From Carboxylicivirga sp. (lineage in GTDB: Bacteria > Bacteroidota > Bacteroidia > Bacteroidales > Marinilabiliaceae): a stretch of 64,000 nt of DNA. The notes beneath the pieces are model-generated. The model saw only the letters and a program-made list of their open reading frames with translations, had not been told where the DNA came from and searched no databases. Numbering within the stretch: the stretch's first letter is position 1; each line of letters starts with the position of its first letter. The stretch lies in contig JAOARW010000055.1 in assembly GCA_025210475.1 (NCBI GenBank), forward strand, positions 1 through 64,000. The letters are read 5' to 3'. Made by a program: the position numbers and the translations under genes. Positions 1 to 64,000 of this stretch are shown piece by piece.

Positions 1-2
1 AA

Positions 3-562
3 GTGAGTCGTAAAACTCACTAAAACAACTAAAAAGTGAATGAAAAATGAACAACTTATACAATTATAGTTAAATAGAAAGGTGGAAATGGTCATAAAAA
101 CAAAAAGCTCTTCTTTCAACTATTTTTGCAAAGGTCTCAAATCGTATCTTCTTTTATAATACTTTAAATCTTCTACTGTCATTATTATTTAATTTTTTCA
201 CCCCTTGCTCGGCGAAGTTTGCAACTTCGTCGAACTATACCAGTAGTCTTTGACTACTTTACTGTCGCACGCTGGCGCGGATTTGCAATCCGCACCACTT
301 ATTTTATAAACAAAACATCTAATAGATATCTCCTCTCAACTCGACTTTGTTGGCAGCCTCAACAAACAAAAGCCGCGCTATTGCTAACATGACTTTCTAT
401 TCTCATTTATTTATTTTGCTTCGCAATGTTAGTTGCAAACTAACTTTTACTAACGACATAGTTACAAACTATGCCGAGCTGTGTTCTTGTCTGATTAAGG
501 TATTGAATATAAGTTATCTCTTTGTAATACTGCAAAGAGGCACTTTCACGTACTGCAAAGTG
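3..562. repeat. Array of short unrelated palindromes, no gene
   Basis: At least eight short inverted repeats lie in this gene-free stretch: 3-20, 210-232, 242-258, 277-293, 428-444, 457-473, 518-539 and 541-562. Five of them (213-229, 242-258, 277-293, 428-444, 457-473) share one design, two perfect 7-base arms around a 3-base centre, with a different arm sequence each time. The centre is usually TGC, GCA, ACA or TTT. The last hairpin ends 17 nt past the stop of the K+ channel gene, so the array could fold in that mRNA's 3' end. Similar hairpin runs accompany REP-type/Y1 transposases in Bacteroidota, but no transposase is visible here. The first 579 bases contain no open frame I would call a gene. 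Confidence 0.7.
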
Positions 563-579
563 TCTGCTTGCTAATGGCC

Positions 580-1605
580 TTACACCCCCTCCTTTACTCC
601 AAATGTTTTTTCAATCTGCATCCTGGTATTTCCCACAGTTATTACAATCAGGTAGTTACCTCTTTTAATCGTCTGATTATCTTCCGGATTTTTATTGATA
701 TGTCCGTCCACCACCAAACCAATAAGAATGGCGTTCAGCTCTTTTTTCATTTTAACAAAAGCCTCAAAATACGACATCCCTTCATAGGGATTGCCCTCAC
801 ACACTCTGAATTGCTGGATATCCTGGTCATCATTATTTATGCTGGTAGCAATCAGATCGTCGGTATATTCAGCCACGTGGGGTTCGAACAAATAGGAAGC
901 CACCATCTTTGACGCGACTTCACTGCGCGACACCACATGGGATACCCCGGTGTTAATCAGTGTATCTTTCAAATCAGGTGCTGTGCAATTAACAATGATG
1001 TTGAGATTAGGATACAGCTTCTTAAGATTTAACACAAATACCAGTGTTTCGGTATCGTCCTTAAAATTGACAAATACAGCCTTACACTTATCGATGTTCA
1101 CCTTGTCAAAAGCCATGTTGTTATGATAGTCGGCAAACATGGCAAAAGCCCGGTCGTGATCATATAAATCTTTGATCAGCTCCAGGTTATTTTTTGAGTT
1201 GGTGATAAAGGCCACCTTATGACCAGCCGGAAAAATTTGATCAGCTACCTGACGGCCAAACTCGTTCCAGCCAATTATGATGTAATGATCTTCGAAATCT
1301 GTTCCAAAAAATCCATTCTTTTTCTTTTCCATATACAAATTGATTCTGCTGGTTATTTCTCCAATAAAGTATCCGATAAGCCCCAGGCTACCCAAAATAA
1401 TAAACAAACCGATCACCTTACCAACGTTGGTAACCGGATAAAAATCGCCATAACCAACGGTTGTAAGCGTTACGATGGCGTACCAAAAAGCATCAGTCAG
1501 CGATTTTATATTCGCATCGGCACTTCCCTTTTCAACAAGTGAAATAATATAGATTAACACCAGGTAAATAATACCTCCGATGATTAAACCCGATTTCTTT
1601 TTCAT
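580..1605 (-). CDS. Two-TM potassium channel with RCK (TrkA) domain
   Basis: A 341-residue inner-membrane K+ channel subunit. Two membrane helices (about residues 7-24 and 62-82) flank a pore loop with the selectivity filter TVGYGD at 49-54. A cytoplasmic TrkA-N/RCK domain starts near 105 with a modified Rossmann turn (GWNEFG, 112-117), and a TrkA-C-like domain fills roughly 255-335. This is the MthK-like layout, in which ligand binding to the RCK ring gates the pore; the ligand cannot be read from sequence. The gene starts 12 nt after the AdoMet decarboxylase gene and is the last member of the polyamine/PspA operon. That suggests a link between envelope stress, polyamines (known blockers of many K+ channels) and K+ flux; the link is inference. 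Confidence 0.9.
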   Translation of the reverse strand: MKKKSGLIIGGIIYLVLIYIISLVEKGSADANIKSLTDAFWYAIVTLTTVGYGDFYPVTNVGKVIGLFIILGSLGLIGYFIGEITSRINLYMEKKKNGFFGTDFEDHYIIIGWNEFGRQVADQIFPAGHKVAFITNSKNNLELIKDLYDHDRAFAMFADYHNNMAFDKVNIDKCKAVFVNFKDDTETLVFVLNLKKLYPNLNIIVNCTAPDLKDTLINTGVSHVVSRSEVASKMVASYLFEPHVAEYTDDLIATSINNDDQDIQQFRVCEGNPYEGMSYFEAFVKMKKELNAILIGLVVDGHINKNPEDNQTIKRGNYLIVITVGNTRMQIEKTFGVKEGV

Positions 1606-1617
1606 ATCCGATCTGGT

Positions 1618-1965
1618 TTATTGACTGTATTCCTCAATGGTTTTCTCCCACTTCATTTCATGCTTCAATCTATTGCAATAGTTTAAAAACACCTTTGTTT
1701 TCTCTTCATTGCAACTACTTAGTTCGATGTAGCACCATCCGCTTTCGGCAAAACTGTGAAGGGCTAGATGTGATTCGGCCAGAAGCCAAAAACCGGTAAA
1801 GCCATTTAGAGGAAAGTGGTGTTCGTTATAATTGAGCACCTTGAATTCCGCTTTGTTTAAAGCCGCATCGAACACAAACTTTAAAGCATCGGGCTCTATC
1901 AGCTTAACCCAACCTTTTAAACTATATATCTTCGGTGATAATTGTTTCGGACTTATTTCCATCAT
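1618..1965 (-). CDS. speD: S-adenosylmethionine decarboxylase proenzyme, divergent
   Basis: Makes decarboxylated AdoMet, the aminopropyl donor for spermidine. I start it at the ATG at 1965; a TTG two codons upstream is possible. In this numbering the self-cleavage motif is AESH, with pyruvoyl precursor Ser65, then His70 and Cys85. These spacings (+5 and +20 from Ser) match the catalytic set of short bacterial AdoMetDC. The usual surrounding words HTWPE and FTCG are changed to HSFAE and SSCN, so it belongs to a divergent branch. It follows the aminopropyltransferase gene with no gap, so both steps from AdoMet and putrescine to spermidine are co-transcribed. Confidence 0.85.
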   Translation of the reverse strand: MMEISPKQLSPKIYSLKGWVKLIEPDALKFVFDAALNKAEFKVLNYNEHHFPLNGFTGFWLLAESHLALHSFAESGWCYIELSSCNEEKTKVFLNYCNRLKHEMKWEKTIEEYSQ

Positions 1966-1971
1966 TTTCAA

Positions 1972-3525
1972 TTAATACAAATCCCAATTTCCTTTTAAAT
2001 AATATTTATAAAGTACCGGATCATGAATTCGGTTAACTTTTACAGAGTCATTAAATCCCGGATAAATATCCTTGCCAAAAGATGTTATCAATTGCATGGC
2101 CTCTTTGTTTATCCATTGGGTTCCGATCGCTTCATAAGTCTGAGCCTGCAAGGTTTCCTTCAACCTGATATCACGTTGCGTTTTCACGCCAAGGGACCAG
2201 CCCCATTCACCAAGCGTAATAACCTGGTTATGCAAAGCCTGGGTTACGAAACCGGCTTCTTGCATGGTTTTCACAATGCATTTAAAGGCCTTGGTAGCGA
2301 AATACGGACTACCCGATTGAGTGACAATCACACCCTCTTGACGCAGGTGTTTATAACAGGTACGATAAAACTCCACCGAATAAAGTCGTCCCAGCTCAAC
2401 CGTTCGCGGATCAGGCAGATCGATAATGATGACATCGTAAAACTCATTGGACTTATCCAGAAAAGTATAACCATCCGCATTAATCACCTCTACCTTATCA
2501 TGGTGCATCGATTGCTCATTTAGCTCCTGCAGTATTGGATGTTCCAAACCCAGGCGTGTCATGGCCGGATCCAGATCAACCAGTTTGATGCTTTTTACGC
2601 TCTGATATTTAAGCACCTCACGAACTGCACAACCATCCCCTCCTCCAAGGATCAATACATTCTGAGGATTCGGGTGCAAGGTCATGGCCGGATGAACCAA
2701 TGGCTCATGATACATCAGCTCGTCCATCGTACACAATTGCTGGTTACCATTCAGATAAAGCCAGTAATGATCTTTCCATTGGGTAATAACGATTCGCTGA
2801 TATTTCGATTGTTCCGAATAAATGACCTTGTCCTTGTATTTGAGTTGTTCTCCATAATGAATAATTGTATCAGCAAAATAGGTGCCAATGGGAATAGCCA
2901 ACAGTACAAATACAACCGCTACCTTCAGCCATACTTGTAAACCCGATTGTATGCGCTTTCTCAGAAAGAAATATACCCCGAGGGCTACTGAGAAATTAAC
3001 AACCCCCAAAAGAAACGGCGTATAGATTAATCCCATGATTGGCAAACCCACAAAGGCAAAAAAGACACCTCCTGCCAGACTACCGTAGTAATCATTTTCA
3101 AGCACATTGGAAATATTGACACGTAACTCCTCATACTCATCGTTAATGCGCATCACAAGCGGAATCTCCATACCAATAAAAGTACCGATAAGCATACAAA
3201 AACCATAAATGATTATACCAACCGAAGCGGTATAGGCCGATGCGGTATAAACAATTAAGGGGGCAAATGAAACCAGCAAGGAAAGGGAGAATTCGAGAAT
3301 CAGAAACTTCTCAATCAATTTACTCTGAAAAGTTTTACTGATGCGACTTCCCACGCCCATGGTAAATAACATGGTACTCACAATCATGGCCCACTGAAAA
3401 ATAGAGTCGCCTAAGAAATGAGTGGCTAAGGTCGATAGAAGATACTCGGCTACAATTCCACTGAACCCGGTAGCAAAGATCGCCGCCTTTAGAATTGCCG
3501 AATATTTGTTCTTTATTTTAATCAT
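1972..3525 (-). CDS. speE: Membrane-anchored spermidine synthase
   Basis: Polyamine aminopropyltransferase fused to an N-terminal membrane domain. Numbered from an upstream TTG at 3570, hydrophobic helices span about residues 25-235 and the synthase domain follows. It has the substrate motif with DELMYHEPLVHP near 283-294, the AdoMet-type loop GGGDG at 309-313 and acidic VDLDP at 331-335. I prefer the ATG at 3525 (residue 16 of the longer form); the TTG has an AAGGGA-like sequence in front and cannot be excluded. Membrane-fused SpeE proteins are a known subfamily. Here it sits between tandem DUF350 and AdoMetDC genes in a PspA operon, which points to local polyamine supply at the membrane (inference). 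Confidence 0.88.
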   Translation of the reverse strand: MIKIKNKYSAILKAAIFATGFSGIVAEYLLSTLATHFLGDSIFQWAMIVSTMLFTMGVGSRISKTFQSKLIEKFLILEFSLSLLVSFAPLIVYTASAYTASVGIIIYGFCMLIGTFIGMEIPLVMRINDEYEELRVNISNVLENDYYGSLAGGVFFAFVGLPIMGLIYTPFLLGVVNFSVALGVYFFLRKRIQSGLQVWLKVAVVFVLLAIPIGTYFADTIIHYGEQLKYKDKVIYSEQSKYQRIVITQWKDHYWLYLNGNQQLCTMDELMYHEPLVHPAMTLHPNPQNVLILGGGDGCAVREVLKYQSVKSIKLVDLDPAMTRLGLEHPILQELNEQSMHHDKVEVINADGYTFLDKSNEFYDVIIIDLPDPRTVELGRLYSVEFYRTCYKHLRQEGVIVTQSGSPYFATKAFKCIVKTMQEAGFVTQALHNQVITLGEWGWSLGVKTQRDIRLKETLQAQTYEAIGTQWINKEAMQLITSFGKDIYPGFNDSVKVNRIHDPVLYKYYLKGNWDLY

Positions 3526-3598
3526 GTGATAAAAAAGGGATACAGTTGCATCTGATTTATTCAAACCCAATGCAATATCCCTTGTTAAAAGTTATTTT

Positions 3599-4468
3599 CT
3601 ATAAACACCAGGTTATCAAAACCGATCCGCCGATATAAGCAAAAGCTTCGATGATTCCGGCACCAACATTTGGATGCTCCTGGTTAATAATTTCGTCGGT
3701 CAGGCGCTGACCCGGCAATAAAATTTTGTCGGTAAGAAAACGCATTACCGGTAATAAGATAATGCCCAATGCCAACTCAAATCCGGCTTCGGCAAAGGTC
3801 CAGCCCCACGATTCAAGATCGCCCATTAAGGCATGTCTGATCAGATTGGCAATAGCGATTAGAGCACCGGCAAAACCAACACCTACGGCCACGTTATCTT
3901 TTTCAATGTGCTCATGCACATCGTATGGTGTGATAAACTGGTAAACGGCAGCAGCAATAAATAAAGCGACTTGTCCGGCCAGCCAAAACACTACCGCCGA
4001 GCTAATGCCTTGCATCAAATTTCCGCTTTCGCCAGTTACTGCTCCAAAAATGATTAAGCCAGAGGCGATAGAAACAGCTCCTTCAATCACACCGGTTCCG
4101 GCATTTCGATCTTCAATAATCTCTTTTCGAACACTGAAATGACGCAAGATAATTTTATCGTTTAACCAGATTGAAAGGTTCAGCAGTATTATGGCCAATG
4201 CTCCATAGATGGCGATGTCCTGCATGTCTAAGAGCAGGCCGCGTGTAGGTCCCACAATGGCGCTTCCGATGGCTGCCAAAAGACCAATAAAATAACCAAC
4301 GTGGGCAAAAGAGAATGCCAGGTTATCTTTTTCAACCAATTCTTCTTTCACACTAAAGTCGCGATGAACCAGTTGATATGCTAATTTACCAAGATAAAAG
4401 ATTACAAAACCAACAGCAATATAAGCGATGGCATCGTATAGAATTGTTGATATTTCTGAAAATGTCAT
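3599..4468 (-). CDS. Tandem DUF350 inner-membrane protein (YjfL-like)
   Basis: A 289-residue integral membrane protein made of two DUF350 units, each with about four helices. Internal repetition is visible: the pattern polar linker with a Lys/Glu pair, Asn, small residues, then a Gly-rich helix recurs at about residues 48, 120, 190 and 265. DUF350 proteins (YjfL in E. coli) have no established biochemical role but are repeatedly found beside PspA, YgiB/YjfM-like and polyamine or glutathionylspermidine-type enzymes. It lies 23 nt after the Ser/Arg-rich gene and 73 nt before speE. A small-molecule channel or transporter role would fit the context but is unproven. Confidence 0.85.
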   Translation of the reverse strand: MTFSEISTILYDAIAYIAVGFVIFYLGKLAYQLVHRDFSVKEELVEKDNLAFSFAHVGYFIGLLAAIGSAIVGPTRGLLLDMQDIAIYGALAIILLNLSIWLNDKIILRHFSVRKEIIEDRNAGTGVIEGAVSIASGLIIFGAVTGESGNLMQGISSAVVFWLAGQVALFIAAAVYQFITPYDVHEHIEKDNVAVGVGFAGALIAIANLIRHALMGDLESWGWTFAEAGFELALGIILLPVMRFLTDKILLPGQRLTDEIINQEHPNVGAGIIEAFAYIGGSVLITWCL

Positions 4469-4491
4469 GTTAAATACTTTTGCTTAGGTTA

Positions 4492-5313
4492 TTACTTGCC
4501 ATATCCGCCACTGCGGCTGCGTGATGAACTTCTGCTATAGCGCGATGAACTTCTGCTGTTACGGTTGTTATAGCGCGAACTCGATGAATAGGAACGAGAT
4601 GAGCTGGCACTACTTGATCGCGACACCTGACTTCTTACATTTTGTTTGAACGAAGAAGGCTTAGAGCCCCAGGTGCTACTCTTACCACTGCCTGAAGACG
4701 TATATGTCTTGGTTCCATAAACGCTGCGGCCCGAAGGTCCGTAATAAGGGCGTGATCCATAATAGCCACCGCGGTAGTAATCGTTGTAATAAGAGCGGTG
4801 AGCAGGGTAGGTCATTAAATTAAACATGGACGACATAAAAGCATATTGCCCGTAAAATTCCCAGAAAGATGTACCGTTTCGCTCTGTCCAGCGACCGTAT
4901 TTCTCATTACCGATGTAATGATTATAACCGGCCGGGCTGGCTTGTTTGGAAACTTTTCCATTCTTTTTCGAAACAATCTCCATGCCCATGTTATTAACAT
5001 TGGCGGCAAAAAACGCATCAGGAACTTTTTCCCATCCGGTTTCTTCTGTTAAAACCGTATCGGGACGTTCAATCAAAACATTGTACTGATGATAATACTT
5101 ACCATCACGGGCATCCATATCCAAAAGAATGATGGAGTAATTTTGCTCATTATTTAACCTCTTTATCAGGTTGTCAATTGGCGACTTTTCCCAGTTATTA
5201 ATCGTTGTGGTATTACCACGGTCTGGGCGTCTTCCCGAGCGATTACTACAGGTTTTCACAACAAAAAAACCAATAATAAAAATGATAATAATTTTCGCAA
5301 TGCCGTTATTCAT
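4492..5313 (-). CDS. YgiB/YjfM-like protein with Ser/Arg/Tyr/Gly-rich tail
   Basis: A 273-residue protein with an N-terminal membrane or signal helix (about residues 5-20, a Cys at 22), a globular part to about 140, and a low-complexity tail to the end rich in Ser, Arg, Tyr and Gly. The segment with FW and YG near 128-133, followed by Tyr/Gly repeats and a terminal Ser/Arg-rich stretch, resembles the layout of E. coli YgiB/YjfM (DUF1190). In E. coli those partner glutathionylspermidine-synthase-like ATP-grasp enzymes. Assignment rests on architecture and context, not on strong motif identity; DUF4247 proteins occupy the same slot in other phyla. Likely envelope-located. No ATP-grasp gene is present in this operon. 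Confidence 0.65.
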   Translation of the reverse strand: MNNGIAKIIIIFIIGFFVVKTCSNRSGRRPDRGNTTTINNWEKSPIDNLIKRLNNEQNYSIILLDMDARDGKYYHQYNVLIERPDTVLTEETGWEKVPDAFFAANVNNMGMEIVSKKNGKVSKQASPAGYNHYIGNEKYGRWTERNGTSFWEFYGQYAFMSSMFNLMTYPAHRSYYNDYYRGGYYGSRPYYGPSGRSVYGTKTYTSSGSGKSSTWGSKPSSFKQNVRSQVSRSSSASSSRSYSSSSRYNNRNSRSSSRYSRSSSRSRSGGYGK

Positions 5314-5359
5314 AGTTATCTGGTTATAGTTAATTTTTAAAGATCATTTTTACATTAGC

Positions 5360-5905
5360 TTACTTGTCTTCGGCCGGCAATATGTTGGAAATCTCAAATT
5401 CTTTAAGGCTGATACCAATGGCTGCCTCAAATTCTTTCTCATCCCATTGTTCGATACAAAGCAGGTGTTTGCCTTCCTCATCTTCAAAATCCCACGATCG
5501 GAACTCTTCCCAGTTATCACCTTTGGCAATATCGTGAAAATACCCGGCCGATTCCTTTTCGAGATAATAATCAACGCCATCACAGGTAATTTTCTTCGGT
5601 GGCTGCTGTTTATTCATTAAGGTTTCCGGTAAATCAGTCGCAATGGCTCGTACCTTCTTCTTTTTCATCAACGACAGCTGTATACCATCATCCTCTTCAA
5701 CTCCCAGGAAGCAGGTTTCGCTGCCATTACTCACTTTAAACTCTCGGGTGAAATAGTTATCGCCCCAATCGTACTCGTAAATGGCCTCTACTACCCAAGT
5801 GGATAAGTCGTATTCAAAAATGAAACCAACATCCAGGTCCTGAACCCGGATATTGGTGCTATCGTAATGCGACTCCTTCTTTTTAAAAAAATCGAATAGT
5901 CCCAT
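5360..5905 (-). CDS. DUF4178 domain protein
   Basis: A 181-residue soluble protein. The first half has the DUF4178 pattern: a Trp/aromatic beta-rich block ending in a word like FLGVEEDDGIQLSL (about residues 66-79). The second half closes with LLCIEQWDEKEFEAAIG (about 148-164), also seen in DUF4178 proteins. The N-terminus MGLFDFFKKK may be membrane-peripheral. The family has no known reaction but travels with PspA, DUF350 and spermidine synthase genes; E. coli YjfK fills the equivalent slot. The start codon follows the pspA stop after one base, so the two are almost certainly translated from one mRNA. Confidence 0.75.
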   Translation of the reverse strand: MGLFDFFKKKESHYDSTNIRVQDLDVGFIFEYDLSTWVVEAIYEYDWGDNYFTREFKVSNGSETCFLGVEEDDGIQLSLMKKKKVRAIATDLPETLMNKQQPPKKITCDGVDYYLEKESAGYFHDIAKGDNWEEFRSWDFEDEEGKHLLCIEQWDEKEFEAAIGISLKEFEISNILPAEDK

Positions 5906-5906
5906 A

Positions 5907-6608
5907 TTAATCTTTCTTCAGCTTAGCTTTTAATTCTTCCAAAGAGTTTGATGCAGCTACCTGATTATCTGATAATACATCATCAATCTCATCGTCTATA
6001 CTGCGATTTTCCAGGCTGATTTCGCCATAAGCTTCGGCCATGGCTTCCTGCTGAGCAACTTTTTCTTTCATCTTTTCGAGCATCGAAACCGTACCTGAAC
6101 TATCAATACCACTTAATTGCTTGTTGATTTTTTGTGTGGCACTGCTTACACGCGCTCTGGCCTTAAGCGTACGCAGTTCGTTTTCATAACTTGAAATAGA
6201 ACTTTTTAGCTTCTTTACATTTTTATCTAAAGTGGCAATGTTATTATCAAAGCGTGTGACCTCTTCCTGAGCTCTGCCGGCTGCCTGAAGGGCTTCTTCC
6301 TTGCGTGTTAAAGCTTCGGTTGCCAAACGGTCAGCTTCAGCCGCATCGAGTTCGCCTTTTTCTGCTTTGCCCAATAAAAGAATCGCCTTTTGCTCGTAAT
6401 TAGCTGCTTTGGATTTATTATCGTTCAAATCTCTTTTACTGCGAATAGCCAAGGCTTTTACTTCGGCCAAAGCCTGAAGACTTTTATCCAAATCCTTCTT
6501 TAAATCGCGGATGCCCTGCTCCGTCATTTTAATCGGATCTTCCAATTTATCAACAACGGCGTGTGCCTCTGCTTTTCCTACTCTGAAAAGTCTGTTAAAT
6601 ATACCCAT
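5907..6608 (-). CDS. pspA: PspA/IM30 family envelope-stress protein
   Basis: A 233-residue PspA/IM30 homologue (YjfJ type), predicted to be almost entirely coiled coil. It opens with the amphipathic helix MGIFNRLFRVGKAEAH, continues with the DPIKMTEQGIRDL region typical of the family, and ends in a short acidic and Lys-rich tail. Such proteins polymerise on stressed membranes and limit proton leakage. It starts 9 nt after the YjfI-like gene. No PspF, PspB or PspC gene is seen nearby, so regulation is probably different from the enterobacterial Psp response. Confidence 0.9.
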   Translation of the reverse strand: MGIFNRLFRVGKAEAHAVVDKLEDPIKMTEQGIRDLKKDLDKSLQALAEVKALAIRSKRDLNDNKSKAANYEQKAILLLGKAEKGELDAAEADRLATEALTRKEEALQAAGRAQEEVTRFDNNIATLDKNVKKLKSSISSYENELRTLKARARVSSATQKINKQLSGIDSSGTVSMLEKMKEKVAQQEAMAEAYGEISLENRSIDDEIDDVLSDNQVAASNSLEELKAKLKKD

Positions 6609-6617
6609 GGTGTGTTT

Positions 6618-7013
6618 TTAAGCTTTTGAGAAATTAATTAGTTCTTCTGAATATTCCGAAAGCAATAGCTTCAGTGAGTTAATGCTGGCTTCGAGCTCAT
6701 TTTGATCAAGTGTTTCCAACTGAAGGGTATCCCTGAAAATAAGCTTACGTCCTGATTCATCCAACACGAATGCACCATGAACAATCTCCCGATTCTTAAC
6801 TAAGAGTGCTTTATAAATGTCTTCAGATCCTTTCTCCAATTCAATTAACAAACCTTCAATAATAATAATCGAATCTTCACAATCAATTACCAGATTTGAA
6901 ATACCGTCCTCTTCCTGGTTTATTACCAGTATTTCTTCATTCACATCTTCCGAAACAATTTGATATTCGAGATTTAGAAGATATTCTTTCACTTTTAAGA
7001 AATGTTCACTCAT
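6618..7013 (-). CDS. Small acidic YjfI/DUF2170-like protein
   Basis: A 131-residue acidic protein, first gene of the PspA/polyamine operon. I start it at the ATG at 7013; a longer frame to 7112 would run through the promoter. Alternating beta strands and two helices, with short acidic turns, suggest the fold of YjfI/DUF2170 and type III secretion chaperone-like proteins. Its position directly before pspA matches yjfI-yjfJ in E. coli. No catalytic motif is visible. The family match is tentative; the gene itself is well supported by operon position and spacing. Confidence 0.6.
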   Translation of the reverse strand: MSEHFLKVKEYLLNLEYQIVSEDVNEEILVINQEEDGISNLVIDCEDSIIIIEGLLIELEKGSEDIYKALLVKNREIVHGAFVLDESGRKLIFRDTLQLETLDQNELEASINSLKLLLSEYSEELINFSKA

Positions 7014-7049
7014 TTTTATAGTTGTTTGTTTAATGGTTATGCAATCTAT

Positions 7050-7078
7050 CAAATATAAGAAAAAGAAACATTCGGCAA
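7050..7078 (-). promoter_or_regulatory. Promoter of the PspA/polyamine operon
   Basis: On the minus strand the -7 box TATATTTG (7057-7050) matches the Bacteroidota consensus TAnnTTTG exactly, and TTG at 7078-7076 lies 18 nt upstream as a -33 element. Transcription would start near 7043, about 30 nt before the ATG of the first gene. Confidence 0.55.
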
Positions 7079-7153
7079 GGTCTGTAAGTTTGCTAATAAA
7101 TGCAAATTCCAAACCTTTGTTGTAATACCATCAGAAGAGGCGCTATGCCATTA

Positions 7154-8608
7154 CTAAAAATCGTAGATGCTCTTCTGCTTTTGCTTGTTCTTTCGCAGTT
7201 GCTTGTAATTGTATTGGCGCTGTGCCTCAACAAATATCGGTGTAAAGCTCTCGGTAGGCGATGGTGATGGCGAAAGCAACAACTTCTGCGACGGATCAAT
7301 AACAAAATAAGCCGGTAAAGCTTTAATGTGGTAATCCAATGCTACTCTAGGCATGGCCATATAGTGCAGAAAATCCCATTTGTATTTATTATCCTTTACC
7401 AGCTTTTCAGCGGCTGTCGGATCTTCGTCCATAATAATGGTGACGATGGTAACCTCACGCCGAAGCTGTTTTGATAAAACATTTAGCAATTGTAAATCCT
7501 GCTTACAGGTATGATTACTGGTGTGCATAAAATTCAGGTAGACAAACTTCCCTTTGTAATCAGCTAATGAACGTTCTTTCCCATCTAAACGATACAGGGT
7601 AAATGGCGGTGCTTCTGATCCATTGCGTAACCAGGTTACCTTTTTGTATAATCCTTTGGCAATGTCTTTAATGCGAAGGCTCGATCCGCTGCTTTGTGCC
7701 TGTTTAAACAAGTCTATGATACGATTCTGATCGTAGCGACCGGAATAAAAAGCATCGTAACATGATTTTAGCAAAACAAGGTCGGCCAGCTCGGCATTGC
7801 GAAACAAAGTATCTTTTTGCAACACCATCGACAAACTGTCGAATGACGATCCCTTGGCGTAAGTTTCGCGTAATTCATCACCCCTCTTTGCTGAGAAATA
7901 ACTGGTGAAGAAACTCTTAAATATTGTGTTAAAAGTTTTTTGAAAAGATGGCATGTTTATTTGCAAGGGCTCACCCTTCATGGCATAATACATGGCTTTT
8001 CGCTTATTGCGTTTATAGGCCAGGTTGTATAATTCGCCATAAGCATATTGCTTGTACTTGGTAAAATATGCCAACTCGGATGAAAACTGCGCATCTAAGT
8101 TTTGAATAATCTCTTTTGCTGCATTAACATCTCCCCTTGAGAACAAATTAACTGCATTGGCATTGTATTGTTTCGAAAACTCGCTATCAAAATCGGCAAT
8201 TAAGCGATTTAGTCCCTGAGCCTCCTCATTGGCAATTCCCAACTCTACCTCCTCGGGAATAAAATAAGGATTAAAGCGATCGGCATCGGTACGCGGTAAA
8301 AATGGGGGCAGTACCAACTCGTAATTCTGACCGGGTTCCAGATAAATATCAGCCCGGTATTTGCCCATGTCAATTTTGGCATACACAATTGAGCTGATTT
8401 CAACACTTTGTTCAAAACGGCCGTCTTCATGCACACTGATTACCATCAGATCGGCCATCTCCATGGAGATAGGATTAACCACCTTTTGTACCACCAAGTG
8501 ATAACCAGCGTAATCCGGAGCGTGTCCGCGAACCGTTACCCACTGAAGTTCCTGAGCCGATATCCAGCTGAGGTTAATAAAGAGTAGTACAAAAGCAAGC
8601 CAACGCAT
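7154..8608 (-). CDS. Secreted TlpA/thioredoxin-like protein lacking CxxC
   Basis: A 484-residue periplasmic protein with a signal peptide cleaved near residue 18 (WISA-Q). An N-terminal beta-rich DUF4369-like part and a helical middle precede a thioredoxin-like domain from about 336. The expected redox motif is replaced: after FVYLNFMHTSN only one Cys follows (HTCKQ), so there is no CxxC pair. The cis-Pro position is kept (KALPAYFVID). A reductase role is therefore unlikely; a binding or chaperone role, or chemistry with one Cys, is possible. The start codon abuts the coaD stop, so it is co-transcribed with coaD. Confidence 0.8.
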   Translation of the reverse strand: MRWLAFVLLFINLSWISAQELQWVTVRGHAPDYAGYHLVVQKVVNPISMEMADLMVISVHEDGRFEQSVEISSIVYAKIDMGKYRADIYLEPGQNYELVLPPFLPRTDADRFNPYFIPEEVELGIANEEAQGLNRLIADFDSEFSKQYNANAVNLFSRGDVNAAKEIIQNLDAQFSSELAYFTKYKQYAYGELYNLAYKRNKRKAMYYAMKGEPLQINMPSFQKTFNTIFKSFFTSYFSAKRGDELRETYAKGSSFDSLSMVLQKDTLFRNAELADLVLLKSCYDAFYSGRYDQNRIIDLFKQAQSSGSSLRIKDIAKGLYKKVTWLRNGSEAPPFTLYRLDGKERSLADYKGKFVYLNFMHTSNHTCKQDLQLLNVLSKQLRREVTIVTIIMDEDPTAAEKLVKDNKYKWDFLHYMAMPRVALDYHIKALPAYFVIDPSQKLLLSPSPSPTESFTPIFVEAQRQYNYKQLRKNKQKQKSIYDF

Positions 8609-9079
8609 CTACATGTATTTTTGAATATTGATTTTTATGGCATCGGGTAAAAACTGACCAGCATCGCCACCATGCTTCACGATATCGCGCACAATTGAAC
8701 TGTTAACCGGCGTATGCTCGGGTGTTGTTAACAAGAATACCGAATCGATTCCACTCATAGCCTTGTTAACCTGAGCAATAGCTCTTTCGTATTCAAAGTC
8801 AGCCGCCGTTCGAATACCTCGTAATATATGCGTACAATTAATATCTTTCGCGAAATCAACTGTTAATCCTTCGTATTTCTCAACTGTAACCCGCTCATCT
8901 CCTTCGAATACATCGCGTATCCATTTCATACGATCTTCCAGGGGAAAGAAATCTTTTTTATTGGAATTATATCCAACTGCAATTATAATCTTGTCGAACA
9001 GACTCAAACCTCTCCGCACAACATCTTCATGACCGACTGTGAAAGGATCAAACGATCCTGGAAAAATTGCTACTTTCAT
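8609..9079 (-). CDS. coaD: Phosphopantetheine adenylyltransferase
   Basis: Catalyses the penultimate step of coenzyme A synthesis, 4'-phosphopantetheine + ATP to dephospho-CoA. At 156 residues it has the normal length. The nucleotidyltransferase motif is GSFDPFTVGH (residues 8-17, TxGH) and the C-terminal motif NSSIVRDI replaces the usual ISSTxVR. Cytoplasmic. It leads a two-gene unit with the TlpA-like gene. Confidence 0.96.
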   Translation of the reverse strand: MKVAIFPGSFDPFTVGHEDVVRRGLSLFDKIIIAVGYNSNKKDFFPLEDRMKWIRDVFEGDERVTVEKYEGLTVDFAKDINCTHILRGIRTAADFEYERAIAQVNKAMSGIDSVFLLTTPEHTPVNSSIVRDIVKHGGDAGQFLPDAIKINIQKYM

Positions 9080-9256
9080 ATACTCTAATTAAATTTCTTT
9101 CAGTTGTCACATGGAACTCCCAAATAAAATCAATCATTCTCCTGCGTGTAAATTGAATTTGCATGGTCGTTTCATGTGTTAATATTTTAATCAATGCACA
9201 AGGGCGTAAAATTTGAAAAAAAATAGCGCTCACGCAAGTCTTAACACGGCTATTAT

Positions 9257-10705
9257 TTACCAAAACTTTATTTTACCTGCCGCAAAGGCCGACATGCGCA
9301 GAAGAATAAAACCATGGCTAAATCGTGATATATTGGTATCGCCATATTTACGTTCCCGGTATCGGATTGGTAAATCAACAATCTTCAGGTTTAGCTTATA
9401 GGCTCCGAATAACAAATCGAAGTCCCCAAAAGGATCGAACTCACCAAAGAAAGCCCGGTTATTTGCCAGTTTTAAGTAATCGTTTCTGAACATCACCTTG
9501 GTGCCACAAAGGGTATCTTTAATCGGGCGCTCCAATATCCAGCTAAAAAGTCGCGAAAAGAAATGGTTACCAATGGTATTAAGTGTGCGCATGGCATTTT
9601 TCTCCATGGGATATACCAGCCTCACGCCATTTATAAATTCTCCTTTACCGCGTGTAATGGCATTGTAAAATTTAGGTAAATCCTCGGGTGGCACCGTGAG
9701 GTCGGCATCCAGAATCATTAAAATATCGCCTTCGGCAGCAGCATAGCCCTTGCGTACCGCATCACCTTTCCCTTTGCCATCTTGTTGCATTATCTTAATG
9801 CGATGCGTGTCCTTATACTTGTCTGCCATTTTTTGAATGGTCTCCCAGGTATCATCAGTGGAGTTACCCTCCACAAAAATAAGTTCGGTGAACTTACCCA
9901 TCTGAGGCGTTCTTTGGATGGCGGCTTCAATGTTTCCACTTTCATTGCGGGCCGGCACAACAACCGACACTGAATAGCGCTGGTCAACCTCTTGCTGGGT
10001 TAAACGTTGCGGGAAAGGACGGGCAAAAACAAATTGGTTAAGCCCGAATAATTGAAAGAAGGGTAAGCGCGATACAAAGCGGTTCAGAATCCAGGAAAGC
10101 AAGGGTATGCGATACGGCATCAGCATGCTTCGGTTTCTTTTATATGTATCAAAACCTGCCAGGTAAAGCAGGTTGGCAATATCGCCGCTCGACAGCCAGT
10201 TTTGCTCAGTGGTTCTTTTCTTTAAGCGCAGCCATTCTGCCAGTTTAATGATTGGTTCCCAGAAACGATTGTAATAAGTAACAATGATGCGTGTTTTTTC
10301 ATGACACACCTTTCTGAGTTCATTAAATATTAACTCAATATCATCGACGACCCCCAGTAGATTGGACAAAATAATGACATCAAACTTCTCATCCAATTGA
10401 ATATTTTCGGCTTCCATCAGGCGAAAATCCATATCGGGAAATTGCTTTTGTGCCTGATCTAATATCGGCTCACAAAAATCAATACCCAACTTGCGTTTTC
10501 CATTAACTGCAGCCAGCAATTCGCCCGAACCACAACCAATTTCCAACACAGAGCTTTCTTCGTGAATGTAATAGTTACAATAGCGTGTGATTGAATCCCA
10601 ATAGTAGCTTCTTCGTTTGCGGTATTTTACCCAATTTTCTGATCGTGATATAAAATATTGTCGTCGCTCTTCGTTTGCTCGCATCTTTATTTCCTCAATT
10701 TTCAT
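9257..10705 (-). CDS. Methyltransferase-glycosyltransferase family 2 fusion
   Basis: Two enzymes in one 482-residue chain. Residues 1-235 are a class I AdoMet methyltransferase with motif I VLEIGCGSGELL (53-64) and the acidic GIDF of motif II. From about 244 a DPM1-like GT2 domain starts with SVSVVVPARNESGN and has a DxD metal site at DADL (333-336). GT2 enzymes of this type move a sugar from an NDP-sugar to polyprenyl phosphate. The next gene is a GT39-like membrane protein that uses such lipid-linked sugars, 7 nt away, so the pair probably makes and spends one donor. The acceptor of the methyl group is unknown. Confidence 0.88.
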   Translation of the reverse strand: MKIEEIKMRANEERRQYFISRSENWVKYRKRRSYYWDSITRYCNYYIHEESSVLEIGCGSGELLAAVNGKRKLGIDFCEPILDQAQKQFPDMDFRLMEAENIQLDEKFDVIILSNLLGVVDDIELIFNELRKVCHEKTRIIVTYYNRFWEPIIKLAEWLRLKKRTTEQNWLSSGDIANLLYLAGFDTYKRNRSMLMPYRIPLLSWILNRFVSRLPFFQLFGLNQFVFARPFPQRLTQQEVDQRYSVSVVVPARNESGNIEAAIQRTPQMGKFTELIFVEGNSTDDTWETIQKMADKYKDTHRIKIMQQDGKGKGDAVRKGYAAAEGDILMILDADLTVPPEDLPKFYNAITRGKGEFINGVRLVYPMEKNAMRTLNTIGNHFFSRLFSWILERPIKDTLCGTKVMFRNDYLKLANNRAFFGEFDPFGDFDLLFGAYKLNLKIVDLPIRYRERKYGDTNISRFSHGFILLRMSAFAAGKIKFW

Positions 10706-10712
10706 TGCCAGC

Positions 10713-12344
10713 TTATTTAGCCGCCTTATAATCTACTTTGAATAAATAGGCCGGCTCTACCTCGCCTCCTATCTTATGTTCTAACTTAAATATCTCGGGG
10801 TACTTCTTTGATATTATGTACAGGTAGCGATGAATGGTATTGATGGTCTGACCATTATTAACCGCCGGATTCTTTCGAAGACTAGCCATAATTACATGAC
10901 TGATCTTTTTATCTTTTAATCGCTTTAGCAGGACGTCCGGATCATTGCTATCGAACCGGTAAATACCGTAGAATTTCTTTCCATTGGCATAAATCCGTGC
11001 CATATTAGGCTTGCGAACAGCCACATAAGTATCGGCAGGTAACTTTTCGCCAACGTATTCAGTCATTGCCAAATAGTGTTGCCAATCATCGGTATAACCT
11101 TCATACAAATCTCCTCTCAGATTCTTTTTAAGTGTCATCAGATCCACTTTGGAGAAAGACTGACCAATAACACTGATCGTACATACAACTACCAATAAAA
11201 TAGCCAGTCGCGGCAACCAATTACCTTTCTTTTCTTTTGCAAACTCAAAAATACCATAAAGCAAAACCAGGATCATTCCACTCAAAAACGGGATTATCAG
11301 GCGGTACTGATCCCAAAGCTTTTGAAGCACAACAAAGGTTATTCCCAACATTACAGCGGTATATATCGCTGTAAACAGCATGTATTTATTTCGTATAAAA
11401 GCTTTAAACGCACCCCAAAGGAATAACAGGTACAACAAAATTGTTAATCCGCCATTAATACTTATCAGCTTTAGCGATTTCAAGCCTACCATTTGCAAAA
11501 AGTGCTTCGATAAGTAAAGGTTCGAATTATCAATAAACCGGGCAACAAATCCTGAGAAAGTCTCCTTTCCTTTATCCATCTGATATGGATGCTTATATAA
11601 TAAGGTATTCGCCTGGCCTCCATCGAACAACCCATTATCCCAAACAGCACTCTTAATCAGCAGAAAAACAAACATCATGGCAATAAACCCACCCAACACA
11701 ATGGCGGCATGCTTGTACTTCTTTTCCAGAATTAAAAATACCAGAACAGCAATTAGGGCACCTACCCCAACTGTTCGGGTTAAGCAAGCCGGAAGAATAG
11801 CTCCACTCAATAAGAGAAGATGTTTCCAATTAATGAAGCCAGATGTATCTTCATTAATACGAAATACAAGAGCAAATACCGGTAACTGAATCAATATGAA
11901 TAGTGCTTCGCTATATGTTTGGCTGCTGAAATAGATGTACTGACTACTTAAACATGTAATCAAAAGTGTACTGAACAGTAAAGTAAAACTAATGCGATTG
12001 CGGTAAATGCGGTAAAATACCCAAATGCTGGCTAACATCAGAATCAGGGATGTCATTTTAAGTAAGCCGAGATTGATGCCAAACAGCCCAACAAACAAGG
12101 ATAAAAACATGGGGTATAATGGTCCTTGAAACGAAGGATAAGATCCGCTATTTATAAAATTTAATGCCCGAATAATATAGGTACTGTCATCGCCTCCTTC
12201 ACTCACCCTCAGGTTAAAAAGCAGCAAGGACATTAGTGTAAAAGCCCCCATAATCATCCAGATGACTTTTTTCTGGTGGAGAGACAACCAACTTTCGACC
12301 TGACTTAAAAGGTCGGTGTTGGCTTCAGAAACCTTCTTCTTCAT
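10713..12344 (-). CDS. GT39/ArnT-like polytopic glycosyltransferase
   Basis: A 543-residue GT-C type membrane protein with about eleven helices and a C-terminal soluble domain of roughly 150 residues. The acidic pair GDDSTY after the first helix (about 50-55) matches the catalytic Asp region of the PMT/ArnT superfamily. Such enzymes take sugar from polyprenyl-phosphate and move it to lipid, glycan or protein outside the inner membrane. It is encoded between the GT2 fusion and an SLC12-like transporter, 3-8 nt from each. The acceptor cannot be told. Confidence 0.8.
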   Translation of the reverse strand: MKKKVSEANTDLLSQVESWLSLHQKKVIWMIMGAFTLMSLLLFNLRVSEGGDDSTYIIRALNFINSGSYPSFQGPLYPMFLSLFVGLFGINLGLLKMTSLILMLASIWVFYRIYRNRISFTLLFSTLLITCLSSQYIYFSSQTYSEALFILIQLPVFALVFRINEDTSGFINWKHLLLLSGAILPACLTRTVGVGALIAVLVFLILEKKYKHAAIVLGGFIAMMFVFLLIKSAVWDNGLFDGGQANTLLYKHPYQMDKGKETFSGFVARFIDNSNLYLSKHFLQMVGLKSLKLISINGGLTILLYLLFLWGAFKAFIRNKYMLFTAIYTAVMLGITFVVLQKLWDQYRLIIPFLSGMILVLLYGIFEFAKEKKGNWLPRLAILLVVVCTISVIGQSFSKVDLMTLKKNLRGDLYEGYTDDWQHYLAMTEYVGEKLPADTYVAVRKPNMARIYANGKKFYGIYRFDSNDPDVLLKRLKDKKISHVIMASLRKNPAVNNGQTINTIHRYLYIISKKYPEIFKLEHKIGGEVEPAYLFKVDYKAAK

Positions 12345-12347
12345 TAA

Positions 12348-14567
12348 TTAAATATCTTTTTTTTGTGAGGTATTAACGAATAATACATTACTCATATCGC
12401 CATAATCAATCAGGATATTTGGATTTTCACGCACTGCTTCAGGTTTAAATCCTACAATCGCTAAATCGGCATCCGAACTTTGTTCCATAATCACCTCATG
12501 CCTGGTTTGAGTCCCAATCATAGGCAGGAACTTAACGTTGGAAGGAGAAATTGGTAAACGCCCTTCCTGTATTAATTCGAGTAATCGTTTTCTTTGTTTT
12601 TCAACCTGGCTCTCAGGGAAGATGGCATATATTTTTATGACTGCATTCCGCCATTCGGGGTGACCCGATATAATATAAGCCAATAGAATCATCAGGTTGG
12701 CATTTCTAAAATCATGAGCACTGATCCACACATGGATCTCGCGCTTATAGCCAAAACCTTTATAAGATGAGTTTAGCACACATACGTCGAAACCTGTTGC
12801 ATCAAAAAGTTGATAATTATCCAAAGCATGCTTGAGCGACTCTGGGTTATTCCTTGAGAACTCAAATAAAATCAAGTTATTACCTTTCCCGCTAATACCG
12901 GATAATTGAATAACCTGTGCGATGGCCGAAGTATAAGACGGACTGATGATGGTATCGAGATATAAACGGCTCTTGCTGCCTTCCGACTGGTGAATCAAAC
13001 GCTTTAATACGTCCTGCGACTCACTGTGTGTTTCTTTATTTAAAAATCCTTTAATAAAATGAATATAGGTGCCGAACCCATGTTTATTACAAATCCAACG
13101 CAGGAGATCAAATGCCGCCTGTCGCTTAAACGAATCTTCTGAAACACAAATGGCAAAAGGCCGCCAGTGCTGTTCGCGTTCATCTTTATTAGCCCGTTGA
13201 ACAAAAACCTGTATCTCGCGACTTAACTGAAACACAACACCTTTAAAAAGTTTCTCAAGACCGTGACGATCAGGATTGGTAACCGTAATAAAGTAATAAG
13301 TGATGGCCATCATTAGCGAGGCCAGTGCCGCATAGGCCCACTTCATCTGGAACATTAACCAGAAGGACAAAACAGCTCCTATCAGTGAAAAATACCAACG
13401 GTTGTATTTAAATGTTGGACGGTATGAAGGATCGGCAGCGAAATGTTCTAGAAAGGAGATCAGACATATAAAACCATACGTGATCATAAAGAACATGGAA
13501 ATAATCTCGGCCACAAAATTGACATCGCCAATAATGATAAAGAAGAAAGCGATAACAATGGTAATGACACTTCCATTAATTGGTTCGTTATCGGCTTCAC
13601 GCCCCTTGGCTATCCAGTTATTGAAGTTATCAAAAGGCATAATACAATCGAAGCCAATAGCCTGCAACGTTCGTGGTGCTACCAACAACGACCCGATGGC
13701 TGAAGACAAACATGCTGCAGCCAACCCGATTGGAATAATTGGTCCCCATATGGCAATTTCCGACATGATGAGCTGATCGTCCTGCATGGCCTGTGGTGTA
13801 GCCGATGAAGCTAGTTTAAAGGCCACAATGATATAAATAATCATACCAACAATGGTGGCCAGCAAAGTTCCTTTTGGAATCGATTTCTTTGGATCTTTTA
13901 AATCGCCGGATAAACCTAAACCAGCAGCAATACCAGTAAAAGCAGGGAATATAATTGTAAAGACCACGAAGAAACCATCACTGCCGCTAACCGTACTGTT
14001 TAATGATAATTGTATGCCTTCTTCCATTGGTTTACCGGCCAAAAAGAAAAAGATGGATACAAATAAAAGTGCCACCACGCCATACAATGCCTTCATACCG
14101 ATATTGGCTCCCCGTAATATCACAACCACCGATAGGATGGTCATTAATACCAGAGTCACAATCTTTTTAAAAACCGCTTCGTCTATTTCAAATGGCAAAT
14201 AATCAATCAGCGGATCAAAGGCCTCTCCAAAAGCAATAATATAGAATGCCACACTTACAGCCTGCGATAAGTACAAGGCCAGACCAATAGCACCCCCAAT
14301 ATTCAGACCGAAAGAGCGCGATATGATATAATAAGCTCCGCCTCCCTGCACTCTTTGATTCGTAGCTATTTCGGCCACCGCCAAGGCAGTTGGTACCGTC
14401 ACAACATGCCCAATAACAATGATGGCAATTAAACCTCCTAAACCAACATTTGCCAAAGCATAACCAAATCGCAGGAAGAGAATTGCTCCCAGGATCGTGG
14501 AAATTGCTGTCATAAATACAGCCATGGCACCAAAGCCGGCATTAGGGTTCGTTAATGATTTCTGCAT
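12348..14567 (-). CDS. SLC12-like (APC superfamily) transporter
   Basis: A 739-residue transporter. Residues 1 to about 430 form 12 membrane helices of the amino acid-polyamine-cation superfamily, beginning with the SLC12-type helix 1 words AISTILGAILFLRFGY. The rest is a cytoplasmic domain with two Rossmann-like halves, as in eukaryotic Na-K-Cl cotransporters and their bacterial relatives. Substrate could be cations with chloride or amino acids; sequence does not decide. It is the first gene of the unit with the two glycosyltransferases and has a good promoter at 14588-14619. Confidence 0.82.
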   Translation of the reverse strand: MQKSLTNPNAGFGAMAVFMTAISTILGAILFLRFGYALANVGLGGLIAIIVIGHVVTVPTALAVAEIATNQRVQGGGAYYIISRSFGLNIGGAIGLALYLSQAVSVAFYIIAFGEAFDPLIDYLPFEIDEAVFKKIVTLVLMTILSVVVILRGANIGMKALYGVVALLFVSIFFFLAGKPMEEGIQLSLNSTVSGSDGFFVVFTIIFPAFTGIAAGLGLSGDLKDPKKSIPKGTLLATIVGMIIYIIVAFKLASSATPQAMQDDQLIMSEIAIWGPIIPIGLAAACLSSAIGSLLVAPRTLQAIGFDCIMPFDNFNNWIAKGREADNEPINGSVITIVIAFFFIIIGDVNFVAEIISMFFMITYGFICLISFLEHFAADPSYRPTFKYNRWYFSLIGAVLSFWLMFQMKWAYAALASLMMAITYYFITVTNPDRHGLEKLFKGVVFQLSREIQVFVQRANKDEREQHWRPFAICVSEDSFKRQAAFDLLRWICNKHGFGTYIHFIKGFLNKETHSESQDVLKRLIHQSEGSKSRLYLDTIISPSYTSAIAQVIQLSGISGKGNNLILFEFSRNNPESLKHALDNYQLFDATGFDVCVLNSSYKGFGYKREIHVWISAHDFRNANLMILLAYIISGHPEWRNAVIKIYAIFPESQVEKQRKRLLELIQEGRLPISPSNVKFLPMIGTQTRHEVIMEQSSDADLAIVGFKPEAVRENPNILIDYGDMSNVLFVNTSQKKDI

Positions 14568-14587
14568 AACATTTTAATCAATCCTAA

Positions 14588-14619
14588 CAAACCTAGTATT
14601 TTTAATTGTTACCCACAAA
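14588..14619 (-). promoter_or_regulatory. Promoter of the SLC12-like transporter
   Basis: Minus strand: -33 box TTTG (14619-14616), 20-nt spacer, -7 box TAGGTTTG (14595-14588). Both boxes and the spacing fit the Bacteroidota consensus. The leader would be only about 12-15 nt. Confidence 0.72.
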
Positions 14620-14622
14620 CAT

Positions 14623-14634
14623 TGCACATGTGCA
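14623..14634. promoter_or_regulatory. Perfect 12-bp palindrome between divergent genes
   Basis: TGCACATGTGCA lies just upstream of the -33 box of the SLC12-like gene, between it and divergent uraA. It could be an operator for one or both; only the symmetry and position support this. Confidence 0.35.
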
Positions 14635-14700
14635 TCAATTATTCTTATTGAGAAAGCCCCTAAATAAACCTTTCAATTATAACATTTTAATTGATATTCG

Positions 14701-14708
14701 TACTTTTG
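14701..14708 (+). promoter_or_regulatory. Likely -7 box of uraA
   Basis: TACTTTTG fits TAnnTTTG and lies 29 nt before the uraA ATG. No clear -33 TTTG is seen at the right distance. Confidence 0.45.
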
Positions 14709-14737
14709 CGCAGTTTAACATGTAACGAAATCGCAAT

Positions 14738-15955
14738 ATGAAGCAATCACGCGCTCCGATGCACCTTAGCAAACAGGTCATTATTGGTATTCAATTTCTT
14801 TTCGTGGCATTTGGGGCCACGGTACTCGTTCCTTTATTAGTTGGTATTGATCCTTCGATAGCCCTGTTTTCAGCAGGTGTAGGAACACTCTTATTTCATT
14901 TAATCACCAAAGGAAAAGTACCTGTATTTCTGGGAAGTAGCTTTGCCTTTATCGCTCCAATCGTAGAAGCCACAAAACAATTCGGCTTGCCCGGAACCTT
15001 ATCCGGACTGATAGCAGTAGGTATTGTGTACATTGGTGTTTCGGCATTGATTAAAGCCCGAGGATTAGGTTTTATCGAACGCTTGTTCCCTTCGGTTGTT
15101 GTTGGCCCGGTAATTATGGTTATCGGATTATCATTGGCTTCAGTTGGTGTTGATATGGCCAAGTCTAACTGGCTAATCGCCGTTGTATCACTTTTAACAG
15201 CAATTATCGTTGTTATTTACACCAAAGGCCTGATTAAACTGATTCCAATTTTTGTTGGTATTGTTTCAGGATACGTTTTATCACTGATTTTAGGCATTGT
15301 TGATTTTTCGCCTATAAAGGAAGCTGCCTGGTTTAGCTTGCCTCCTTTTGTAATGCCTCAGTGGAGTTGGAATGCAATTATTTATATGATTCCTGTTGCC
15401 ATTGCTCCATTAATTGAGCACGTTGGAGATATGTATGCCATTGGTGCAGTAGCCGATAAAAACTACGTTAAAGATCCGGGGCTTCACCGCACAATGTTGG
15501 GTGATGGTATCGCCACTTCATTTGCTGCATTAATCGGAAGTGTTCCTAACACTACATACTCTGAAGTAACCGGAGCCATTTCTTTAACTAAGATTACAGA
15601 TCCGAAAATCTTACGCATCTCAGCTATTACAGCTGTTGCCTTTTCGTTAATCGGAAAAATCAGTGGTTTCTTAAAATCAATACCACCATCAGTATTGGGA
15701 GGTATCATGTTATTGTTATTTGGTATGATTGCCAGTGTGGGTATTCGCACACTTGTTGATTCGAAAGCTGATTTAACTAAAACCCGCAACCAGGTAATTG
15801 TTTCAATTATCCTGACTGTTGGTATTGGTGGTGCAGTCATTCAATTTGGTAATTTTTCTTTGGCGGGAATTGGTTTAGCCTCATTGGTTGGAGTTATCTT
15901 AAACCTGATATTACCCGACAAATCGAAGCCTGTTCATATTGAAGACGAACACTAA
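14738..15955 (+). CDS. uraA: Uracil/xanthine permease (NCS2 family)
   Basis: A 405-residue nucleobase:proton symporter with 14 predicted helices. The substrate-site words of UraA are recognisable: LIEHVGDM, with Glu and His in helix 8, and NTTYSEVTGAISL in helix 10, which keeps the second conserved Glu. The length is typical. Uracil is the likeliest substrate by similarity; xanthine relatives exist. It is a single-gene unit ending in a strong hairpin at 15971. Confidence 0.92.
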   Translation: MKQSRAPMHLSKQVIIGIQFLFVAFGATVLVPLLVGIDPSIALFSAGVGTLLFHLITKGKVPVFLGSSFAFIAPIVEATKQFGLPGTLSGLIAVGIVYIGVSALIKARGLGFIERLFPSVVVGPVIMVIGLSLASVGVDMAKSNWLIAVVSLLTAIIVVIYTKGLIKLIPIFVGIVSGYVLSLILGIVDFSPIKEAAWFSLPPFVMPQWSWNAIIYMIPVAIAPLIEHVGDMYAIGAVADKNYVKDPGLHRTMLGDGIATSFAALIGSVPNTTYSEVTGAISLTKITDPKILRISAITAVAFSLIGKISGFLKSIPPSVLGGIMLLLFGMIASVGIRTLVDSKADLTKTRNQVIVSIILTVGIGGAVIQFGNFSLAGIGLASLVGVILNLILPDKSKPVHIEDEH

Positions 15956-15970
15956 TAAGATATGATATAA

Positions 15971-16016
15971 AACAACAAAGGCGATGTTCTGAAGAGCATC
16001 GCCTTTGTTGTTTTTA
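15971..16016. terminator. Bidirectional terminator, uraA / oxidase pair
   Basis: A perfect 16-bp stem (15971-15986 with 15997-16012), 10-nt loop, followed by T's on the plus strand and T-rich on the minus strand. It separates convergent uraA and the cytochrome oxidase subunit genes. Confidence 0.88.
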
Positions 16017-16026
16017 TGATTGTTGC

Positions 16027-16296
16027 TTAACCTACAAATGCCACAAAAAAGACTAACAATGCAAGAGCTAATACCCCGGCTATTAAAAGTCTGGCAAAAC
16101 TGCTGTCAAGTTTAATCTTCATAAATTTAGACATTACCACCAGTGCACTCACAATAGCTAAACCAACCGCAAAAAGCGTACTGACATAACCCAAATTTAA
16201 CGTGCTCAGTCCGGTCGATATCAATGTTAGTACAACTAAACCAATAAAAATAAGTGTATATGCTGTTGCCGATAATGACGTATTCTGATTTTCCAT
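16027..16296 (-). CDS. Cytochrome c oxidase subunit IV family protein
   Basis: An 89-residue membrane protein with three helices, the size and layout of the small subunit IV (CoxD/CyoD-like) of bacterial heme-copper oxidases. It helps assemble or stabilise subunits I and III. It follows the subunit III gene by 18 nt. No catalytic residues are expected. Confidence 0.75.
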   Translation of the reverse strand: MENQNTSLSATAYTLIFIGLVVLTLISTGLSTLNLGYVSTLFAVGLAIVSALVVMSKFMKIKLDSSFARLLIAGVLALALLVFFVAFVG

Positions 16297-16314
16297 TTTA
16301 GTATAGATTTAGTG

Positions 16315-16932
16315 TTACAACAAATAAAATAATGGGAAGATCAACACCCAGATAAGCGTTGCTAAATGCCAATAGGTTCCTGTTTTTTCTATAAATGAAT
16401 AGTTGTTGGCATTAATGCCGTTATCATTCACCTTGGCCGTTGCATAGATTAACACAACAAAACCGGCCAGAAGATGCAAGGCATGCAATCCAGTCATAAA
16501 AAAGTATAGTCCGAAAAATAACACATCACCATGTCCTAAACGGGCTAAATCTTCGCTACCGGGAAATAAACCAAAATCTATACGACCTTTCCATTCAAAG
16601 TAGCGGTTTACCAAAAACATAAAACCTATAAAAAGGGTATTGAGCAGCCAGAACAGAGCTGCCATTTTATTACCCTTCCTGATGGCAATGGTGGTGTAAG
16701 CCATGCTTAAACTACCACCAAGTATGATAATTGTATTTAACACACCCGATGTTAAACTCAACTCATTGGAGGCCAAATCAAATGCCACGCCATTTTTATA
16801 TCTGTATACCGCGTATAGTAGAAACAATCCGGCAAAAAGTAGTAATTCAATAAATATAAACAGCCACACCCCACTGAGTGTCGACTCCTTTTGTTGAGAT
16901 AAGTTTCTGGTCATAGATAACGATTGACTCAT
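16315..16932 (-). CDS. Cytochrome c oxidase subunit III
   Basis: A 205-residue integral membrane protein with five helices. The subunit III hallmarks include the STLSGVWLFIFIELLLFAG helix with a buried Glu, the FYFFMTGLHALH-type segment and the terminal TYWHLATLIWVLIF helix with the family-typical WH. It belongs to the caa3/aa3 oxidase family at the inner membrane. Subunits I and II, normally adjacent or just after the act operon, are absent from this window. Confidence 0.9.
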   Translation of the reverse strand: MSQSLSMTRNLSQQKESTLSGVWLFIFIELLLFAGLFLLYAVYRYKNGVAFDLASNELSLTSGVLNTIIILGGSLSMAYTTIAIRKGNKMAALFWLLNTLFIGFMFLVNRYFEWKGRIDFGLFPGSEDLARLGHGDVLFFGLYFFMTGLHALHLLAGFVVLIYATAKVNDNGINANNYSFIEKTGTYWHLATLIWVLIFPLFYLL

Positions 16933-17242
16933 AATTATTTTTTTTTGTTACAATTACAATACTAAACAGATCTTTACAGAGGCGATAAAAATATATAAAA
17001 GTATTTAATTACCTATTTATCCCATTTAAATTCTTTTATAGAATTCTTATTTGCACAATGTTCGTTTGATTGATATTAACAATCTAATGCTTTAGAAGTT
17101 TTGAGCATCGACGACAAAAATCTCGCATTATCAAGTAATAATTTCCTAAAGTACCATTTATGATTCGACACCTACAAAATTGAAGGTGCAAAAAAAAGAG
17201 CTACCCAATGGATAGCTCTTTTTGTATATTGATGATAATTAT
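16933..17242. other. Gene-free 310-bp spacer
   Basis: AT-rich sequence between the cytochrome oxidase III start and the psd stop. The only clear element is the psd terminator at 17193-17223. I see no TAnnTTTG box in the right place for the oxidase pair and no RNA gene. Confidence 0.6.
17193..17223 (-). terminator. Terminator after psd
   Basis: An 11-bp stem (17193-17203 with 17213-17223) with a 9-nt loop. On the minus strand it is followed by a T run from the A tract at 17190-17197. It closes the rsfS-ftsH-LUD-cdsA-psd transcript. Confidence 0.82.
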
Positions 17243-17896
17243 TTATTTCAACCAACCAATAATCGTCTGTCGACCAACAACTTTCTGATCGATTTTAACA
17301 TCAATCCGACTATCAAGCGGCAGATACAGATCAACTCTTGAACCAAATTTTATGAAACCCATCTCTTGCCCTTGCTCGATATTCTTTTCTTCTTCGGCAT
17401 AACAAACAATACGACGCGCCATGGCTCCTGCCACCTGACGAAGCAAAACCTGTGTCCCTTTTCTGTCTTCAATAACAACCGTTGTTCGCTCGTTTTCGGT
17501 AGATGATTTTGGTAAATAAGCGGCCATAAAGCGACCATTATGATGACGGAAGTATTTTACAATTCCTTTAATCGGAAACCAGTTTATATGTACATTAAAT
17601 ACCGACATAAAAATAGATACCTGAAGACATTTTGTTTTTAGGTATTCATCTTCTTCAACCTCCTCAATAGTTACAATTTTACCATCCGCCGGTGCAACAA
17701 TTGCTCCATCCTGAATAATTGCATCCCTTTTGGGGTTTCGAAAAAAGTTAAGAACCAGGGCAAAAACAATAAAAGAAGCCAGGGTAGTATACTGTGTAAC
17801 ATCAACACCTGCCAGAAAATAAACACCTGCATTAAGCGCCAGTAAAACAGCCAATGCAATAAAAATTGTTCCGAATCCTTCTTTATGAATTGTCAT
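17243..17896 (-). CDS. psd: Phosphatidylserine decarboxylase proenzyme
   Basis: Makes phosphatidylethanolamine from phosphatidylserine at the inner membrane. The chain is the short form (217 residues) with two N-terminal helices. The self-cleavage site is FGSR at 184-187, cut between Gly185 and Ser186 to leave a pyruvoyl group; this is the Psd-A variant of the LGST motif. The early motif APADGKIV (68-75) is also kept. It follows cdsA by 19 nt, so CDP-diacylglycerol synthesis and PE formation are encoded together. Confidence 0.95.
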   Translation of the reverse strand: MTIHKEGFGTIFIALAVLLALNAGVYFLAGVDVTQYTTLASFIVFALVLNFFRNPKRDAIIQDGAIVAPADGKIVTIEEVEEDEYLKTKCLQVSIFMSVFNVHINWFPIKGIVKYFRHHNGRFMAAYLPKSSTENERTTVVIEDRKGTQVLLRQVAGAMARRIVCYAEEEKNIEQGQEMGFIKFGSRVDLYLPLDSRIDVKIDQKVVGRQTIIGWLK

Positions 17897-17915
17897 TTCT
17901 TAAAACTAAAATCTG

Positions 17916-18725
17916 TTAACCAAATAATACGAATAGCGCAAACACCATTGGCGCTGCAAATAATACGGCGTCAAAACGATCCAAAACACCACCATGTCCA
18001 GGTAATATTGAACCTGAATCCTTAATCCCAACATTACGTTTCAACATTGACTCAACTAAATCACCGATGGTACCAAATATGGTTACAACAATGGCAGCAC
18101 TAATCCAAACCATTAAATTCGAAAGCTCAGTAATCTCATAAATGGCATAGCCCGCGATAATGGTAAAAATCATTCCTCCAATAAACCCTTCCCAGGTTTT
18201 TTTAGGTGAAATACGTTCGTAAAGTTTGTGCTTACCAATACTTACCCCAACAAGGTATGCACCGCTATCATTACACCAAACCAATATAAAAAAGCCCAAT
18301 AAGATTTGCGCCTGGAAAGTTCCATTGATGCAACCTGTCAGAAAAAGAAACGACAAGGGTAACGAGATATATACCGGAATCATTAAGCTCAAAGCTATTC
18401 GCTGAAAAGGATTTTCACCACCTTTAAATAACTCATAAACAAAAGGTAACCAAACCAGCGGCATTAATACCACATACCAGCTTCGTTCAATGTAACCCTG
18501 TGTATCGAGGAAAACCAGAACCTGAAATGAAAGCCCCAGCACCAGTGAAGCAAAGAGGTTAAGTTTACCATACTTCTTTTCAAGTAATCGTCCCAACTCT
18601 AACATGCCCAATACGGCCACTAACAAACAAACCAGAAAAAAGGCAATTGGGTGAATAATTATAGAGCCGGCTATGGCTCCTACGAATAAGATACCAGTTA
18701 AAGTACGCTGTAAGAAATTGTTCAT
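17916..18725 (-). CDS. cdsA: Phosphatidate cytidylyltransferase
   Basis: Forms CDP-diacylglycerol from phosphatidic acid and CTP. A 269-residue membrane protein with about eight helices and the full C-terminal signature: SPKKTWEGFIGG, then ESMLKRNVGIKDSGSILPGHGG and the metal-binding LDRFDA. Normal length. Sits between the LUD gene and psd in the same operon; it may also have its own promoter at 18744. Confidence 0.96.
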   Translation of the reverse strand: MNNFLQRTLTGILFVGAIAGSIIIHPIAFFLVCLLVAVLGMLELGRLLEKKYGKLNLFASLVLGLSFQVLVFLDTQGYIERSWYVVLMPLVWLPFVYELFKGGENPFQRIALSLMIPVYISLPLSFLFLTGCINGTFQAQILLGFFILVWCNDSGAYLVGVSIGKHKLYERISPKKTWEGFIGGMIFTIIAGYAIYEITELSNLMVWISAAIVVTIFGTIGDLVESMLKRNVGIKDSGSILPGHGGVLDRFDAVLFAAPMVFALFVLFG

Positions 18726-18743
18726 TGAATATCTTTAGTCCTG

Positions 18744-18751
18744 CAAAGTTA
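18744..18751 (-). promoter_or_regulatory. Possible -7 box for cdsA-psd
   Basis: On the minus strand TAACTTTG fits TAnnTTTG and lies 18 nt before the cdsA ATG, giving a short leader. A -33 element is not clear. Confidence 0.45.
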
Positions 18752-18777
18752 ATATATCCTGCCTAAAATGAAAATTA

Positions 18778-19422
18778 TCAATATTTGCGGATAAACAAGA
18801 TCAACTCTTTAGGGCCATGGGCGCCCATTACCAAGGTTTTTTCAATATCTGCAGTACGACTAGGCCCGGTAATAACTGTTGTTTGGGAAGGCATATTATG
18901 CTGATACTTTTGTTTCAATAACTCAAAAGCATCCTCCAAAAAAGCCACTAATTGCTGCTCATGTGCTACGACGATATGTACTGGCGGAAAAACATTCATC
19001 AATCGCCCTGAAGCCTGACCAGAACTAACCATTATTGACCCAGATCGTGCAATTAGATATTCGCACGTCGTAATACCAACCGCCACATCAACAAAGTCGG
19101 ATTCATCCATCAAAGGCAAATCCTTAGGTAAGGTAGTTGCAAGCTCTGCATCGTAACACATTACATTATTCCAGTTCCTATCCTGATATAGACTGGTTAG
19201 CTGCTTTTGAAAATCGCTTTGAGATTGACATAAACGCACCTGCCCGTTTACCTTTTCAAACTCTTCGCTAAAGGTTTTTAAAAGATTGTCGGGTTGGGGG
19301 AAAACATCAGCGGACCGACTCCTGTCAGGAATCGATCCGCTTTTATTATCACAAGCACTTTTTAGCCGACTTAATATGTTGGCACGTGCTTTATCAGATG
19401 TGTCTTTAATACTATTTTTCAT
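18778..19422 (-). CDS. LUD domain (LutC/YkgG-like) protein
   Basis: A LutC/YkgG-like LUD domain protein of about 214 residues. I start it at the ATG at 19422, overlapping the ftsH stop by 11 nt; ATG 19428 is an alternative. The LUD core is seen in DFVDVAVGITTCEYLIARSGSI and the C-terminal ITGPSRTADIEKTLVMGAHGPKE-type block. LutC works with LutA and LutB in lactate oxidation, but those partners are not here, and this housekeeping placement between ftsH and cdsA suggests another, unknown role. Confidence 0.85.
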   Translation of the reverse strand: MKNSIKDTSDKARANILSRLKSACDNKSGSIPDRSRSADVFPQPDNLLKTFSEEFEKVNGQVRLCQSQSDFQKQLTSLYQDRNWNNVMCYDAELATTLPKDLPLMDESDFVDVAVGITTCEYLIARSGSIMVSSGQASGRLMNVFPPVHIVVAHEQQLVAFLEDAFELLKQKYQHNMPSQTTVITGPSRTADIEKTLVMGAHGPKELILFIRKY

Positions 19423-21427
19423 CACCATTCGAAGAAGTCTCCTCTTCCGGCTCTTGATCATCCTTTATTTCTTCGTCATCTTCTTCGATAACATGTTCCG
19501 ACAACTTACGCTTACCAAAAATCTTCTCCAGATCTTCGCTAAAAATAACTTCTCTTTCCAATAATAGCTCAGCCAGCTTCGAATGCTTCTCATGGTTTGT
19601 AACCAATATTTCTTTCGCTCGCTTGTATTGCTCCTCGATGATTCGTCCAACTTCCTCGTCCATCAACTCAGCCGTTTTTTCACTGTAAGGCTTGCTGAAT
19701 GAATAATCAGACTGACCAGATGAATCAAAGTAACTGATGTTACCAACCTTATCGCTCATACCGTAGTATGACACCATGGCATAGGCCTGCTTGGTTACTT
19801 TTTCGAGATCGCTTAAAGCACCTGTACTTATTTTACCAAACATGATTTCTTCAGCCGCGCGACCTCCTAAAGTGGAACACATCTCGTCTAAAATCTGCTC
19901 GGTAGTTGTTAACTGACGCTCTTCCGGAAGATACCAGGCTGCACCCAGTGCCTTTCCACGCGGTACAATGGTAACCTTCACCAATGGATGCGCATGCTCC
20001 AACAACCAGCTAATAGTGGCATGACCCGCTTCGTGATAAGCAATGGCTTTTTTCTCATCCTTAGAAATGATCTTATTCTTTTTCTCTAGTCCGCCAACAA
20101 TACGGTCAACCGCACTTAAGAAATCTTCCTTCTCAACAATCTTTTTATTGTTACGGGCAGCAATCAAAGCAGCTTCATTACAAACATTGGCAATATCCGC
20201 TCCTGAGAAACCAGGGGTTTGCTTCGCTAAAAAGTCACTTTCCACATCATCACTTAAACGCAACGGACGTAAGTGTACTTCAAAAATTGCTTTACGCTCT
20301 TTTAAATCGGGCAGTTCCACATGAATCTGGCGATCGAAACGACCGGCACGCATCAAAGCACGATCCAGAATATCAGCACGGTTAGTTGCTGCCAGAATAA
20401 TTACACCACTGTTGGTTCCAAAACCATCCATCTCGGTTAAGAGCTGGTTCAGTGTATTTTCGCGCTCATCATTGGCTCCCATATTAGGGCTCTTACCACG
20501 TGCACGACCAATGGCATCAATCTCATCGATAAAAACTATACATGGTGACTTTTCCTTGGCCTTTTTGAACAAATCGCGTACACGACTCGCACCAACACCT
20601 ACGAACATCTCAACAAAATCGGAACCCGACATGCTGAAGAATGGTACATTTGCTTCTCCAGCTACTGCTTTAGCCAATAACGTTTTACCGGTTCCCGGAG
20701 GGCCTACTAACAATGCACCTTTAGGAATTTTACCACCTAGCTCGGTATATTTTTCTGGTTTTTTAAGGAACTCAACAATCTCTTCCAGTTCTGTTTTGGC
20801 TTCAACCAAGCCAGCTACATCCTTGAAATTCACATTGATATCAGATTCCTTATCAAATACTTTGGCTTTTGACTTACCAACATTAAAAATATTACCGGCA
20901 CCACCTGCTCCACCTTGTGCACCCATGCGGCGGAAGATGAAAACCCAAATGGCTATCAGCAATAATAGTGGCCACATCATTGATAAAAAGCCACCAAAGT
21001 AATCTTTCCGAATTTCATATTTTACCGGGATGCTTTTTCCCAGCTCTTTTTCGGTTGCCACCCTCAATTCCTCGAATTTATCAACCGAAGCAATGTTTAC
21101 TCTGAAATGGGGCCCAACTGTTGGAGGACCGGAGTTAGTTAAAGTCTCTTTGAAAAGATCTTTAAACTCATCCAGCTTATCTTCTTCGATGGTCACTTCG
21201 GCCATCCCTTCATTTTGAACTATCACCACCTGCTTGACGTCGCCACTTGGCAAAATGCGATCGACAAAAGTACTGTAGTCCACCTCGTGAGCTCCCTGAC
21301 CAAAATCAAGTTGTAAAAGCAACAAAAGGGCAATGGCAATCAAACCATAAATCCAATAAAAATTGAACTTCGGTAATTTTGTCTTCTCCTTGTCGTTACC
21401 TGGTGTATTAGGTTTTTCGTTTGACAT
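19412..21427 (-). CDS. ftsH: ATP-dependent zinc metalloprotease FtsH
   Basis: A 671-residue membrane AAA+ protease for membrane-protein quality control. Two N-terminal helices (about 23-40 and 147-166) flank a periplasmic domain. Walker A is GPPGTGKT (242-249), Walker B IVFIDEID (297-304), the second region of homology is near 350, and the zinc site HEAGH is at 465-469. The C-terminal tail is strongly acidic. It lies 15 nt after rsfS. Confidence 0.97.
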   Translation of the reverse strand: MSNEKPNTPGNDKEKTKLPKFNFYWIYGLIAIALLLLLQLDFGQGAHEVDYSTFVDRILPSGDVKQVVIVQNEGMAEVTIEEDKLDEFKDLFKETLTNSGPPTVGPHFRVNIASVDKFEELRVATEKELGKSIPVKYEIRKDYFGGFLSMMWPLLLLIAIWVFIFRRMGAQGGAGGAGNIFNVGKSKAKVFDKESDINVNFKDVAGLVEAKTELEEIVEFLKKPEKYTELGGKIPKGALLVGPPGTGKTLLAKAVAGEANVPFFSMSGSDFVEMFVGVGASRVRDLFKKAKEKSPCIVFIDEIDAIGRARGKSPNMGANDERENTLNQLLTEMDGFGTNSGVIILAATNRADILDRALMRAGRFDRQIHVELPDLKERKAIFEVHLRPLRLSDDVESDFLAKQTPGFSGADIANVCNEAALIAARNNKKIVEKEDFLSAVDRIVGGLEKKNKIISKDEKKAIAYHEAGHATISWLLEHAHPLVKVTIVPRGKALGAAWYLPEERQLTTTEQILDEMCSTLGGRAAEEIMFGKISTGALSDLEKVTKQAYAMVSYYGMSDKVGNISYFDSSGQSDYSFSKPYSEKTAELMDEEVGRIIEEQYKRAKEILVTNHEKHSKLAELLLEREVIFSEDLEKIFGKRKLSEHVIEEDDEEIKDDQEPEEETSSNGDEK

Positions 21428-21442
21428 TTGTTTACGTTCTAA

Positions 21443-21814
21443 TTAAAATAGGTTTTCTATATCTGTACGCTTGGCATCGGCCCATAATCCTTCCAAGTTG
21501 TAAAAACCACGCTCATCTTTATGAAAAACGTGGACTACCACATCAAAATAATCTAAAAGCACCCATAAGGCATTTTCTTTCCCCTCAATGTGACTCGGCT
21601 TATCTCCGATTTTCTCACGTACGTATTCATCTACCCCGTCAGCAATTGCATCAACCTGCGTTGTACTCTCTCCTTCACAAATCACAAAATACTGACAAAT
21701 AGTATTATCTAATTTAGACAAGTCCAAGATAGCAATATTTGTGCCTTTTTTTTCCTGAATCCCTTCAACAATGGTATCTGCTAATTGTTTGGCAGAAAAA
21801 CTCTCTTTATTCAT
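21443..21814 (-). CDS. rsfS: Ribosomal silencing factor RsfS
   Basis: Binds L14 and blocks subunit joining when growth slows. I start it at the ATG at 21814 (123 residues); a TTG two codons upstream is less likely. Family words are ICQYFVICEGESTTQVDAIA and the GxxxxxWVLLDYFDVVVHVFHKDxRxFYxLExLW block near the end. First gene of the ftsH-cdsA-psd operon and divergent from birA. Confidence 0.94.
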   Translation of the reverse strand: MNKESFSAKQLADTIVEGIQEKKGTNIAILDLSKLDNTICQYFVICEGESTTQVDAIADGVDEYVREKIGDKPSHIEGKENALWVLLDYFDVVVHVFHKDERGFYNLEGLWADAKRTDIENLF

Positions 21815-21929
21815 TCGCAATCTTCTCTAATCTGTTGCTTTTTCGGCAGTTTATTTGTTTGGAAAACAAGTATGCAATACCTGGCCTGTCAGACTTTACT
21901 AATAAAACACACCAAAGCATACTTTTGCT

Positions 21930-21937
21930 CAAAGATA
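21930..21937 (-). promoter_or_regulatory. Possible -7 box of the rsfS-ftsH operon
   Basis: TATCTTTG on the minus strand fits the consensus; the leader would be about 110 nt. No TTTG at -33. Confidence 0.4.
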
Positions 21938-21962
21938 CTACTTTTAAAAAATTATAAACACC

Positions 21963-21970
21963 TATTTTTG
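21963..21970 (+). promoter_or_regulatory. Possible -7 box of birA
   Basis: TATTTTTG fits TAnnTTTG and lies 51 nt before the birA ATG. A second match, TACTTTTG, lies at 21920-21927. No clear -33. Confidence 0.4.
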
Positions 21971-22021
21971 TCAAATAGAAAAAGAGCCTGCTGGCCTGTC
22001 AATATTTCACACTAAACTGTA

Positions 22022-22771
22022 ATGATGGCATATTTGAGTCCTGAATTTTTATTTTATCCTGCTTTAGCATCAACGAATACCGAACTAAAATCGCTTTTGT
22101 CGAAAAAAGAACTGGCAGAGAACACCCTAGTTCTTACTGCCCATCAAACAGCCGGCAGGGGACAAATCGGCAATAGCTGGGAGAGCGAAGCCAATAAAAA
22201 TTTGACATTCAGCATTCTGTTACGCCCCAACTTTCTGGCACCGCATCTCCAGTTTTACATTTCTAAAATTGTGTCATTAGCACTTGTTGATACCATTAAG
22301 CAGATGGCCAATGTACAGGCCACGATTAAATGGCCCAACGATATTTACATTAAAGATGAAAAAGTAGCGGGTATTCTAATTGAAAATTCAATACTAGGTA
22401 ATCAGTTGGATTATTGCATCGTAGGCATTGGCCTTAATGTAAATCAGACCCTTTTTCATTCTGATGCGCCTAATCCTGTTTCTTTAAAACAGATTACCTC
22501 AACGGACTATGATCTGGAAAGATTTCTTGAGGTGCTTCTTGAAAATTTGGAGCAGCGCTATCACGAACTGGAAGTTAATCGTCTGGAGTTAATCAATAAA
22601 TCGTACCTGGATTCATTGTACCGAAAGAATGGTTTTCATTTGTTTGAAGATGAAAACGGGCAATTCGAAGCCTCCATTAAGCAGATCAACGAAATGGGAT
22701 TAATGACATTGCTTGATAAAAGTGGTCAAAAAAAGGAATATGCCTTTAAGGAGGTGAGTTTTGTGATATAG
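22022..22771 (+). CDS. birA: Biotin-[acetyl-CoA-carboxylase] ligase
   Basis: Attaches biotin to the carboxyl carrier protein. A 249-residue catalytic form without the N-terminal DNA-binding domain of E. coli BirA, so it is not expected to act as a repressor. The biotin/ATP motif is GRGQIGNSWES (about 46-56); KWPNDIYI and KVAGILIEN follow. Single gene, divergent from rsfS. Confidence 0.93.
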   Translation: MMAYLSPEFLFYPALASTNTELKSLLSKKELAENTLVLTAHQTAGRGQIGNSWESEANKNLTFSILLRPNFLAPHLQFYISKIVSLALVDTIKQMANVQATIKWPNDIYIKDEKVAGILIENSILGNQLDYCIVGIGLNVNQTLFHSDAPNPVSLKQITSTDYDLERFLEVLLENLEQRYHELEVNRLELINKSYLDSLYRKNGFHLFEDENGQFEASIKQINEMGLMTLLDKSGQKKEYAFKEVSFVI

Positions 22772-22929
22772 TCCGGGTTAATAAGTCCGCAGTCCGAAGC
22801 AAAAAAAGAGAGGAGAAGGGAGTGTTGAGTGTTAAAATAAACGCGGAGGCACAGCGTGTGTTTAGAGGAGAAAAGGGAGTAGTGAGAAAAAAACCATCAG
22901 CCAATAGCTATTAGCTGACAGCCTATTTT

Positions 22930-23334
22930 TTAATATTGGTGATTGGCAATTGCATCGCTCAATACTTCTAAAAACTTTTTAATCGGCTTACTGGCCATCA
23001 TTTTAATCATCGGATTCATATCCGCTTTAATGGTTAATTTAACACGGGTATCGTCCTCGGCCTTTTCAACTAACTGAATCCACAGAAAGAAATTAAAAGG
23101 CGTTTTCCCTTCGGCGGTGTATTTGATTACTTTAGGCGATTCCTTATCCACAATACGAAGACCAACCTCGCCAACAGGATCGATGCTAAAGCGACAACTA
23201 TCACCAAAGGACTGCCAGTTGCTGATCTTTTCTTTTGGAATAACTTCACCAAAATGATCAAAATCAGATAGAAAATTAAACATTGTTTCTGCCGGGTAGC
23301 TGGCTTTTTTTATATCACTTTCAAAAGTGGTCAT
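22930..23334 (-). CDS. SRPBCC/START-like domain protein
   Basis: A 134-residue single-domain protein of the SRPBCC (Bet v1/START-like) superfamily. It starts with a strand-helix pair containing YPAETMFNFLSDF, has the beta-sheet run with GEVGLRIVD, and ends in a long C-terminal helix. These proteins bind hydrophobic ligands, but the ligand is unknown. It lies downstream of the pyrE terminator, probably a separate unit. Confidence 0.8.
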   Translation of the reverse strand: MTTFESDIKKASYPAETMFNFLSDFDHFGEVIPKEKISNWQSFGDSCRFSIDPVGEVGLRIVDKESPKVIKYTAEGKTPFNFFLWIQLVEKAEDDTRVKLTIKADMNPMIKMMASKPIKKFLEVLSDAIANHQY

Positions 23335-23389
23335 ATCTTAAAGATTTTAGATTATTAGACTATAGACACAAGACTATGGTAAAATTCTC

Positions 23390-23423
23390 AGAAAAAAAGA
23401 GCAAGTCTGTGACAGACCTGCTC
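23390..23423 (-). terminator. Terminator after pyrE
   Basis: A 10-bp stem (23399-23408 with 23414-23423, one mismatch that is G-U in the minus-strand RNA), 5-nt loop, then a T run from the A tract at 23391-23398. Confidence 0.75.
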
Positions 23424-23473
23424 CGGATTAATATTTTAAGCTGACAGCCTAAAAACTAACAGCATTTAGCTTT

Positions 23474-24106
23474 TTATTTCTTCCAGGTAGCCGGATCTTT
23501 TCTCCATTCCTGAAGTGTGGCAACATCTTCGGCTGATACATATCCTGAAGCACTTGCAAAAGGGATCATTTCCTCGTAAGAACTTAAGGTTGTTAATTCA
23601 ACGCCTGCCTTTTCAAAAGCCTCCGTTGCAACCGGGAAACCATAGGTAAAAATAGCCAGCATACCCAAAACTTCGGCGCCTGCTTCGCGAATCGCCTCAA
23701 CAGCTTTCAGGCTGCTACCTCCCGTTGAAATTAAATCCTCAATCACAACCACTTTTTGCCCTGGCTTAAGATCACCCTCAATAAGATTGGTTAAACCATG
23801 CCCTTTGGCTGCTGAACGCACATAAATAAATGGCTTGTTGATTGAATCAGACACTAAAGCACCCTGAGCGATCGCTCCGGTAGCAACACCAGCTACTACA
23901 TCCACTTCGGGATATTTCTCCAGTACTAAACGCGCAAATTCTAACTTAATAAAATCCCGTACTTCAGGGTACGAAAGCGTTTTACGATTATCACAATAGA
24001 TTGGTGAATTCCATCCCGATGCCCATGTAAACGGGTTTGCAGGTTGCAATTTTATTGCCTTAATTTGCAACAACTGTTTGGCTACAATTTCCGCTAATTT
24101 TTCCAT
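23474..24106 (-). CDS. pyrE: Orotate phosphoribosyltransferase
   Basis: Joins orotate and PRPP to orotidine 5'-phosphate in pyrimidine synthesis. The PRPP loop is VVVIEDLISTGGSS and the flexible catalytic loop contains RSAAKGHG. The start at ATG 24106 gives 210 residues, normal for the family; a longer TTG frame would overlap the divergent NUDIX gene. The start codon is only 7 nt from that gene's ATG, and a -7 box at 24111-24118 implies a leaderless or nearly leaderless mRNA. Confidence 0.95.
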   Translation of the reverse strand: MEKLAEIVAKQLLQIKAIKLQPANPFTWASGWNSPIYCDNRKTLSYPEVRDFIKLEFARLVLEKYPEVDVVAGVATGAIAQGALVSDSINKPFIYVRSAAKGHGLTNLIEGDLKPGQKVVVIEDLISTGGSSLKAVEAIREAGAEVLGMLAIFTYGFPVATEAFEKAGVELTTLSSYEEMIPFASASGYVSAEDVATLQEWRKDPATWKK

Positions 24107-24110
24107 ACCG

Positions 24111-24118
24111 CAAATGTA
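24111..24118 (-). promoter_or_regulatory. Possible pyrE -7 box overlapping the NUDIX start
   Basis: On the minus strand TACATTTG fits TAnnTTTG. It lies 5 nt before the pyrE ATG, so transcription would begin at or next to the start codon. The same bases contain the ATG (24114) of the divergent NUDIX gene. Confidence 0.45.
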
Positions 24119-24731
24119 TAAAGTTTTTTTCAAGGATAGAACTCTTTTTTTAACCGATAACCTGGAGCATGACCTATCTCAAAACTTTGATGCTCTGCAT
24201 AAGTACACTTCGCATCATGAGTTGCAACAATTCGTTGATGCATTTGAAAGAAATGACCACTTAAAAAATGGTTTTGTTTACGGCCAGAACAAGGATTTCC
24301 TGCTCGATGCTCTAAAAAAGTGTTATCGCTTTATCACTGCCGCAGGAGGACTGGTGGTTAATCCTCAAAATGAATATCTGATTATTCATCGGCTGGGCAT
24401 ATACGATTTACCCAAAGGAAAATCGGAGAAAGGCGAAACATTTCGAAAAACGGCCCTTCGGGAAGTTGAGGAAGAATGTGGCTTGGATAACCTGGTAATT
24501 CGCCATCCTTTACTATCTACCTATCATACTTATGAACAAAAAGGAGTTCACTACTTAAAAGAAACGGCCTGGTTTTTTATGGACTACTTCGGCTTTGATC
24601 AGCCAATACCCCAAACAGAGGAGAATATTTCATCGGCAGAATGGATAAAGGAGGAAGAGCTTGCTAAGGTGTATGAAAGCACTTATCCATCTATTTTAGA
24701 GGTATTCGATAAAGCAGGCCTGAATTTATGA
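24114..24731 (+). CDS. NUDIX hydrolase
   Basis: About 205 residues. The first 80 form an extra N-terminal region; the NUDIX box follows as GKSEKGETFRKTALREVEEECGL, an exact match to Gx5Ex7REUxEExGU. Substrates of the superfamily are nucleoside diphosphates linked to another group; which one is not readable. I chose ATG 24114 rather than 24078 because the longer frame would lie antisense inside pyrE. Divergent from pyrE. Confidence 0.88.
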   Translation: MYKVFFKDRTLFLTDNLEHDLSQNFDALHKYTSHHELQQFVDAFERNDHLKNGFVYGQNKDFLLDALKKCYRFITAAGGLVVNPQNEYLIIHRLGIYDLPKGKSEKGETFRKTALREVEEECGLDNLVIRHPLLSTYHTYEQKGVHYLKETAWFFMDYFGFDQPIPQTEENISSAEWIKEEELAKVYESTYPSILEVFDKAGLNL

Positions 24732-24933
24732 TGTTTGTTTATGAATTATAGTGTTTGTGTAAAATTGACGACAACGATAGTCGCAAATAAACAGTTTAGC
24801 AATTCGACAATTCTTCGATTCACCAGTTCGACACAATTACATTGTTAATATCTTGTTAGTTAATATTTCGCATCGCTTATTTGCTTCTAAGTAACAATCC
24901 GTTAAATTCGTAACAACGTTAAATACCCAAAGA

Positions 24934-25602
24934 ATGTCGATGCCGGATAATCAATTGCCAGAGCACAAGCTGAGGCTACGTGTGGAGGCATTAAATAATG
25001 AAGTACTGCGATTAAGAAAAACGACCAAAAAACAAACTGCCAAAATTGGCAACCTTCGTTTGTGGTTTTACTTCACCTTTGCCTTTTCAGTTACGCTTTT
25101 TACTTTTTTGATATTACAAGGTTTTATTCAAATTCCTGGTCAAATAAAAAACATTGAAGTTGCGCATAGCGTTGACACCGTTTATATCGAAAAAGAACTC
25201 AACATTGATTCTTTAAAGAAGATTACTTACAACACGCATAAATCAGCCATACCTAAAGACGATTACGACGGAGTATTATTCGCCATCCAGATTGGAGCTT
25301 ACAAAGATCGGGATTTGAGTGAATACAAAGAAAACATGCTTGGCTTGAAACAAGATACTTACGATAGCATTAATCAATTTACCCTTGGCGAATTTATTGA
25401 ATATGAAGAGGCACTCGATTTTTTAGCCATCGTACAAGACATGGGATTTGAACAAGCACATATCATGTCGTTTAAAAATGGTTATCGAATTCGCCTGGAG
25501 AATGCCCTGGCATTACGCCAAAAACTTAAGTCAACTAATAAAGAGGCTGATAAAGGATTTTTAGAAGCCAACGACGAACGCTTTGAGCTGCTGGCTCAAT
25601 AG
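24934..25602 (+). CDS. Membrane protein with coiled coil and SPOR-like domain
   Basis: A 222-residue protein. A basic N-terminal coiled coil (about 12-40) precedes a single membrane helix (about 44-67). The periplasmic part contains FAIQIGAYKDRDL (about 111-123), the usual opening strand of SPOR peptidoglycan-binding domains, followed by a pattern of two further strand-helix units. A cell-envelope role is likely. Single gene ending in a bidirectional terminator. The SPOR call is by pattern only. Confidence 0.6.
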   Translation: MSMPDNQLPEHKLRLRVEALNNEVLRLRKTTKKQTAKIGNLRLWFYFTFAFSVTLFTFLILQGFIQIPGQIKNIEVAHSVDTVYIEKELNIDSLKKITYNTHKSAIPKDDYDGVLFAIQIGAYKDRDLSEYKENMLGLKQDTYDSINQFTLGEFIEYEEALDFLAIVQDMGFEQAHIMSFKNGYRIRLENALALRQKLKSTNKEADKGFLEANDERFELLAQ

Positions 25603-25629
25603 GGAGACAGGGAATCAGGAGTTTTAAAA

Positions 25630-25660
25630 AAGCCCGACCAAAATCAATTTGGCCGGGCTT
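25630..25660. terminator. Bidirectional terminator
   Basis: A 13-bp stem with one mismatch (25630-25642 with 25648-25660), 5-nt loop, flanked by A's on the left and T-rich sequence on the right. It serves the SPOR-like gene (plus) and the act operon (minus). Confidence 0.82.
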
Positions 25661-25683
25661 CCTTTTCAATAATACTTTCTGCA

Positions 25684-26340
25684 TTACGATGGCGTTTCTG
25701 TTTCCGCCTCTACTTTCTCATCCTTATTTTCCAGCGCAGCCTTCTCCGCCTCATCTGCTTTTTTATGCAACTCTTCACGGATGTAAGATACAATCTTCCA
25801 TCGCTCATCCGGCAGTATTTGAGCTCCATGTGCGCCCATCACTCCATAACCAATGGTAATTACCTGGAAGATTTCTCCATCCGGATGTGTTCTTATCTTT
25901 TCAGAGTTTAAATCAGCCGGCAGGTACAAATATTTCTGTGAGGTATACAAATGTCCCTTTCCATCGCCCATATCACCATGGCAATGCATACAGTAGATAT
26001 CATACAAACGCTTACCTTCGTCTAACACAGACGCATCACCGGCATATGGATTTTGTAATTCTTGTCCGGCCCATGTTCGATTCACGTCTGTTTTTTCAAA
26101 ATCAAACGGAATCATTTCACGTGGAACGGTGCCTTCAACAGGCAATTGATTTGTGCGGCCATTCTCCCAGTTAGGATTTGATGTATAAGTCTCATAAGCC
26201 TGAGATTGTTCCATATCAGGAAAATAACTATGCCCCGGCTTATTACGGTCTTTATCACAGCTTGCCATAACGACAAGTGCAAATAAAGCTAGACCTACCG
26301 TTTTAATGTTACGTAAATACGTTTTATCGAATATTATCAT
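25684..26340 (-). CDS. actE: Alternative Complex III subunit ActE, mono-heme cytochrome c
   Basis: A lipoprotein cytochrome c. I start at ATG 26340, overlapping actF by 17 nt. The signal ends in the lipobox VMASC; one heme site CMHCH follows near residue 117, with a distal Met available in GYGVMGAHG. The C-terminal tail is rich in Glu and Lys. It passes electrons from ActA to the terminal oxidase. Last gene of the operon, before a strong terminator. Confidence 0.9.
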   Translation of the reverse strand: MIIFDKTYLRNIKTVGLALFALVVMASCDKDRNKPGHSYFPDMEQSQAYETYTSNPNWENGRTNQLPVEGTVPREMIPFDFEKTDVNRTWAGQELQNPYAGDASVLDEGKRLYDIYCMHCHGDMGDGKGHLYTSQKYLYLPADLNSEKIRTHPDGEIFQVITIGYGVMGAHGAQILPDERWKIVSYIREELHKKADEAEKAALENKDEKVEAETETPS

Positions 26341-27490
26341 AATCAAAGCTTTCTTTAAAGAATGGGTGATTTTCAGGAACCACAGGTGCTTTCGCAAAGT
26401 TTCTAAAAAATACATACAAGAATATACCAGCTACGAATACAGTCATTCCTATTTCGAGTATATTAAAGTCAGCATGGCCTATTGATCCCGGCATAATGGC
26501 CAAGTACATATCAATCCAGTGACCGATAAATACAATTACTGCTGCAGCAATGAGCCAGTTTAATCTTCGTTTGGTGCCACGTGCCATCAGTATGAGGAAT
26601 GGTGCTAAAAAGTTAATGATCACATTAGCATAAAATATACCTTCAAAATCCTGAATTCTTTTTACATAGTAGATTGTTTCTTCCGGAATGTTACTGTACC
26701 AAATCAACAGATATTGAGACACCCATAAGTAGGCCCAGAAGATACTGAACCCGAACAGATACTTTCCTAAATCGTGCAAATGCTCATCGTTAACATGCTC
26801 CATGTAACCCATTCGTTTTAAGATGAAAAGCAAAACAATGATTATGGCTACAGCAGAAACAAAGGTGCTAACAAAAATATACCATCCAAACAGGGTACTA
26901 AACCAGTGTGCATCAATGGACATAATCCAGTCCCAGGCGGATGTTGAACTGGTCACTGCAAAAATAACAATGAAGATTCCTGCAATGGTTCGCTGCTTAT
27001 GAAATAGCTTTATGTTGGCATCGGTATCCGTTTTCAGCGATGTTCTTCTAAACCAAACCACTAGCAGACTCCAAATAACAATATAGGCAACCGTTCTTAT
27101 ACTGAAGAACATAAGATTCAGATATGGTGCTTTGCCTTGTAGTACCTCATCCAAATGCTCGGTATGGCTCCAGTGGTAGATATCGTGCATACCTATCAGT
27201 ACCAACAACATAAATACACCTCCAATTGGCACATACATCGACATGGCTTCGGGAATCCGTTGCACTGCTGTGTGCCAACCCGATTCACCCAATGCATGAA
27301 CAATCACGAAAAAGGCAGCACTCATGGCAATGGCCAAAAAGAAAAAGCCGTTGAGCAATACATTCGCCCAAATTCGATGTGTATGATCCAGATTCATCGC
27401 TATTCCTGCCGCAGTCAGCAAGGCTCCTATAACAATCACAGCAACTAAAATGGACTTTATCTTTTTTGAAAATTCAAATGACTTATACAT
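26324..27490 (-). CDS. actF: Alternative Complex III subunit ActF
   Basis: A 388-residue membrane protein with ten predicted helices, the quinol:cytochrome c oxidoreductase membrane subunit ActF. It contains family-typical words such as SSTSAWDWIMSIDAHWFSTLFGWY and the WAYLWVSQYLLIWYSNIP helix. It is related to ActC in fold and helps anchor the complex. It is separated from actD by an 89-nt spacer rich in inverted repeats. Confidence 0.92.
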   Translation of the reverse strand: MYKSFEFSKKIKSILVAVIVIGALLTAAGIAMNLDHTHRIWANVLLNGFFFLAIAMSAAFFVIVHALGESGWHTAVQRIPEAMSMYVPIGGVFMLLVLIGMHDIYHWSHTEHLDEVLQGKAPYLNLMFFSIRTVAYIVIWSLLVVWFRRTSLKTDTDANIKLFHKQRTIAGIFIVIFAVTSSTSAWDWIMSIDAHWFSTLFGWYIFVSTFVSAVAIIIVLLFILKRMGYMEHVNDEHLHDLGKYLFGFSIFWAYLWVSQYLLIWYSNIPEETIYYVKRIQDFEGIFYANVIINFLAPFLILMARGTKRRLNWLIAAAVIVFIGHWIDMYLAIMPGSIGHADFNILEIGMTVFVAGIFLYVFFRNFAKAPVVPENHPFFKESFDYDNIR

Positions 27491-27516
27491 AGTTCAAATA
27501 ATTAGTATCAAGATTT

Positions 27517-27570
27517 AAGTATCAAGTATCAAGATTGGATTATTGTCTTGTGTCTTTCGTCTTGATACTT
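27517..27570. repeat. Inverted repeat in the actD-actF spacer
   Basis: The 11-base arm at 27524-27534 is matched in inverted form at 27560-27570, and the 10-mer AAGTATCAAG is also repeated directly at 27517. The word GTCTTGTGTCT at 27545 recurs in two other intergenic gaps of the window. It could form a hairpin that tunes downstream expression. Confidence 0.6.
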
Positions 27571-27579
27571 ATGTCTTAT

Positions 27580-28095
27580 TTATACATCATGATGTTTCAC
27601 CCCTTCAGCACCGGCTGATTGTAATTCAGACTGAAGTTCTTTACTATTTCCTCCCTTTACCTCGAGCAAAATTTGGAAACGATCATTGGTAACTTCCTCA
27701 TCAAAAATCACATTATCGGCTCCCGGCCCAAGCTTACTGCTAATCAGAAAGCCAAATACCAGAGCAAAAGCTGCCATCAAAACCGTTAACTCAAAAGTTA
27801 CCGGAATAAATGATGGAACAGACAAGAAAGGCTTACCACCAAAATTCAGCGGCCAGGCCTCGGTAAATACCCAGGCCTGAAAACCAAATCCTATGGTTGC
27901 CCCCATCACACCGGCAATAAACCCGGCACGCGGTAAGCGTGAGCGACGCATCTTCAGCACCTTGTCCAATCCATGAACTGGAAATGGCGTGCGAACATCT
28001 GCAATCTCAATATTTTTTTCCTGTAAGGCCTTGATTCCATCAACCAAATCCTTATCATCCAGATAATATCCTGAAACAAAAGCTTTTTCTGCCAT
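27580..28095 (-). CDS. actD: Alternative Complex III subunit ActD (DUF3341)
   Basis: A 171-residue DUF3341 protein. The soluble N-terminal part (YYLDDKDLVDGIKAL, then VHGLDKVLKMRRSRL) precedes two membrane helices at about 59-78 and 100-120, and a short C-terminal cytoplasmic domain. Family length and order match ActD. It lies 2 nt after actC. Confidence 0.92.
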   Translation of the reverse strand: MAEKAFVSGYYLDDKDLVDGIKALQEKNIEIADVRTPFPVHGLDKVLKMRRSRLPRAGFIAGVMGATIGFGFQAWVFTEAWPLNFGGKPFLSVPSFIPVTFELTVLMAAFALVFGFLISSKLGPGADNVIFDEEVTNDRFQILLEVKGGNSKELQSELQSAGAEGVKHHDV

Positions 28096-28097
28096 AA

Positions 28098-29465
28098 TTA
28101 CTTTCCTTTCTTAATAAACTTTTCGGTTGATGTTTTTAGTACACTCTTCACTTCCGCAATCGCTATCACAGGGAAGAAACGTATAAATAAAAAGAACAGG
28201 GTGAAGAATAACCCGAAGGTGCCGATATAAATACCAACTTCAACCCATGTTGGCGAATACATACTCCAGCTCGATGGCAGGAAGTCGCGATGCAGTGATG
28301 TAACGATAATCACAAATCGCTCGAACCACATACCAATATTCACAAAGATGGAGATGACGAATGTTGCCGCAAAGCTTCGGCGTATCTTCTTAATCCAGAA
28401 CAACTGTGGCGTTATCACGTTACAGGTCATCATAATCCAGTAAGCCCACCAGTATGGTCCGAATGCACGATTGACAAATGCATATTGCTCGTAAACCACA
28501 CCCGAATACCAGGCGATAAACAGCTCGGTAATGTAAGCTATACCCACAATGGAACCGGTGGCAATGATAATCTTGTTCATCGACTCCAGATGCGCCTTGG
28601 TAATATAGTCTTCCAGGTTAATGGCTTTACGCGTAATAATCATCAGTGTTAACACCATGGCAAAACCTGAAAATACCGCACCTGACACAAAGTAAGGCGG
28701 GAAAATGGTGGTATGCCAGCCGGGAATAACCGATGTTGCAAAGTCAAAACTTACGATGGTATGCACTGATAATACAAGTGGAGCAGCTAAACCTGCCAAT
28801 ATCAAACTCATGGACTCGTGGCGTGCCCAGTGACGAGCTGAACCTGTCCATCCAAAGCTTAAGAACCAATAGACTTTCTTTTTTAGGCCCTCTTTCAAAC
28901 GGTCACGAATGGTTCCAATATCAGGAATTAATCCCATGTACCAGAACAATAGTGAAACGGTCAGATAAGTTGAGATGGCAAATACATCCCATAAAAGTGG
29001 CGAGTTAAAGTTCACCCATACGTCACGTGTGTTTGGATAAGGGAATATAAAGAATCCCAATGGCAATCGTCCCATGTGAATCAAAGGAAACAGACCGGCA
29101 CACATTACGGCAAAGATGGTCATTGCCTCGGCGCTTCGGTTAATGGATGTACGCCATTTCTGACGAAACAATAACAGGATGGCTGAAATAAAAGTACCGG
29201 CGTGACCAATACCTACCCACCATACAAAGTTGGTGATTCCCCATCCCCAACCGATGGTTCTGTCCAAACCCCAGGTTCCAATTCCATCCCATACGGTGAT
29301 AAAGATGGAGAACAGTCCGAATCCCAGTGCAATTAATGCTAGTGTTAAACCTCCAAACCATAGTTTGCCAGGCTTACCGGTCATCGGGGCGTATATATCC
29401 TCGGTAACTTTTGTGTAGCTTTTTTCTCCGCTAATGAGCGGCTCTCTTACTGGTGATACGTACAT
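28098..29465 (-). CDS. actC: Alternative Complex III subunit ActC (NrfD-like)
   Basis: A 455-residue NrfD/PsrC-type membrane protein with about ten helices that carries the quinol site. The opening DIYAPMTGKPGKLWF and the GIGHAGTFISAILLLFR helix are typical of ActC. The start codon overlaps the actB stop (TAATG), pointing to translational coupling. Confidence 0.94.
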   Translation of the reverse strand: MYVSPVREPLISGEKSYTKVTEDIYAPMTGKPGKLWFGGLTLALIALGFGLFSIFITVWDGIGTWGLDRTIGWGWGITNFVWWVGIGHAGTFISAILLLFRQKWRTSINRSAEAMTIFAVMCAGLFPLIHMGRLPLGFFIFPYPNTRDVWVNFNSPLLWDVFAISTYLTVSLLFWYMGLIPDIGTIRDRLKEGLKKKVYWFLSFGWTGSARHWARHESMSLILAGLAAPLVLSVHTIVSFDFATSVIPGWHTTIFPPYFVSGAVFSGFAMVLTLMIITRKAINLEDYITKAHLESMNKIIIATGSIVGIAYITELFIAWYSGVVYEQYAFVNRAFGPYWWAYWIMMTCNVITPQLFWIKKIRRSFAATFVISIFVNIGMWFERFVIIVTSLHRDFLPSSWSMYSPTWVEVGIYIGTFGLFFTLFFLFIRFFPVIAIAEVKSVLKTSTEKFIKKGK

Positions 29466-32428
29466 TAGCTTAGCGTTTTATTTTTGTCTTTGTTTCTTAC
29501 TTTCGATAGGTACACCACTGATGGTAGAGTGTGCAACTCCTCTAATAATCCATACTGACGAGCATCTTTTAATAACTTAGATACTTTGCTGTTAGGATCA
29601 TTCATATCGCCAAAGGTAATGGCATCGGCCGGACACGTTTGTTGACAAGCCGTTTTAATTTCACCGTCTGCCAACTGACGACCATCTTTCTTAGCTGTCA
29701 GTTTCTTATCCTGGATACGCTGAATACAGAAAGAGCATTTTTCGATTACACCCTTCGCACGAACTGTCACATCAGGATTCAACACCATGCGTTTCAGGTC
29801 TAGCGTCATACCTGCCGGATCAACCCGGTTATTCGGAATTGAATCGGCACCAGTATAATCGTACCAATTGAATCGACGTACTTTATACGGACAGTTATTA
29901 TTACAGTAGCGTGTTCCGATACAACGGTTATAGGCCATCTGGTTAATACCTTCTGAACTATGGTTAGTGGCAGCTACCGGACAAACATTCTCACAAGGTG
30001 CATTATCGCAATGCTGACACATAACCGGCTGGCGAACCACCTCCGGATTATCGGTATCACCCGAGTAATAACGGTCTAAACGAAGCCAGTGCATCTCATG
30101 CGAACGACGCACTTCATTACGACCAACTACCGGTACATTGTTTTCAGCCGAACAAGCTACCACACAAGCATTACACCCGATACATGAATTCAGGTCAATC
30201 ACCATTCCCCAGTGATGTCCTTTGTACTCATGCTTGTTATATAAAGTTGTATGCAGTTTTTCTACCTTCTCGTGCATCTCATTGCCCGATGCCGGATTTT
30301 CCAGATACTCGGCAATGGTTGTTTCACGAACCAAAGCACGGCCTTCCATGGAATGATGCGACTGTGTGGCAGCCAACTCATAGGTTGATCCGGTTGCCGT
30401 CGCTTCTACTTTTGGCACCACATAAGAACGGTGTCCATTGGTTAGTTTAACGAATGGATAAACATCCTTTCCTAAATCACTGGCTACACGTCCGGCGTTG
30501 GAGCGACCATAACCTACAGCCACAGCTAAAGTATTGCGTGCCTGCCCAGGTTGAACCAATACTGGCAGTTCAACGCCATTTACATTGACCACATCACCTT
30601 GTGTCCAACCACGAAGGGCTGCAAAAGCCGGCGAAACGGATACATAGTTATCCCAGCAAACACGAGAAACCGGGTCTGGCAATTCTTGTAACCAAGGATT
30701 ATTGGCCAAAGTACCATCGCCAACAGGCACATTCTGATACAATACCAACTCCAGATCATTTGAAGAAGCAGGAGCACTAAAACCTCCACTTAACTTCGAC
30801 AAATTATGTTCCTGATAGGTCAAGTTCTTAGCACTTTTGTTTTCGTCAGCAACAATACCATCGCGCAAGCTAACCTTCCAGAATGTTTCAAACTGCTTGC
30901 CTTTGGCTAAAGCGAGATTATAAATATTTTCTTTCCAGTATAACTTGATAAAATCGTAATAAGTGCCTTCAAAGCCGGCCCAAGCCATCAGGTTTTCTTG
31001 TGCTGTTCGTGTTTTAAACAATGGACGAATAGCAGGCTGTGTTAATGTATACACCCCGTCAACCAACTCGGTATCATCCCATCGCTCCAAAAAGTGAGGC
31101 GCCGGCAACTGATAATTACAAAGCAAAGAGGTTTCGGTCTGTTGCGATTGCACTGCCAAACGAAGGGGAACTTTTTTAATGGCTTCCTCAGTTCGGCCAT
31201 TAAGCGGTGCGTGATAAACAGGGTTGGTTTCCCAAAACATAACAGCACCTACTTTATTAGCATCCATTCGGCCCAATAAGGCATCAAATGATTTATCATC
31301 TCCCTGGTAAAGATTAACGGGTCTGTCAATAAGGATGGTCTCCCCATAGTTTTTCAACAGCTTGTTAATTTCCACAACCAAACTTTGAATAGCTGCATCA
31401 TTTGTACCCGATACAACCAACGATTGGCCTCTAAGTTTTACCAGCTCTTCAGCTACTTTATCTATTTCATCCGGTCCTTTAACCATGGCGACCATTAAGC
31501 CTGATCGCTGCGCTATGGCTAAATACAAGCTATTTAGGAAATATCCTTCATCAACTGCCGGCATTGGAACCCTTTCATCGGCATTCGAGCCGGTTAATGT
31601 CATTATTGGCTCAAACTGGACATGGCGCATCATCTCACGTTGTCCATCAGTAAGTTTTCGTACCGATGCATACTGACGCCCAAAAGCAGTAGGCTGTAAC
31701 CATGTTCCCAGGAAATCAGCATTAAACCCAACGACTAACTTCGCCTTATCAAAACGGTACGATGGAATAATGGCTTCGCCAAAGCTTTGTTTGTATGCCT
31801 CGCGAATAGCCGAATATGAATAAGCGTCAAAGGTTTCGTGAACCACAAATGGGTACTTAGCAATAAAATCAGCGATCAACTTCTTAGTTGATGGACTGAT
31901 AATACTTGGCGTAACAATAACAAATTCTTTGGATGCATCCCATGTTGCAAGCGTCTCTGTTAACTTAGCGTCCACATCTTCCCAGCGAATGGGATTGCCA
32001 TCTAATGTTGGTTGAGCCGGGCGCGACTCATCGTATAAATTTAATAAGGAAGCCTGCACTCGCGCCGAAGCAGAACCACCAGTCATCTGGCAAAGGTCAT
32101 TACCTTCGATTTTTATCGGACGACCATCACGCACCTTAACAAGAATAGGTACCATTTCGGCTCCATCGTAAAACGTTGATGCATAATAATTGGCTGTTCC
32201 AGGCTTTACTTCCTCGGGTTGAATCAAATAAGGTATGGCTTTCTTAACAGGTCGTTCACATCCGGCTAGTACGGCGGCCGATGCGATACTGAAACCGAAG
32301 TACTTTAAAAAATCACGACGGCTATTTTTTGACGAATCTGTATCAGAAAGTACCACCGAAGATTTCTTCTCTTGCGGAGCTTCTTCAGCAGGCAACAAAT
32401 CTTCAAGGCTTCTCCAGTATTCTTTCAT
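29465..32428 (-). CDS. actB: Alternative Complex III subunit ActB (Mo-oxidoreductase-like/Fe-S)
   Basis: A fusion of a molybdopterin-oxidoreductase-like domain, which holds no cofactor in known ACIII, and a four-cluster ferredoxin domain. I start at ATG 32428 (MKEYWRSLEDLL, usual for ActB), not the TTG upstream. A Tat signal SRRDFLK leads to a lipobox-like LAGC. The C-terminal third carries the cluster motifs CIGCNACVVAC, CQHCDNAPCENVC, CIGTRYCNNNC and CSFCIQRI, with CQQTC near the end. Exported subunit joining hemes and quinol site. Confidence 0.95.
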   Translation of the reverse strand: MKEYWRSLEDLLPAEEAPQEKKSSVVLSDTDSSKNSRRDFLKYFGFSIASAAVLAGCERPVKKAIPYLIQPEEVKPGTANYYASTFYDGAEMVPILVKVRDGRPIKIEGNDLCQMTGGSASARVQASLLNLYDESRPAQPTLDGNPIRWEDVDAKLTETLATWDASKEFVIVTPSIISPSTKKLIADFIAKYPFVVHETFDAYSYSAIREAYKQSFGEAIIPSYRFDKAKLVVGFNADFLGTWLQPTAFGRQYASVRKLTDGQREMMRHVQFEPIMTLTGSNADERVPMPAVDEGYFLNSLYLAIAQRSGLMVAMVKGPDEIDKVAEELVKLRGQSLVVSGTNDAAIQSLVVEINKLLKNYGETILIDRPVNLYQGDDKSFDALLGRMDANKVGAVMFWETNPVYHAPLNGRTEEAIKKVPLRLAVQSQQTETSLLCNYQLPAPHFLERWDDTELVDGVYTLTQPAIRPLFKTRTAQENLMAWAGFEGTYYDFIKLYWKENIYNLALAKGKQFETFWKVSLRDGIVADENKSAKNLTYQEHNLSKLSGGFSAPASSNDLELVLYQNVPVGDGTLANNPWLQELPDPVSRVCWDNYVSVSPAFAALRGWTQGDVVNVNGVELPVLVQPGQARNTLAVAVGYGRSNAGRVASDLGKDVYPFVKLTNGHRSYVVPKVEATATGSTYELAATQSHHSMEGRALVRETTIAEYLENPASGNEMHEKVEKLHTTLYNKHEYKGHHWGMVIDLNSCIGCNACVVACSAENNVPVVGRNEVRRSHEMHWLRLDRYYSGDTDNPEVVRQPVMCQHCDNAPCENVCPVAATNHSSEGINQMAYNRCIGTRYCNNNCPYKVRRFNWYDYTGADSIPNNRVDPAGMTLDLKRMVLNPDVTVRAKGVIEKCSFCIQRIQDKKLTAKKDGRQLADGEIKTACQQTCPADAITFGDMNDPNSKVSKLLKDARQYGLLEELHTLPSVVYLSKVRNKDKNKTLS

Positions 32429-32520
32429 ATTATTCAAGTTTTGTATCAAGAGTTAAGACATAAGTTTCAAGATTAGCTTCATCTTGTGTCTTGCATCCTG
32501 CATCTTAAATCTCATTTTTA

Positions 32521-33663
32521 TTAATGGTGACATTTCATACAATCGTTAGCGCCAATATCAGCTGCCTGAATGGAGTCGCGAACACCTTCTGCTAAATCTT
32601 TATGCAGTGCCTCGAAGGTTTTGTAATAGTCATTTCCTTTAAAATTAACATTGGTTTCTTTGTGACAGTCTAAACACCAGCCCATCGACAAATCATTCTC
32701 CTGTTTTAGAATGTGCATGTTTTCAACATCACCATGACATTCCTGACAATCGCGCTGACCTACATTAACGTGTTGCGCATGACTAAAGAATACGTGATCG
32801 GGTAAATTATGAATGCGCACCCACTCGATGTCTTTATTATTCTCATAGGCATCTACCACCTTGGCAATTTCGAATTGACCTGAATGAGAGCCATTACGAA
32901 CCACCTGGTGACAATTCATACACAAACCAGCACTTGGTAAACCTGCTGATTTACCTTCATCGGCATTGGAGTGACAGTACAAACAATCAATTTTATTATC
33001 ACCGGCGTGTACTTTATGCGAGAACTTGATTGGCTGATCAGGCATGTAGTCCTGACTTCGACCTAAATCAATAGCATCGTGAGCCACAATTTTTAATTGA
33101 TAACTGACACCAAAAATGATGATCAGAATATGGACAGCTTTGTATGGAATCTTCTTGGTGAAGAACATATCCACCAAAGCCAAAGCCATAACACCACCCA
33201 GCAATAAGAATATCAATAATTTATTAATGGACAATGGCTGATCTTCAACACCGGTTTCGGCTAATTGTTGAAGATAACCTTGCAAATGAAACAACTGTTC
33301 ATCATCCAATTGGTATTTCACATGCACCTTTTCGCGCATGGCACCCGATGGAGTCAACAAATGCTCCTTAAATGTAGCCAAATCCATTTCAGCGGCTACT
33401 TTAGCCATTTCAAATGCGGAAGGATTCCAGTTAATACTATCGCCAGAATACATCGTGTGACACGATACACATGACTGGGAACCATCTCCAGTTGGAATTA
33501 ATCCATAGAATAGTCGTTCTCCGACCTTTACATCAGGCGCAGGCCCCTCTTTTTTTGCATACACCTGCGTCAATCCTGTAAAATGATACAGAATAAGCAG
33601 AGCAAAGAAAAACTTTAAGATTTTTTTCCCGAGACAAAGGGACCTTGATAAAGTCTTTACCAT
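32521..33663 (-). CDS. actA: Alternative Complex III subunit ActA, six heme sites
   Basis: A multiheme cytochrome c that starts the act operon. I start at ATG 33663; a TTG at 33675 is the only reason for a longer frame. Six CxxCH motifs occur in order: CVSCH, CLYCH, CMNCH, CQECH, CLDCH and CMKCH. The first lies in an added N-terminal periplasmic segment (with ERLFYGLIPTGDG) before two membrane helices; the other five form the usual pentaheme domain. ActA of characterised complexes is pentaheme, so the extra heme is notable. Confidence 0.92.
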   Translation of the reverse strand: MVKTLSRSLCLGKKILKFFFALLILYHFTGLTQVYAKKEGPAPDVKVGERLFYGLIPTGDGSQSCVSCHTMYSGDSINWNPSAFEMAKVAAEMDLATFKEHLLTPSGAMREKVHVKYQLDDEQLFHLQGYLQQLAETGVEDQPLSINKLLIFLLLGGVMALALVDMFFTKKIPYKAVHILIIIFGVSYQLKIVAHDAIDLGRSQDYMPDQPIKFSHKVHAGDNKIDCLYCHSNADEGKSAGLPSAGLCMNCHQVVRNGSHSGQFEIAKVVDAYENNKDIEWVRIHNLPDHVFFSHAQHVNVGQRDCQECHGDVENMHILKQENDLSMGWCLDCHKETNVNFKGNDYYKTFEALHKDLAEGVRDSIQAADIGANDCMKCHH

Positions 33664-33813
33664 AATTTGTCGCAATTAGTTTCTGAATCTGATCTGACTT
33701 AACTTCTGAAAGCCGCGATTTTCCTCAGGTTCTTTTTATATTTTATTGTTATTTTTTAACAATTCAACTTTCAAACATTGATAACGATTCAATGATTAAA
33801 TTGTTTAGCCCGA

Positions 33814-33821
33814 CAAATATA
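33814..33821 (-). promoter_or_regulatory. Possible -7 box of the act operon
   Basis: TATATTTG on the minus strand fits the consensus. It lies about 150 nt before actA, so the leader would be long. No -33 box is clear. Confidence 0.35.
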
Positions 33822-33835
33822 TTATTTCAGACCTT

Positions 33836-34945
33836 TTATTCCTTTATTTTTTCAGTTAATTTTTGAACCAATTTATAGTTGAAGAAGAACTCCCTGGCAA
33901 TCACCCGGATAATTGTATAAACAGGTATCGCCAAAAACATACCAATAATCCCGGACATGTATCCTGCCATCAAAATTAATATGAAGATTTCCAGAGGGTG
34001 TGCTCTAACACTGGCTGAAAAAATGAAGGGTTGAAAAACAATGTTATCAAGTAATTGCACAATTATAAAAACAAGCAATACCCCAAACATGTAATGCATA
34101 AACTCAGGAGGAACACCCATCTGTACATATACAACCAAAGCCACTAAGAAGCCAAAGAAAGCACCAATTAAAGGCCCCATGTATGGAATAACATTAACAA
34201 AGCCCGAAAATAATCCAATGATGATGGCATGCTGCAATTCGAGGCCAACCAATAACAAACCAAGAGAAACAACCACGCTTATCAATGTTACCTGAATTAT
34301 GATTCCAATAAAATAACGACGTAATAAAGTCTTAATTGAGGCCAAGACATGCTTAATTCCTTCTTCAAAATGATTTGGGATAAAAAGCAATAAGCCTTGC
34401 ACGATTAACCATTCTTCCTTTAGAAAGAAAAAAGTGATGAATGAAACACTAAAGGCAAAAATAAACACGCCCCCCACAAAGCCGGCCAATGATGCAAAAA
34501 GATTACGCAGACGGGAAAAATCAAAAAAGGTTATCGCAGTATCTTTAATTTGCCCTTGAATCACTTCTATACCAGCCTTTCCAAATTCAGTTTCTTTTAA
34601 CGGTTCAATAAACGAACCCAATAATCTGTCAGCTGTTTCAAACACGGCATCCAAATCAACATTTGAAAGAAAATGTATTTCCTTTACAATAAACGGTACA
34701 CTGACACGAAAGAATACAAGTACAAAAACCCAGAGTGTAAGTACAGTAAATAATGCCGATAACGAATTCGATGGCTGCCATTTTCTTATTTTAATGCGCT
34801 TGATTAAATCAAATATGGGACGGGCCACCAATGAAAGCACAGCCGACACGATCAGAAACGACACAACAGCCCTGAAATACCAGATTAGCATGATTGCTAA
34901 AGCTGAAAAAATCAACCAGATTATATATTTTAAACGTTCGCGCAT
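33836..34945 (-). CDS. AI-2E (PerM-like) family membrane protein
   Basis: A 369-residue protein of the AI-2E/PerM family with about eight helices: two close pairs at each end and a long amphipathic middle region (about 95-155). The conserved block VIPYMGPLIGAFFGFLVAL and the near-terminal GMFLAIPVYTIIRV are present. Members export diverse small molecules or exchange ions; the name does not imply autoinducer transport. A -7-like box TAAATTTG lies at 35012-35005. Confidence 0.88.
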   Translation of the reverse strand: MRERLKYIIWLIFSALAIMLIWYFRAVVSFLIVSAVLSLVARPIFDLIKRIKIRKWQPSNSLSALFTVLTLWVFVLVFFRVSVPFIVKEIHFLSNVDLDAVFETADRLLGSFIEPLKETEFGKAGIEVIQGQIKDTAITFFDFSRLRNLFASLAGFVGGVFIFAFSVSFITFFFLKEEWLIVQGLLLFIPNHFEEGIKHVLASIKTLLRRYFIGIIIQVTLISVVVSLGLLLVGLELQHAIIIGLFSGFVNVIPYMGPLIGAFFGFLVALVVYVQMGVPPEFMHYMFGVLLVFIIVQLLDNIVFQPFIFSASVRAHPLEIFILILMAGYMSGIIGMFLAIPVYTIIRVIAREFFFNYKLVQKLTEKIKE

Positions 34946-35004
34946 ACACTTGTAATCTTAAGTAAAAGCACGTGAATTAAAACCATAAAATCAAGTTAGT
35001 ACGA

Positions 35005-35012
35005 CAAATTTA
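35005..35012 (-). promoter_or_regulatory. Possible -7 box of the AI-2E family gene
   Basis: TAAATTTG on the minus strand, 60 nt before the ATG. The nearest TTTG upstream is too close (13 nt). Confidence 0.4.
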
Positions 35013-35146
35013 AATTGCTATTAGTCAAATAAATTGAGCCGTTTATCCTGTTAAAACATTCTTTTATCATAAGATGGATGATGCTATGATTAGCTCATTA
35101 AAGTAAACACTATTTTTACATCGCCAATACCTAATATTATAGATTC

Positions 35147-35956
35147 ATGAGAGGAGCAATTGTAGGCGATATTATTGGGTCAGCTTTTATCCAATCGCCA
35201 CAGGTTACGATGGATTTTCAGTTATTGAAACCATTTTCATCGTATACGGATGACACGGTATTAACCATTTCAACAGCGGATGCTATACTCAACAACAAGC
35301 CTTACGAAGAGGCTTTGAAAGAGTGGGCGAGAAAATATCCCAAGGCAGGTTATCAGGAAGGATTTTTAGAATGGGTATTTGCCAACAAAAAGGCCAGTTA
35401 CCAAAGTGAAGGTGATGGAGCTGCCCGACGAATTAGTCCCATTGGCTATGCTGCTGCCACGCTTAATGAAGCCATGGAGGAAGCAACCAAAGCAACACGA
35501 ATCACACACCCTTCGGAAACAAAGATTAAAGCCTCGCGAGCATTCTGTGGCGTAATCTTTTTAGCCAAATCAGGTTATAACAAAAAAGCCATCCGTGATT
35601 TCTTATTTGATGAATGTGCTTATGATTTACCAAGCGATTTTAGTAAGGATTGCGTTAGATTTCTGGGAGAAAAGTATCTATCGCCAGTACCTTGTGCGAT
35701 AATGGCCTTTTTAAACTCCAGTAATTTTGAAGATGCTATTCGAAAGGCTATTTGGCTAGGAGGCCCCAGCAATACCATTGGCAGCATTACAGGAGCATTG
35801 GCACAAGCCCATTACCAACACATTCCAAAATCGATTATTCGCAAATCATTGTCTCGACTCTCTGATGACCTGGAATCGGTTCTTTCAGCATTCGAGCAAA
35901 AGTACTGTCAAAATTTTCTGGCGGAAAAAAAAGAGATACAAATTAATTTCAAATAA
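35147..35956 (+). CDS. ADP-ribosylglycohydrolase-like protein, altered metal site
   Basis: A 269-residue member of the DraG/ARH superfamily. The N-terminal GAIVGDIIGS and the metal-site motif YTDDT (33-37) are intact. The second metal-site motif, normally GGDxDT, reads GGPSNT at 205-210, so both Asp residues are lost. The following helix SITGALAQAHY is conserved. It may have weak or changed catalysis, or bind ADP-ribose without cleaving it. Single gene ended by a strong hairpin. Confidence 0.85.
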   Translation: MRGAIVGDIIGSAFIQSPQVTMDFQLLKPFSSYTDDTVLTISTADAILNNKPYEEALKEWARKYPKAGYQEGFLEWVFANKKASYQSEGDGAARRISPIGYAAATLNEAMEEATKATRITHPSETKIKASRAFCGVIFLAKSGYNKKAIRDFLFDECAYDLPSDFSKDCVRFLGEKYLSPVPCAIMAFLNSSNFEDAIRKAIWLGGPSNTIGSITGALAQAHYQHIPKSIIRKSLSRLSDDLESVLSAFEQKYCQNFLAEKKEIQINFK

Positions 35957-35957
35957 C

Positions 35958-35986
35958 AATAAAGGCCGGATCAACCGGCCTTTATT
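35958..35986. terminator. Bidirectional terminator, ARH-like gene / lon
   Basis: A perfect 12-bp stem (35958-35969 with 35975-35986), 5-nt loop, with A/T flanks. It serves the plus-strand hydrolase gene and minus-strand lon. Confidence 0.87.
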
Positions 35987-36034
35987 ATTCCAGAGCATTA
36001 TTTATACTCCGTTTATATTCTAAAATTATTCGTT

Positions 36035-38485
36035 TTAAATCGCAAGCGGATTCTTTACTTTTTCATCCAATAGAGCAAGCGCAAGCACCTCAGATACTTC
36101 TTTTACAAAGTGGAACTCTAATCCTTCCAGATAGATATCATTAATTTCCTCAATATCTTTTTGATTCTCCTGCGATAGAATGATATCTGTTATTCCTGCT
36201 CGTTTGGCAGCCAGTATTTTTTCTTTGATACCACCTACTGGTAAAACTTTTCCGCGAAGGGTAATTTCTCCGGTCATTGCCAATCGGGCTCTAACTTTAC
36301 GCTGCGTAAAGGCTGAAGCCAACGAAGTCACCATGGTTACACCTGCCGAAGGTCCATCCTTAGGAATAGCTCCTTCCGGAACGTGCACGTGTACATTCCA
36401 TTCATCAAAAGCCTCACTCTTAATGCCCAACTTATCAGAATTGGCTCGCAAGTATTCCAAGGCTAACAAGGCCGATTCCTTCATCACATCACCCAAGTTA
36501 CCTGTAAGCGTCAATTTCCCCTTACCTTTACTTAAACTGGTTTCTACGAAAAGAATCTCACCACCCACAGCCGTCCAGGCCAAACCTGTTACAACACCTG
36601 CCGTGGTGTTATCCTGCCACTTATCTTTCGAGAATCTGGCAACACCCAAATAGTCGGCCACATCCTTAATAGAAATGGTCTTTTTAAGCTCATCTTCTTT
36701 AGCAATTTTAAGCGCCACTTTACGACAAAGCTTGGCCAATACCTTATCCAGCTCACGAACACCGGATTCGCGCGTATAAGATTCAACTATGTAGGATAGT
36801 ACCTTTTTGCTCACTGAGATGGTGCCTTTCGCAATCCCATGATTCTCCATCTGCTTTGGTAACAAATGACGCTTGGCTATCTCTGTTTTTTCCTCAAGGA
36901 TATAACCACTCACATTGATCAACTCCATACGGTCGAGCAACGGTTGAGAGATGCTGCCCAATGTATTAGCCGTAGCAACAAACATTGTTTTCGACAGATC
37001 AAAGTCTACTTCCAGGAAGTTATCATGAAAATGCTCATTCTGCTCAGGATCCAACACCTCCAATAAGGCTGCTGAAGGATCACCATGGGCACTGGCACTT
37101 ACCTTATCTATTTCATCAAGGATAAATACAGGGTTGGCCGCACCGGCCTTTTTAATACTCTGGATAATTCGTCCAGGCATAGCACCAATATAGGTTTTGC
37201 GGTGCCCACGTATTTCTGCTTCATCGTGTACTCCACCCAAGGACATACGAACGTACTTGCGCCCCAATGATTCGGCAACAGACTTCCCCAATGAGGTTTT
37301 ACCAACTCCGGGAGGGCCATACAAGCAAATAATCGGTGATTTTAATTCGCCCTTCAGTTTAAGAACAGCCAGATGTTCCAGAATACGTTCTTTTACCTTG
37401 TCCAAACCGTAATGATCGCGATCAAGAATGCGTTCTGCACGATTCAAGTCGTAATTATCTTTGGTAAACTCATTCCATGGAATATCAATTAAGGTCTGCA
37501 AGTAATTATGCTGAACCGAATATTCACCGGCTGCAGGATTTAAGCGCTGTAGCTTATCAAGCTCCTTTTTGAAAAGATCCTTAACTTCTTTGCCCCACTT
37601 TTTCTTCTTTGCCTTTTCTTTAAGGTCTTTTATCTCTTGTTCTATTGGACTGGAACCTAACTCATCCTGTATGGTCTTAATCTGCTGCTGCAACATGTAT
37701 TCGCGTTGCTGCTGATCGATATCCAACTTCACTTTGCTTTGGATATCACTTTTCAACTCTTGCATTTGCACCTCACGTGCCAAATGCTCAAGCAATAACA
37801 TCCCCCGGTCAAACAAACTGTTTTTACTTAACAGATCTTGCTTTTCATCAACCGATATATCAGAATTTGAACAAACAAAGTTGATCAGGAAAGCATCGTT
37901 TTCAATGTTCTTTACCGCAAAAGAAGCCTCGGGCGGAACATTGGATGAGGCCTTTATAACCCTCAAGGATAAATCTTTAATGGAGCTTACAACGGCTTCA
38001 AATTCGTCCCGTTGTTTCTCATCTTTTTCTTCCTCAAGTCCCTTTACCTTGGCCATGTGGTATGGCTCATCGGTAATCATTTCTTCAAGCTGAAAGCGCT
38101 TTTTACCCTGAATAATAACAGAAGTTGAATTATCAGGCATTTCCAATACCTTAATTACTTTTGCTACCGTTCCTATTTCAAACATATCCTCTTTTTGAGG
38201 ATTGTCTACTTTAACATCCTTTTGAGAAATGGCTCCAAAAACGCCTTTGGATTTTTGAATTTCCCTTATCAGTTTCAATGATTTTTCACGACCAATGGAA
38301 ATTGGTATGATCACACCCGGAAACAAGACTGTATTACGTAAGGGTAGAATTGGCAGGATGTCAGGCACTTCAAATGAACTGACATTTTGTTCATCCTCAT
38401 CCGATACGATTGGAATAAACTCAGCATCAGACTCAAAAACATCAGACATCAACACTTTATCCAAACCAAATTTATTGTTATCCAT
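36035..38485 (-). CDS. lon: ATP-dependent protease Lon
   Basis: A cytoplasmic AAA+ serine protease of 816 residues. The LON substrate-binding domain spans about 40-240, followed by a coiled coil, Walker [10 protein letters not shown] (390-398), Walker B VFILDEID (453-460) and the protease domain with PKDGPSAG carrying Ser713, and catalytic Lys756. Normal length and intact. Monocistronic by spacing. No recognisable TAnnTTTG promoter was seen upstream. Confidence 0.97.
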
Positions 38486-38581
38486 ATTTATTATCTCTTA
38501 TTCAAAGTCAATTATGACAAAATGTCCTTAGTTCATCTCTAAACTAAGCGCTAGGCATACTGACAATTGGCATGCCAAAAA

Positions 38582-39796
38582 TTATTTTAACGAGGATCGG
38601 TAGCTTTGGGTTGCTTCATAAACCTCATTAATAATCTCAACATCCTGATTGGTAATCTCAACCTGACGTCGCGACATAGCCATTTTTGCTGTATTTGCAA
38701 CAGCCTTTGGTTTATTAATCTTGTATCCTTGCGGCCCTCCTATAACAAACGACGGAACAAAATTTCGTGGGAATCCACTTCCAAATATGTTACTACCAAC
38801 ACCTACCACTGTTCCCGAATTAAAGGATGTATTAATGGCACAACGGGAATAATCGCCCATAATAAGTCCACAGAACTGCAAACCGGTTTTAGCGAAACGT
38901 TGGCTTGAATAATCCCACAACTTCACCATGGCGAAATCGTTTTTTAGATTCGACGTGTTGGTATCAGCTCCAAGATTACACCATTCTCCAAGAACAGAAT
39001 CCCCAAGATAACCATCGTGCACCTTATTTGAGTAACCTGTTATGACAGAATTGCTCACTTCACCACCAACCTTGGACCAAGGGCCTATTGTAGCACCCGG
39101 AAGAATTTTGGCTCCCATGCTTATTTGTGCCGATTCTCCAATGGCTATTGGTCCGCGCAACATGGCACCTTCCCATATCTTGGCATTTTTACCAATATAA
39201 ATAGGACCTTCTTTAGGATTTAAAGAACAATACTCAACCTCGGCTCCCTCTTCAATAAATATCTGATGAATTAATTCGGGATTCTTATTAGCTCCAACAA
39301 CAGTAACTGTTTCATCGACAGGCTGAGACTGACGATCTTTTGTCAACAACTCAAAATCCCTTTGAATCTCGGATTTATTATGGGGTATAAGCTTATAAAT
39401 CTTATCCAGTAAGATAAAATCTACTTCACACTCCTGTTGATCAAAGGCTGAAAAGTCATCGTTCTCAATTGCCTTCACCGCCTCTTTACCTGCTCGAACT
39501 GCAATAACCTCATCCTTTGCAATCAGCACCTGCCCCTTCTGCAGCACTCTAATCTGTTGAACGATATGCTTATTGGGCAATACCGCTGCCGAGACAAATA
39601 GGTTATCATCCTCGAGCCTGATCGGAAATTTATCAGCCAAGGCACCTGTTGTCAAATAACTAACTTGCTTATCGAGGAAAATTTCCCACTTTTCTTTAAC
39701 CGTTAGTATGCCAATTCGAATATTAGCTTGCGTCCGCGTCCAGGTTAAAGGCATCATGCCACTTCGATGCTTTGTATCAAAAAGTATCAGATTCAT
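38582..39796 (-). CDS. GlmU-like sugar nucleotidyltransferase/hexapeptide protein
   Basis: A Bacteroidota-type GlmU-family protein of about 404 residues. I start at ATG 39796 (MNLILFDT). The N-terminal half is a divergent nucleotidyltransferase domain; the usual GxGxRM loop is absent and the start reads FDTKHRSGMMPLTWTRT. The C-terminal half is a left-handed beta helix built from hexapeptide repeats (about 200-345), with the acetyltransferase-like word NLGADTNTSNLKND. Likely makes or modifies an N-acetylated sugar nucleotide. The substrate is not readable. Confidence 0.82.
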   Translation of the reverse strand: MNLILFDTKHRSGMMPLTWTRTQANIRIGILTVKEKWEIFLDKQVSYLTTGALADKFPIRLEDDNLFVSAAVLPNKHIVQQIRVLQKGQVLIAKDEVIAVRAGKEAVKAIENDDFSAFDQQECEVDFILLDKIYKLIPHNKSEIQRDFELLTKDRQSQPVDETVTVVGANKNPELIHQIFIEEGAEVEYCSLNPKEGPIYIGKNAKIWEGAMLRGPIAIGESAQISMGAKILPGATIGPWSKVGGEVSNSVITGYSNKVHDGYLGDSVLGEWCNLGADTNTSNLKNDFAMVKLWDYSSQRFAKTGLQFCGLIMGDYSRCAINTSFNSGTVVGVGSNIFGSGFPRNFVPSFVIGGPQGYKINKPKAVANTAKMAMSRRQVEITNQDVEIINEVYEATQSYRSSLK

Positions 39797-39850
39797 GCTT
39801 ACATTTTTTACCATTACAGTTCTGCACCTGGCAATTTACAATAATTGTAA

Positions 39851-39878
39851 AAAAAAAGCTTCGGCAATACCGAAGCTT
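39851..39878 (-). terminator. Terminator after rpmE
   Basis: A perfect 9-bp stem (39856-39864 with 39870-39878), 5-nt loop, and on the minus strand a following run of T's (A tract 39849-39857). Confidence 0.85.
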
Positions 39879-39901
39879 CATATCTTATACCTTTGATGCT
39901 A

Positions 39902-40162
39902 CTATTTGCGCTTGTCAAAGTGTTTTTGGTATCTGCTCATGAACTTATCTACACGTCCTGCAGTATCAACAAGTTTCATCTTACCAGTATAAAATGGGTG
40001 AGACGTACTTGAGATTTCTAACTTAACCTGAGGATATTCAACTCCTTCGATTTCAACAGTGTCTTTAGTGTTAACAGTAGAACGAGTAATGAACGTATCC
40101 CCATTTGACATGTCGGTAAAAGCTACCAACCTGTAATTGTCTGGATGAATTCCCTGTTTCAT
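39902..40162 (-). CDS. rpmE: 50S ribosomal protein L31 type B
   Basis: An 86-residue ribosomal protein. It starts [15 protein letters not shown] and has [11 protein letters not shown] in the middle and a basic C-terminus [16 protein letters not shown]. The zinc-binding cysteines of type A L31 are absent, so this is the zinc-independent type B form, which is the only L31 in many Bacteroidota. Single gene with a textbook promoter and terminator. Confidence 0.96.
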
Positions 40163-40208
40163 TGTTATATAATTTAATTCTTTAATATTCTATGTTCGTA
40201 TCGGGCTG

Positions 40209-40239
40209 CAAAGGTAAACTATAAATTTTAACCTGCAAA
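40209..40239 (-). promoter_or_regulatory. Promoter of rpmE
   Basis: Minus strand: -33 TTTG (40239-40236), 19-nt spacer, -7 TACCTTTG (40216-40209). Complete match to the Bacteroidota promoter consensus. The leader is about 40 nt. Confidence 0.78.
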
Positions 40240-40266
40240 GCTTTTAATGTATTTAATCTCTGAAAT

Positions 40267-41466
40267 TTATAATTCTTTTTCTATGGTCGTATTATACTTG
40301 GTATCTACGGGAATTGATGCAGCCCTCACTTTTTCATTGTTTTTATTATCAAAAATATATCTGTAAGTGATGTGTTTTTTGCCAAAAGCAGCCCCCATAG
40401 ACTCTTGTAAAACGCGCATTTTGGGATTAAAATCACCTACCCACGACAACTCTAATTCCTTCAGGTGCGGGTTTTTATCCACCACTCCTTTTAAATGCCA
40501 GAATAATCCCGACTCAATTCCTGAACGTTGAAACTTCGGAACCACTCCTAAAATTACAACCCGTGCACGCGTCATGTATCTTTTTCGTTTCATCCATACA
40601 AAACGAAGCTTGTTAAGCAAATTCATTTTTCCATTAAAATGTTTCAGAATTTGATTAACATCAGGAAACAACACTAAAAATCCGATGGGCTTGCCCTCAT
40701 GATAAGCATACCATATGATATCTTCCATCATAAAAGGCTTTGCCTTCATCATAGTTGCCTTCAGTACCTTTTTATCGATGGGTGTAAAATTCTCGTGAAA
40801 ACGCCAGGCGTCATTATAGATGGTTTCAAAATCATCGATAAATTTATCAGCCTCATTTATTTTGAAGTGTTTGAAGCTAAATCCTTCTTTCTTAACCACC
40901 CATCCGGCGATTTTCCAAAACCTCTCAGGAAATGGAACGCTTAAATCGAGGTGATTGGTTATTTGCTCAAAGTAGGTGGTAAAACCATATTCTTCAAAAA
41001 ACTTTTTGTAGTAAGGCGGATTGTATTGCATGCCAAAACCTGGCTGTGAAAAGCCTTCAACCAAGCAACCCCAAAAGTTATCATTCTCGCCAAAGTTAAT
41101 AGGGCCGTCCATGGCCTGCATTTTATTTTTCTTCAACCAATCTCTGGCAGTATCAAACAGCATAAAAGCCGCCTCATTATCGTCGATACATTCGAAAAAT
41201 CCCATACCTCCGGTTGGTTGCTCAAAGCCGTCAGCCTTTTTATGGTTGATAAAAGCCGCAATACGTCCAATTACCTTATCGTCCTTGATCAAGATGAAGC
41301 GTGTGGCCTTACCATGATTGAAATAAGAGTTTTCCGAAGGACTAAACACTTCCTCAATCATCGAATCCAAAGGGCGCACATAGGCATCATCATCTTTATA
41401 AATGACTTCTACAAGATCTAAAAATTGCTTCTTTGTTAATTTATCTGATACTTCGACTATTTTCAT
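40267..41466 (-). CDS. GNAT-like acetyltransferase fold protein
   Basis: About 399 residues from ATG 41466 (a TTG lies two codons upstream). A large protein with two GNAT-like halves: an N-terminal segment with TRFILIKDDKVIGRIAAFINH and a C-terminal one with ARVVILGVVPKFQRSGIESGLFW, the latter resembling the acetyl-CoA loop. Such long GNAT proteins are common and uncharacterised in Bacteroidota. Substrate unknown. A weak -7 box (TATTTTTG) lies at 41521-41514. Confidence 0.72.
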   Translation of the reverse strand: MKIVEVSDKLTKKQFLDLVEVIYKDDDAYVRPLDSMIEEVFSPSENSYFNHGKATRFILIKDDKVIGRIAAFINHKKADGFEQPTGGMGFFECIDDNEAAFMLFDTARDWLKKNKMQAMDGPINFGENDNFWGCLVEGFSQPGFGMQYNPPYYKKFFEEYGFTTYFEQITNHLDLSVPFPERFWKIAGWVVKKEGFSFKHFKINEADKFIDDFETIYNDAWRFHENFTPIDKKVLKATMMKAKPFMMEDIIWYAYHEGKPIGFLVLFPDVNQILKHFNGKMNLLNKLRFVWMKRKRYMTRARVVILGVVPKFQRSGIESGLFWHLKGVVDKNPHLKELELSWVGDFNPKMRVLQESMGAAFGKKHITYRYIFDNKNNEKVRAASIPVDTKYNTTIEKEL

Positions 41467-41710
41467 TAACAAGGTATTTTATAAAGGAAACGTACAAGCC
41501 GAAGGGCTTAGCACAAAAATAGCCGAATAATTTAATTAAACCAGATTTACAGGACTAATTTGCAGCTGAACCATCACCATTTTTAGTATGCAATAAAGCT
41601 GATTTTTTAGGTAAACATTTCTCTCCTATCACTAAAAACTAAGTTTGTTAGCAAACTATGGCACAAGCATAAATTGCTGACAACTAATCATTTTACCTTT
41701 GATCTACATC

Positions 41711-43183
41711 TTAACGGAACGAAAACCAGGCGTCGTAATCTTCAGGTTTTTTAATGGCTACATCATTGTGATAGTATTCATTATGAGCTGCCACATAGGA
41801 ATAATTTTTACTCATTTCTTTCCAATTGGCTGCTACATCTTTAACCGCATTAATTAAGTATTCCACCTCATCGTCCGACATGGTTGGATGGATGGACATA
41901 CGAATCCATCCGGGTTTTTCAGACAGATCACCTTTGTTAATTTTACTGGTAATCTTGTTCGAAGTGTAATAATCTACGTGCAGCAGATAATGTCCATAAG
42001 TTCCGGCACACGAGCAACCACCTCTGACTTGTATGCCATAATGATCGTTTAGCAAACGAACTGCCAGGTTGAAATGCAGGTTATCGATATAAAATGAGAT
42101 GGCCCCCAGACGCTGATCAACATTATTGGCCAAAATATTCATTCCGGGTATGCTTCTGAATTCTTTGAAGATTTTCTCAACAATTTCATCTTCCCGCTTA
42201 TGAATATTTTCTACCCCCATCTCATCCTTCAGTTTGATAACCAATGCAGCTTTGATCGATTGCAGAAAACCGGGTGTTCCACCATCTTCCCGGGCTTCAA
42301 TGTCATCAATGTAACGATACTTGCCCCAACGGTTGGTCCAATCAACGGTGCCACCTCCTGAGTTATCGGGAGCCGAGTTGTGATAAAGTGCCCGGTTAAA
42401 CACCAGAACACCAGAACTACCGGGGCCACCAAGAAACTTATGTGGTGAGAAAAAGATAGCATCCAAACTCTCAAGCGGATCGCCCGGATGCATGTTTATT
42501 TTATCGTATGGCGCCGATGCAGCAAAGTCAACAAAACAGAAGCCTCCATTTTGATGCATGATACGAGCCAGCTCATAATAAGGCGTGCGTACACCAGTTA
42601 CGTTAGAGCAGGCACTAAAAGAGCCAATTTTAAGCGTGCGATTTTTATACTTCTCCACTTCGCGTCTTAAAGCATCTGGATTAATCAAGAGCTGATCATC
42701 CGGTTCAATTACCACCACATCGGCATTGGTTTCAAGCCATGATGTATGATTGGAATGATGCTCCATGTGCGTAATGAATACCACGGGACGCTGATCAACC
42801 GGGATACTGCAGAATTGTTGAGCCTGTTCGGGCACACGCATGCCTAACATACGCTGCAACTTGTTCACTACATAGGTCATTCCAAAACCAGCTGTAATAA
42901 TAATATCATCCTCGCCAGCATTCACATGTTCTTTAATAATGTTATGCGAATGCTTGTAGATATTGGTCATAATCATTCCGGTATCACTCGATTCGGAATG
43001 GGTGTTGGCAACCATAGGGCCAATGGTATTTTTCATCAGATCTTCGATCGGCTCATAAAGACGTCCGCTAGCAATCCAATCGGCATAAACCAATGGTTTT
43101 TCACCAAAAGGCGTTTGTATCGTCGCATTCCATCCTATTGTATTTTTTCTAAACTTATCGAAGTATTCTTCTAAAACAGCCAT
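41711..43183 (-). CDS. Class V aminotransferase (cysteine desulfurase-like)
   Basis: A 490-residue fold-type I PLP enzyme. The PLP lysine lies in SPHKFLGGPGSSG (Lys249), the cofactor Asp/His region in FVDFAAS (217-223), and a C-terminal loop RGGCSCAGTYGHYL contains Cys390 and Cys392, the area that carries the active Cys in SufS/Csd. No SufE, SufU or other Fe-S assembly gene is nearby, and it is longer than SufS (about 405), so desulfurase, selenocysteine lyase or other activity is open. Confidence 0.82.
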   Translation of the reverse strand: MAVLEEYFDKFRKNTIGWNATIQTPFGEKPLVYADWIASGRLYEPIEDLMKNTIGPMVANTHSESSDTGMIMTNIYKHSHNIIKEHVNAGEDDIIITAGFGMTYVVNKLQRMLGMRVPEQAQQFCSIPVDQRPVVFITHMEHHSNHTSWLETNADVVVIEPDDQLLINPDALRREVEKYKNRTLKIGSFSACSNVTGVRTPYYELARIMHQNGGFCFVDFAASAPYDKINMHPGDPLESLDAIFFSPHKFLGGPGSSGVLVFNRALYHNSAPDNSGGGTVDWTNRWGKYRYIDDIEAREDGGTPGFLQSIKAALVIKLKDEMGVENIHKREDEIVEKIFKEFRSIPGMNILANNVDQRLGAISFYIDNLHFNLAVRLLNDHYGIQVRGGCSCAGTYGHYLLHVDYYTSNKITSKINKGDLSEKPGWIRMSIHPTMSDDEVEYLINAVKDVAANWKEMSKNYSYVAAHNEYYHNDVAIKKPEDYDAWFSFR

Positions 43184-43251
43184 TATCTACCTGGTTTGAT
43201 TTTTACTTATCCCAATTAATAAAAATATAATCAGCGCTTTCTGCAAAGTCT

Positions 43252-43259
43252 CAAATATA
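43252..43259 (-). promoter_or_regulatory. Possible -7 box of the aminotransferase
   Basis: TATATTTG on the minus strand, 69 nt before the ATG; no TTTG at the right distance upstream. Confidence 0.42.
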
Positions 43260-43322
43260 ATATTTTAATAAGATTATAAGCATGATTTCTGTTCAAAGGC
43301 AACGTTCTACAACAATTAGTGT

Positions 43323-43339
43323 CTAACTTCTGAAGTTAG
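43323..43339. repeat. 17-bp palindrome, 7-base arms
   Basis: CTAACTT and AAGTTAG around a 3-base centre, the same design as the palindromes at the left end of the window. It lies 20 nt past the stop of the AlkD-like gene. There is no T run on the minus strand, so it is not a typical terminator. Confidence 0.6.
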
Positions 43340-43359
43340 TGCTTTTTGGCTTGTCCAGG

Positions 43360-44043
43360 TTAGGGATTTAACAAATCCATTTCACTGATCAATTCCTCAG
43401 CAATTAGTTTTGCATTGGTATTTCCCTTTGAATTTAACTGATCGATAAACTCTTTTACCTCATTAAGCTCTTTGGGATTACTGCGCATATTCATCCGTAA
43501 AGCAAACGACAAGGCTCTACTAACAAATAAATCATCCATTGTATTAAGCGCATCCAAAAGTTCACGATTAGAAAAAACCTGCTTACAAGAACCATTCTGA
43601 ACCATTCGACCAGTCGTATAATAAGCAGTCGCTTTTAAAAACTTGTTTTTGCTATTCAACCATACCGGAAGAACTTCTTTTATAACAGGTAATCGAGACC
43701 AAAGAAACATGGCTGTGCGCTCCACTAAATCTTTGTTGGTAATCAACTCACCCCATTCATTGCATCGGGCCAAACTCATTTCTTCAGCAGGCACAATTAA
43801 TGCAGCCAAAAGCATTGTTTCACGTATTTCCTGAAACCACATGCGCTCAGCCAGCTCAAAACTCACAGGAATTCGTTTCGCCAATTGCTTAATATGCGGA
43901 ATGGCTACCCCATAATTTAGGCGGTATTTAATGCCTCCCTCTTCCATTTGAGCTGTTGCTGCTCCATTCATGTGTAAACGCAATTGTTTTGTTACCCAAT
44001 CCAATTCTTTTACTACTTTCTGATTATCAATAAAAAACTTCAT
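43360..44043 (-). CDS. AlkD-like DNA alkylation repair HEAT protein
   Basis: A 227-residue all-helical protein of the DNA alkylation repair (AlkC/AlkD) family. The family block YRLNYGVAIPHIKQLAKRI, with the following WFQEIRETMLLAALI, is clear. AlkD removes positively charged alkylated bases; its active Trp/Asp set cannot be aligned with certainty here, so it may be a paralogue that binds but does not cut. Single gene. Confidence 0.75.
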   Translation of the reverse strand: MKFFIDNQKVVKELDWVTKQLRLHMNGAATAQMEEGGIKYRLNYGVAIPHIKQLAKRIPVSFELAERMWFQEIRETMLLAALIVPAEEMSLARCNEWGELITNKDLVERTAMFLWSRLPVIKEVLPVWLNSKNKFLKATAYYTTGRMVQNGSCKQVFSNRELLDALNTMDDLFVSRALSFALRMNMRSNPKELNEVKEFIDQLNSKGNTNAKLIAEELISEMDLLNP

Positions 44044-44103
44044 ATTCCGCGTCTATTAGAGAATACAAAGGAAAAAGTTTTTTTGTTTTTTTTTCATTTC
44101 TTC

Positions 44104-44135
44104 TTGCAATTAATCAAACACAATTACTATCTTTG
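44104..44135 (+). promoter_or_regulatory. Promoter of tRNA-His
   Basis: TTG at 44104-44106, 21-nt spacer, TATCTTTG at 44128-44135. The start would fall around 44141, giving a short 5' leader to the tRNA. Confidence 0.65.
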
Positions 44136-44154
44136 CAATCGCAAAAACAAAAAT

Positions 44155-44229
44155 GGTGGTTGTAGCTCAGCTGGTTAGAGCGCTGGATTGTGGTTCCAGA
44201 GGTCGCCGGTTCGAAACCGGTCTTCCACC
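44155..44229 (+). tRNA. trnH: tRNA-His (GTG)
   Basis: Full cloverleaf: D arm GCTC/GAGC, anticodon stem CTGGA/TCCAG around loop TTGTGGT (anticodon GTG), and T arm GCCGG/CCGGT with loop TTCGAAA. The extra G at -1 (44155) faces C73 (44229), the identity pair of tRNA-His. The 3' CCA is not encoded. The acceptor stem GTGGTTG/CTTCCAC has two adjacent T-T mismatches at positions 5-68 and 6-67, which is unusual. Confidence 0.93.
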
Positions 44230-44230
44230 C

Positions 44231-44268
44231 AAAAGCCTCAGTTAGAAATAGCTGAGGCTTTTCTTTTA
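44231..44268 (+). terminator. Terminator after tRNA-His
   Basis: An 11-bp perfect stem (44231-44241 with 44252-44262), 10-nt loop, then a T-rich tail. Confidence 0.85.
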
Positions 44269-44414
44269 CCTATATTTTACCTTCCTTTTTTATTTATACC
44301 GCGTTTAAATTACTGATATTCAGAGTTCACTTGCTTATTTTTTAGTAATTTTCAGTTCTTGTTAGCTCTACATACAAGGAAAACAACTCAGTTAAAACGG
44401 AAGAATCATATATT

Positions 44415-45332
44415 ATGAAAAGACGAGACTTTTTAAGAACAGGTATTGGCGCCAGCTTATTAAGTGGTGCATTGCCACTTTTTGGCGGATTAGAAAGTGT
44501 TAATGGCATGCCGGCAACATCTGAATATGATTTGGCAGCCGTTCGCGGCGGTAATGGAGGCGATATGTTTGACCGGGCCATTGAGGCGATAGGAGGAATT
44601 GGCAAATATGTGAAATCCGGACAGAAAGTAGTTGTAAAACCTAATATTGGCTGGGATGCTCCGCCGGAGCGCGCTGCCAACACCAATCCTGATGTGGTTG
44701 CACGAATTGTTCAGCGCTGTAAAGAAGCAGGTGCTTCGGAAGTTTATGTTTTTGATAATACCTGCAACAAGTGGGATCGCTGCTACCGAAACAGCGGCAT
44801 AGAAGATGCGGTTAAAAATGCTGGTGGTAAAATGATCCCGGGTAATACCGAATCGTTTTATAAAGAAGTGGATATTCCCAATGGCGTTAGCCTGAAAAAA
44901 GCAAAGGTTCATAAAATGATACTCGAATCGGATGTATTTATCAACGTACCGGTAATGAAACACCACAGTAGCACGCGCATTTCACTGGCCATGAAAAACC
45001 TGATGGGCGTTGTTTGGGATCGCAAATTTTATCATTCCAATGATTTGCACCAATGCATTGCTGATTTCTGTACATTTAAAAAGCCCGATTTAAACATTAT
45101 TGATGGTTATAACATGATGACTAAAAACGGGCCAAGAGGCGTTTCTGTAGCCGATGTTACTAACCTGAAAGCCTTAATCGCGTCATCGGACATTGTTGCT
45201 GCTGATGCCGCAGCCACAAAAATGTTTGGTTTGCAACCTTCAGACATTGGCCATATTAAAATCGCTCACAACATGAAACTGGGCAATATGAATCTGGAAG
45301 AACTTAGCATTAGCAAACAGAAAATGGCTTAA
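44415..45332 (+). CDS. DUF362 protein with Tat signal
   Basis: A 305-residue exported protein. The Tat signal is MKRRDFLRTGIGASLLSGAL. The DUF362 body contains VVVKPNIGWD (about 73-82), NTNPDVVARIVQRCKEAGA and NVPVMKHHSSTRISLAMKNLMG. DUF362 proteins often sit with ferredoxins, and several carry Fe-S domains; this one has none of its own and is followed after 24 nt by a polyferredoxin. The pair probably forms one redox unit of unknown substrate. Confidence 0.86.
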   Translation: MKRRDFLRTGIGASLLSGALPLFGGLESVNGMPATSEYDLAAVRGGNGGDMFDRAIEAIGGIGKYVKSGQKVVVKPNIGWDAPPERAANTNPDVVARIVQRCKEAGASEVYVFDNTCNKWDRCYRNSGIEDAVKNAGGKMIPGNTESFYKEVDIPNGVSLKKAKVHKMILESDVFINVPVMKHHSSTRISLAMKNLMGVVWDRKFYHSNDLHQCIADFCTFKKPDLNIIDGYNMMTKNGPRGVSVADVTNLKALIASSDIVAADAAATKMFGLQPSDIGHIKIAHNMKLGNMNLEELSISKQKMA

Positions 45333-45356
45333 TACTTAACAGGTAAAGCAAAACCA

Positions 45357-46904
45357 ATGAATTATTCAATATTAAAAAGAGCAAGAGTGATTGTTTCACT
45401 CTTGTTTTTTATTCTGACTACCTCTCTGTTTCTGGATATCTACGAAAAGTATAGTAATGAAACAGTACAGCAGGTGCTGTATTTGCAGTTCATTCCATCG
45501 ATGCTTAAGTTTATCAGCACACTGACGCTTGGAACAATTGGCTTTTTAATCATTATTGCTCTTACGGTTTTTATGGGCCGAATTTATTGCAGTAGCATTT
45601 GTCCTTTAGGAATCATGCAGGATGTGTTTGCATGGATTGCCAAAAAAAGATCCAATAAAAAGTTCTTTTACAGGAAAAAGAAGGCCCTCCCCTGGCTTCG
45701 CTATTCCTTGCTGGGCTTTAGCATTTTGGCTTTGTTAGTTTCTTTCTCAAGCATTATAACACTTCTTGATCCTTACAGTAACTTCAGTCGTTTTATAACT
45801 TATCTTTTTCGACCGATTGTAATGCTGATTAACAACGGACTGGCACTGTTGCTTCATAAGGTGGAAATTTACAGCCTGACACCGGTAAAATTAATTTGGG
45901 CTCCGTTGCCAATTTTAGTATTGGTTTTGGCCACTTTTATTGCCATTGCCTATTTTTCATACAAGCGCGGACGCTTGTTCTGCAACACCATTTGTCCGGT
46001 GGGCACCTTTCTTGGGCTATTGTCAAAAGTTTCGTTCCTGAAAATTAAATTTGATCCAGATAATTGTACTAAATGTGGAAAATGCATTGGCGAATGCAAA
46101 AGCGAATGCATCGATATCAAAAGTTTTACCATTGATCACTCCCGTTGTGTTGATTGCTTTAATTGTGTGGCAGCATGCCAGGATGCGGCTCTAAAACTCA
46201 CTTCCCATAAATCTGTTCCAACCAATAATAATCCAGGAAGAAGGGCTGCGATAGCTACTGGTGTTGGCCTGTTATTTGGCCAGAAACTGTTGGCTGAGGT
46301 TAAATCAAAACAAGATCCTTCGAAACTACTTGTCAATAAAAAAAATCACCCGGTATCGCCTCCGGGATCCATCAGCATTAAACGCTTCAATGATATTTGC
46401 ACGGGCTGTGGGCTTTGCGTTGCCGCTTGTCCGACACAAGTTTTACAACCAGCCATCAACCAATATGGTTTTAAAGGGTTTATGCAGGCTCACATGGATT
46501 ACCTTTCGGGCTATTGCAATTTCGATTGCTCTGACTGTGGCGATGTTTGCCCAACCGGTGCCATCTTACCTGTATCAATCGAAGAGAAACAGCTTACCCA
46601 ATTGGGTAAAGCCGTTTTTGTTAAGGAAAACTGTGTTGTTTATACCGATGGAACCGATTGTGGTGCCTGTTCTGAACATTGTCCTACCAAGGCCGTCAAT
46701 ATGGTTCCTTACGAGGGGAATCTGTTAATTCCTGAAGTTGATCAAAACATATGCATTGGCTGTGGGGCCTGCGAATATCCTTGTCCTCTGGATGCACCAC
46801 ACAAGGCCATTTATGTTAATGGTAATGCCATTCATCAGGCCGCGGAAAAGCCCGAGGAAGAAGAACAAACCACAGCGCCTGTCGAAGACGATTTTCCATT
46901 TTAA
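45357..46904 (+). CDS. Membrane polyferredoxin (NapH/RdxA-like) with multiple 4Fe-4S sites
   Basis: A 515-residue protein. About five N-terminal helices enclose two NapH/NosR-type CxxxCP motifs (CSSICP and CNTICP). They are followed by ferredoxin clusters: CTKCGKCIGEC, CVDCFNCVAAC, CTGCGLCVAAC, an unusual CNFDCSDCGDVC, CGACSEHC and CIGCGACEYPC. It could move electrons from a membrane quinol pool to or from the Tat-exported DUF362 partner upstream. The number of clusters is an estimate from Cys motifs. Confidence 0.88.
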   Translation: MNYSILKRARVIVSLLFFILTTSLFLDIYEKYSNETVQQVLYLQFIPSMLKFISTLTLGTIGFLIIIALTVFMGRIYCSSICPLGIMQDVFAWIAKKRSNKKFFYRKKKALPWLRYSLLGFSILALLVSFSSIITLLDPYSNFSRFITYLFRPIVMLINNGLALLLHKVEIYSLTPVKLIWAPLPILVLVLATFIAIAYFSYKRGRLFCNTICPVGTFLGLLSKVSFLKIKFDPDNCTKCGKCIGECKSECIDIKSFTIDHSRCVDCFNCVAACQDAALKLTSHKSVPTNNNPGRRAAIATGVGLLFGQKLLAEVKSKQDPSKLLVNKKNHPVSPPGSISIKRFNDICTGCGLCVAACPTQVLQPAINQYGFKGFMQAHMDYLSGYCNFDCSDCGDVCPTGAILPVSIEEKQLTQLGKAVFVKENCVVYTDGTDCGACSEHCPTKAVNMVPYEGNLLIPEVDQNICIGCGACEYPCPLDAPHKAIYVNGNAIHQAAEKPEEEEQTTAPVEDDFPF

Positions 46905-47126
46905 AGGATGAATTTAAAGAAAAGAACTCTTTAAAATACTAAACCTATAAAAATGAGAAAGTGTCCAAAAACTTAGCTCGTTCATTAAACGCAGTCGATA
47001 TCCAATTTGATTAACACTGCCAATCAACTACCAATCACTTCGACTTTGCTCATGGAGCAACTCAGTAAACAGATGTTTACATTATTTTATGTACACCCTC
47101 ATTTTTATTTCATACCAACAACAATG

Positions 47127-50100
47127 TTATGGTCTGATCATTTGCAGTCTTCGGTTCAACCTTCGCAGCTTGAATGTTTCGAAGTAGCGTATGATGCGTC
47201 TTAAAATATCAAAGTATAAAGTGACATAAAAGAACGCGACGCCCAACCAAACGATCAACAGGTTGAAAAACGGCGTTGAAATATTAAGCCCCATAAACCT
47301 TTTTTCAGCTGCATATAAATGCGATCGACCTAAATTGGAAATAGCAGGCTTATAAATCGGATGCTTCTTCTGAATAATGCCGCGCGCCGTATAAGCCATT
47401 TGCTGTAGTTCTCTTTTATTAAGCACCACCTCTTCCAAAGCCACATTTTGATAGGTATTTTTAAATTCTAAAAAGGCATCTTTCGATCCATACTGATCAA
47501 TCAATTTAGAAAACAAAACATCTTTCTTCTGCTTCCCCTCACCGTATTGAAGTTTGTATTTTTCCTTTTCCTGGCTTAAGAAATTGGATACTTTATCGAA
47601 AGAATCACTTCCATATTCGGCTCTTCCTCCAAGGTAGAAACTAATTAATGGGAAATGCGCAACTCTTCTTCCTGCCAATTTATACAGCTCTGATGCCAAT
47701 AACTGAGAGGCCGCATCCAGTTCTTCTTTCTGATTGCGCTTCAGATGATATTGACATGTTTCGTTAAGATCCTCCAGTTTTGGTATCAATAGATCCTTGT
47801 TGAAAGAAGAAATACTAACCTGCCGATCAAGCTCGAAAAACTGCTTTTCGTAGGCATTGTTCTTATACTGATTAACCGCCAAAGCTTCGTAAGACCAACG
47901 TGAAGTCATCAGATCGCCAATTCTAGGAACATATTGCTCCGATGAAATGGTATTGTGTAATTTATCAAAATTAACGATCACTCCACTAAACAATAGTTGC
48001 GGCACCAGGATCAAAGGTATAAGCACATAGATGGCCACCACCGAGTTGAGCCCACTACTAATGTTTAGACCAACCATATTGGCATAACAGGCTGTACTAA
48101 ACAGAATTAACCAGTAGCTAAAAGTCAGTCCCTTTATCTCCAAAATAAAATTCCCGATTAGAACAAAACTTAAGGTTTGTACAGCAGATATTGCAAACAG
48201 TACCACAATCTTACTATTGAGGTAACTGAAGCGACTCAAGTTCAGGAAAGATTCTCGCTGAAGAAGCCGTCGATCCTTAAATATCTCTTCGGCACTAACT
48301 ATTAAACCCAAAAATAAAGCCACTACCACGCACATAAATAAATAGGCCGGTATATTCACATTGTTGGCAAATACATACACCGACTCATCGGTGCCATCGC
48401 CACTTATGTACTTGGTAAAATATCCTAAAATCAAGGCCAAAATAGGGGCTTGCAACATATTGATCATCAAATACTGACGATCTTTCACTTTCGACAATGT
48501 ATCGCGTAAGAGGTAAATAATAAATTGCTGAATGCGCCCCGGTATATTATATAGGTTGGCCGGTAACTTTTCTTGTTTGGAATTATGTTGCGGCTCTTTC
48601 CATTCAAACTTATCTTCAAATTCTTCAACGTAATAGCTATACCAATCCTCGGGCGACACCTTTCGCTGACGAATAAATTTGCCGTAAGGATTTACCATAC
48701 GCGCTTCAATTATCCGAAGCGGCTGTTCCGTGTGAACATTACCACAGGCATAACACTCTTTTTCTTCAGGGTTAACGTATGAAGCTTTTTGCTTGAAATA
48801 GGTAATGGCATCCATGGGATTACCATTATATATAATACGCCCTCCTTTATCAATAATCAATAACTTGTCGATTAGTTTATACAAATCACTGCTGGGCTGA
48901 TGGATATTAATAAATACCAACTTCCCTTTTAAGGTCTGACGCTTTAGCAGCAACATTACTTTCTCCGAATCCATGGATGAAAGTCCCGATGTTGGTTCAT
49001 CAACAAACAGAACAGATGGCTCACGAATCAGCTCAAGTGCAATATTAAGGCGTTTACGCTGTCCCCCACTTAAGATCTTATTTAAAGGTGAACCTACAAC
49101 CAAATCACGCGCTTCAACCAGATCGAAATCGTGGATGGCTTTCTCTACCAGCTCCTCTATTTCTTCTTTATCGAAATGACTAAAACACAAACGCGCATTA
49201 AAATAGAGGTTCTCAAATACCGTTAGCTCCTCTTTTAAAAGGTCATCCTGTGGAACATAGCCAATTACACCGGCTAATTCCTCAGCATCTGCATGTAAAT
49301 CATAGCCATTGATATGAATACGACCCGAGTTATATTTCAGGTTACCATTTAATACATTCAGCAGGGTTGATTTTCCGGTACCACTACCTCCCATAACTGC
49401 CACCAACTGACCTGATCGCCCTGAAAAGCTAAAAGGATGAATGCCGGTTTGGTTGTTATTGAACTTATAAGAAACATCCAAAGCCCGATATAAAATACGC
49501 GCTCTGCCGGGTCGTGCAATAAAGTTTTCAGCCACACGGCCGTAATACACCGGCGCCATTCGTGATGTTTTAATCACTGCCCCCGGGCGAAAGGCTACAC
49601 CTTTGTTTTGTTCAATAATGTGCCCATTGAGGTATAAATTTCGATTACCCGAGTATCGGAAAAACAAGAAATTTGTTTCCTGCACATGCAAAACCCAAAC
49701 AAAAACCTGCTGCTTTGGATTATAAATGTGCTTAATGTTTTCATCAGGCTTTTCCTTCTGTCCACTAATCAGCAACAAACGCTCCTTATCCTCCACTTCC
49801 AGCGGGTAAGAAAGAATGAAAGTCCGTAAGTTCTGGTAATCCTGTTCATCCAATTTCAGGTAATTGGCAAGGGCATCGGTAAACACCCCTTCTTCGTCGG
49901 ATACATGACCATCGCGCATGATGTAATTCAGCATGTTGGTAATCAACATGTATTTCTCTGATTGCTCTAGCTCCTGATTAAGTTGTTCACTAATTTTGGC
50001 CAGTCGATCCATATTCGAAGAGGCCTGCTGGTCCCTAACTTCCTGATCCTGACTGTATGAGCCTTTATGGTATTCGTTAATATAGAATTCATATCGGTCC

Positions 50101-50246
50101 AATGCTTTATCTGCAAATTCCTTATTGAGGTTGCGCAACAAGAAGTTCCTCACTTCCACCACGCCATCCCCGGTTTTTTGCTCTTCCCTTAAGTCGGTGA
50201 GAAGGGCAAAAATCTGCATTAAGGCTTCCAAAAAAAGTTCACTCAT
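47127..50246 (-). CDS. ABCG-like ABC transporter with N-terminal helical domain
   Basis: A 1039-residue half transporter. Residues 1-160 are helical, with a TerB-like segment LNYIMRDGHVSDEEG (106-120). A beta-rich FHA-like linker (about 175-250) follows. The ATPase has Walker A GGSGTGKST (286-294), signature LSGGQ (392-396) and Walker B VLFVDEPTS (412-420). ABC-2 type membrane helices begin near 610 and are interrupted by a large loop (about 800-960). The domain order ATPase then membrane is that of the ABCG/White group. Substrate unknown; no partner gene is adjacent. Confidence 0.85.
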   Translation of the reverse strand: MSELFLEALMQIFALLTDLREEQKTGDGVVEVRNFLLRNLNKEFADKALDRYEFYINEYHKGSYSQDQEVRDQQASSNMDRLAKISEQLNQELEQSEKYMLITNMLNYIMRDGHVSDEEGVFTDALANYLKLDEQDYQNLRTFILSYPLEVEDKERLLLISGQKEKPDENIKHIYNPKQQVFVWVLHVQETNFLFFRYSGNRNLYLNGHIIEQNKGVAFRPGAVIKTSRMAPVYYGRVAENFIARPGRARILYRALDVSYKFNNNQTGIHPFSFSGRSGQLVAVMGGSGTGKSTLLNVLNGNLKYNSGRIHINGYDLHADAEELAGVIGYVPQDDLLKEELTVFENLYFNARLCFSHFDKEEIEELVEKAIHDFDLVEARDLVVGSPLNKILSGGQRKRLNIALELIREPSVLFVDEPTSGLSSMDSEKVMLLLKRQTLKGKLVFINIHQPSSDLYKLIDKLLIIDKGGRIIYNGNPMDAITYFKQKASYVNPEEKECYACGNVHTEQPLRIIEARMVNPYGKFIRQRKVSPEDWYSYYVEEFEDKFEWKEPQHNSKQEKLPANLYNIPGRIQQFIIYLLRDTLSKVKDRQYLMINMLQAPILALILGYFTKYISGDGTDESVYVFANNVNIPAYLFMCVVVALFLGLIVSAEEIFKDRRLLQRESFLNLSRFSYLNSKIVVLFAISAVQTLSFVLIGNFILEIKGLTFSYWLILFSTACYANMVGLNISSGLNSVVAIYVLIPLILVPQLLFSGVIVNFDKLHNTISSEQYVPRIGDLMTSRWSYEALAVNQYKNNAYEKQFFELDRQVSISSFNKDLLIPKLEDLNETCQYHLKRNQKEELDAASQLLASELYKLAGRRVAHFPLISFYLGGRAEYGSDSFDKVSNFLSQEKEKYKLQYGEGKQKKDVLFSKLIDQYGSKDAFLEFKNTYQNVALEEVVLNKRELQQMAYTARGIIQKKHPIYKPAISNLGRSHLYAAEKRFMGLNISTPFFNLLIVWLGVAFFYVTLYFDILRRIIRYFETFKLRRLNRRLQMIRP

Positions 50247-50300
50247 TTTATCTTATTATGGGTTGGATTGAAAGATAGTAAATTTATCGGCTCATAAAAA

Positions 50301-50325
50301 AAGGGAAACCGGTATGGCTTCCCTT
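50301..50325 (-). terminator. Terminator after the 270-residue lipoprotein gene
   Basis: A 10-bp stem with one mismatch that is G-U in the minus-strand RNA (50301-50310 with 50316-50325), 5-nt loop, then a T run from the A tract at 50296-50302. Confidence 0.78.
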
Positions 50326-50348
50326 CATCTTAATATTTTTCTCAGTAA

Positions 50349-51161
50349 TTACGAAACATACTTATCACGTAAAACTGCTACATTCTTCTCAATAGCCTCT
50401 AATTGCTCAATTGTAATACTTCCAGCATCAACGCTATTGTAAATTTCATGCAATATTTTCAAATCGTCGATTATTGCTTTTACATCAGCATTGCCGGCAT
50501 GTACTTCCAACATTGACATCAGCTTATTCAAAGGCTCTTTTTGCTTCATAATGATGGCAACCATTTCTTTGTTACTAAAAGTTTCCTCCGAAATGTGACA
50601 AGCAATGTATAAAGCTTCAACCCAGCTACCCGACACAACCATTAACGAAACAGGAGCTCGTTCGTTTTTATTTAAATACTCGTAAGTATTGTAGAATGAA
50701 TTAGAAATAATGCTTACCAATTCATCTTTATTGTCCAGATTATTCTCAATTGCTTCCAGTAACTTTCCATCTAAAGCGGATGAAATATCCAACTTATCGA
50801 TTAATGTTTTTGAAGCATTCATAAAATCCAAAGTTTCCTGCTGCTGACGGTAAGTACTCGCATAACTTAAGTCGGCACTATAAATACCAAGGTTTAAAGC
50901 CTGTGCCTTTTCAGTCAGATATTTATCAACATTGCTTACCGGATTAGATAATGAAAGAATATAAGCAGCTTCTATGCGGTTAAGCATTTCTGCCACTTCA
51001 AATGAAGTTGGTAAAGGGTATACAAATTCTCTTACTTCTTTTTCAACGTTTTCTTTCTTAATTTCCGGTGCTTTGGTTTGTTTAGCTTTTTTACTGTTAC
51101 AGGCGCTTAACATCAGGGTAACAGCAACAATCAAAGATGCTATTCGAATAGTGCTTTTCAT
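50349..51161 (-). CDS. Uncharacterised helical lipoprotein
   Basis: A 270-residue lipoprotein. The lipobox LSAC puts the acylated Cys at 21, followed by a Lys-rich linker. The rest is predicted nearly all helical, with regular hydrophobic spacing, and shows no catalytic motif. I do not recognise the family. Single gene; a -7-like TATATTTG at 51419-51412 would give a leader of about 245 nt. Confidence 0.75.
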   Translation of the reverse strand: MKSTIRIASLIVAVTLMLSACNSKKAKQTKAPEIKKENVEKEVREFVYPLPTSFEVAEMLNRIEAAYILSLSNPVSNVDKYLTEKAQALNLGIYSADLSYASTYRQQQETLDFMNASKTLIDKLDISSALDGKLLEAIENNLDNKDELVSIISNSFYNTYEYLNKNERAPVSLMVVSGSWVEALYIACHISEETFSNKEMVAIIMKQKEPLNKLMSMLEVHAGNADVKAIIDDLKILHEIYNSVDAGSITIEQLEAIEKNVAVLRDKYVS

Positions 51162-51651
51162 GTGTCTATATTTTACTTTTAAATGGTCATTCGAAACTTG
51201 CCTTTTAGTTATTCAATGCATGACAACTGAATATCAGGCTCGTTCCATGTCATTAATATTTATAATTTTTACCACATGAATCCAGGCATCATGTGAAAAT
51301 TTTGGTTTTAAAAAATCCATTTGCCGAGAAGTATTTCTTCTAGTAGATTCTTTTTCAATCCATTGATCTAAAAACCAATCTGCCTTTTTTACCCCGACAA
51401 AATTCTTGAAACAAATATAACTGATTTTGAAAATAATTTATTGAGCTATCCCTATTATTTAATTGAATTATCAAATTTTAGTAACGCTTGGCTAACAAAT
51501 CATTGTTTATTTCAATTCCAGTATTAATTTTTGCAAAAGCTTTAAAAACGAAATGAACCTTCTAAGCCAATAAGATGTTTAGCTGTAGTTTTGAACGGAG
51601 TTTGAACTCTCAAAAGTAGTTATAGTATTGGAATACTAGCAATTAACAAGT
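51162..51651. other. Gene-free 490-bp divergent spacer
   Basis: AT-rich region between the lipoprotein gene (minus) and the EamA gene (plus). It holds a TATATTTG box on the minus strand (51419-51412) and TAGTTTTG on the plus strand (51586-51593). I see no stable hairpin, RNA gene or coding frame. Confidence 0.6.
51586..51593 (+). promoter_or_regulatory. Possible -7 box of the EamA gene
   Basis: TAGTTTTG fits TAnnTTTG, 58 nt before the ATG; no clear -33. Confidence 0.4.
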
Positions 51652-52551
51652 ATGAAAGGAATATTACTGGCGGCCACAACCGCCTTTTTGTGGGGTATTT
51701 TAGCCATTGCTTTGAAAGTAGCCTTAAACTATTTTGATTCGTACACCATTGTGTGGTCGCGTTTCTTCATTGCTACCTTGGTATTGATTGCTTACTATAC
51801 TTTTAAGCAACCTCAGATTTTAAGGATTTACCGAAAGCCTCCTCTAATGATGATCGCAGGAGCTGTATTGCTTGCCGGCAATTACATTGGCTATATGCAA
51901 GGTATTCATTATGCAGGACCAGCTGCTACCCAGGTAATTATTCAAACCGGGCCTGTGATGCTTGGCATTGTTGGTTTTGCTGTCTTCAAAGAGAAAATCA
52001 CCGCAACAAGAGCCATCGGTTTTGTCATTGCTACTATTGGGTTTGTAGTGTTTTATTACAACCAAATCAATGAACTGATAGCGCAAAAACAAGCCTTAAA
52101 CAGTGGCGTACTGTGGACCTTGGGGGCGGCCGTTAGTTGGGCTGGTTATGCATTCTTTAATAAGAAATTGGTGCACAAGTATCATCCCCAACAAATTAAT
52201 CTGATAATATTTGGTTTACCGATCATTCTGTTTTTGCCAACAGTTGATTTCTCGCTTTTTACCCAGAGCTATGATTGGTGGGTTTGGTTATTACTACTTG
52301 CCCTAGGCCTAAATACCGTTGCAGCTTATGGTACCTTATCAGCAGCTTTTAAGTATACCGAAGCAAATAAAATAAGCATCGTCATCATTATGAATCCGGT
52401 GATTACCTTTATTGTTTTAGAACTGCTGATGGCTCTGAAGCTTAATTGGTTTCCGATTAATAAAGTATCGCCCATGGCTTATGCAGGCGCAGCATTGGTG
52501 ATATTCGGCACCATCCTGGCAATAGGGCTGGTTAAACAGAAAAAAAACTAA
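51652..52551 (+). CDS. EamA family (DMT) exporter
   Basis: A 299-residue inner-membrane protein with ten helices in two EamA repeats (about 1-135 and 145-295). The end of repeat one has GPAATQVIIQTGPVMLGIVGF and repeat two has the matching NKISIVIIMNPVITFIVLE. Members export amino acids, nucleotides or other metabolites; the substrate is not readable. Its stop overlaps the convergent lipoprotein gene by 4 nt. Confidence 0.9.
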   Translation: MKGILLAATTAFLWGILAIALKVALNYFDSYTIVWSRFFIATLVLIAYYTFKQPQILRIYRKPPLMMIAGAVLLAGNYIGYMQGIHYAGPAATQVIIQTGPVMLGIVGFAVFKEKITATRAIGFVIATIGFVVFYYNQINELIAQKQALNSGVLWTLGAAVSWAGYAFFNKKLVHKYHPQQINLIIFGLPIILFLPTVDFSLFTQSYDWWVWLLLLALGLNTVAAYGTLSAAFKYTEANKISIVIIMNPVITFIVLELLMALKLNWFPINKVSPMAYAGAALVIFGTILAIGLVKQKKN

Positions 52552-52961
52552 CGCCCCCTTCGACGTATTAATACAATACCATATTCTTTATCGATAAACT
52601 GAAAATATTGGTAAAGCTTATAATTAAAATCGATGCCGTAGTCGATGGTTGGATCGTAAGGAATATCGGTTTCATAAAAACTGCCATAACGCGTAGGGTT
52701 CGAGTGACGAATGTTCCATTCGATGCAATAACGATAGTTCCAATTCTGATAATATTCGTTTGAATAGTAATTTTTAGGATATGGTTGTGTTGCTAAAAAG
52801 GTATCAAATCTGCCATCAAACACTAACAATTCATATTCTGTTGAATCCTTGGCCTCTACACTCAACTCTTGTGCCGGAGCATCAGAATTTGCTACTGGTT
52901 TGCCCGATTGACATGCATACGTGGCAAACACCAAAACTGCAATTAATAAGGTCCATTTCAT
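52548..52961 (-). CDS. Small lipoprotein, DUF6146-like
   Basis: A 137-residue lipoprotein with signal ending TYAC (Cys17). The mature part is rich in Tyr, Asn and Trp and contains NYYSNEYYQNWNYRYCIEWN and DPTIDYGIDFNYKLY, a pattern I associate with the Bacteroidota family DUF6146. The C-terminus is basic (IRRRGR). Function unknown. Convergent with the EamA gene. Confidence 0.68.
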   Translation of the reverse strand: MKWTLLIAVLVFATYACQSGKPVANSDAPAQELSVEAKDSTEYELLVFDGRFDTFLATQPYPKNYYSNEYYQNWNYRYCIEWNIRHSNPTRYGSFYETDIPYDPTIDYGIDFNYKLYQYFQFIDKEYGIVLIRRRGR

Positions 52962-53315
52962 AGGTCTATCGTTTTATATTCAACTGTCAGATGAATGATT
53001 AAAGCTTCCTGATTCTTAAAAAACAGCATTTAAGATAAGCAAAATTTGAGCCAAGCTCATCAATAATCATTATTGATTTAAGCATTGGTTAAAAATTCTT
53101 AAGTGGCTACAAACCTACCTCCTAAACAAAGGAATGAAATTATAGCTGACAATTGATTTCACTTTCATTTCCAATCGTTAAAAAGTGTTTTATTTCAGAT
53201 TTGTTTTAAATATGTAGTTTCTCCTTAATATTTATTAATAAACGCTTGCATCCATGCATATTTTTCTAAATTTGCAGCCTCTGAATAAAGAAAAATATCT
53301 ATAAATAATAAAGTC
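52962..53315. other. Gene-free 354-bp divergent spacer
   Basis: Between the small lipoprotein (minus) and the CoA-transferase (plus). It contains the CoA-transferase promoter at 53246-53274 and a minus-strand TAGGTTTG (53117-53110) that could serve the lipoprotein. No RNA gene or strong hairpin is seen. Confidence 0.6.
53246..53274 (+). promoter_or_regulatory. Promoter of the CoA-transferase gene
   Basis: TTG (53246-53248), 18-nt spacer, TAAATTTG (53267-53274). The leader is about 35 nt. Confidence 0.6.
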
Positions 53316-54623
53316 ATGAGTTATAAAGCGATATCGGCTGAAGAGGCAGTGAAGGTGATTAAGACCGGCGACCGCGTACACCTTAGTAGTGTGGCAGTAA
53401 CCCCACACAAATTAATTAAGGCAATGGTGGAAAGAGGTCGTAACAAAGAATTCTATGATGTTAAGGTTCAACACATCCACATCGAGGATAAAGTGGACTT
53501 TGCAGATCCTGAATTCGAAGGTGTATTTGTTTCTGAACAATTCTTCGTAGGCGGTAACCTTCGTAAGCAAACACAAGCTGGTTATGCTGATTACATTCCT
53601 GTTTTCCTAAGTGAAACGCAGAAGTTAATGCGCGAAGGTGTATTAAAAGTGAATGTAGCCATGATTATGTGTTCGACACCTGATAAGCATGGATATGTTT
53701 CTTTAGGAACATCGGTTGATGCTACCTTAGCCGCAATTGAGTGTGCTGATGTGGTAATTGCTGCTGTCAACCCGAATGTACCGCGTGCCTGGGGTGACGC
53801 AATTATTCCAATGAGCGAAATTGACTATTTCGTTGAAGATGACAGCCCGCTTTATACGCACGATATGGGTAACCTTACCGATATGGACATTGCCATTGGT
53901 AAAAACGTTGCTGAACTAATTGAGGATGGTGCTTGTCTTCAGATGGGCATTGGTGGTATTCCTAACGCTGTATTAGCTCAGCTTGGTAACCACAAAGATT
54001 TAGGTGTTCACACTGAAATGTTTGCAGATGGTATTCTTCCTTTGGTTAAAAAAGGAGTGGTGAATGGTAGACGCAAACAACTTGACCCAGGTAAGATGGT
54101 TGCTTCTTTCTTAATGGGATCTCAGGAACTTTATGATTTTATTGATGACAACCCAATGGTTGCCATGATGGACGTGCGTCACACAAACAGTGTACACATG
54201 ATTCGCCAGAACGATAAAGTAACAGCTATCAACTCTGCATTGGCAATCGATATCACCGGTCAGGTTTGTGCCGATTCAATTGGTACGAAGCACTACTCGG
54301 GTGTAGGTGGCCAGATTGACTTTATCCGTGGAGCTGGTTATTCAAAAGGTGGTTTACCAATTATTGCTATGCCATCGGTAACAGGTAAAGGCATTTCTAA
54401 AATTGCCCCAACCCTGTTAGAAGGATCAGGTGTTGTAACAACCCGTTCTAACATGCACTGGTTTGTAACTGAGCATGGTGCTGTTAATTTATATGGTAAA
54501 ACAATGCAGGAGCGTGCTAAATTAATCATTTCTGTTGCTCACCCAGATCACCAGGAAATGCTTGATAAAGCTGCTTTCGATCGCTTTGGTCCTCACTTCC
54601 ACTACGTGAATCCAAATATTTAA
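53316..54623 (+). CDS. Acetyl-CoA hydrolase/CoA-transferase family protein
   Basis: A 435-residue class I-type CoA-transferase. The catalytic glutamate is Glu234 in GVHTEMFADG; the CoA-site loop MGIGGIPNAVL (210-220) and the C-terminal block VVTTRSNMHWFVTEHGAVNLYG are complete. It is of the size of 4-hydroxybutyrate or butyryl-CoA:acetate transferases, so an acyl-CoA/acetate exchange is likely; the acyl group is not readable. Single gene with clear promoter and terminator. Confidence 0.92.
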   Translation: MSYKAISAEEAVKVIKTGDRVHLSSVAVTPHKLIKAMVERGRNKEFYDVKVQHIHIEDKVDFADPEFEGVFVSEQFFVGGNLRKQTQAGYADYIPVFLSETQKLMREGVLKVNVAMIMCSTPDKHGYVSLGTSVDATLAAIECADVVIAAVNPNVPRAWGDAIIPMSEIDYFVEDDSPLYTHDMGNLTDMDIAIGKNVAELIEDGACLQMGIGGIPNAVLAQLGNHKDLGVHTEMFADGILPLVKKGVVNGRRKQLDPGKMVASFLMGSQELYDFIDDNPMVAMMDVRHTNSVHMIRQNDKVTAINSALAIDITGQVCADSIGTKHYSGVGGQIDFIRGAGYSKGGLPIIAMPSVTGKGISKIAPTLLEGSGVVTTRSNMHWFVTEHGAVNLYGKTMQERAKLIISVAHPDHQEMLDKAAFDRFGPHFHYVNPNI

Positions 54624-54650
54624 TAGGAACCAAACTATTCGATATATCTC

Positions 54651-54685
54651 AAGAGGCTGTTCTATATAGGACAGCCTCTTTCTCT
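54651..54685 (+). terminator. Terminator after the CoA-transferase gene
   Basis: A 13-bp stem with one G-U pair (54651-54663 with 54668-54680), 4-nt loop, then a TTTCTCT tail. Confidence 0.82.
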
Positions 54686-54732
54686 ATTAATAAAAAAACT
54701 GTTCTATTATATACCAAAATAATACAGTCGGT

Positions 54733-54750
54733 TGCAAACGTACATTTGCA
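54733..54750. promoter_or_regulatory. 18-bp near-perfect palindrome over a -7 box
   Basis: TGCAAACGTACATTTGCA pairs at 8 of 9 positions. The TACATTTG at 54741-54748 inside it fits the -7 consensus for the CBM9-like gene, so a symmetric regulator bound here would block or reset that promoter. Confidence 0.5.
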
Positions 54751-54832
54751 TCTATCTGATAAAAGAAAAAATTGTTTCTTTGTTGGAGATGATTATTCAA
54801 TGTAAATAATAATTTACAAAACCTTAATAGAG

Positions 54833-55456
54833 ATGAACCAATTAGAAATTAAAGCAATTGAAAGAACGGAGGATGGTCAAATCATATTTCCCGAAGCCAC
54901 CAACCCCATTCAGCACGACAACTGGAATTATCCTATCGATAGTCAGGTAAATTTTGGTATGGCTTATGATGAGGAGAATTTATACCTCCGCTACAAAGTA
55001 AATGAACAACACCCAAAGGCTGTAAGTACTGATACCAACGGACCGGTTTGGGAAGACAGTTGTGTTGAGTTTTTTCTGGCATTTTCCGATGCTGAATATT
55101 ATAACATGGAGTTTAATTGTATCGGAACAAAGTTAGTTGGGATAGGAACCAGTAACCAAGATCGTCAATGGCTACCAGAAGAATTAGTTGATAGCATCAA
55201 AACACAACCAAGTCTCGGTAAAGAACCTGTTGATATGGAAGATACTCCAACAGAATGGGAAATGACCATCAGTATTCCTAAAAGCGTTTTTGGAAAGAAT
55301 GTTGATAAATTTCAAGCTGGTCAAAATTATAAAGCAAACTTTTACAAGTGCGGAGATAACCAAAAAATCACCCACTTCTTATCCTGGAATCCTATAAAAA
55401 ATGATACGCCTAATTTTCATTTGCCAGCCTTTTTTGGAGACTTAAAACTGATCTAA
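54833..55456 (+). CDS. CBM9-like carbohydrate-binding protein
   Basis: A 207-residue beta-sandwich protein of the CBM9-like group. Typical words are NFGMAYDEENLYLRYKV near the start, GPVWEDSCVEFFLA in the middle (about 71-84) and WEMTISIPKSVFG. No signal peptide is seen, which is odd for a CBM9 domain and suggests a cytoplasmic location or a missed upstream start. It is preceded by a possible operator and followed by a terminator. Confidence 0.85.
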   Translation: MNQLEIKAIERTEDGQIIFPEATNPIQHDNWNYPIDSQVNFGMAYDEENLYLRYKVNEQHPKAVSTDTNGPVWEDSCVEFFLAFSDAEYYNMEFNCIGTKLVGIGTSNQDRQWLPEELVDSIKTQPSLGKEPVDMEDTPTEWEMTISIPKSVFGKNVDKFQAGQNYKANFYKCGDNQKITHFLSWNPIKNDTPNFHLPAFFGDLKLI

Positions 55457-55905
55457 TTGAATAACTACAGGGAATGGCAGATCTGTTTGCCATTCCTTTT
55501 ACCACTTAAATCTTATCTTATTCCAAAATACATTACATATAAATCTAATAACCTTCCATCAATCACTATTGAATCTGGTTATTGATAGTCTGCATTAAAA
55601 ACGGAAGCCTTTGTTAATTATTTCCGCAACAATATGGCCATATTGCGCACCCTTACAAACAAAGCTTTGGTTAAAAATAGATTCATTTTACTTACCCTAT
55701 TTAATTAGAGATTTATTTCACTATTCAACTTCTCATACTTAATTAAATCTTATTAGTTGTTTAATAACTGCCTCAAAACCATTGATCAACTAAATTCGAA
55801 TGTTAATGTACAAATAAGCCTGTTTCATTGAAAAGTGAAGAAGTGCTCCTTTACATTCTATTGTTTTTGCCCTAAGTTTATTTTCAATTCAAAAACAAAT
55901 ATGCT
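55457..55905. other. Gene-free 449-bp spacer before the ACP operon
   Basis: After the terminator at 55471-55500 the sequence is AT-rich with no coding frame, no RNA gene and no TAnnTTTG box that I can place for the five-gene operon downstream. Its promoter may be of another type. Confidence 0.6.
55471..55500 (+). terminator. Terminator after the CBM9-like gene
   Basis: A 9-bp perfect stem (55471-55479 with 55488-55496), 8-nt loop, followed by TTTT. Confidence 0.78.
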
Positions 55906-56175
55906 ATGCCGGATAACAAAAACGCAATAGAGAAAACAATCACTGAGTTCATTGTTCAAAATTCACATTCCGACACTTCATCTATGCAAAATACGACACT
56001 TCTTTTTAAAGAAGGAATCTTTGATTCAATGGGTTTTGTTTTGATGGTCGATTTCATCGAGGAAAAATTTAGTATTTCAATTGATAACGACGATTTCACT
56101 GAAGAAAACTTTGAATCAATTTCAGCGATTACGGAATACGTTTATAAAAAATCAAATGTCAAAGCTGTCATCTAA
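55906..56175 (+). CDS. Acyl/peptidyl carrier protein
   Basis: An 89-residue carrier protein. The phosphopantetheine site is Ser41 in FDSMGFVLMVDFIEE; helix III and the acidic surface are typical. It differs from housekeeping AcpP (DSL motif, about 78 residues) and opens a five-gene operon with a ligase that could load it. It should need a phosphopantetheinyl transferase from elsewhere in the genome. Confidence 0.88.
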   Translation: MPDNKNAIEKTITEFIVQNSHSDTSSMQNTTLLFKEGIFDSMGFVLMVDFIEEKFSISIDNDDFTEENFESISAITEYVYKKSNVKAVI

Positions 56176-56185
56176 CCCATAGCTT

Positions 56186-58171
56186 ATGTGTGGCATCGCT
56201 GGATTTTTAAACCTAAAAGGAATTAGGAGTAATATGTCGACTGTGTGTAATCGCATGTTGTCGCGTATTCAACATCGGGGGCCAGATGAAAGTGGAATAT
56301 ACTCTGACCCATATGTAGCATTGGGTAGTGTTAGGCTTAGTATTGTTGACCTGGCAGGCGGTCAGCAACCAATGTCGGCTGCCAATGAAAGATACTGGAT
56401 TGTTTATAATGGTGAGATATTTAACTACCCTGAATTAAAAACACACCTAAAACAGTTAGGACATTCCTTTCGTACCGAGTGTGATACCGAAGTATTACTT
56501 CATGCCTGGTTACAATATGGTCCCGATTGTTTGAAAAGATTAAACGGACAGTTTGCTTTTGCCATATGGGATCGTCAGAATCAGGAATTATTTCTGGCCA
56601 GAGATCGGGTTGGTATCCGTCCTTTGTTTTATACCTGGCATAAAGAAAATCTGATTTTTGCTTCCGAGATTAAATCTTTACTTGAGTTTCCAGGATTTAC
56701 AGCAGTACTTGACCCTAAAGCATTAGCTCAGATTTATACTTTTTGGGCGGCCCTAAGTCCTAAATCGGCTTTCAAAGGTATTAATGAAGTGCCTCCCGGG
56801 CATTATCTTCACATTAGCTCAAAGGGAACAAAACTCCATCAATGGTGGCAACTTAACTATCCCCTTGATGAAAGTGATCGATTTCAGGGATCATTTGAAG
56901 AAGCTTGCGACGAGCTCAGAAGCATTTTGAGCGATGCTGTAAGATTGAGATTACGTGCAGATGTTCCTGTTGCTGCCTACCTAAGCGGAGGGCTCGATTC
57001 TAGTGCAACAACTGCTCTTATTCGCGACGTGGCACCTGATGCATTTCAAACCTTTTCCATTGGATTCGAAGATGATGAATTTGATGAAAGTGATTATCAA
57101 AAAGAAACATCAGAATATTTAAATACACGTCACCAGTTTTTTACTTGTAAAAAAAGTGATATTGGCGAACTCTTTCCCAGGGTTATTTGGCATACAGAGA
57201 CACCAATACTGCGCACAGCACCGGTTCCGATGTGTTGTCTTTCGGAAAAAGTAAGGGGAGAAAACATCAAGGTAGTGATAACCGGTGAAGGAGCCGACGA
57301 AATGTTGGCGGGTTATGATATTTTTAAAGAAGCGATTATCCGCGATTTCTGGTCTCGCGAACCTAAATCAAAATACCGCCCCCTTTTATTAAACAAGTTA
57401 TACCCATATCTTCAGCAGTTTAAAGGGCGTAATCAGGCCATGCTTAAACTATTCTATGGATACAAGCTGGAAGAAACCGCTTCTCCTTTATATTCTCATT
57501 TCCTTCGTTGGAAAAATACATCGAACCTGCTCAATTATTGTTCCGATGACTTTCGGGATACCATCAATGGTTTTGATGCACTGAAGGATGTTAACCAGCT
57601 CTTACACACTGATATTAATAAATGGGATCGACTAAGCCAATCGCAATGGCTGGAAATTAGCACATTTATGTCGCCATATTTACTTTCGTCGCAGGGTGAC
57701 CGAGTAGCCATGGCTAATTCTGTTGAAGGACGTTATCCTTTTTTAGATTACCGTTTAATGGAATTTACGGCCAGTTTACCTCCTGATTATAAAATGCACG
57801 GACTTAACGAGAAGTACATCCTTAAAATGATGATGAAAGGGAAATTACCAAAATCGGTACTCCAAAGACCTAAACAAGCCTACCGGGCGCCGGTATCAAA
57901 AAGTTTTCTTTCCGATCATAGCCCGGCCTATGTAAATGATATGTTATCGCAAGAGAATATTAAAAACACTGGCATTTTCAACCCAGCACAAGTCGCCCGT
58001 TTACTTGAAAAAATCAATCAAAGCCAATTAGTATCCGAGATTGATAATATGGCATTGGCAGCAATTCTTTCAACACAACTTTTGCATCATCAATTTGTAC
58101 TTAAGAAAGGTAACTTCTCCAAAGAACCTGAATTACTTAAATGTAAAACACTTATCAATCACACTTCATAA
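56186..58171 (+). CDS. asnB: Asparagine synthase-like glutamine amidotransferase
   Basis: A 661-residue class II amidotransferase plus ATP-pyrophosphatase. The N-terminal nucleophile is Cys2 (MCGIAGFL); the glutaminase domain spans about 2-210. The synthase domain has LSGGLDSS near 265 and the acidic EGADEMLAGYD near 370. It is longer than housekeeping AsnB (about 555), similar to AsnB-like enzymes in exopolysaccharide and natural-product loci. It probably amidates a carboxylate activated as an adenylate. Starts 10 nt after the carrier-protein gene. Confidence 0.9.
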   Translation: MCGIAGFLNLKGIRSNMSTVCNRMLSRIQHRGPDESGIYSDPYVALGSVRLSIVDLAGGQQPMSAANERYWIVYNGEIFNYPELKTHLKQLGHSFRTECDTEVLLHAWLQYGPDCLKRLNGQFAFAIWDRQNQELFLARDRVGIRPLFYTWHKENLIFASEIKSLLEFPGFTAVLDPKALAQIYTFWAALSPKSAFKGINEVPPGHYLHISSKGTKLHQWWQLNYPLDESDRFQGSFEEACDELRSILSDAVRLRLRADVPVAAYLSGGLDSSATTALIRDVAPDAFQTFSIGFEDDEFDESDYQKETSEYLNTRHQFFTCKKSDIGELFPRVIWHTETPILRTAPVPMCCLSEKVRGENIKVVITGEGADEMLAGYDIFKEAIIRDFWSREPKSKYRPLLLNKLYPYLQQFKGRNQAMLKLFYGYKLEETASPLYSHFLRWKNTSNLLNYCSDDFRDTINGFDALKDVNQLLHTDINKWDRLSQSQWLEISTFMSPYLLSSQGDRVAMANSVEGRYPFLDYRLMEFTASLPPDYKMHGLNEKYILKMMMKGKLPKSVLQRPKQAYRAPVSKSFLSDHSPAYVNDMLSQENIKNTGIFNPAQVARLLEKINQSQLVSEIDNMALAAILSTQLLHHQFVLKKGNFSKEPELLKCKTLINHTS

Positions 58172-58183
58172 CATATTATAATC

Positions 58184-59152
58184 ATGAACTTTAATAAAGA
58201 CATCCTTAAAATTAAAAACCCTCAGGAAGAATGCGCGATCATCAGCGATAAAATTAAAAGCGATGTACTTCAAAAACTTAACCGGATGGGTGCTGTTATT
58301 GGTATCAGCGGTGGTATTGATTCAAGTGTGACCTTGGCCCTTACTGTTAATGCTTTGGGACCAGAAAACGTTTTGGGTATAATTATGCCTGAACAGGATT
58401 CAAGTCCGGATAGTGCCCTTTTGGCTCATCAACTGGCCGATCAATTTAAAATACGCACAATAACCGAAGAAATTACTGGTGCCTTACAAGGTTTCAGGTG
58501 CTATGAACGTCGTGATGAGGCAGTTAAAACTTTGTTTCCTGATTACGAGCCGACAACCTGGAAAATGAAAATTGGTTTAAAGGAAACTGGTTTACTCTCC
58601 AACCTTCCTCAAATGTTCTATCTAACCGTAATCGATCCGGATGGAAAAGAATTTGAAAAAAGATTGCCTGCTAAAGCCTATCGACAAATTGTAGCCGCCT
58701 CTAACTTTAAGCAACGCAGCCGTATGTCAATATTGTATTACCATGCCGAGGCCTTACATTATGCAGCCATTGGAACACCTAATAAACATGAGGTTCAACA
58801 AGGCTTCTTTGTGAAAAATGGAGATGGAGGTGCCGATGTAATGCCAATTGCACATTTATATAAAACACAGGTATATCAATTGGCACGAGCGCTTAATATA
58901 CCAGATGAAATTATTAGCCGAACACCAACTTCCGACACTTATACTGCTGAACAAACTCAGGAGGAATTTTTCTTTCAAATGCCATTTGACACACTAGATT
59001 TATATTGGTATGCCTTCGAAAACAACTTCGACCCTTATAAAGTGGGTCAAATAATGGGCTGCACGGCTGATGATGTTGAGCGAATTTTCCGCGGTTTCGA
59101 TCGAAAAATTAAAACAACAGAATACCTGCGCCTAGAACCAATAAAATACTAA
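58184..59152 (+). CDS. NAD synthase-like ATP-pyrophosphatase, with insertion
   Basis: A 322-residue NadE-like protein. The P-loop SGGIDSSVTLAL (about 43-54), QRSRMSILYYHAEAL, IGTPNKHEV, KNGDGGADVMPIAHLYKTQV and the C-terminal PTSDTYTAEQTQEEF match NadE landmarks. It has an extra segment of about 70 residues (about 100-170) not found in normal NadE, and no glutaminase domain. In this operon it may form an amide on a small molecule using ammonia, perhaps from its AsnB neighbour. True NAD synthase activity is the alternative. Confidence 0.82.
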   Translation: MNFNKDILKIKNPQEECAIISDKIKSDVLQKLNRMGAVIGISGGIDSSVTLALTVNALGPENVLGIIMPEQDSSPDSALLAHQLADQFKIRTITEEITGALQGFRCYERRDEAVKTLFPDYEPTTWKMKIGLKETGLLSNLPQMFYLTVIDPDGKEFEKRLPAKAYRQIVAASNFKQRSRMSILYYHAEALHYAAIGTPNKHEVQQGFFVKNGDGGADVMPIAHLYKTQVYQLARALNIPDEIISRTPTSDTYTAEQTQEEFFFQMPFDTLDLYWYAFENNFDPYKVGQIMGCTADDVERIFRGFDRKIKTTEYLRLEPIKY

Positions 59153-59155
59153 ACT

Positions 59156-60733
59156 ATGACACCGATACCTCAAAGATTGCTGGGTGAAGCACTACTCAAA
59201 ACTGCTGCATCACATCCTGATAAAGAGGCGATATTGATTAAAGATCGTCAATACACCTACCAACAATTACTTACGGCTTCGCTAAAAATGGCGCGTCATT
59301 TGTTAGATAATGGTCTGCAAAAGGGGCAAAGGGTAGCCTTGTATATGAACAACAATTGGGAATGCATTGTGTCGTTATACGGAACGACATTAGCCGGAGG
59401 CGTCTTTTTGGTAATCAATCCACAAACAAAAGCTGATAAACTATTATATATTTTAAATGATTGCGGTGCCAGCGTACTCATTACTGAAGCGCCATCTGCA
59501 AGAGAATTTAATGGAATACTGGATAAGGTTGAAAAGCTGGAACAATTAGTAGTAGTAGGTCAACAGCAAAATATTAACGATGTCGAAGTGTCTAAAGTGA
59601 GTACCTTTGACCAGGTTCAGAGTGGTGATACTATTTTACCGGAACAACTTCCACTTATTATACCTAATGACCTGGCGGCACTTATCTATACCTCTGGCAG
59701 TACGGGTTTTCCAAAAGGAGTGATGATGACGCATCAATCCATGGTATTTGCTTCGTGGAGTCTTACACAATACCTGAGGTTGACTGAAGATGATCGAATT
59801 ATTGTACTTTCTCCTTTTGCATTTGACTATGGGCTTTATCAACTATTGATGACTGTAACAGTAAAAGGTTCACTGATTGTGGAGCAATCATTCACCTTCC
59901 AAAGCACCATTTACAAGCTTATTGATAAATACCAGCCAACTATTTTCCCTGGTGTTCCAACCATCTATGCCATGATGATTTCATCGTGGAAAAAGAAACC
60001 TTTCAGTCTGGGTTGTATTAAAAAAATAACAAATACAGCGGCGGCTCTTCCGGCATCCTCATTACCTCAACTGAAAGAAATATTTCCCAATGCCCTAATT
60101 TTCAAAATGTATGGACTCACCGAATGCAAACGCGTTTGTTATCTTGAGCCCGAATTATTGGATGAAAAGCCGGGATCCGTTGGTAAGGCCATGCCAGGTA
60201 CCGAAGTCTTTCTATTATCACCTGATGGAAAAAGGGTAGAGAATGGAGGTAGTGGTATCTTACACATACGGGGACCACACGTCATGCTAGGCTATTGGAA
60301 TAAACCGGATTTAAGCAATCAAATGTTGATTGATGGAGAATTACCTTACGAACGAGTGCTCTGTTCAAACGATTGGTTCAGAACCGACGACGAAGGTTTT
60401 TTGTATTTCCTCGGCCGAAATGATGATATTATCAAAACGCGAGGCGAAAAAGTAAGTCCCATCGAAATCGAGAACATCATACATAAGGTGCAAGGCATTC
60501 GCGAAGCAGCAGTGTTTGGTATTCCTGATAAAATTCTGGGAGAGGCCATTGTTGCCTATGTGACATGTAATGGTGATGCCCCCAATGAAAAAGGAATTCA
60601 ACAAATATGTGCTTCCAAGCTGGAATCATTCATGGTGCCTCAAAAAATATTTTTCATCGATGAAATGCCTAAAAGTACCAACGGTAAAATAGATAAAAAA
60701 GAACTCAAAAAAATGAATCATGAGTCAGTCTAA
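59156..60733 (+). CDS. Acyl-adenylate ligase (AMP-binding)
   Basis: A 525-residue ANL-superfamily enzyme. The P-loop motif is YTSGSTGFPKG (178-188), the A5 block is KMYGLTE, the hinge region is NDWFRTDDEGFLYFLGRNDDI, and the catalytic Lys is in PKSTNGKIDKKEL near the end. It could activate an acid and load it on the operon's carrier protein or on CoA. It resembles acyl-CoA ligases seen in exosortase-type loci. It starts 3 nt after the NadE-like stop. Confidence 0.92.
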   Translation: MTPIPQRLLGEALLKTAASHPDKEAILIKDRQYTYQQLLTASLKMARHLLDNGLQKGQRVALYMNNNWECIVSLYGTTLAGGVFLVINPQTKADKLLYILNDCGASVLITEAPSAREFNGILDKVEKLEQLVVVGQQQNINDVEVSKVSTFDQVQSGDTILPEQLPLIIPNDLAALIYTSGSTGFPKGVMMTHQSMVFASWSLTQYLRLTEDDRIIVLSPFAFDYGLYQLLMTVTVKGSLIVEQSFTFQSTIYKLIDKYQPTIFPGVPTIYAMMISSWKKKPFSLGCIKKITNTAAALPASSLPQLKEIFPNALIFKMYGLTECKRVCYLEPELLDEKPGSVGKAMPGTEVFLLSPDGKRVENGGSGILHIRGPHVMLGYWNKPDLSNQMLIDGELPYERVLCSNDWFRTDDEGFLYFLGRNDDIIKTRGEKVSPIEIENIIHKVQGIREAAVFGIPDKILGEAIVAYVTCNGDAPNEKGIQQICASKLESFMVPQKIFFIDEMPKSTNGKIDKKELKKMNHESV

Positions 60734-61643
60734 ATCGCCTTTATTTAACAACTTGCTAAACGAACTATCCTCTGAATTATTTTTTTTGAGTGACAAACCA
60801 GAAGAAACACCCGAATCAACCTTAAAAGCGTTATGGCTGATGGCTGCAGGTGAACCCTTATCAGCAATAAAAGCCTTGGAAACATCGCTGCCTAAACTGA
60901 CATCTGAACAGCAGGAAACATTATTGAAGTTATTACAGCAAAGAAAAAATAATATTCCTTTAGCCCATTTAACAAAGCGGCAATCATTTATGGGAATTGA
61001 GATGCTTGCTGACAAACGGGCACTGATACCCAGAAAAGAAACAGAAATATTAGGTAAGAAAGCATTAGAGTTATCCCATTTGCTAGCAAAGAAATACAAA
61101 ACCGTGCGCGTTTTGGATATATGTTGTGGAGCGGGTAACCTGGGTTTGGCACTGGCTTATCATAACCATAACTGTCAGGTTTGGTGCAGCGACTTAACTG
61201 ATGATGCTGTGGCTTTATGTCTTGAAAATATTGAACATTTAAACTTTGAACATGCCGTGAAAGTGCAACAAGGTGACTTATTTTCTGCATATGATAATCC
61301 TTCATTCCATCAAAATACTCATCTAATAGTTTGTAATCCTCCTTACATTACTAGCTCTAAAGTGGCTAAAATTGATCAGGAGATAGCTGATAATGAACCC
61401 AACGAAGCTTTTGATGGTGGTATGTTGGGAATAAATGTAATGATGCGTTTATTAAACGAAGCGGCCCGTTTTATGACCGATGACGGGTGGTTGGCATTTG
61501 AACTGGGAGCCGGTCAGGGACAGATCATGCAGCAGATTATGAAGAAAACAGGTCTTTACGAAAACCCTCTAGAGTTGGTTGATGAATCTGGTACCGTGCG
61601 TGTACTAATAACGCAAAAATGTGTAAAGGATGAAACAAATTAG
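60720..61643 (+). CDS. HemK/PrmC-like methyltransferase
   Basis: A 307-residue class I AdoMet methyltransferase. After a helical N-terminal region it has LIPRKETEIL (102-111), motif I VLDICCGAGNLGLALA (131-146) and CNPPYI (205-210). These match PrmC, which methylates release factors at Gln; the rest of the N-terminal domain is different, and the operon suggests N- or O-methylation of a small molecule instead. Its start overlaps the ligase gene by 14 nt, so the two are translationally coupled. Confidence 0.87.
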   Translation: MSQSKSPLFNNLLNELSSELFFLSDKPEETPESTLKALWLMAAGEPLSAIKALETSLPKLTSEQQETLLKLLQQRKNNIPLAHLTKRQSFMGIEMLADKRALIPRKETEILGKKALELSHLLAKKYKTVRVLDICCGAGNLGLALAYHNHNCQVWCSDLTDDAVALCLENIEHLNFEHAVKVQQGDLFSAYDNPSFHQNTHLIVCNPPYITSSKVAKIDQEIADNEPNEAFDGGMLGINVMMRLLNEAARFMTDDGWLAFELGAGQGQIMQQIMKKTGLYENPLELVDESGTVRVLITQKCVKDETN

Positions 61644-61795
61644 CAAACTTAGCGTTTAAATGAGGTATTGACAGCCACCCTCTTTTAACTTAAATTTATT
61701 CCGTTTGCTGATCTGCCTGCGGGTTCTTCTCTCCACTGTGCCTAACGTACAGTTATACTTTTTATTTCGAATCATTCACTATTTACATTAGTATC

Positions 61796-63223
61796 ATGCA
61801 CTTGTCCTTGATAACAAAGTACCTTCTTTTGCTTTTACTTCCATTTATGCTCTGCTGCAAGAAAAACATTGTTAAAGATAAATCTGACGGAGATGGTGAT
61901 GGTGGTGGTGATGGGAGTGGCCCTCTTCCTCCTACTGAATATGTTGGAGGCCAATATTTTGTTGATCCAAACGGATCAGATTCTAATGACGGAACTGTAG
62001 AAAAACCCTGGAAAACATGGGCCAAAGCTTTTAAAACAGCTGAAGCTGGTGATACAGTGTATTTTCGCGAAGGTATTTACGAGTCCACAAGTGGCAACAA
62101 TGGCGAGCGTGATTTTAACTCTGGTACAGTTGATAAACCAATATGCTTTTTTAATTATCCGGGAGAAAAACCAGTTCTCGATTGCAGTAATCGTGACATG
62201 ACACTTGGTTACAACAAAGGTATCACCATCTGGCACCAAAAAAATATACACTTCAAAGGCTTAGAAGTTCAAAATCTATTTCAACGAATGGATGCCCATG
62301 TGGTGGGCATTGAGGCCTGGGATGTGGCCAATGTCACTTTTGAAAACATGACCGTACACCATGTTGCAGGTGAAGCATTTTTGGTAGCAGATTTTCATGG
62401 AACGGTCAAATACATTAATTGTGATGCCTACAGTTTATGCGATTCGCTTCAATCGGCAGTTTACCCAACACCAGGTTCACCCGGTCAGAATGGTGCCGGA
62501 TTTCATTTTAGAAATTATAATGCCACCGACGGAGCTACTGACTCGAAATTAATTTATTACGGTTGCAGAGCCTGGGAGTTTTCTGACAATGGCTTTGCCG
62601 GGACATCGGTCGGTTATGTTGAGTGGGATCAATGCTGGGCTTTTGACGGAGGTGCACTAAGTGGTGAAGGTTGTGGATTTAAATACGCTTCAACTTACCG
62701 GGATGATAATAAATTACAACAGGCCCGTTTAATCAAAAACTGCATCGGGGCTAACAATGCGGCTTATGGCTTTTCTCCCAATAATGCGGGCGATAGTCCT
62801 TTGGTTGGAAAATATTATAACAATACCGCCTATTACAATGGGCATAAAGATGGTTTAGGCCATGGACTTGGTTATGGATGGATCATTATGCAAACAAATC
62901 CTCCTTATCCACCACCAACTGGTGAAATCTATACCAATAACCTATCGTATGATAACCACAAAGCCGATTTTCATCGTGTACGAACCCAGCAAACCAACGA
63001 TGATAATAACAATTGGAATTATGGCTTGAATCTGAGCGATAGTGATTTTGAAAGTGTTGATTGGAGTGAGCTTAAGTTACCTAGGAAAGAAGATGGCAGC
63101 TTACCCGATATTAATTTTATGAAACCCAGAAGTGGATCAAGTTTAATTGATAAAGGAGTACAAGTAGATGGCATAAAGTTCAAGGGAGCAGCCCCTGATT
63201 TGGGTGCTTTTGAAATTGAATAG
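61796..63223 (+). CDS. Secreted lipoprotein with right-handed beta helix
   Basis: A 475-residue exported protein. The signal helix ends in LPFMLCCKK, a probable lipidation site, followed by a Gly/Asp-rich linker. From about 53 the domain opens with YFVDPNGSDSNDGTVEKPW and continues as parallel beta-helix coils with the words GDTVYFREGIYE and IHFKGLEVQN, the DUF1565/PL9-like pattern. It ends with DLGAFE, typical of such lyase-like proteins. It may bind or cut an acidic polysaccharide; catalytic residues cannot be assigned. It lies 152 nt after the ACP operon, perhaps a separate unit. Confidence 0.82.
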   Translation: MHLSLITKYLLLLLLPFMLCCKKNIVKDKSDGDGDGGGDGSGPLPPTEYVGGQYFVDPNGSDSNDGTVEKPWKTWAKAFKTAEAGDTVYFREGIYESTSGNNGERDFNSGTVDKPICFFNYPGEKPVLDCSNRDMTLGYNKGITIWHQKNIHFKGLEVQNLFQRMDAHVVGIEAWDVANVTFENMTVHHVAGEAFLVADFHGTVKYINCDAYSLCDSLQSAVYPTPGSPGQNGAGFHFRNYNATDGATDSKLIYYGCRAWEFSDNGFAGTSVGYVEWDQCWAFDGGALSGEGCGFKYASTYRDDNKLQQARLIKNCIGANNAAYGFSPNNAGDSPLVGKYYNNTAYYNGHKDGLGHGLGYGWIIMQTNPPYPPPTGEIYTNNLSYDNHKADFHRVRTQQTNDDNNNWNYGLNLSDSDFESVDWSELKLPRKEDGSLPDINFMKPRSGSSLIDKGVQVDGIKFKGAAPDLGAFEIE

Positions 63224-63255
63224 AACTCAAATAAATAATTATAAACATCAAACTT

Positions 63256-64000
63256 ATGAAACAACTGTTTTTATCCTTAATGCTGGTGGCAATTACACAT
63301 CAGGCATACTCTCAAAATCAGATCATTGCGGATCATACCATTGTGAATGATTACGACAAAATACCTGATTATTACATCAATGAAGTGAAAAAAATGATGG
63401 TTTCTATTCCGGGAGCTTCTCATGCCAGGGCTTATCGCATCGGACTGGAAATGCTTGAAGACATTAATCCAAAATTTGCTGTTAATGTAGCCCACGAGGA
63501 AGCTAATACGGATCAATACCTGCGCTGCAACGACATCAATGACAATGAGTTCGTTGAAGACAAATGGTATACCTGGTACGCCTGGCCCGAAAATAACAGA
63601 CCATCTGAGGCAACCATTGTAAAGGACATGATTAGCCGTAATCAAAACAAAAATCTGGTGGCCATCGCTTTTGGCTGGTGCTGGGCTATGATGAGTAGTA
63701 ATGAGGGGCGAGAAGATGAAGTTGATGCCGAACATAAAGTGAGATGGTTCGGAAGTTCTCATGGTGGACCAGATGGATCACTGGAATGGGGTATAGATAA
63801 TTCTGATCAGTCAACTACTCAAAACCGAGTCAGCTTACAAACCTATCTGGATGCAACAGTTGATTATATAAATTATTGCGAAACAAATAATTATATAACC
63901 AAACCATTTTTCACTACCGGACCGGTGGATAAATATACCGGAGAAAAGGCATATCAGGGCTACATTAAGCATGAACGGATTCGGGAATTTGTCAGGGAAG
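63256..64000 (+). CDS. Secreted protein, truncated by the window end
   Basis: The first 248 residues of an exported protein; the frame stays open at base 64000. A signal peptide (MKQLFLSLMLVAITHQAYSQ) is cleaved near residue 19. The mature part has KMMVSIPGASHARAYRIGLE (about 47-66), many Trp and Asn residues and no motif I can assign with certainty. The Ser-His word near 54 could be compared with SGNH-type hydrolases. It follows the beta-helix gene by 32 nt, so the two probably act on the same polymer. Confidence 0.7.
   Translation, partial: MKQLFLSLMLVAITHQAYSQNQIIADHTIVNDYDKIPDYYINEVKKMMVSIPGASHARAYRIGLEMLEDINPKFAVNVAHEEANTDQYLRCNDINDNEFVEDKWYTWYAWPENNRPSEATIVKDMISRNQNKNLVAIAFGWCWAMMSSNEGREDEVDAEHKVRWFGSSHGGPDGSLEWGIDNSDQSTTQNRVSLQTYLDATVDYINYCETNNYITKPFFTTGPVDKYTGEKAYQGYIKHERIREFVRE

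Follow-up and report, generated by a model that had tools for sequence, protein, structure and literature searches.

A recurrent carrier, AsnB, NadE-like and AMP-ligase gene set with a HemK-like methyltransferase, linked to exopolysaccharide genes in Carboxylicivirga

A 64,000-nucleotide stretch of a Carboxylicivirga sp. genome (the window) raises the question of what could be made by a short run of genes that joins a carrier protein, two ATP pyrophosphatases, an AMP-ligase and a HemK-like methyltransferase. ORF coordinates and family matches agree with the original prediction of five adjacent same-strand genes at 55906..61643:

55906..56175, + strand: acyl/aminoacyl carrier-protein gene (89 aa; serine motif DSMG)
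56186..58171, + strand: AsnB-type glutamine-hydrolysing amidotransferase gene (661 aa; N-terminal MCGI, SGGLDSS loop)
58184..59152, + strand: NadE-like ATP pyrophosphatase gene (322 aa; SGGIDSS loop; NF002048 family)
59156..60733, + strand: AMP-ligase gene with a VinN-like pocket (525 aa; predicted aspartate-type amino-dicarboxylate:ACP ligase)
60720..61643, + strand: HemK/PrmC-like N-methyltransferase gene (307 aa; NPPY motif)

The spacings were also as predicted, with gaps of 10, 12 and 3 nt followed by a 14-nt overlap between the ligase and HemK-like genes, and they suggest that the five genes are probably co-transcribed. The enzyme families fit the functions proposed for them, namely carrier-based acid activation, two ATP-pyrophosphatases and a methyltransferase; none of the five genes encodes a condensation enzyme of PKS/NRPS type. 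Profile scores placed the AsnB gene product in TIGR01536 (522 bits; cut-off 267), the NadE-like protein in NF002048 'NAD(+) synthase' (421 bits; cut-off 313), the ligase in PF00501 AMP-binding (292 bits) and the HemK-like protein in TIGR00536, the HemK family (181 bits; cut-off 115.5), which together with its NPPY motif makes it a PrmC/HemK member in the wide sense. The carrier protein scored slightly below the cut-off of the PP-binding profile (19.9 versus 20.8 bits); its best NCBIfam match was the AmcB ACP (47.7 bits; cut-off 80), followed by the ornithine-lipid ACP and DltC, both below cut-off.

In annotated public records the NadE-like gene is called 'NAD(+) synthase', and one record names the methyltransferase 'HemK/PrmC family'. 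A plain housekeeping role for this pair is unlikely because the genome carries another NadE (561 aa, on contig C55) and another PrmC, which makes the two operon-encoded proteins additional paralogues. A NadE frame of at least 529 aa was likewise found in 36 of 39 genomes (this one included) with NF002048 above cut-off. The NadE-like protein belongs to the NadE sequence family and has its fold: its AF2 model matched the NH3-dependent NAD synthetase 2e18 (TMq 0.66), and residues about 106-165 lie outside both PDB sequence alignments. We predict that it forms an amide and is not an NAD synthase.

The genome search for constant partners proposed with the original prediction was productive. ACP, AsnB-type, NadE-like and AMP-ligase genes co-occur in Bacteroidota and, on plasmids, in Alphaproteobacteria, in many cases next to exopolysaccharide (EPS) genes; among 108 Bacteroidota loci, the ligase was present in 102, AsnB in 100 and the ACP in 81. 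These 108 loci were obtained from 118 by removing ten duplicate NadE rows between two Bacteroidota sets; L053, whose NadE frame had been removed when the ORFs were pruned and whose ligase is type B (see below), was left out, and 11 phylum-sample loci were covered by tblastn and motif comparison only. Because the set recurs across two phyla, its association is beyond chance. The combination does appear to be undescribed, as had been supposed, since the search of open-licence papers found no description of this gene set and no product for it, which is weak evidence of absence; it is no lone curiosity, being a widespread module shared by many Bacteroidota and legume symbionts.

Further features lie between the operon and the end of the window:

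61735..61753, + strand: terminator-like stem-loop with a T-rich tail, 3' of gene 5 (a weak candidate, as the scan gave 7 sites versus 4.7 in shuffles)
61796..63223, + strand: pectate-lyase-like right-handed beta-helix gene, in the same position after the operon in two Geofilum loci
63256..64000, + strand: start of a gene for a 409-aa protein of unknown family, running past the window end

Upstream of the operon, the promoter scan gave no clear candidate. The 409-aa protein was found beside the module in 8 of the 108 loci, and in this genome its gene is followed, just past the window end, by a 23-kb EPS locus (C40:64593-87568) convergent with the operon, so that the two are physically linked. 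Pfam identified glycosyltransferases, a flippase-type protein, an export protein and a CapA-type protein there, along with a GNAT, a polysaccharide deacetylase and an SGNH-type protein (C40:65150-65947). Genome contamination is 5.15%, and mis-binning of the contig was considered and rejected: two flanking genes reach 85% and 96% identity with their counterparts in congeners and the flanking-gene order is identical in four aligned congeners, which places the contig in the genus.

This context is frequent. At least one EPS hallmark cluster, with one representative per cluster checked by Pfam, lay within the fetched DNA in 78 of the 108 non-redundant Bacteroidota loci, and the other 30 had no hallmark among the clusters used. 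The set is located within an EPS locus in Azospirillum, as is a HemK-GNAT pair in S. meliloti. GNAT-like proteins accompany the alphaproteobacterial sets and are weakly resembled by the GNAT of the window's EPS locus; the operon itself contains no acyltransferase gene. In its context the module comes near the capsule alternative raised with the original prediction, though with no defined product.

The EPS context and the wide distribution were absent from the original prediction, as were a VinN-like ligase pocket and the tracking of ligase type by HemK. VinN activates (methyl)aspartate at the beta-carboxylate for transfer to an ACP. The roles of its residues D230, F231, S299 and K330/R331 and its shortened loop are described in PMC11253843 and PMC7756342, and L-Asp is reported as confirmed for the VinN-type AfcQ in PMC12186527. 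The window ligase carries D224, Y225, T294, K325 and R326 in its pocket, which reproduces the amine-binding Asp, the bulky next residue, the small polar residue at 299 and the Lys-Arg pair in a shortened loop, one residue shorter than that of the type-B ligase compared. A PDB sequence search with the 142-residue pocket segment returned two matches at E<=1e-8, both VinN, and no others. On these residues we predict an aspartate-type amino-dicarboxylate:ACP ligase. By their motifs the module's ligases fall into types, the window enzyme being of the VinN-like type A: TECKR is found in 27 of 28 unique type-A ligases and TEATAR in 76 of 77 unique type-B ligases, the single exception in each type being a fragment (328 aa and 281 aa, respectively), and two of 107 unique ligase-cluster proteins match neither. 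The other ligase codes place Cys, Gly, Ser or Thr at the Asp position and keep the Arg, which was retained at the place of VinN R331 in all 16 ligases compared side by side.

Presence of the HemK-like gene closely follows ligase type. Among Bacteroidota it accompanied type A in 22 of 26 loci and type B in none of 74 (Fisher p 2e-18, leaving out two loci with both ligase types and six in which no ligase was found), and the same rule held in the six alphaproteobacterial organisms examined. The NadE tree contains at least six well-supported ligase-type switches, with HemK never in the opposite direction; restricted to tree-based independent pairs, however, the association is weaker, with a median p of 0.06. 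The genes for the type-A ligase and HemK lay on the same strand in all 25 pairings, and overlapped or were at most 80 nt apart in 19 of them. HemK is not obligatory, as type-A loci L131, L154 and L159 lack it although DNA is available on both sides; it is present with no ligase detected in L141 and with both ligase types in L115. Plasmid searches gave a NadE-like match in one more Sinorhizobium and one more Mesorhizobium record than HemK.

Directly observed is a recurrent gene set, frequently in an EPS context, whose ligases fall into types and whose HemK-like gene closely tracks one of them; the substrate, the order of the steps and the product we infer as follows. With a probability of roughly 45%, the operon provides surface EPS with a carrier-bound amino-dicarboxylic acyl group that has been amidated and N-methylated. 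Judging from the pocket residues, the ligase would act on L-aspartate or a close relative, adenylating the distal carboxylate and loading the acid on the ACP with its alpha-amine and alpha-carboxylate left free. The NadE-like enzyme may then amidate the free carboxylate, in place of the PLP-dependent decarboxylation that comes after VinN-type loading in vicenistatin. AsnB could either provide the ammonia or carry out a second amidation, of the acyl group or of a uronic acid in the sugar. The HemK-like enzyme would methylate a nitrogen, most likely that of the new amide. In the final and weakest step, an N-acyltransferase, for example a GNAT-like one, might transfer the group to an amino sugar of the EPS.

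Stated more specifically, a relative of NAD synthetase would amidate, and a relative of HemK N-methylate, a carrier-held dicarboxylic acyl group in both phyla, giving a polysaccharide with an N-methylated isoasparagine-type amide, and sets with the other codes (Cys, Gly, Ser or Thr, Arg kept) would give unmethylated amides of amine-free dicarboxylates; this fuller version is rather doubtful. Genes annotated as NAD(+) synthase and HemK/PrmC here seem to serve an as yet undescribed surface-sugar pathway. Aspartate loading by the ligase is a direct prediction that can be checked cheaply, and both S. meliloti and M. ciceri are cultivable hosts for finding the product. Methylation of the amide leaves one puzzle, in that the amidating enzymes are shared by the sets with other ligase codes, which were never seen with HemK. 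Methylation of the alpha-amine by HemK would account for its tracking of type A; such a reaction is unusual for an NPPY enzyme.

Several known systems share parts of this set. VinN/VinL-type loading (vicenistatin; BolO, AfcQ) likewise relies on a stand-alone ACP next to a stand-alone ligase whose pocket residues are the same, whereas the window set lacks PKS/NRPS genes and adds two amidating enzymes, a HemK-like methyltransferase and an EPS context. Nor was a PLP decarboxylase found such as acts on the loaded group in the VinN/VinO pathway: BLAST with the genome's LysA-like decarboxylase, a single query of moderate sensitivity, gave no hit at E<=1e-3 among ORFs of the Bacteroidota neighbourhoods, in seven alphaproteobacterial loci or in C40:1-122000. 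Exosortase-A sets resemble the operon in their EPS context and in sequence, TIGR03098 being the ligase's best and TIGR03108 AsnB's second-best NCBIfam match, but the operon adds NadE-like and HemK-like genes. As originally proposed, it is not of exosortase type: the ligase and AsnB stayed below the cut-offs (438.4 versus 592.35 and 454 versus 816.9 bits), no TIGR03099 decarboxylase above cut-off occurs in the genome (best 190 versus 478 bits), and the sole exosortase match lies unlinked on another contig, C103. AsnB is homologous to the enzyme of NAGGN osmoprotectant synthesis (TIGR03104, 377.6 bits), yet below its cut-off of 570.1.

The Dlt system consists of the ligase DltA, the carrier DltC, the MBOAT protein DltB and DltD. 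It shares a ligase and a small carrier with the module, but its MBOAT component is rare among module loci (10 of 108) and nothing in Dlt corresponds to the amidating and methylating enzymes. An MBOAT gene lies near the set in L144, L148 and L155, two of which also have an SGNH-type gene. Dlt-like transfer by an MBOAT is not supported at the window locus, where the SGNH-type protein is present but no MBOAT match at E<=0.001 was obtained among the 22 proteins of C40:64593-87568 (one covered partly). The Wbp/Vim pathway of Porphyromonas and Tannerella resembles the module in its AsnB-type amidation and in its use of a putative N-acetyltransferase-type enzyme to place an amino acid on a surface sugar; in the portion of PMC7468200 consulted, it differs in that no carrier, AMP-ligase, NadE-like or HemK-like enzyme is described. 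With regard to WbpA/B/D/E and VimA/VimE, the window's EPS locus showed only its GNAT and its polysaccharide deacetylase.

That pathway also suggests that the operon's roles might be split, with AsnB making a uronamide of a nucleotide sugar, as does WbpS of Porphyromonas, and the ligase, ACP, NadE-like and HemK-like proteins making a separate acyl group, the two meeting on one EPS sugar. According to PMC7468200, the T9SS linking sugar does not acquire its uronamide without the AsnB-type WbpS, and VimA has been proposed as the enzyme that adds Ser or Gly. Consistent with such a division, NadE and ligase genes remain adjacent where AsnB is apart or not found, and a Rubrivivax EPS cluster lists AsnB-type genes with no acyl carrier or ligase mentioned in the part of PMC3684757 at hand. 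However, AsnB is nearly constant in the Bacteroidota loci and in the most frequent gene orders has ACP and NadE as its immediate neighbours on either side, which suggests that it works on the carrier-bound group, and we regard split roles as rather unlikely.

Synthesis of a secreted small molecule (a signal, toxin or metallophore) in place of a polysaccharide decoration would suit the natural-product-like enzyme set, VinN-type ligases being known from vicenistatin and lipopeptide pathways (PMC11253843, PMC7756342, PMC12186527). It is quite improbable, given that the recurring neighbour clusters comprise mostly EPS genes and an SGNH-type protein (ComEC and TrkA flank the locus in one family) and that no condensing, release or dedicated export gene was seen among them. 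It is less probable still, and in our view very unlikely, that the HemK-like enzyme modifies a protein (a release factor, a ribosomal protein or the ACP) and merely travels with the ligase. Its score against the PrmC model TIGR03534 is just below cut-off (194.0 versus 199.1 bits) and NPPY is kept, but its presence tracks ligase type, the separate PrmC on contig C37 scores 261.9 bits, and the window protein is nearer to the alphaproteobacterial module HemKs (38% identity) than to its own genome's PrmC (28%).

Our survey provides good support for four points: a single conserved module, its frequent setting among exopolysaccharide (EPS) genes, a VinN-like ligase pocket, and the tie of HemK to that pocket. 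ORF calling recovered the five genes of the original prediction at 55906..61643 (+), with spacings of 10, 12, 3, and -14 nt, and the predicted labels (ACP, AsnB-type, NadE-like, AMP-ligase, HemK-like methyltransferase) agreed with Pfam and NCBIfam matches. The carrier falls just under the Pfam cut-off for PP-binding (19.9 versus 20.8 bits) and has the DSMG serine motif. The operon lies on a 128,642-bp contig (C40), the first 64 kb of which form the window, in a genome of 7.42 Mb. The single exosortase-family match in this genome (G000:C103:33860-34483, 37.3 bits) lies off the operon's contig.

Because the genome encodes another PrmC (C37; 261.9 bits, scoring better than the operon's HemK-like protein) and another NadE (561 aa, C55), the third and fifth genes of the operon are additional copies and probably serve other functions. 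Among the matches listed, 36 of the 39 genomes with an over-cut-off NF002048 protein, the source genome included, also show a NadE frame of at least 529 aa; in the same matches, two genomes (G028, G029) have NadE fragments and one (G032) has none. The AlphaFold2 model of the NadE-like protein (pLDDT 83.5) resembles NH3-dependent NAD synthetases (2e18, TMq 0.66). Annotated alphaproteobacterial plasmid records name this protein NAD(+) synthase, a label that is probably misleading.

To assess recurrence in Bacteroidota, we read 38 loci from the window's family, the 80 best-ranked loci among 274 named GTDB candidates, and the window's own locus. A NadE-like ORF was present in 118, L053 being left out after its frame was lost in ORF pruning, and removal of duplicates gave 108 non-redundant loci. 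The NadE-like protein exceeded the cut-off in 39/71 genomes of the family and, in a wider phylum sample, in 12/296 genomes, the window's own included; Methanosarcina acetivorans, a control in that search, also had an over-cut-off NF002048 protein. The ligase is present in at least 102 of the 108 loci, AsnB in 100, the ACP in 81, and HemK in 24, and at least 78 loci had one or more EPS hallmark clusters; these counts are lower bounds because many contigs end inside the set. EPS hallmarks comprised sugar transferases, Wzc, Wza, hexapeptide acyltransferase, glycosyltransferase, NDP-sugar epimerase, PF02719-type, MBOAT, and flippase, with one representative per cluster verified by Pfam. The commonest order was ACP-AsnB-NadE-ligase (48 type-B loci), extended by HemK in 10 type-A loci, and shuffled orders also occurred; among the 11 phylum-sample loci, the NadE-like gene and an ACP occur in 11, AsnB in 10, the ligase in 10, and HemK in 0. 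Catalytic motifs were mostly kept: SGGxDSS in 106/108 NadE-like proteins, an N-terminal MCG in 86/90 and the strict loop SGG[LMI]DSS in 71/90 long AsnB proteins, the serine motif in 79/83 ACPs, and NPPY in 23/26 unique HemK proteins.

The Bacteroidota ligases are mainly of two kinds. Type A shares 57-72% identity with the window's ligase (one outlier at 41%) and has the motif FDYGLYQ; type B shares about 24-32%, with Cys replacing the Asp of that motif. TECKR occurs in 27/28 unique type-A ligases and TEATAR in 76/77 unique type-B ligases, the sole exception in each being a fragment. HemK was found in 22 of the 26 type-A loci and in none of the 74 type-B loci (Fisher P = 2e-18), and tblastn with HemK proteins concurred (21/25 and 0/74, window excluded). 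The two other HemK loci have both ligase types (L115) or no ligase found (L141). Where HemK and a type-A ligase co-occur, they are co-stranded in 25/25 pairings, 19 of which overlap or lie within 80 nt. On the NadE tree, ligase type switches 9 times, at least 6 of them on well-supported branches; among independent pairs, HemK went with type A in 4.9/6 on average and never the reverse, and a sign test on these pairs alone gave a median P of 0.06. Two type-A loci (L109, L139) have two HemK-like genes each.

The 142-residue pocket segment of the window's ligase matched only 3wv4 and 3wvn among PDB sequences (E ≤ 1e-8), both listed in a passage of PMC11253843 as VinN, the ligase activating the beta-carboxylate of (methyl)aspartate; with the whole ligase, linear gramicidin synthase outscores VinN. 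The window and VinN segments align as FDYGLYQLL/WDFGLYKVL, TNTAAALP/TNSAAALP, and YGLTECKRV/YGQTECKRI. These are substrate-reading positions in VinN: passages of PMC11253843 describe D230 as binding the amine, F231 and S299 as enlarged residues, and K330/R331 as located in a shortened loop; a passage of PMC7756342 proposes alpha-carboxyl recognition by Ser299/Arg331, and one of PMC12186527 reports L-Asp activation by the VinN-type AfcQ. The Arg at the R331 place is kept in 16/16 ligases compared side by side, spanning codes Asp, Cys, Gly, Ser, and Thr. We infer that every ligase version would handle a dicarboxylate and that only the Asp-coded version would take one with an amine.

The rule that HemK follows the Asp code is the same in another phylum (n = 6 organisms). 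We searched 72,556 plasmid records by tblastn and tallied the hits per genus. At E ≤ 1e-40, 116 records matched the NadE-like protein (Sinorhizobium 76, Azospirillum 12, Ensifer 9, Shinella 8, Mesorhizobium 7, Rhizobium 2, Nitratireductor 1, Roseateles 1); at E ≤ 1e-30, 90 records matched the HemK protein (Sinorhizobium 75, Ensifer 9, Mesorhizobium 6). In the plasmid regions read, asnB, ACP, ligase, and nadE are adjacent. HemK is close to the set in two Mesorhizobium plasmids and about 12 kb away, inside an EPS locus, in S. meliloti; in Azospirillum, Shinella, and Rhizobium the stretch read contains the set but no HemK. HemK-bearing alphaproteobacterial ligases carry FDYGLYQ and TECKR, and those of the latter three genera have Gly at the Asp place. 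In S. meliloti, M. ciceri, Shinella, and Rhizobium the set comes with GNAT-like proteins of one family (about 360-370 aa, 37-62% mutual identity), named from the S. meliloti record's annotation and similarity; Azospirillum has a different GNAT overlapping nadE, the only one of these proteins with an over-cut-off Pfam GNAT match.

Beside the window's operon, beyond a pectate-lyase-like gene and then a gene for a 409-aa protein, lies a convergent EPS locus.

Features of the EPS locus (gene identities from Pfam)
C40:87568 down to C40:64593, past the window's end: convergent EPS locus
Pfam matches: Wza-type export protein adjoining Wzc-type protein; CapA-type protein
Further Pfam matches: hexapeptide acyltransferases, DUF3473 deacetylase, GNAT
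Further Pfam matches: flippase-type protein (PF01943), several glycosyltransferases
C40:71581-71811, minus strand, outside the window: second small carrier
C40:70516-71574, minus strand, outside the window: KAS-III enzyme
C40:69737-70501, minus strand, outside the window: SDR

Pfam found no MBOAT among the locus's 22 proteins. The second carrier exceeds the PP-binding cut-off (23.6 bits), and together with the KAS-III enzyme and SDR it probably supplies the same polysaccharide with another acyl group, a short one. Two Geofilum loci repeat the order HemK, beta-helix gene, 409-aa-type gene, and then opposite-strand genes, here for a hexapeptide acyltransferase, an SGNH-type protein, a glycosyltransferase, and a flippase. 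DNA similarity to the window ends at about 54,660 in all four congeners aligned, and the next 9.5-18 kb in each gave no match to the operon or EPS locus (blastn, E ≤ 1e-20). Variable surface-polysaccharide islands typically show such a break, and the operon and EPS locus, from about 54,660 to about 87 kb of C40, look like one. The 12 congeners with an over-cut-off NadE-like protein have the type-B set. Next to the EPS locus, C40:92197-111136 encodes sulfatases, a heparinase II/III-like enzyme, and a GH88-like protein, likely a sulfated-glycan utilisation cluster.

Three observations sit uneasily with the working model of an amidated, N-methylated aspartate-type group on an EPS sugar. Among the four HemK-less type-A loci, the contig of L122 ends within the ligase; L131, L154, and L159 genuinely lack HemK and are a real difficulty for the model. 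That 30 loci show no EPS hallmark is a genuine difficulty for the EPS reading, and the fact that HemK is never seen with other ligase types is a genuine puzzle for amide methylation.

Other partners also recur. An SGNH-type family occurs in 31/108 loci; the AlphaFold2 model of a Geofilum member (pLDDT 84.9) came closest to PatB and carbohydrate esterases in the PDB, with no match at E ≤ 0.001. MBOAT occurs in 10/108 loci, a VOC protein in 8/108 (none type A), and a SnoaL-like protein in 6/108 (all type A), its gene lying near the type-A ligase in L134, L152, and others.
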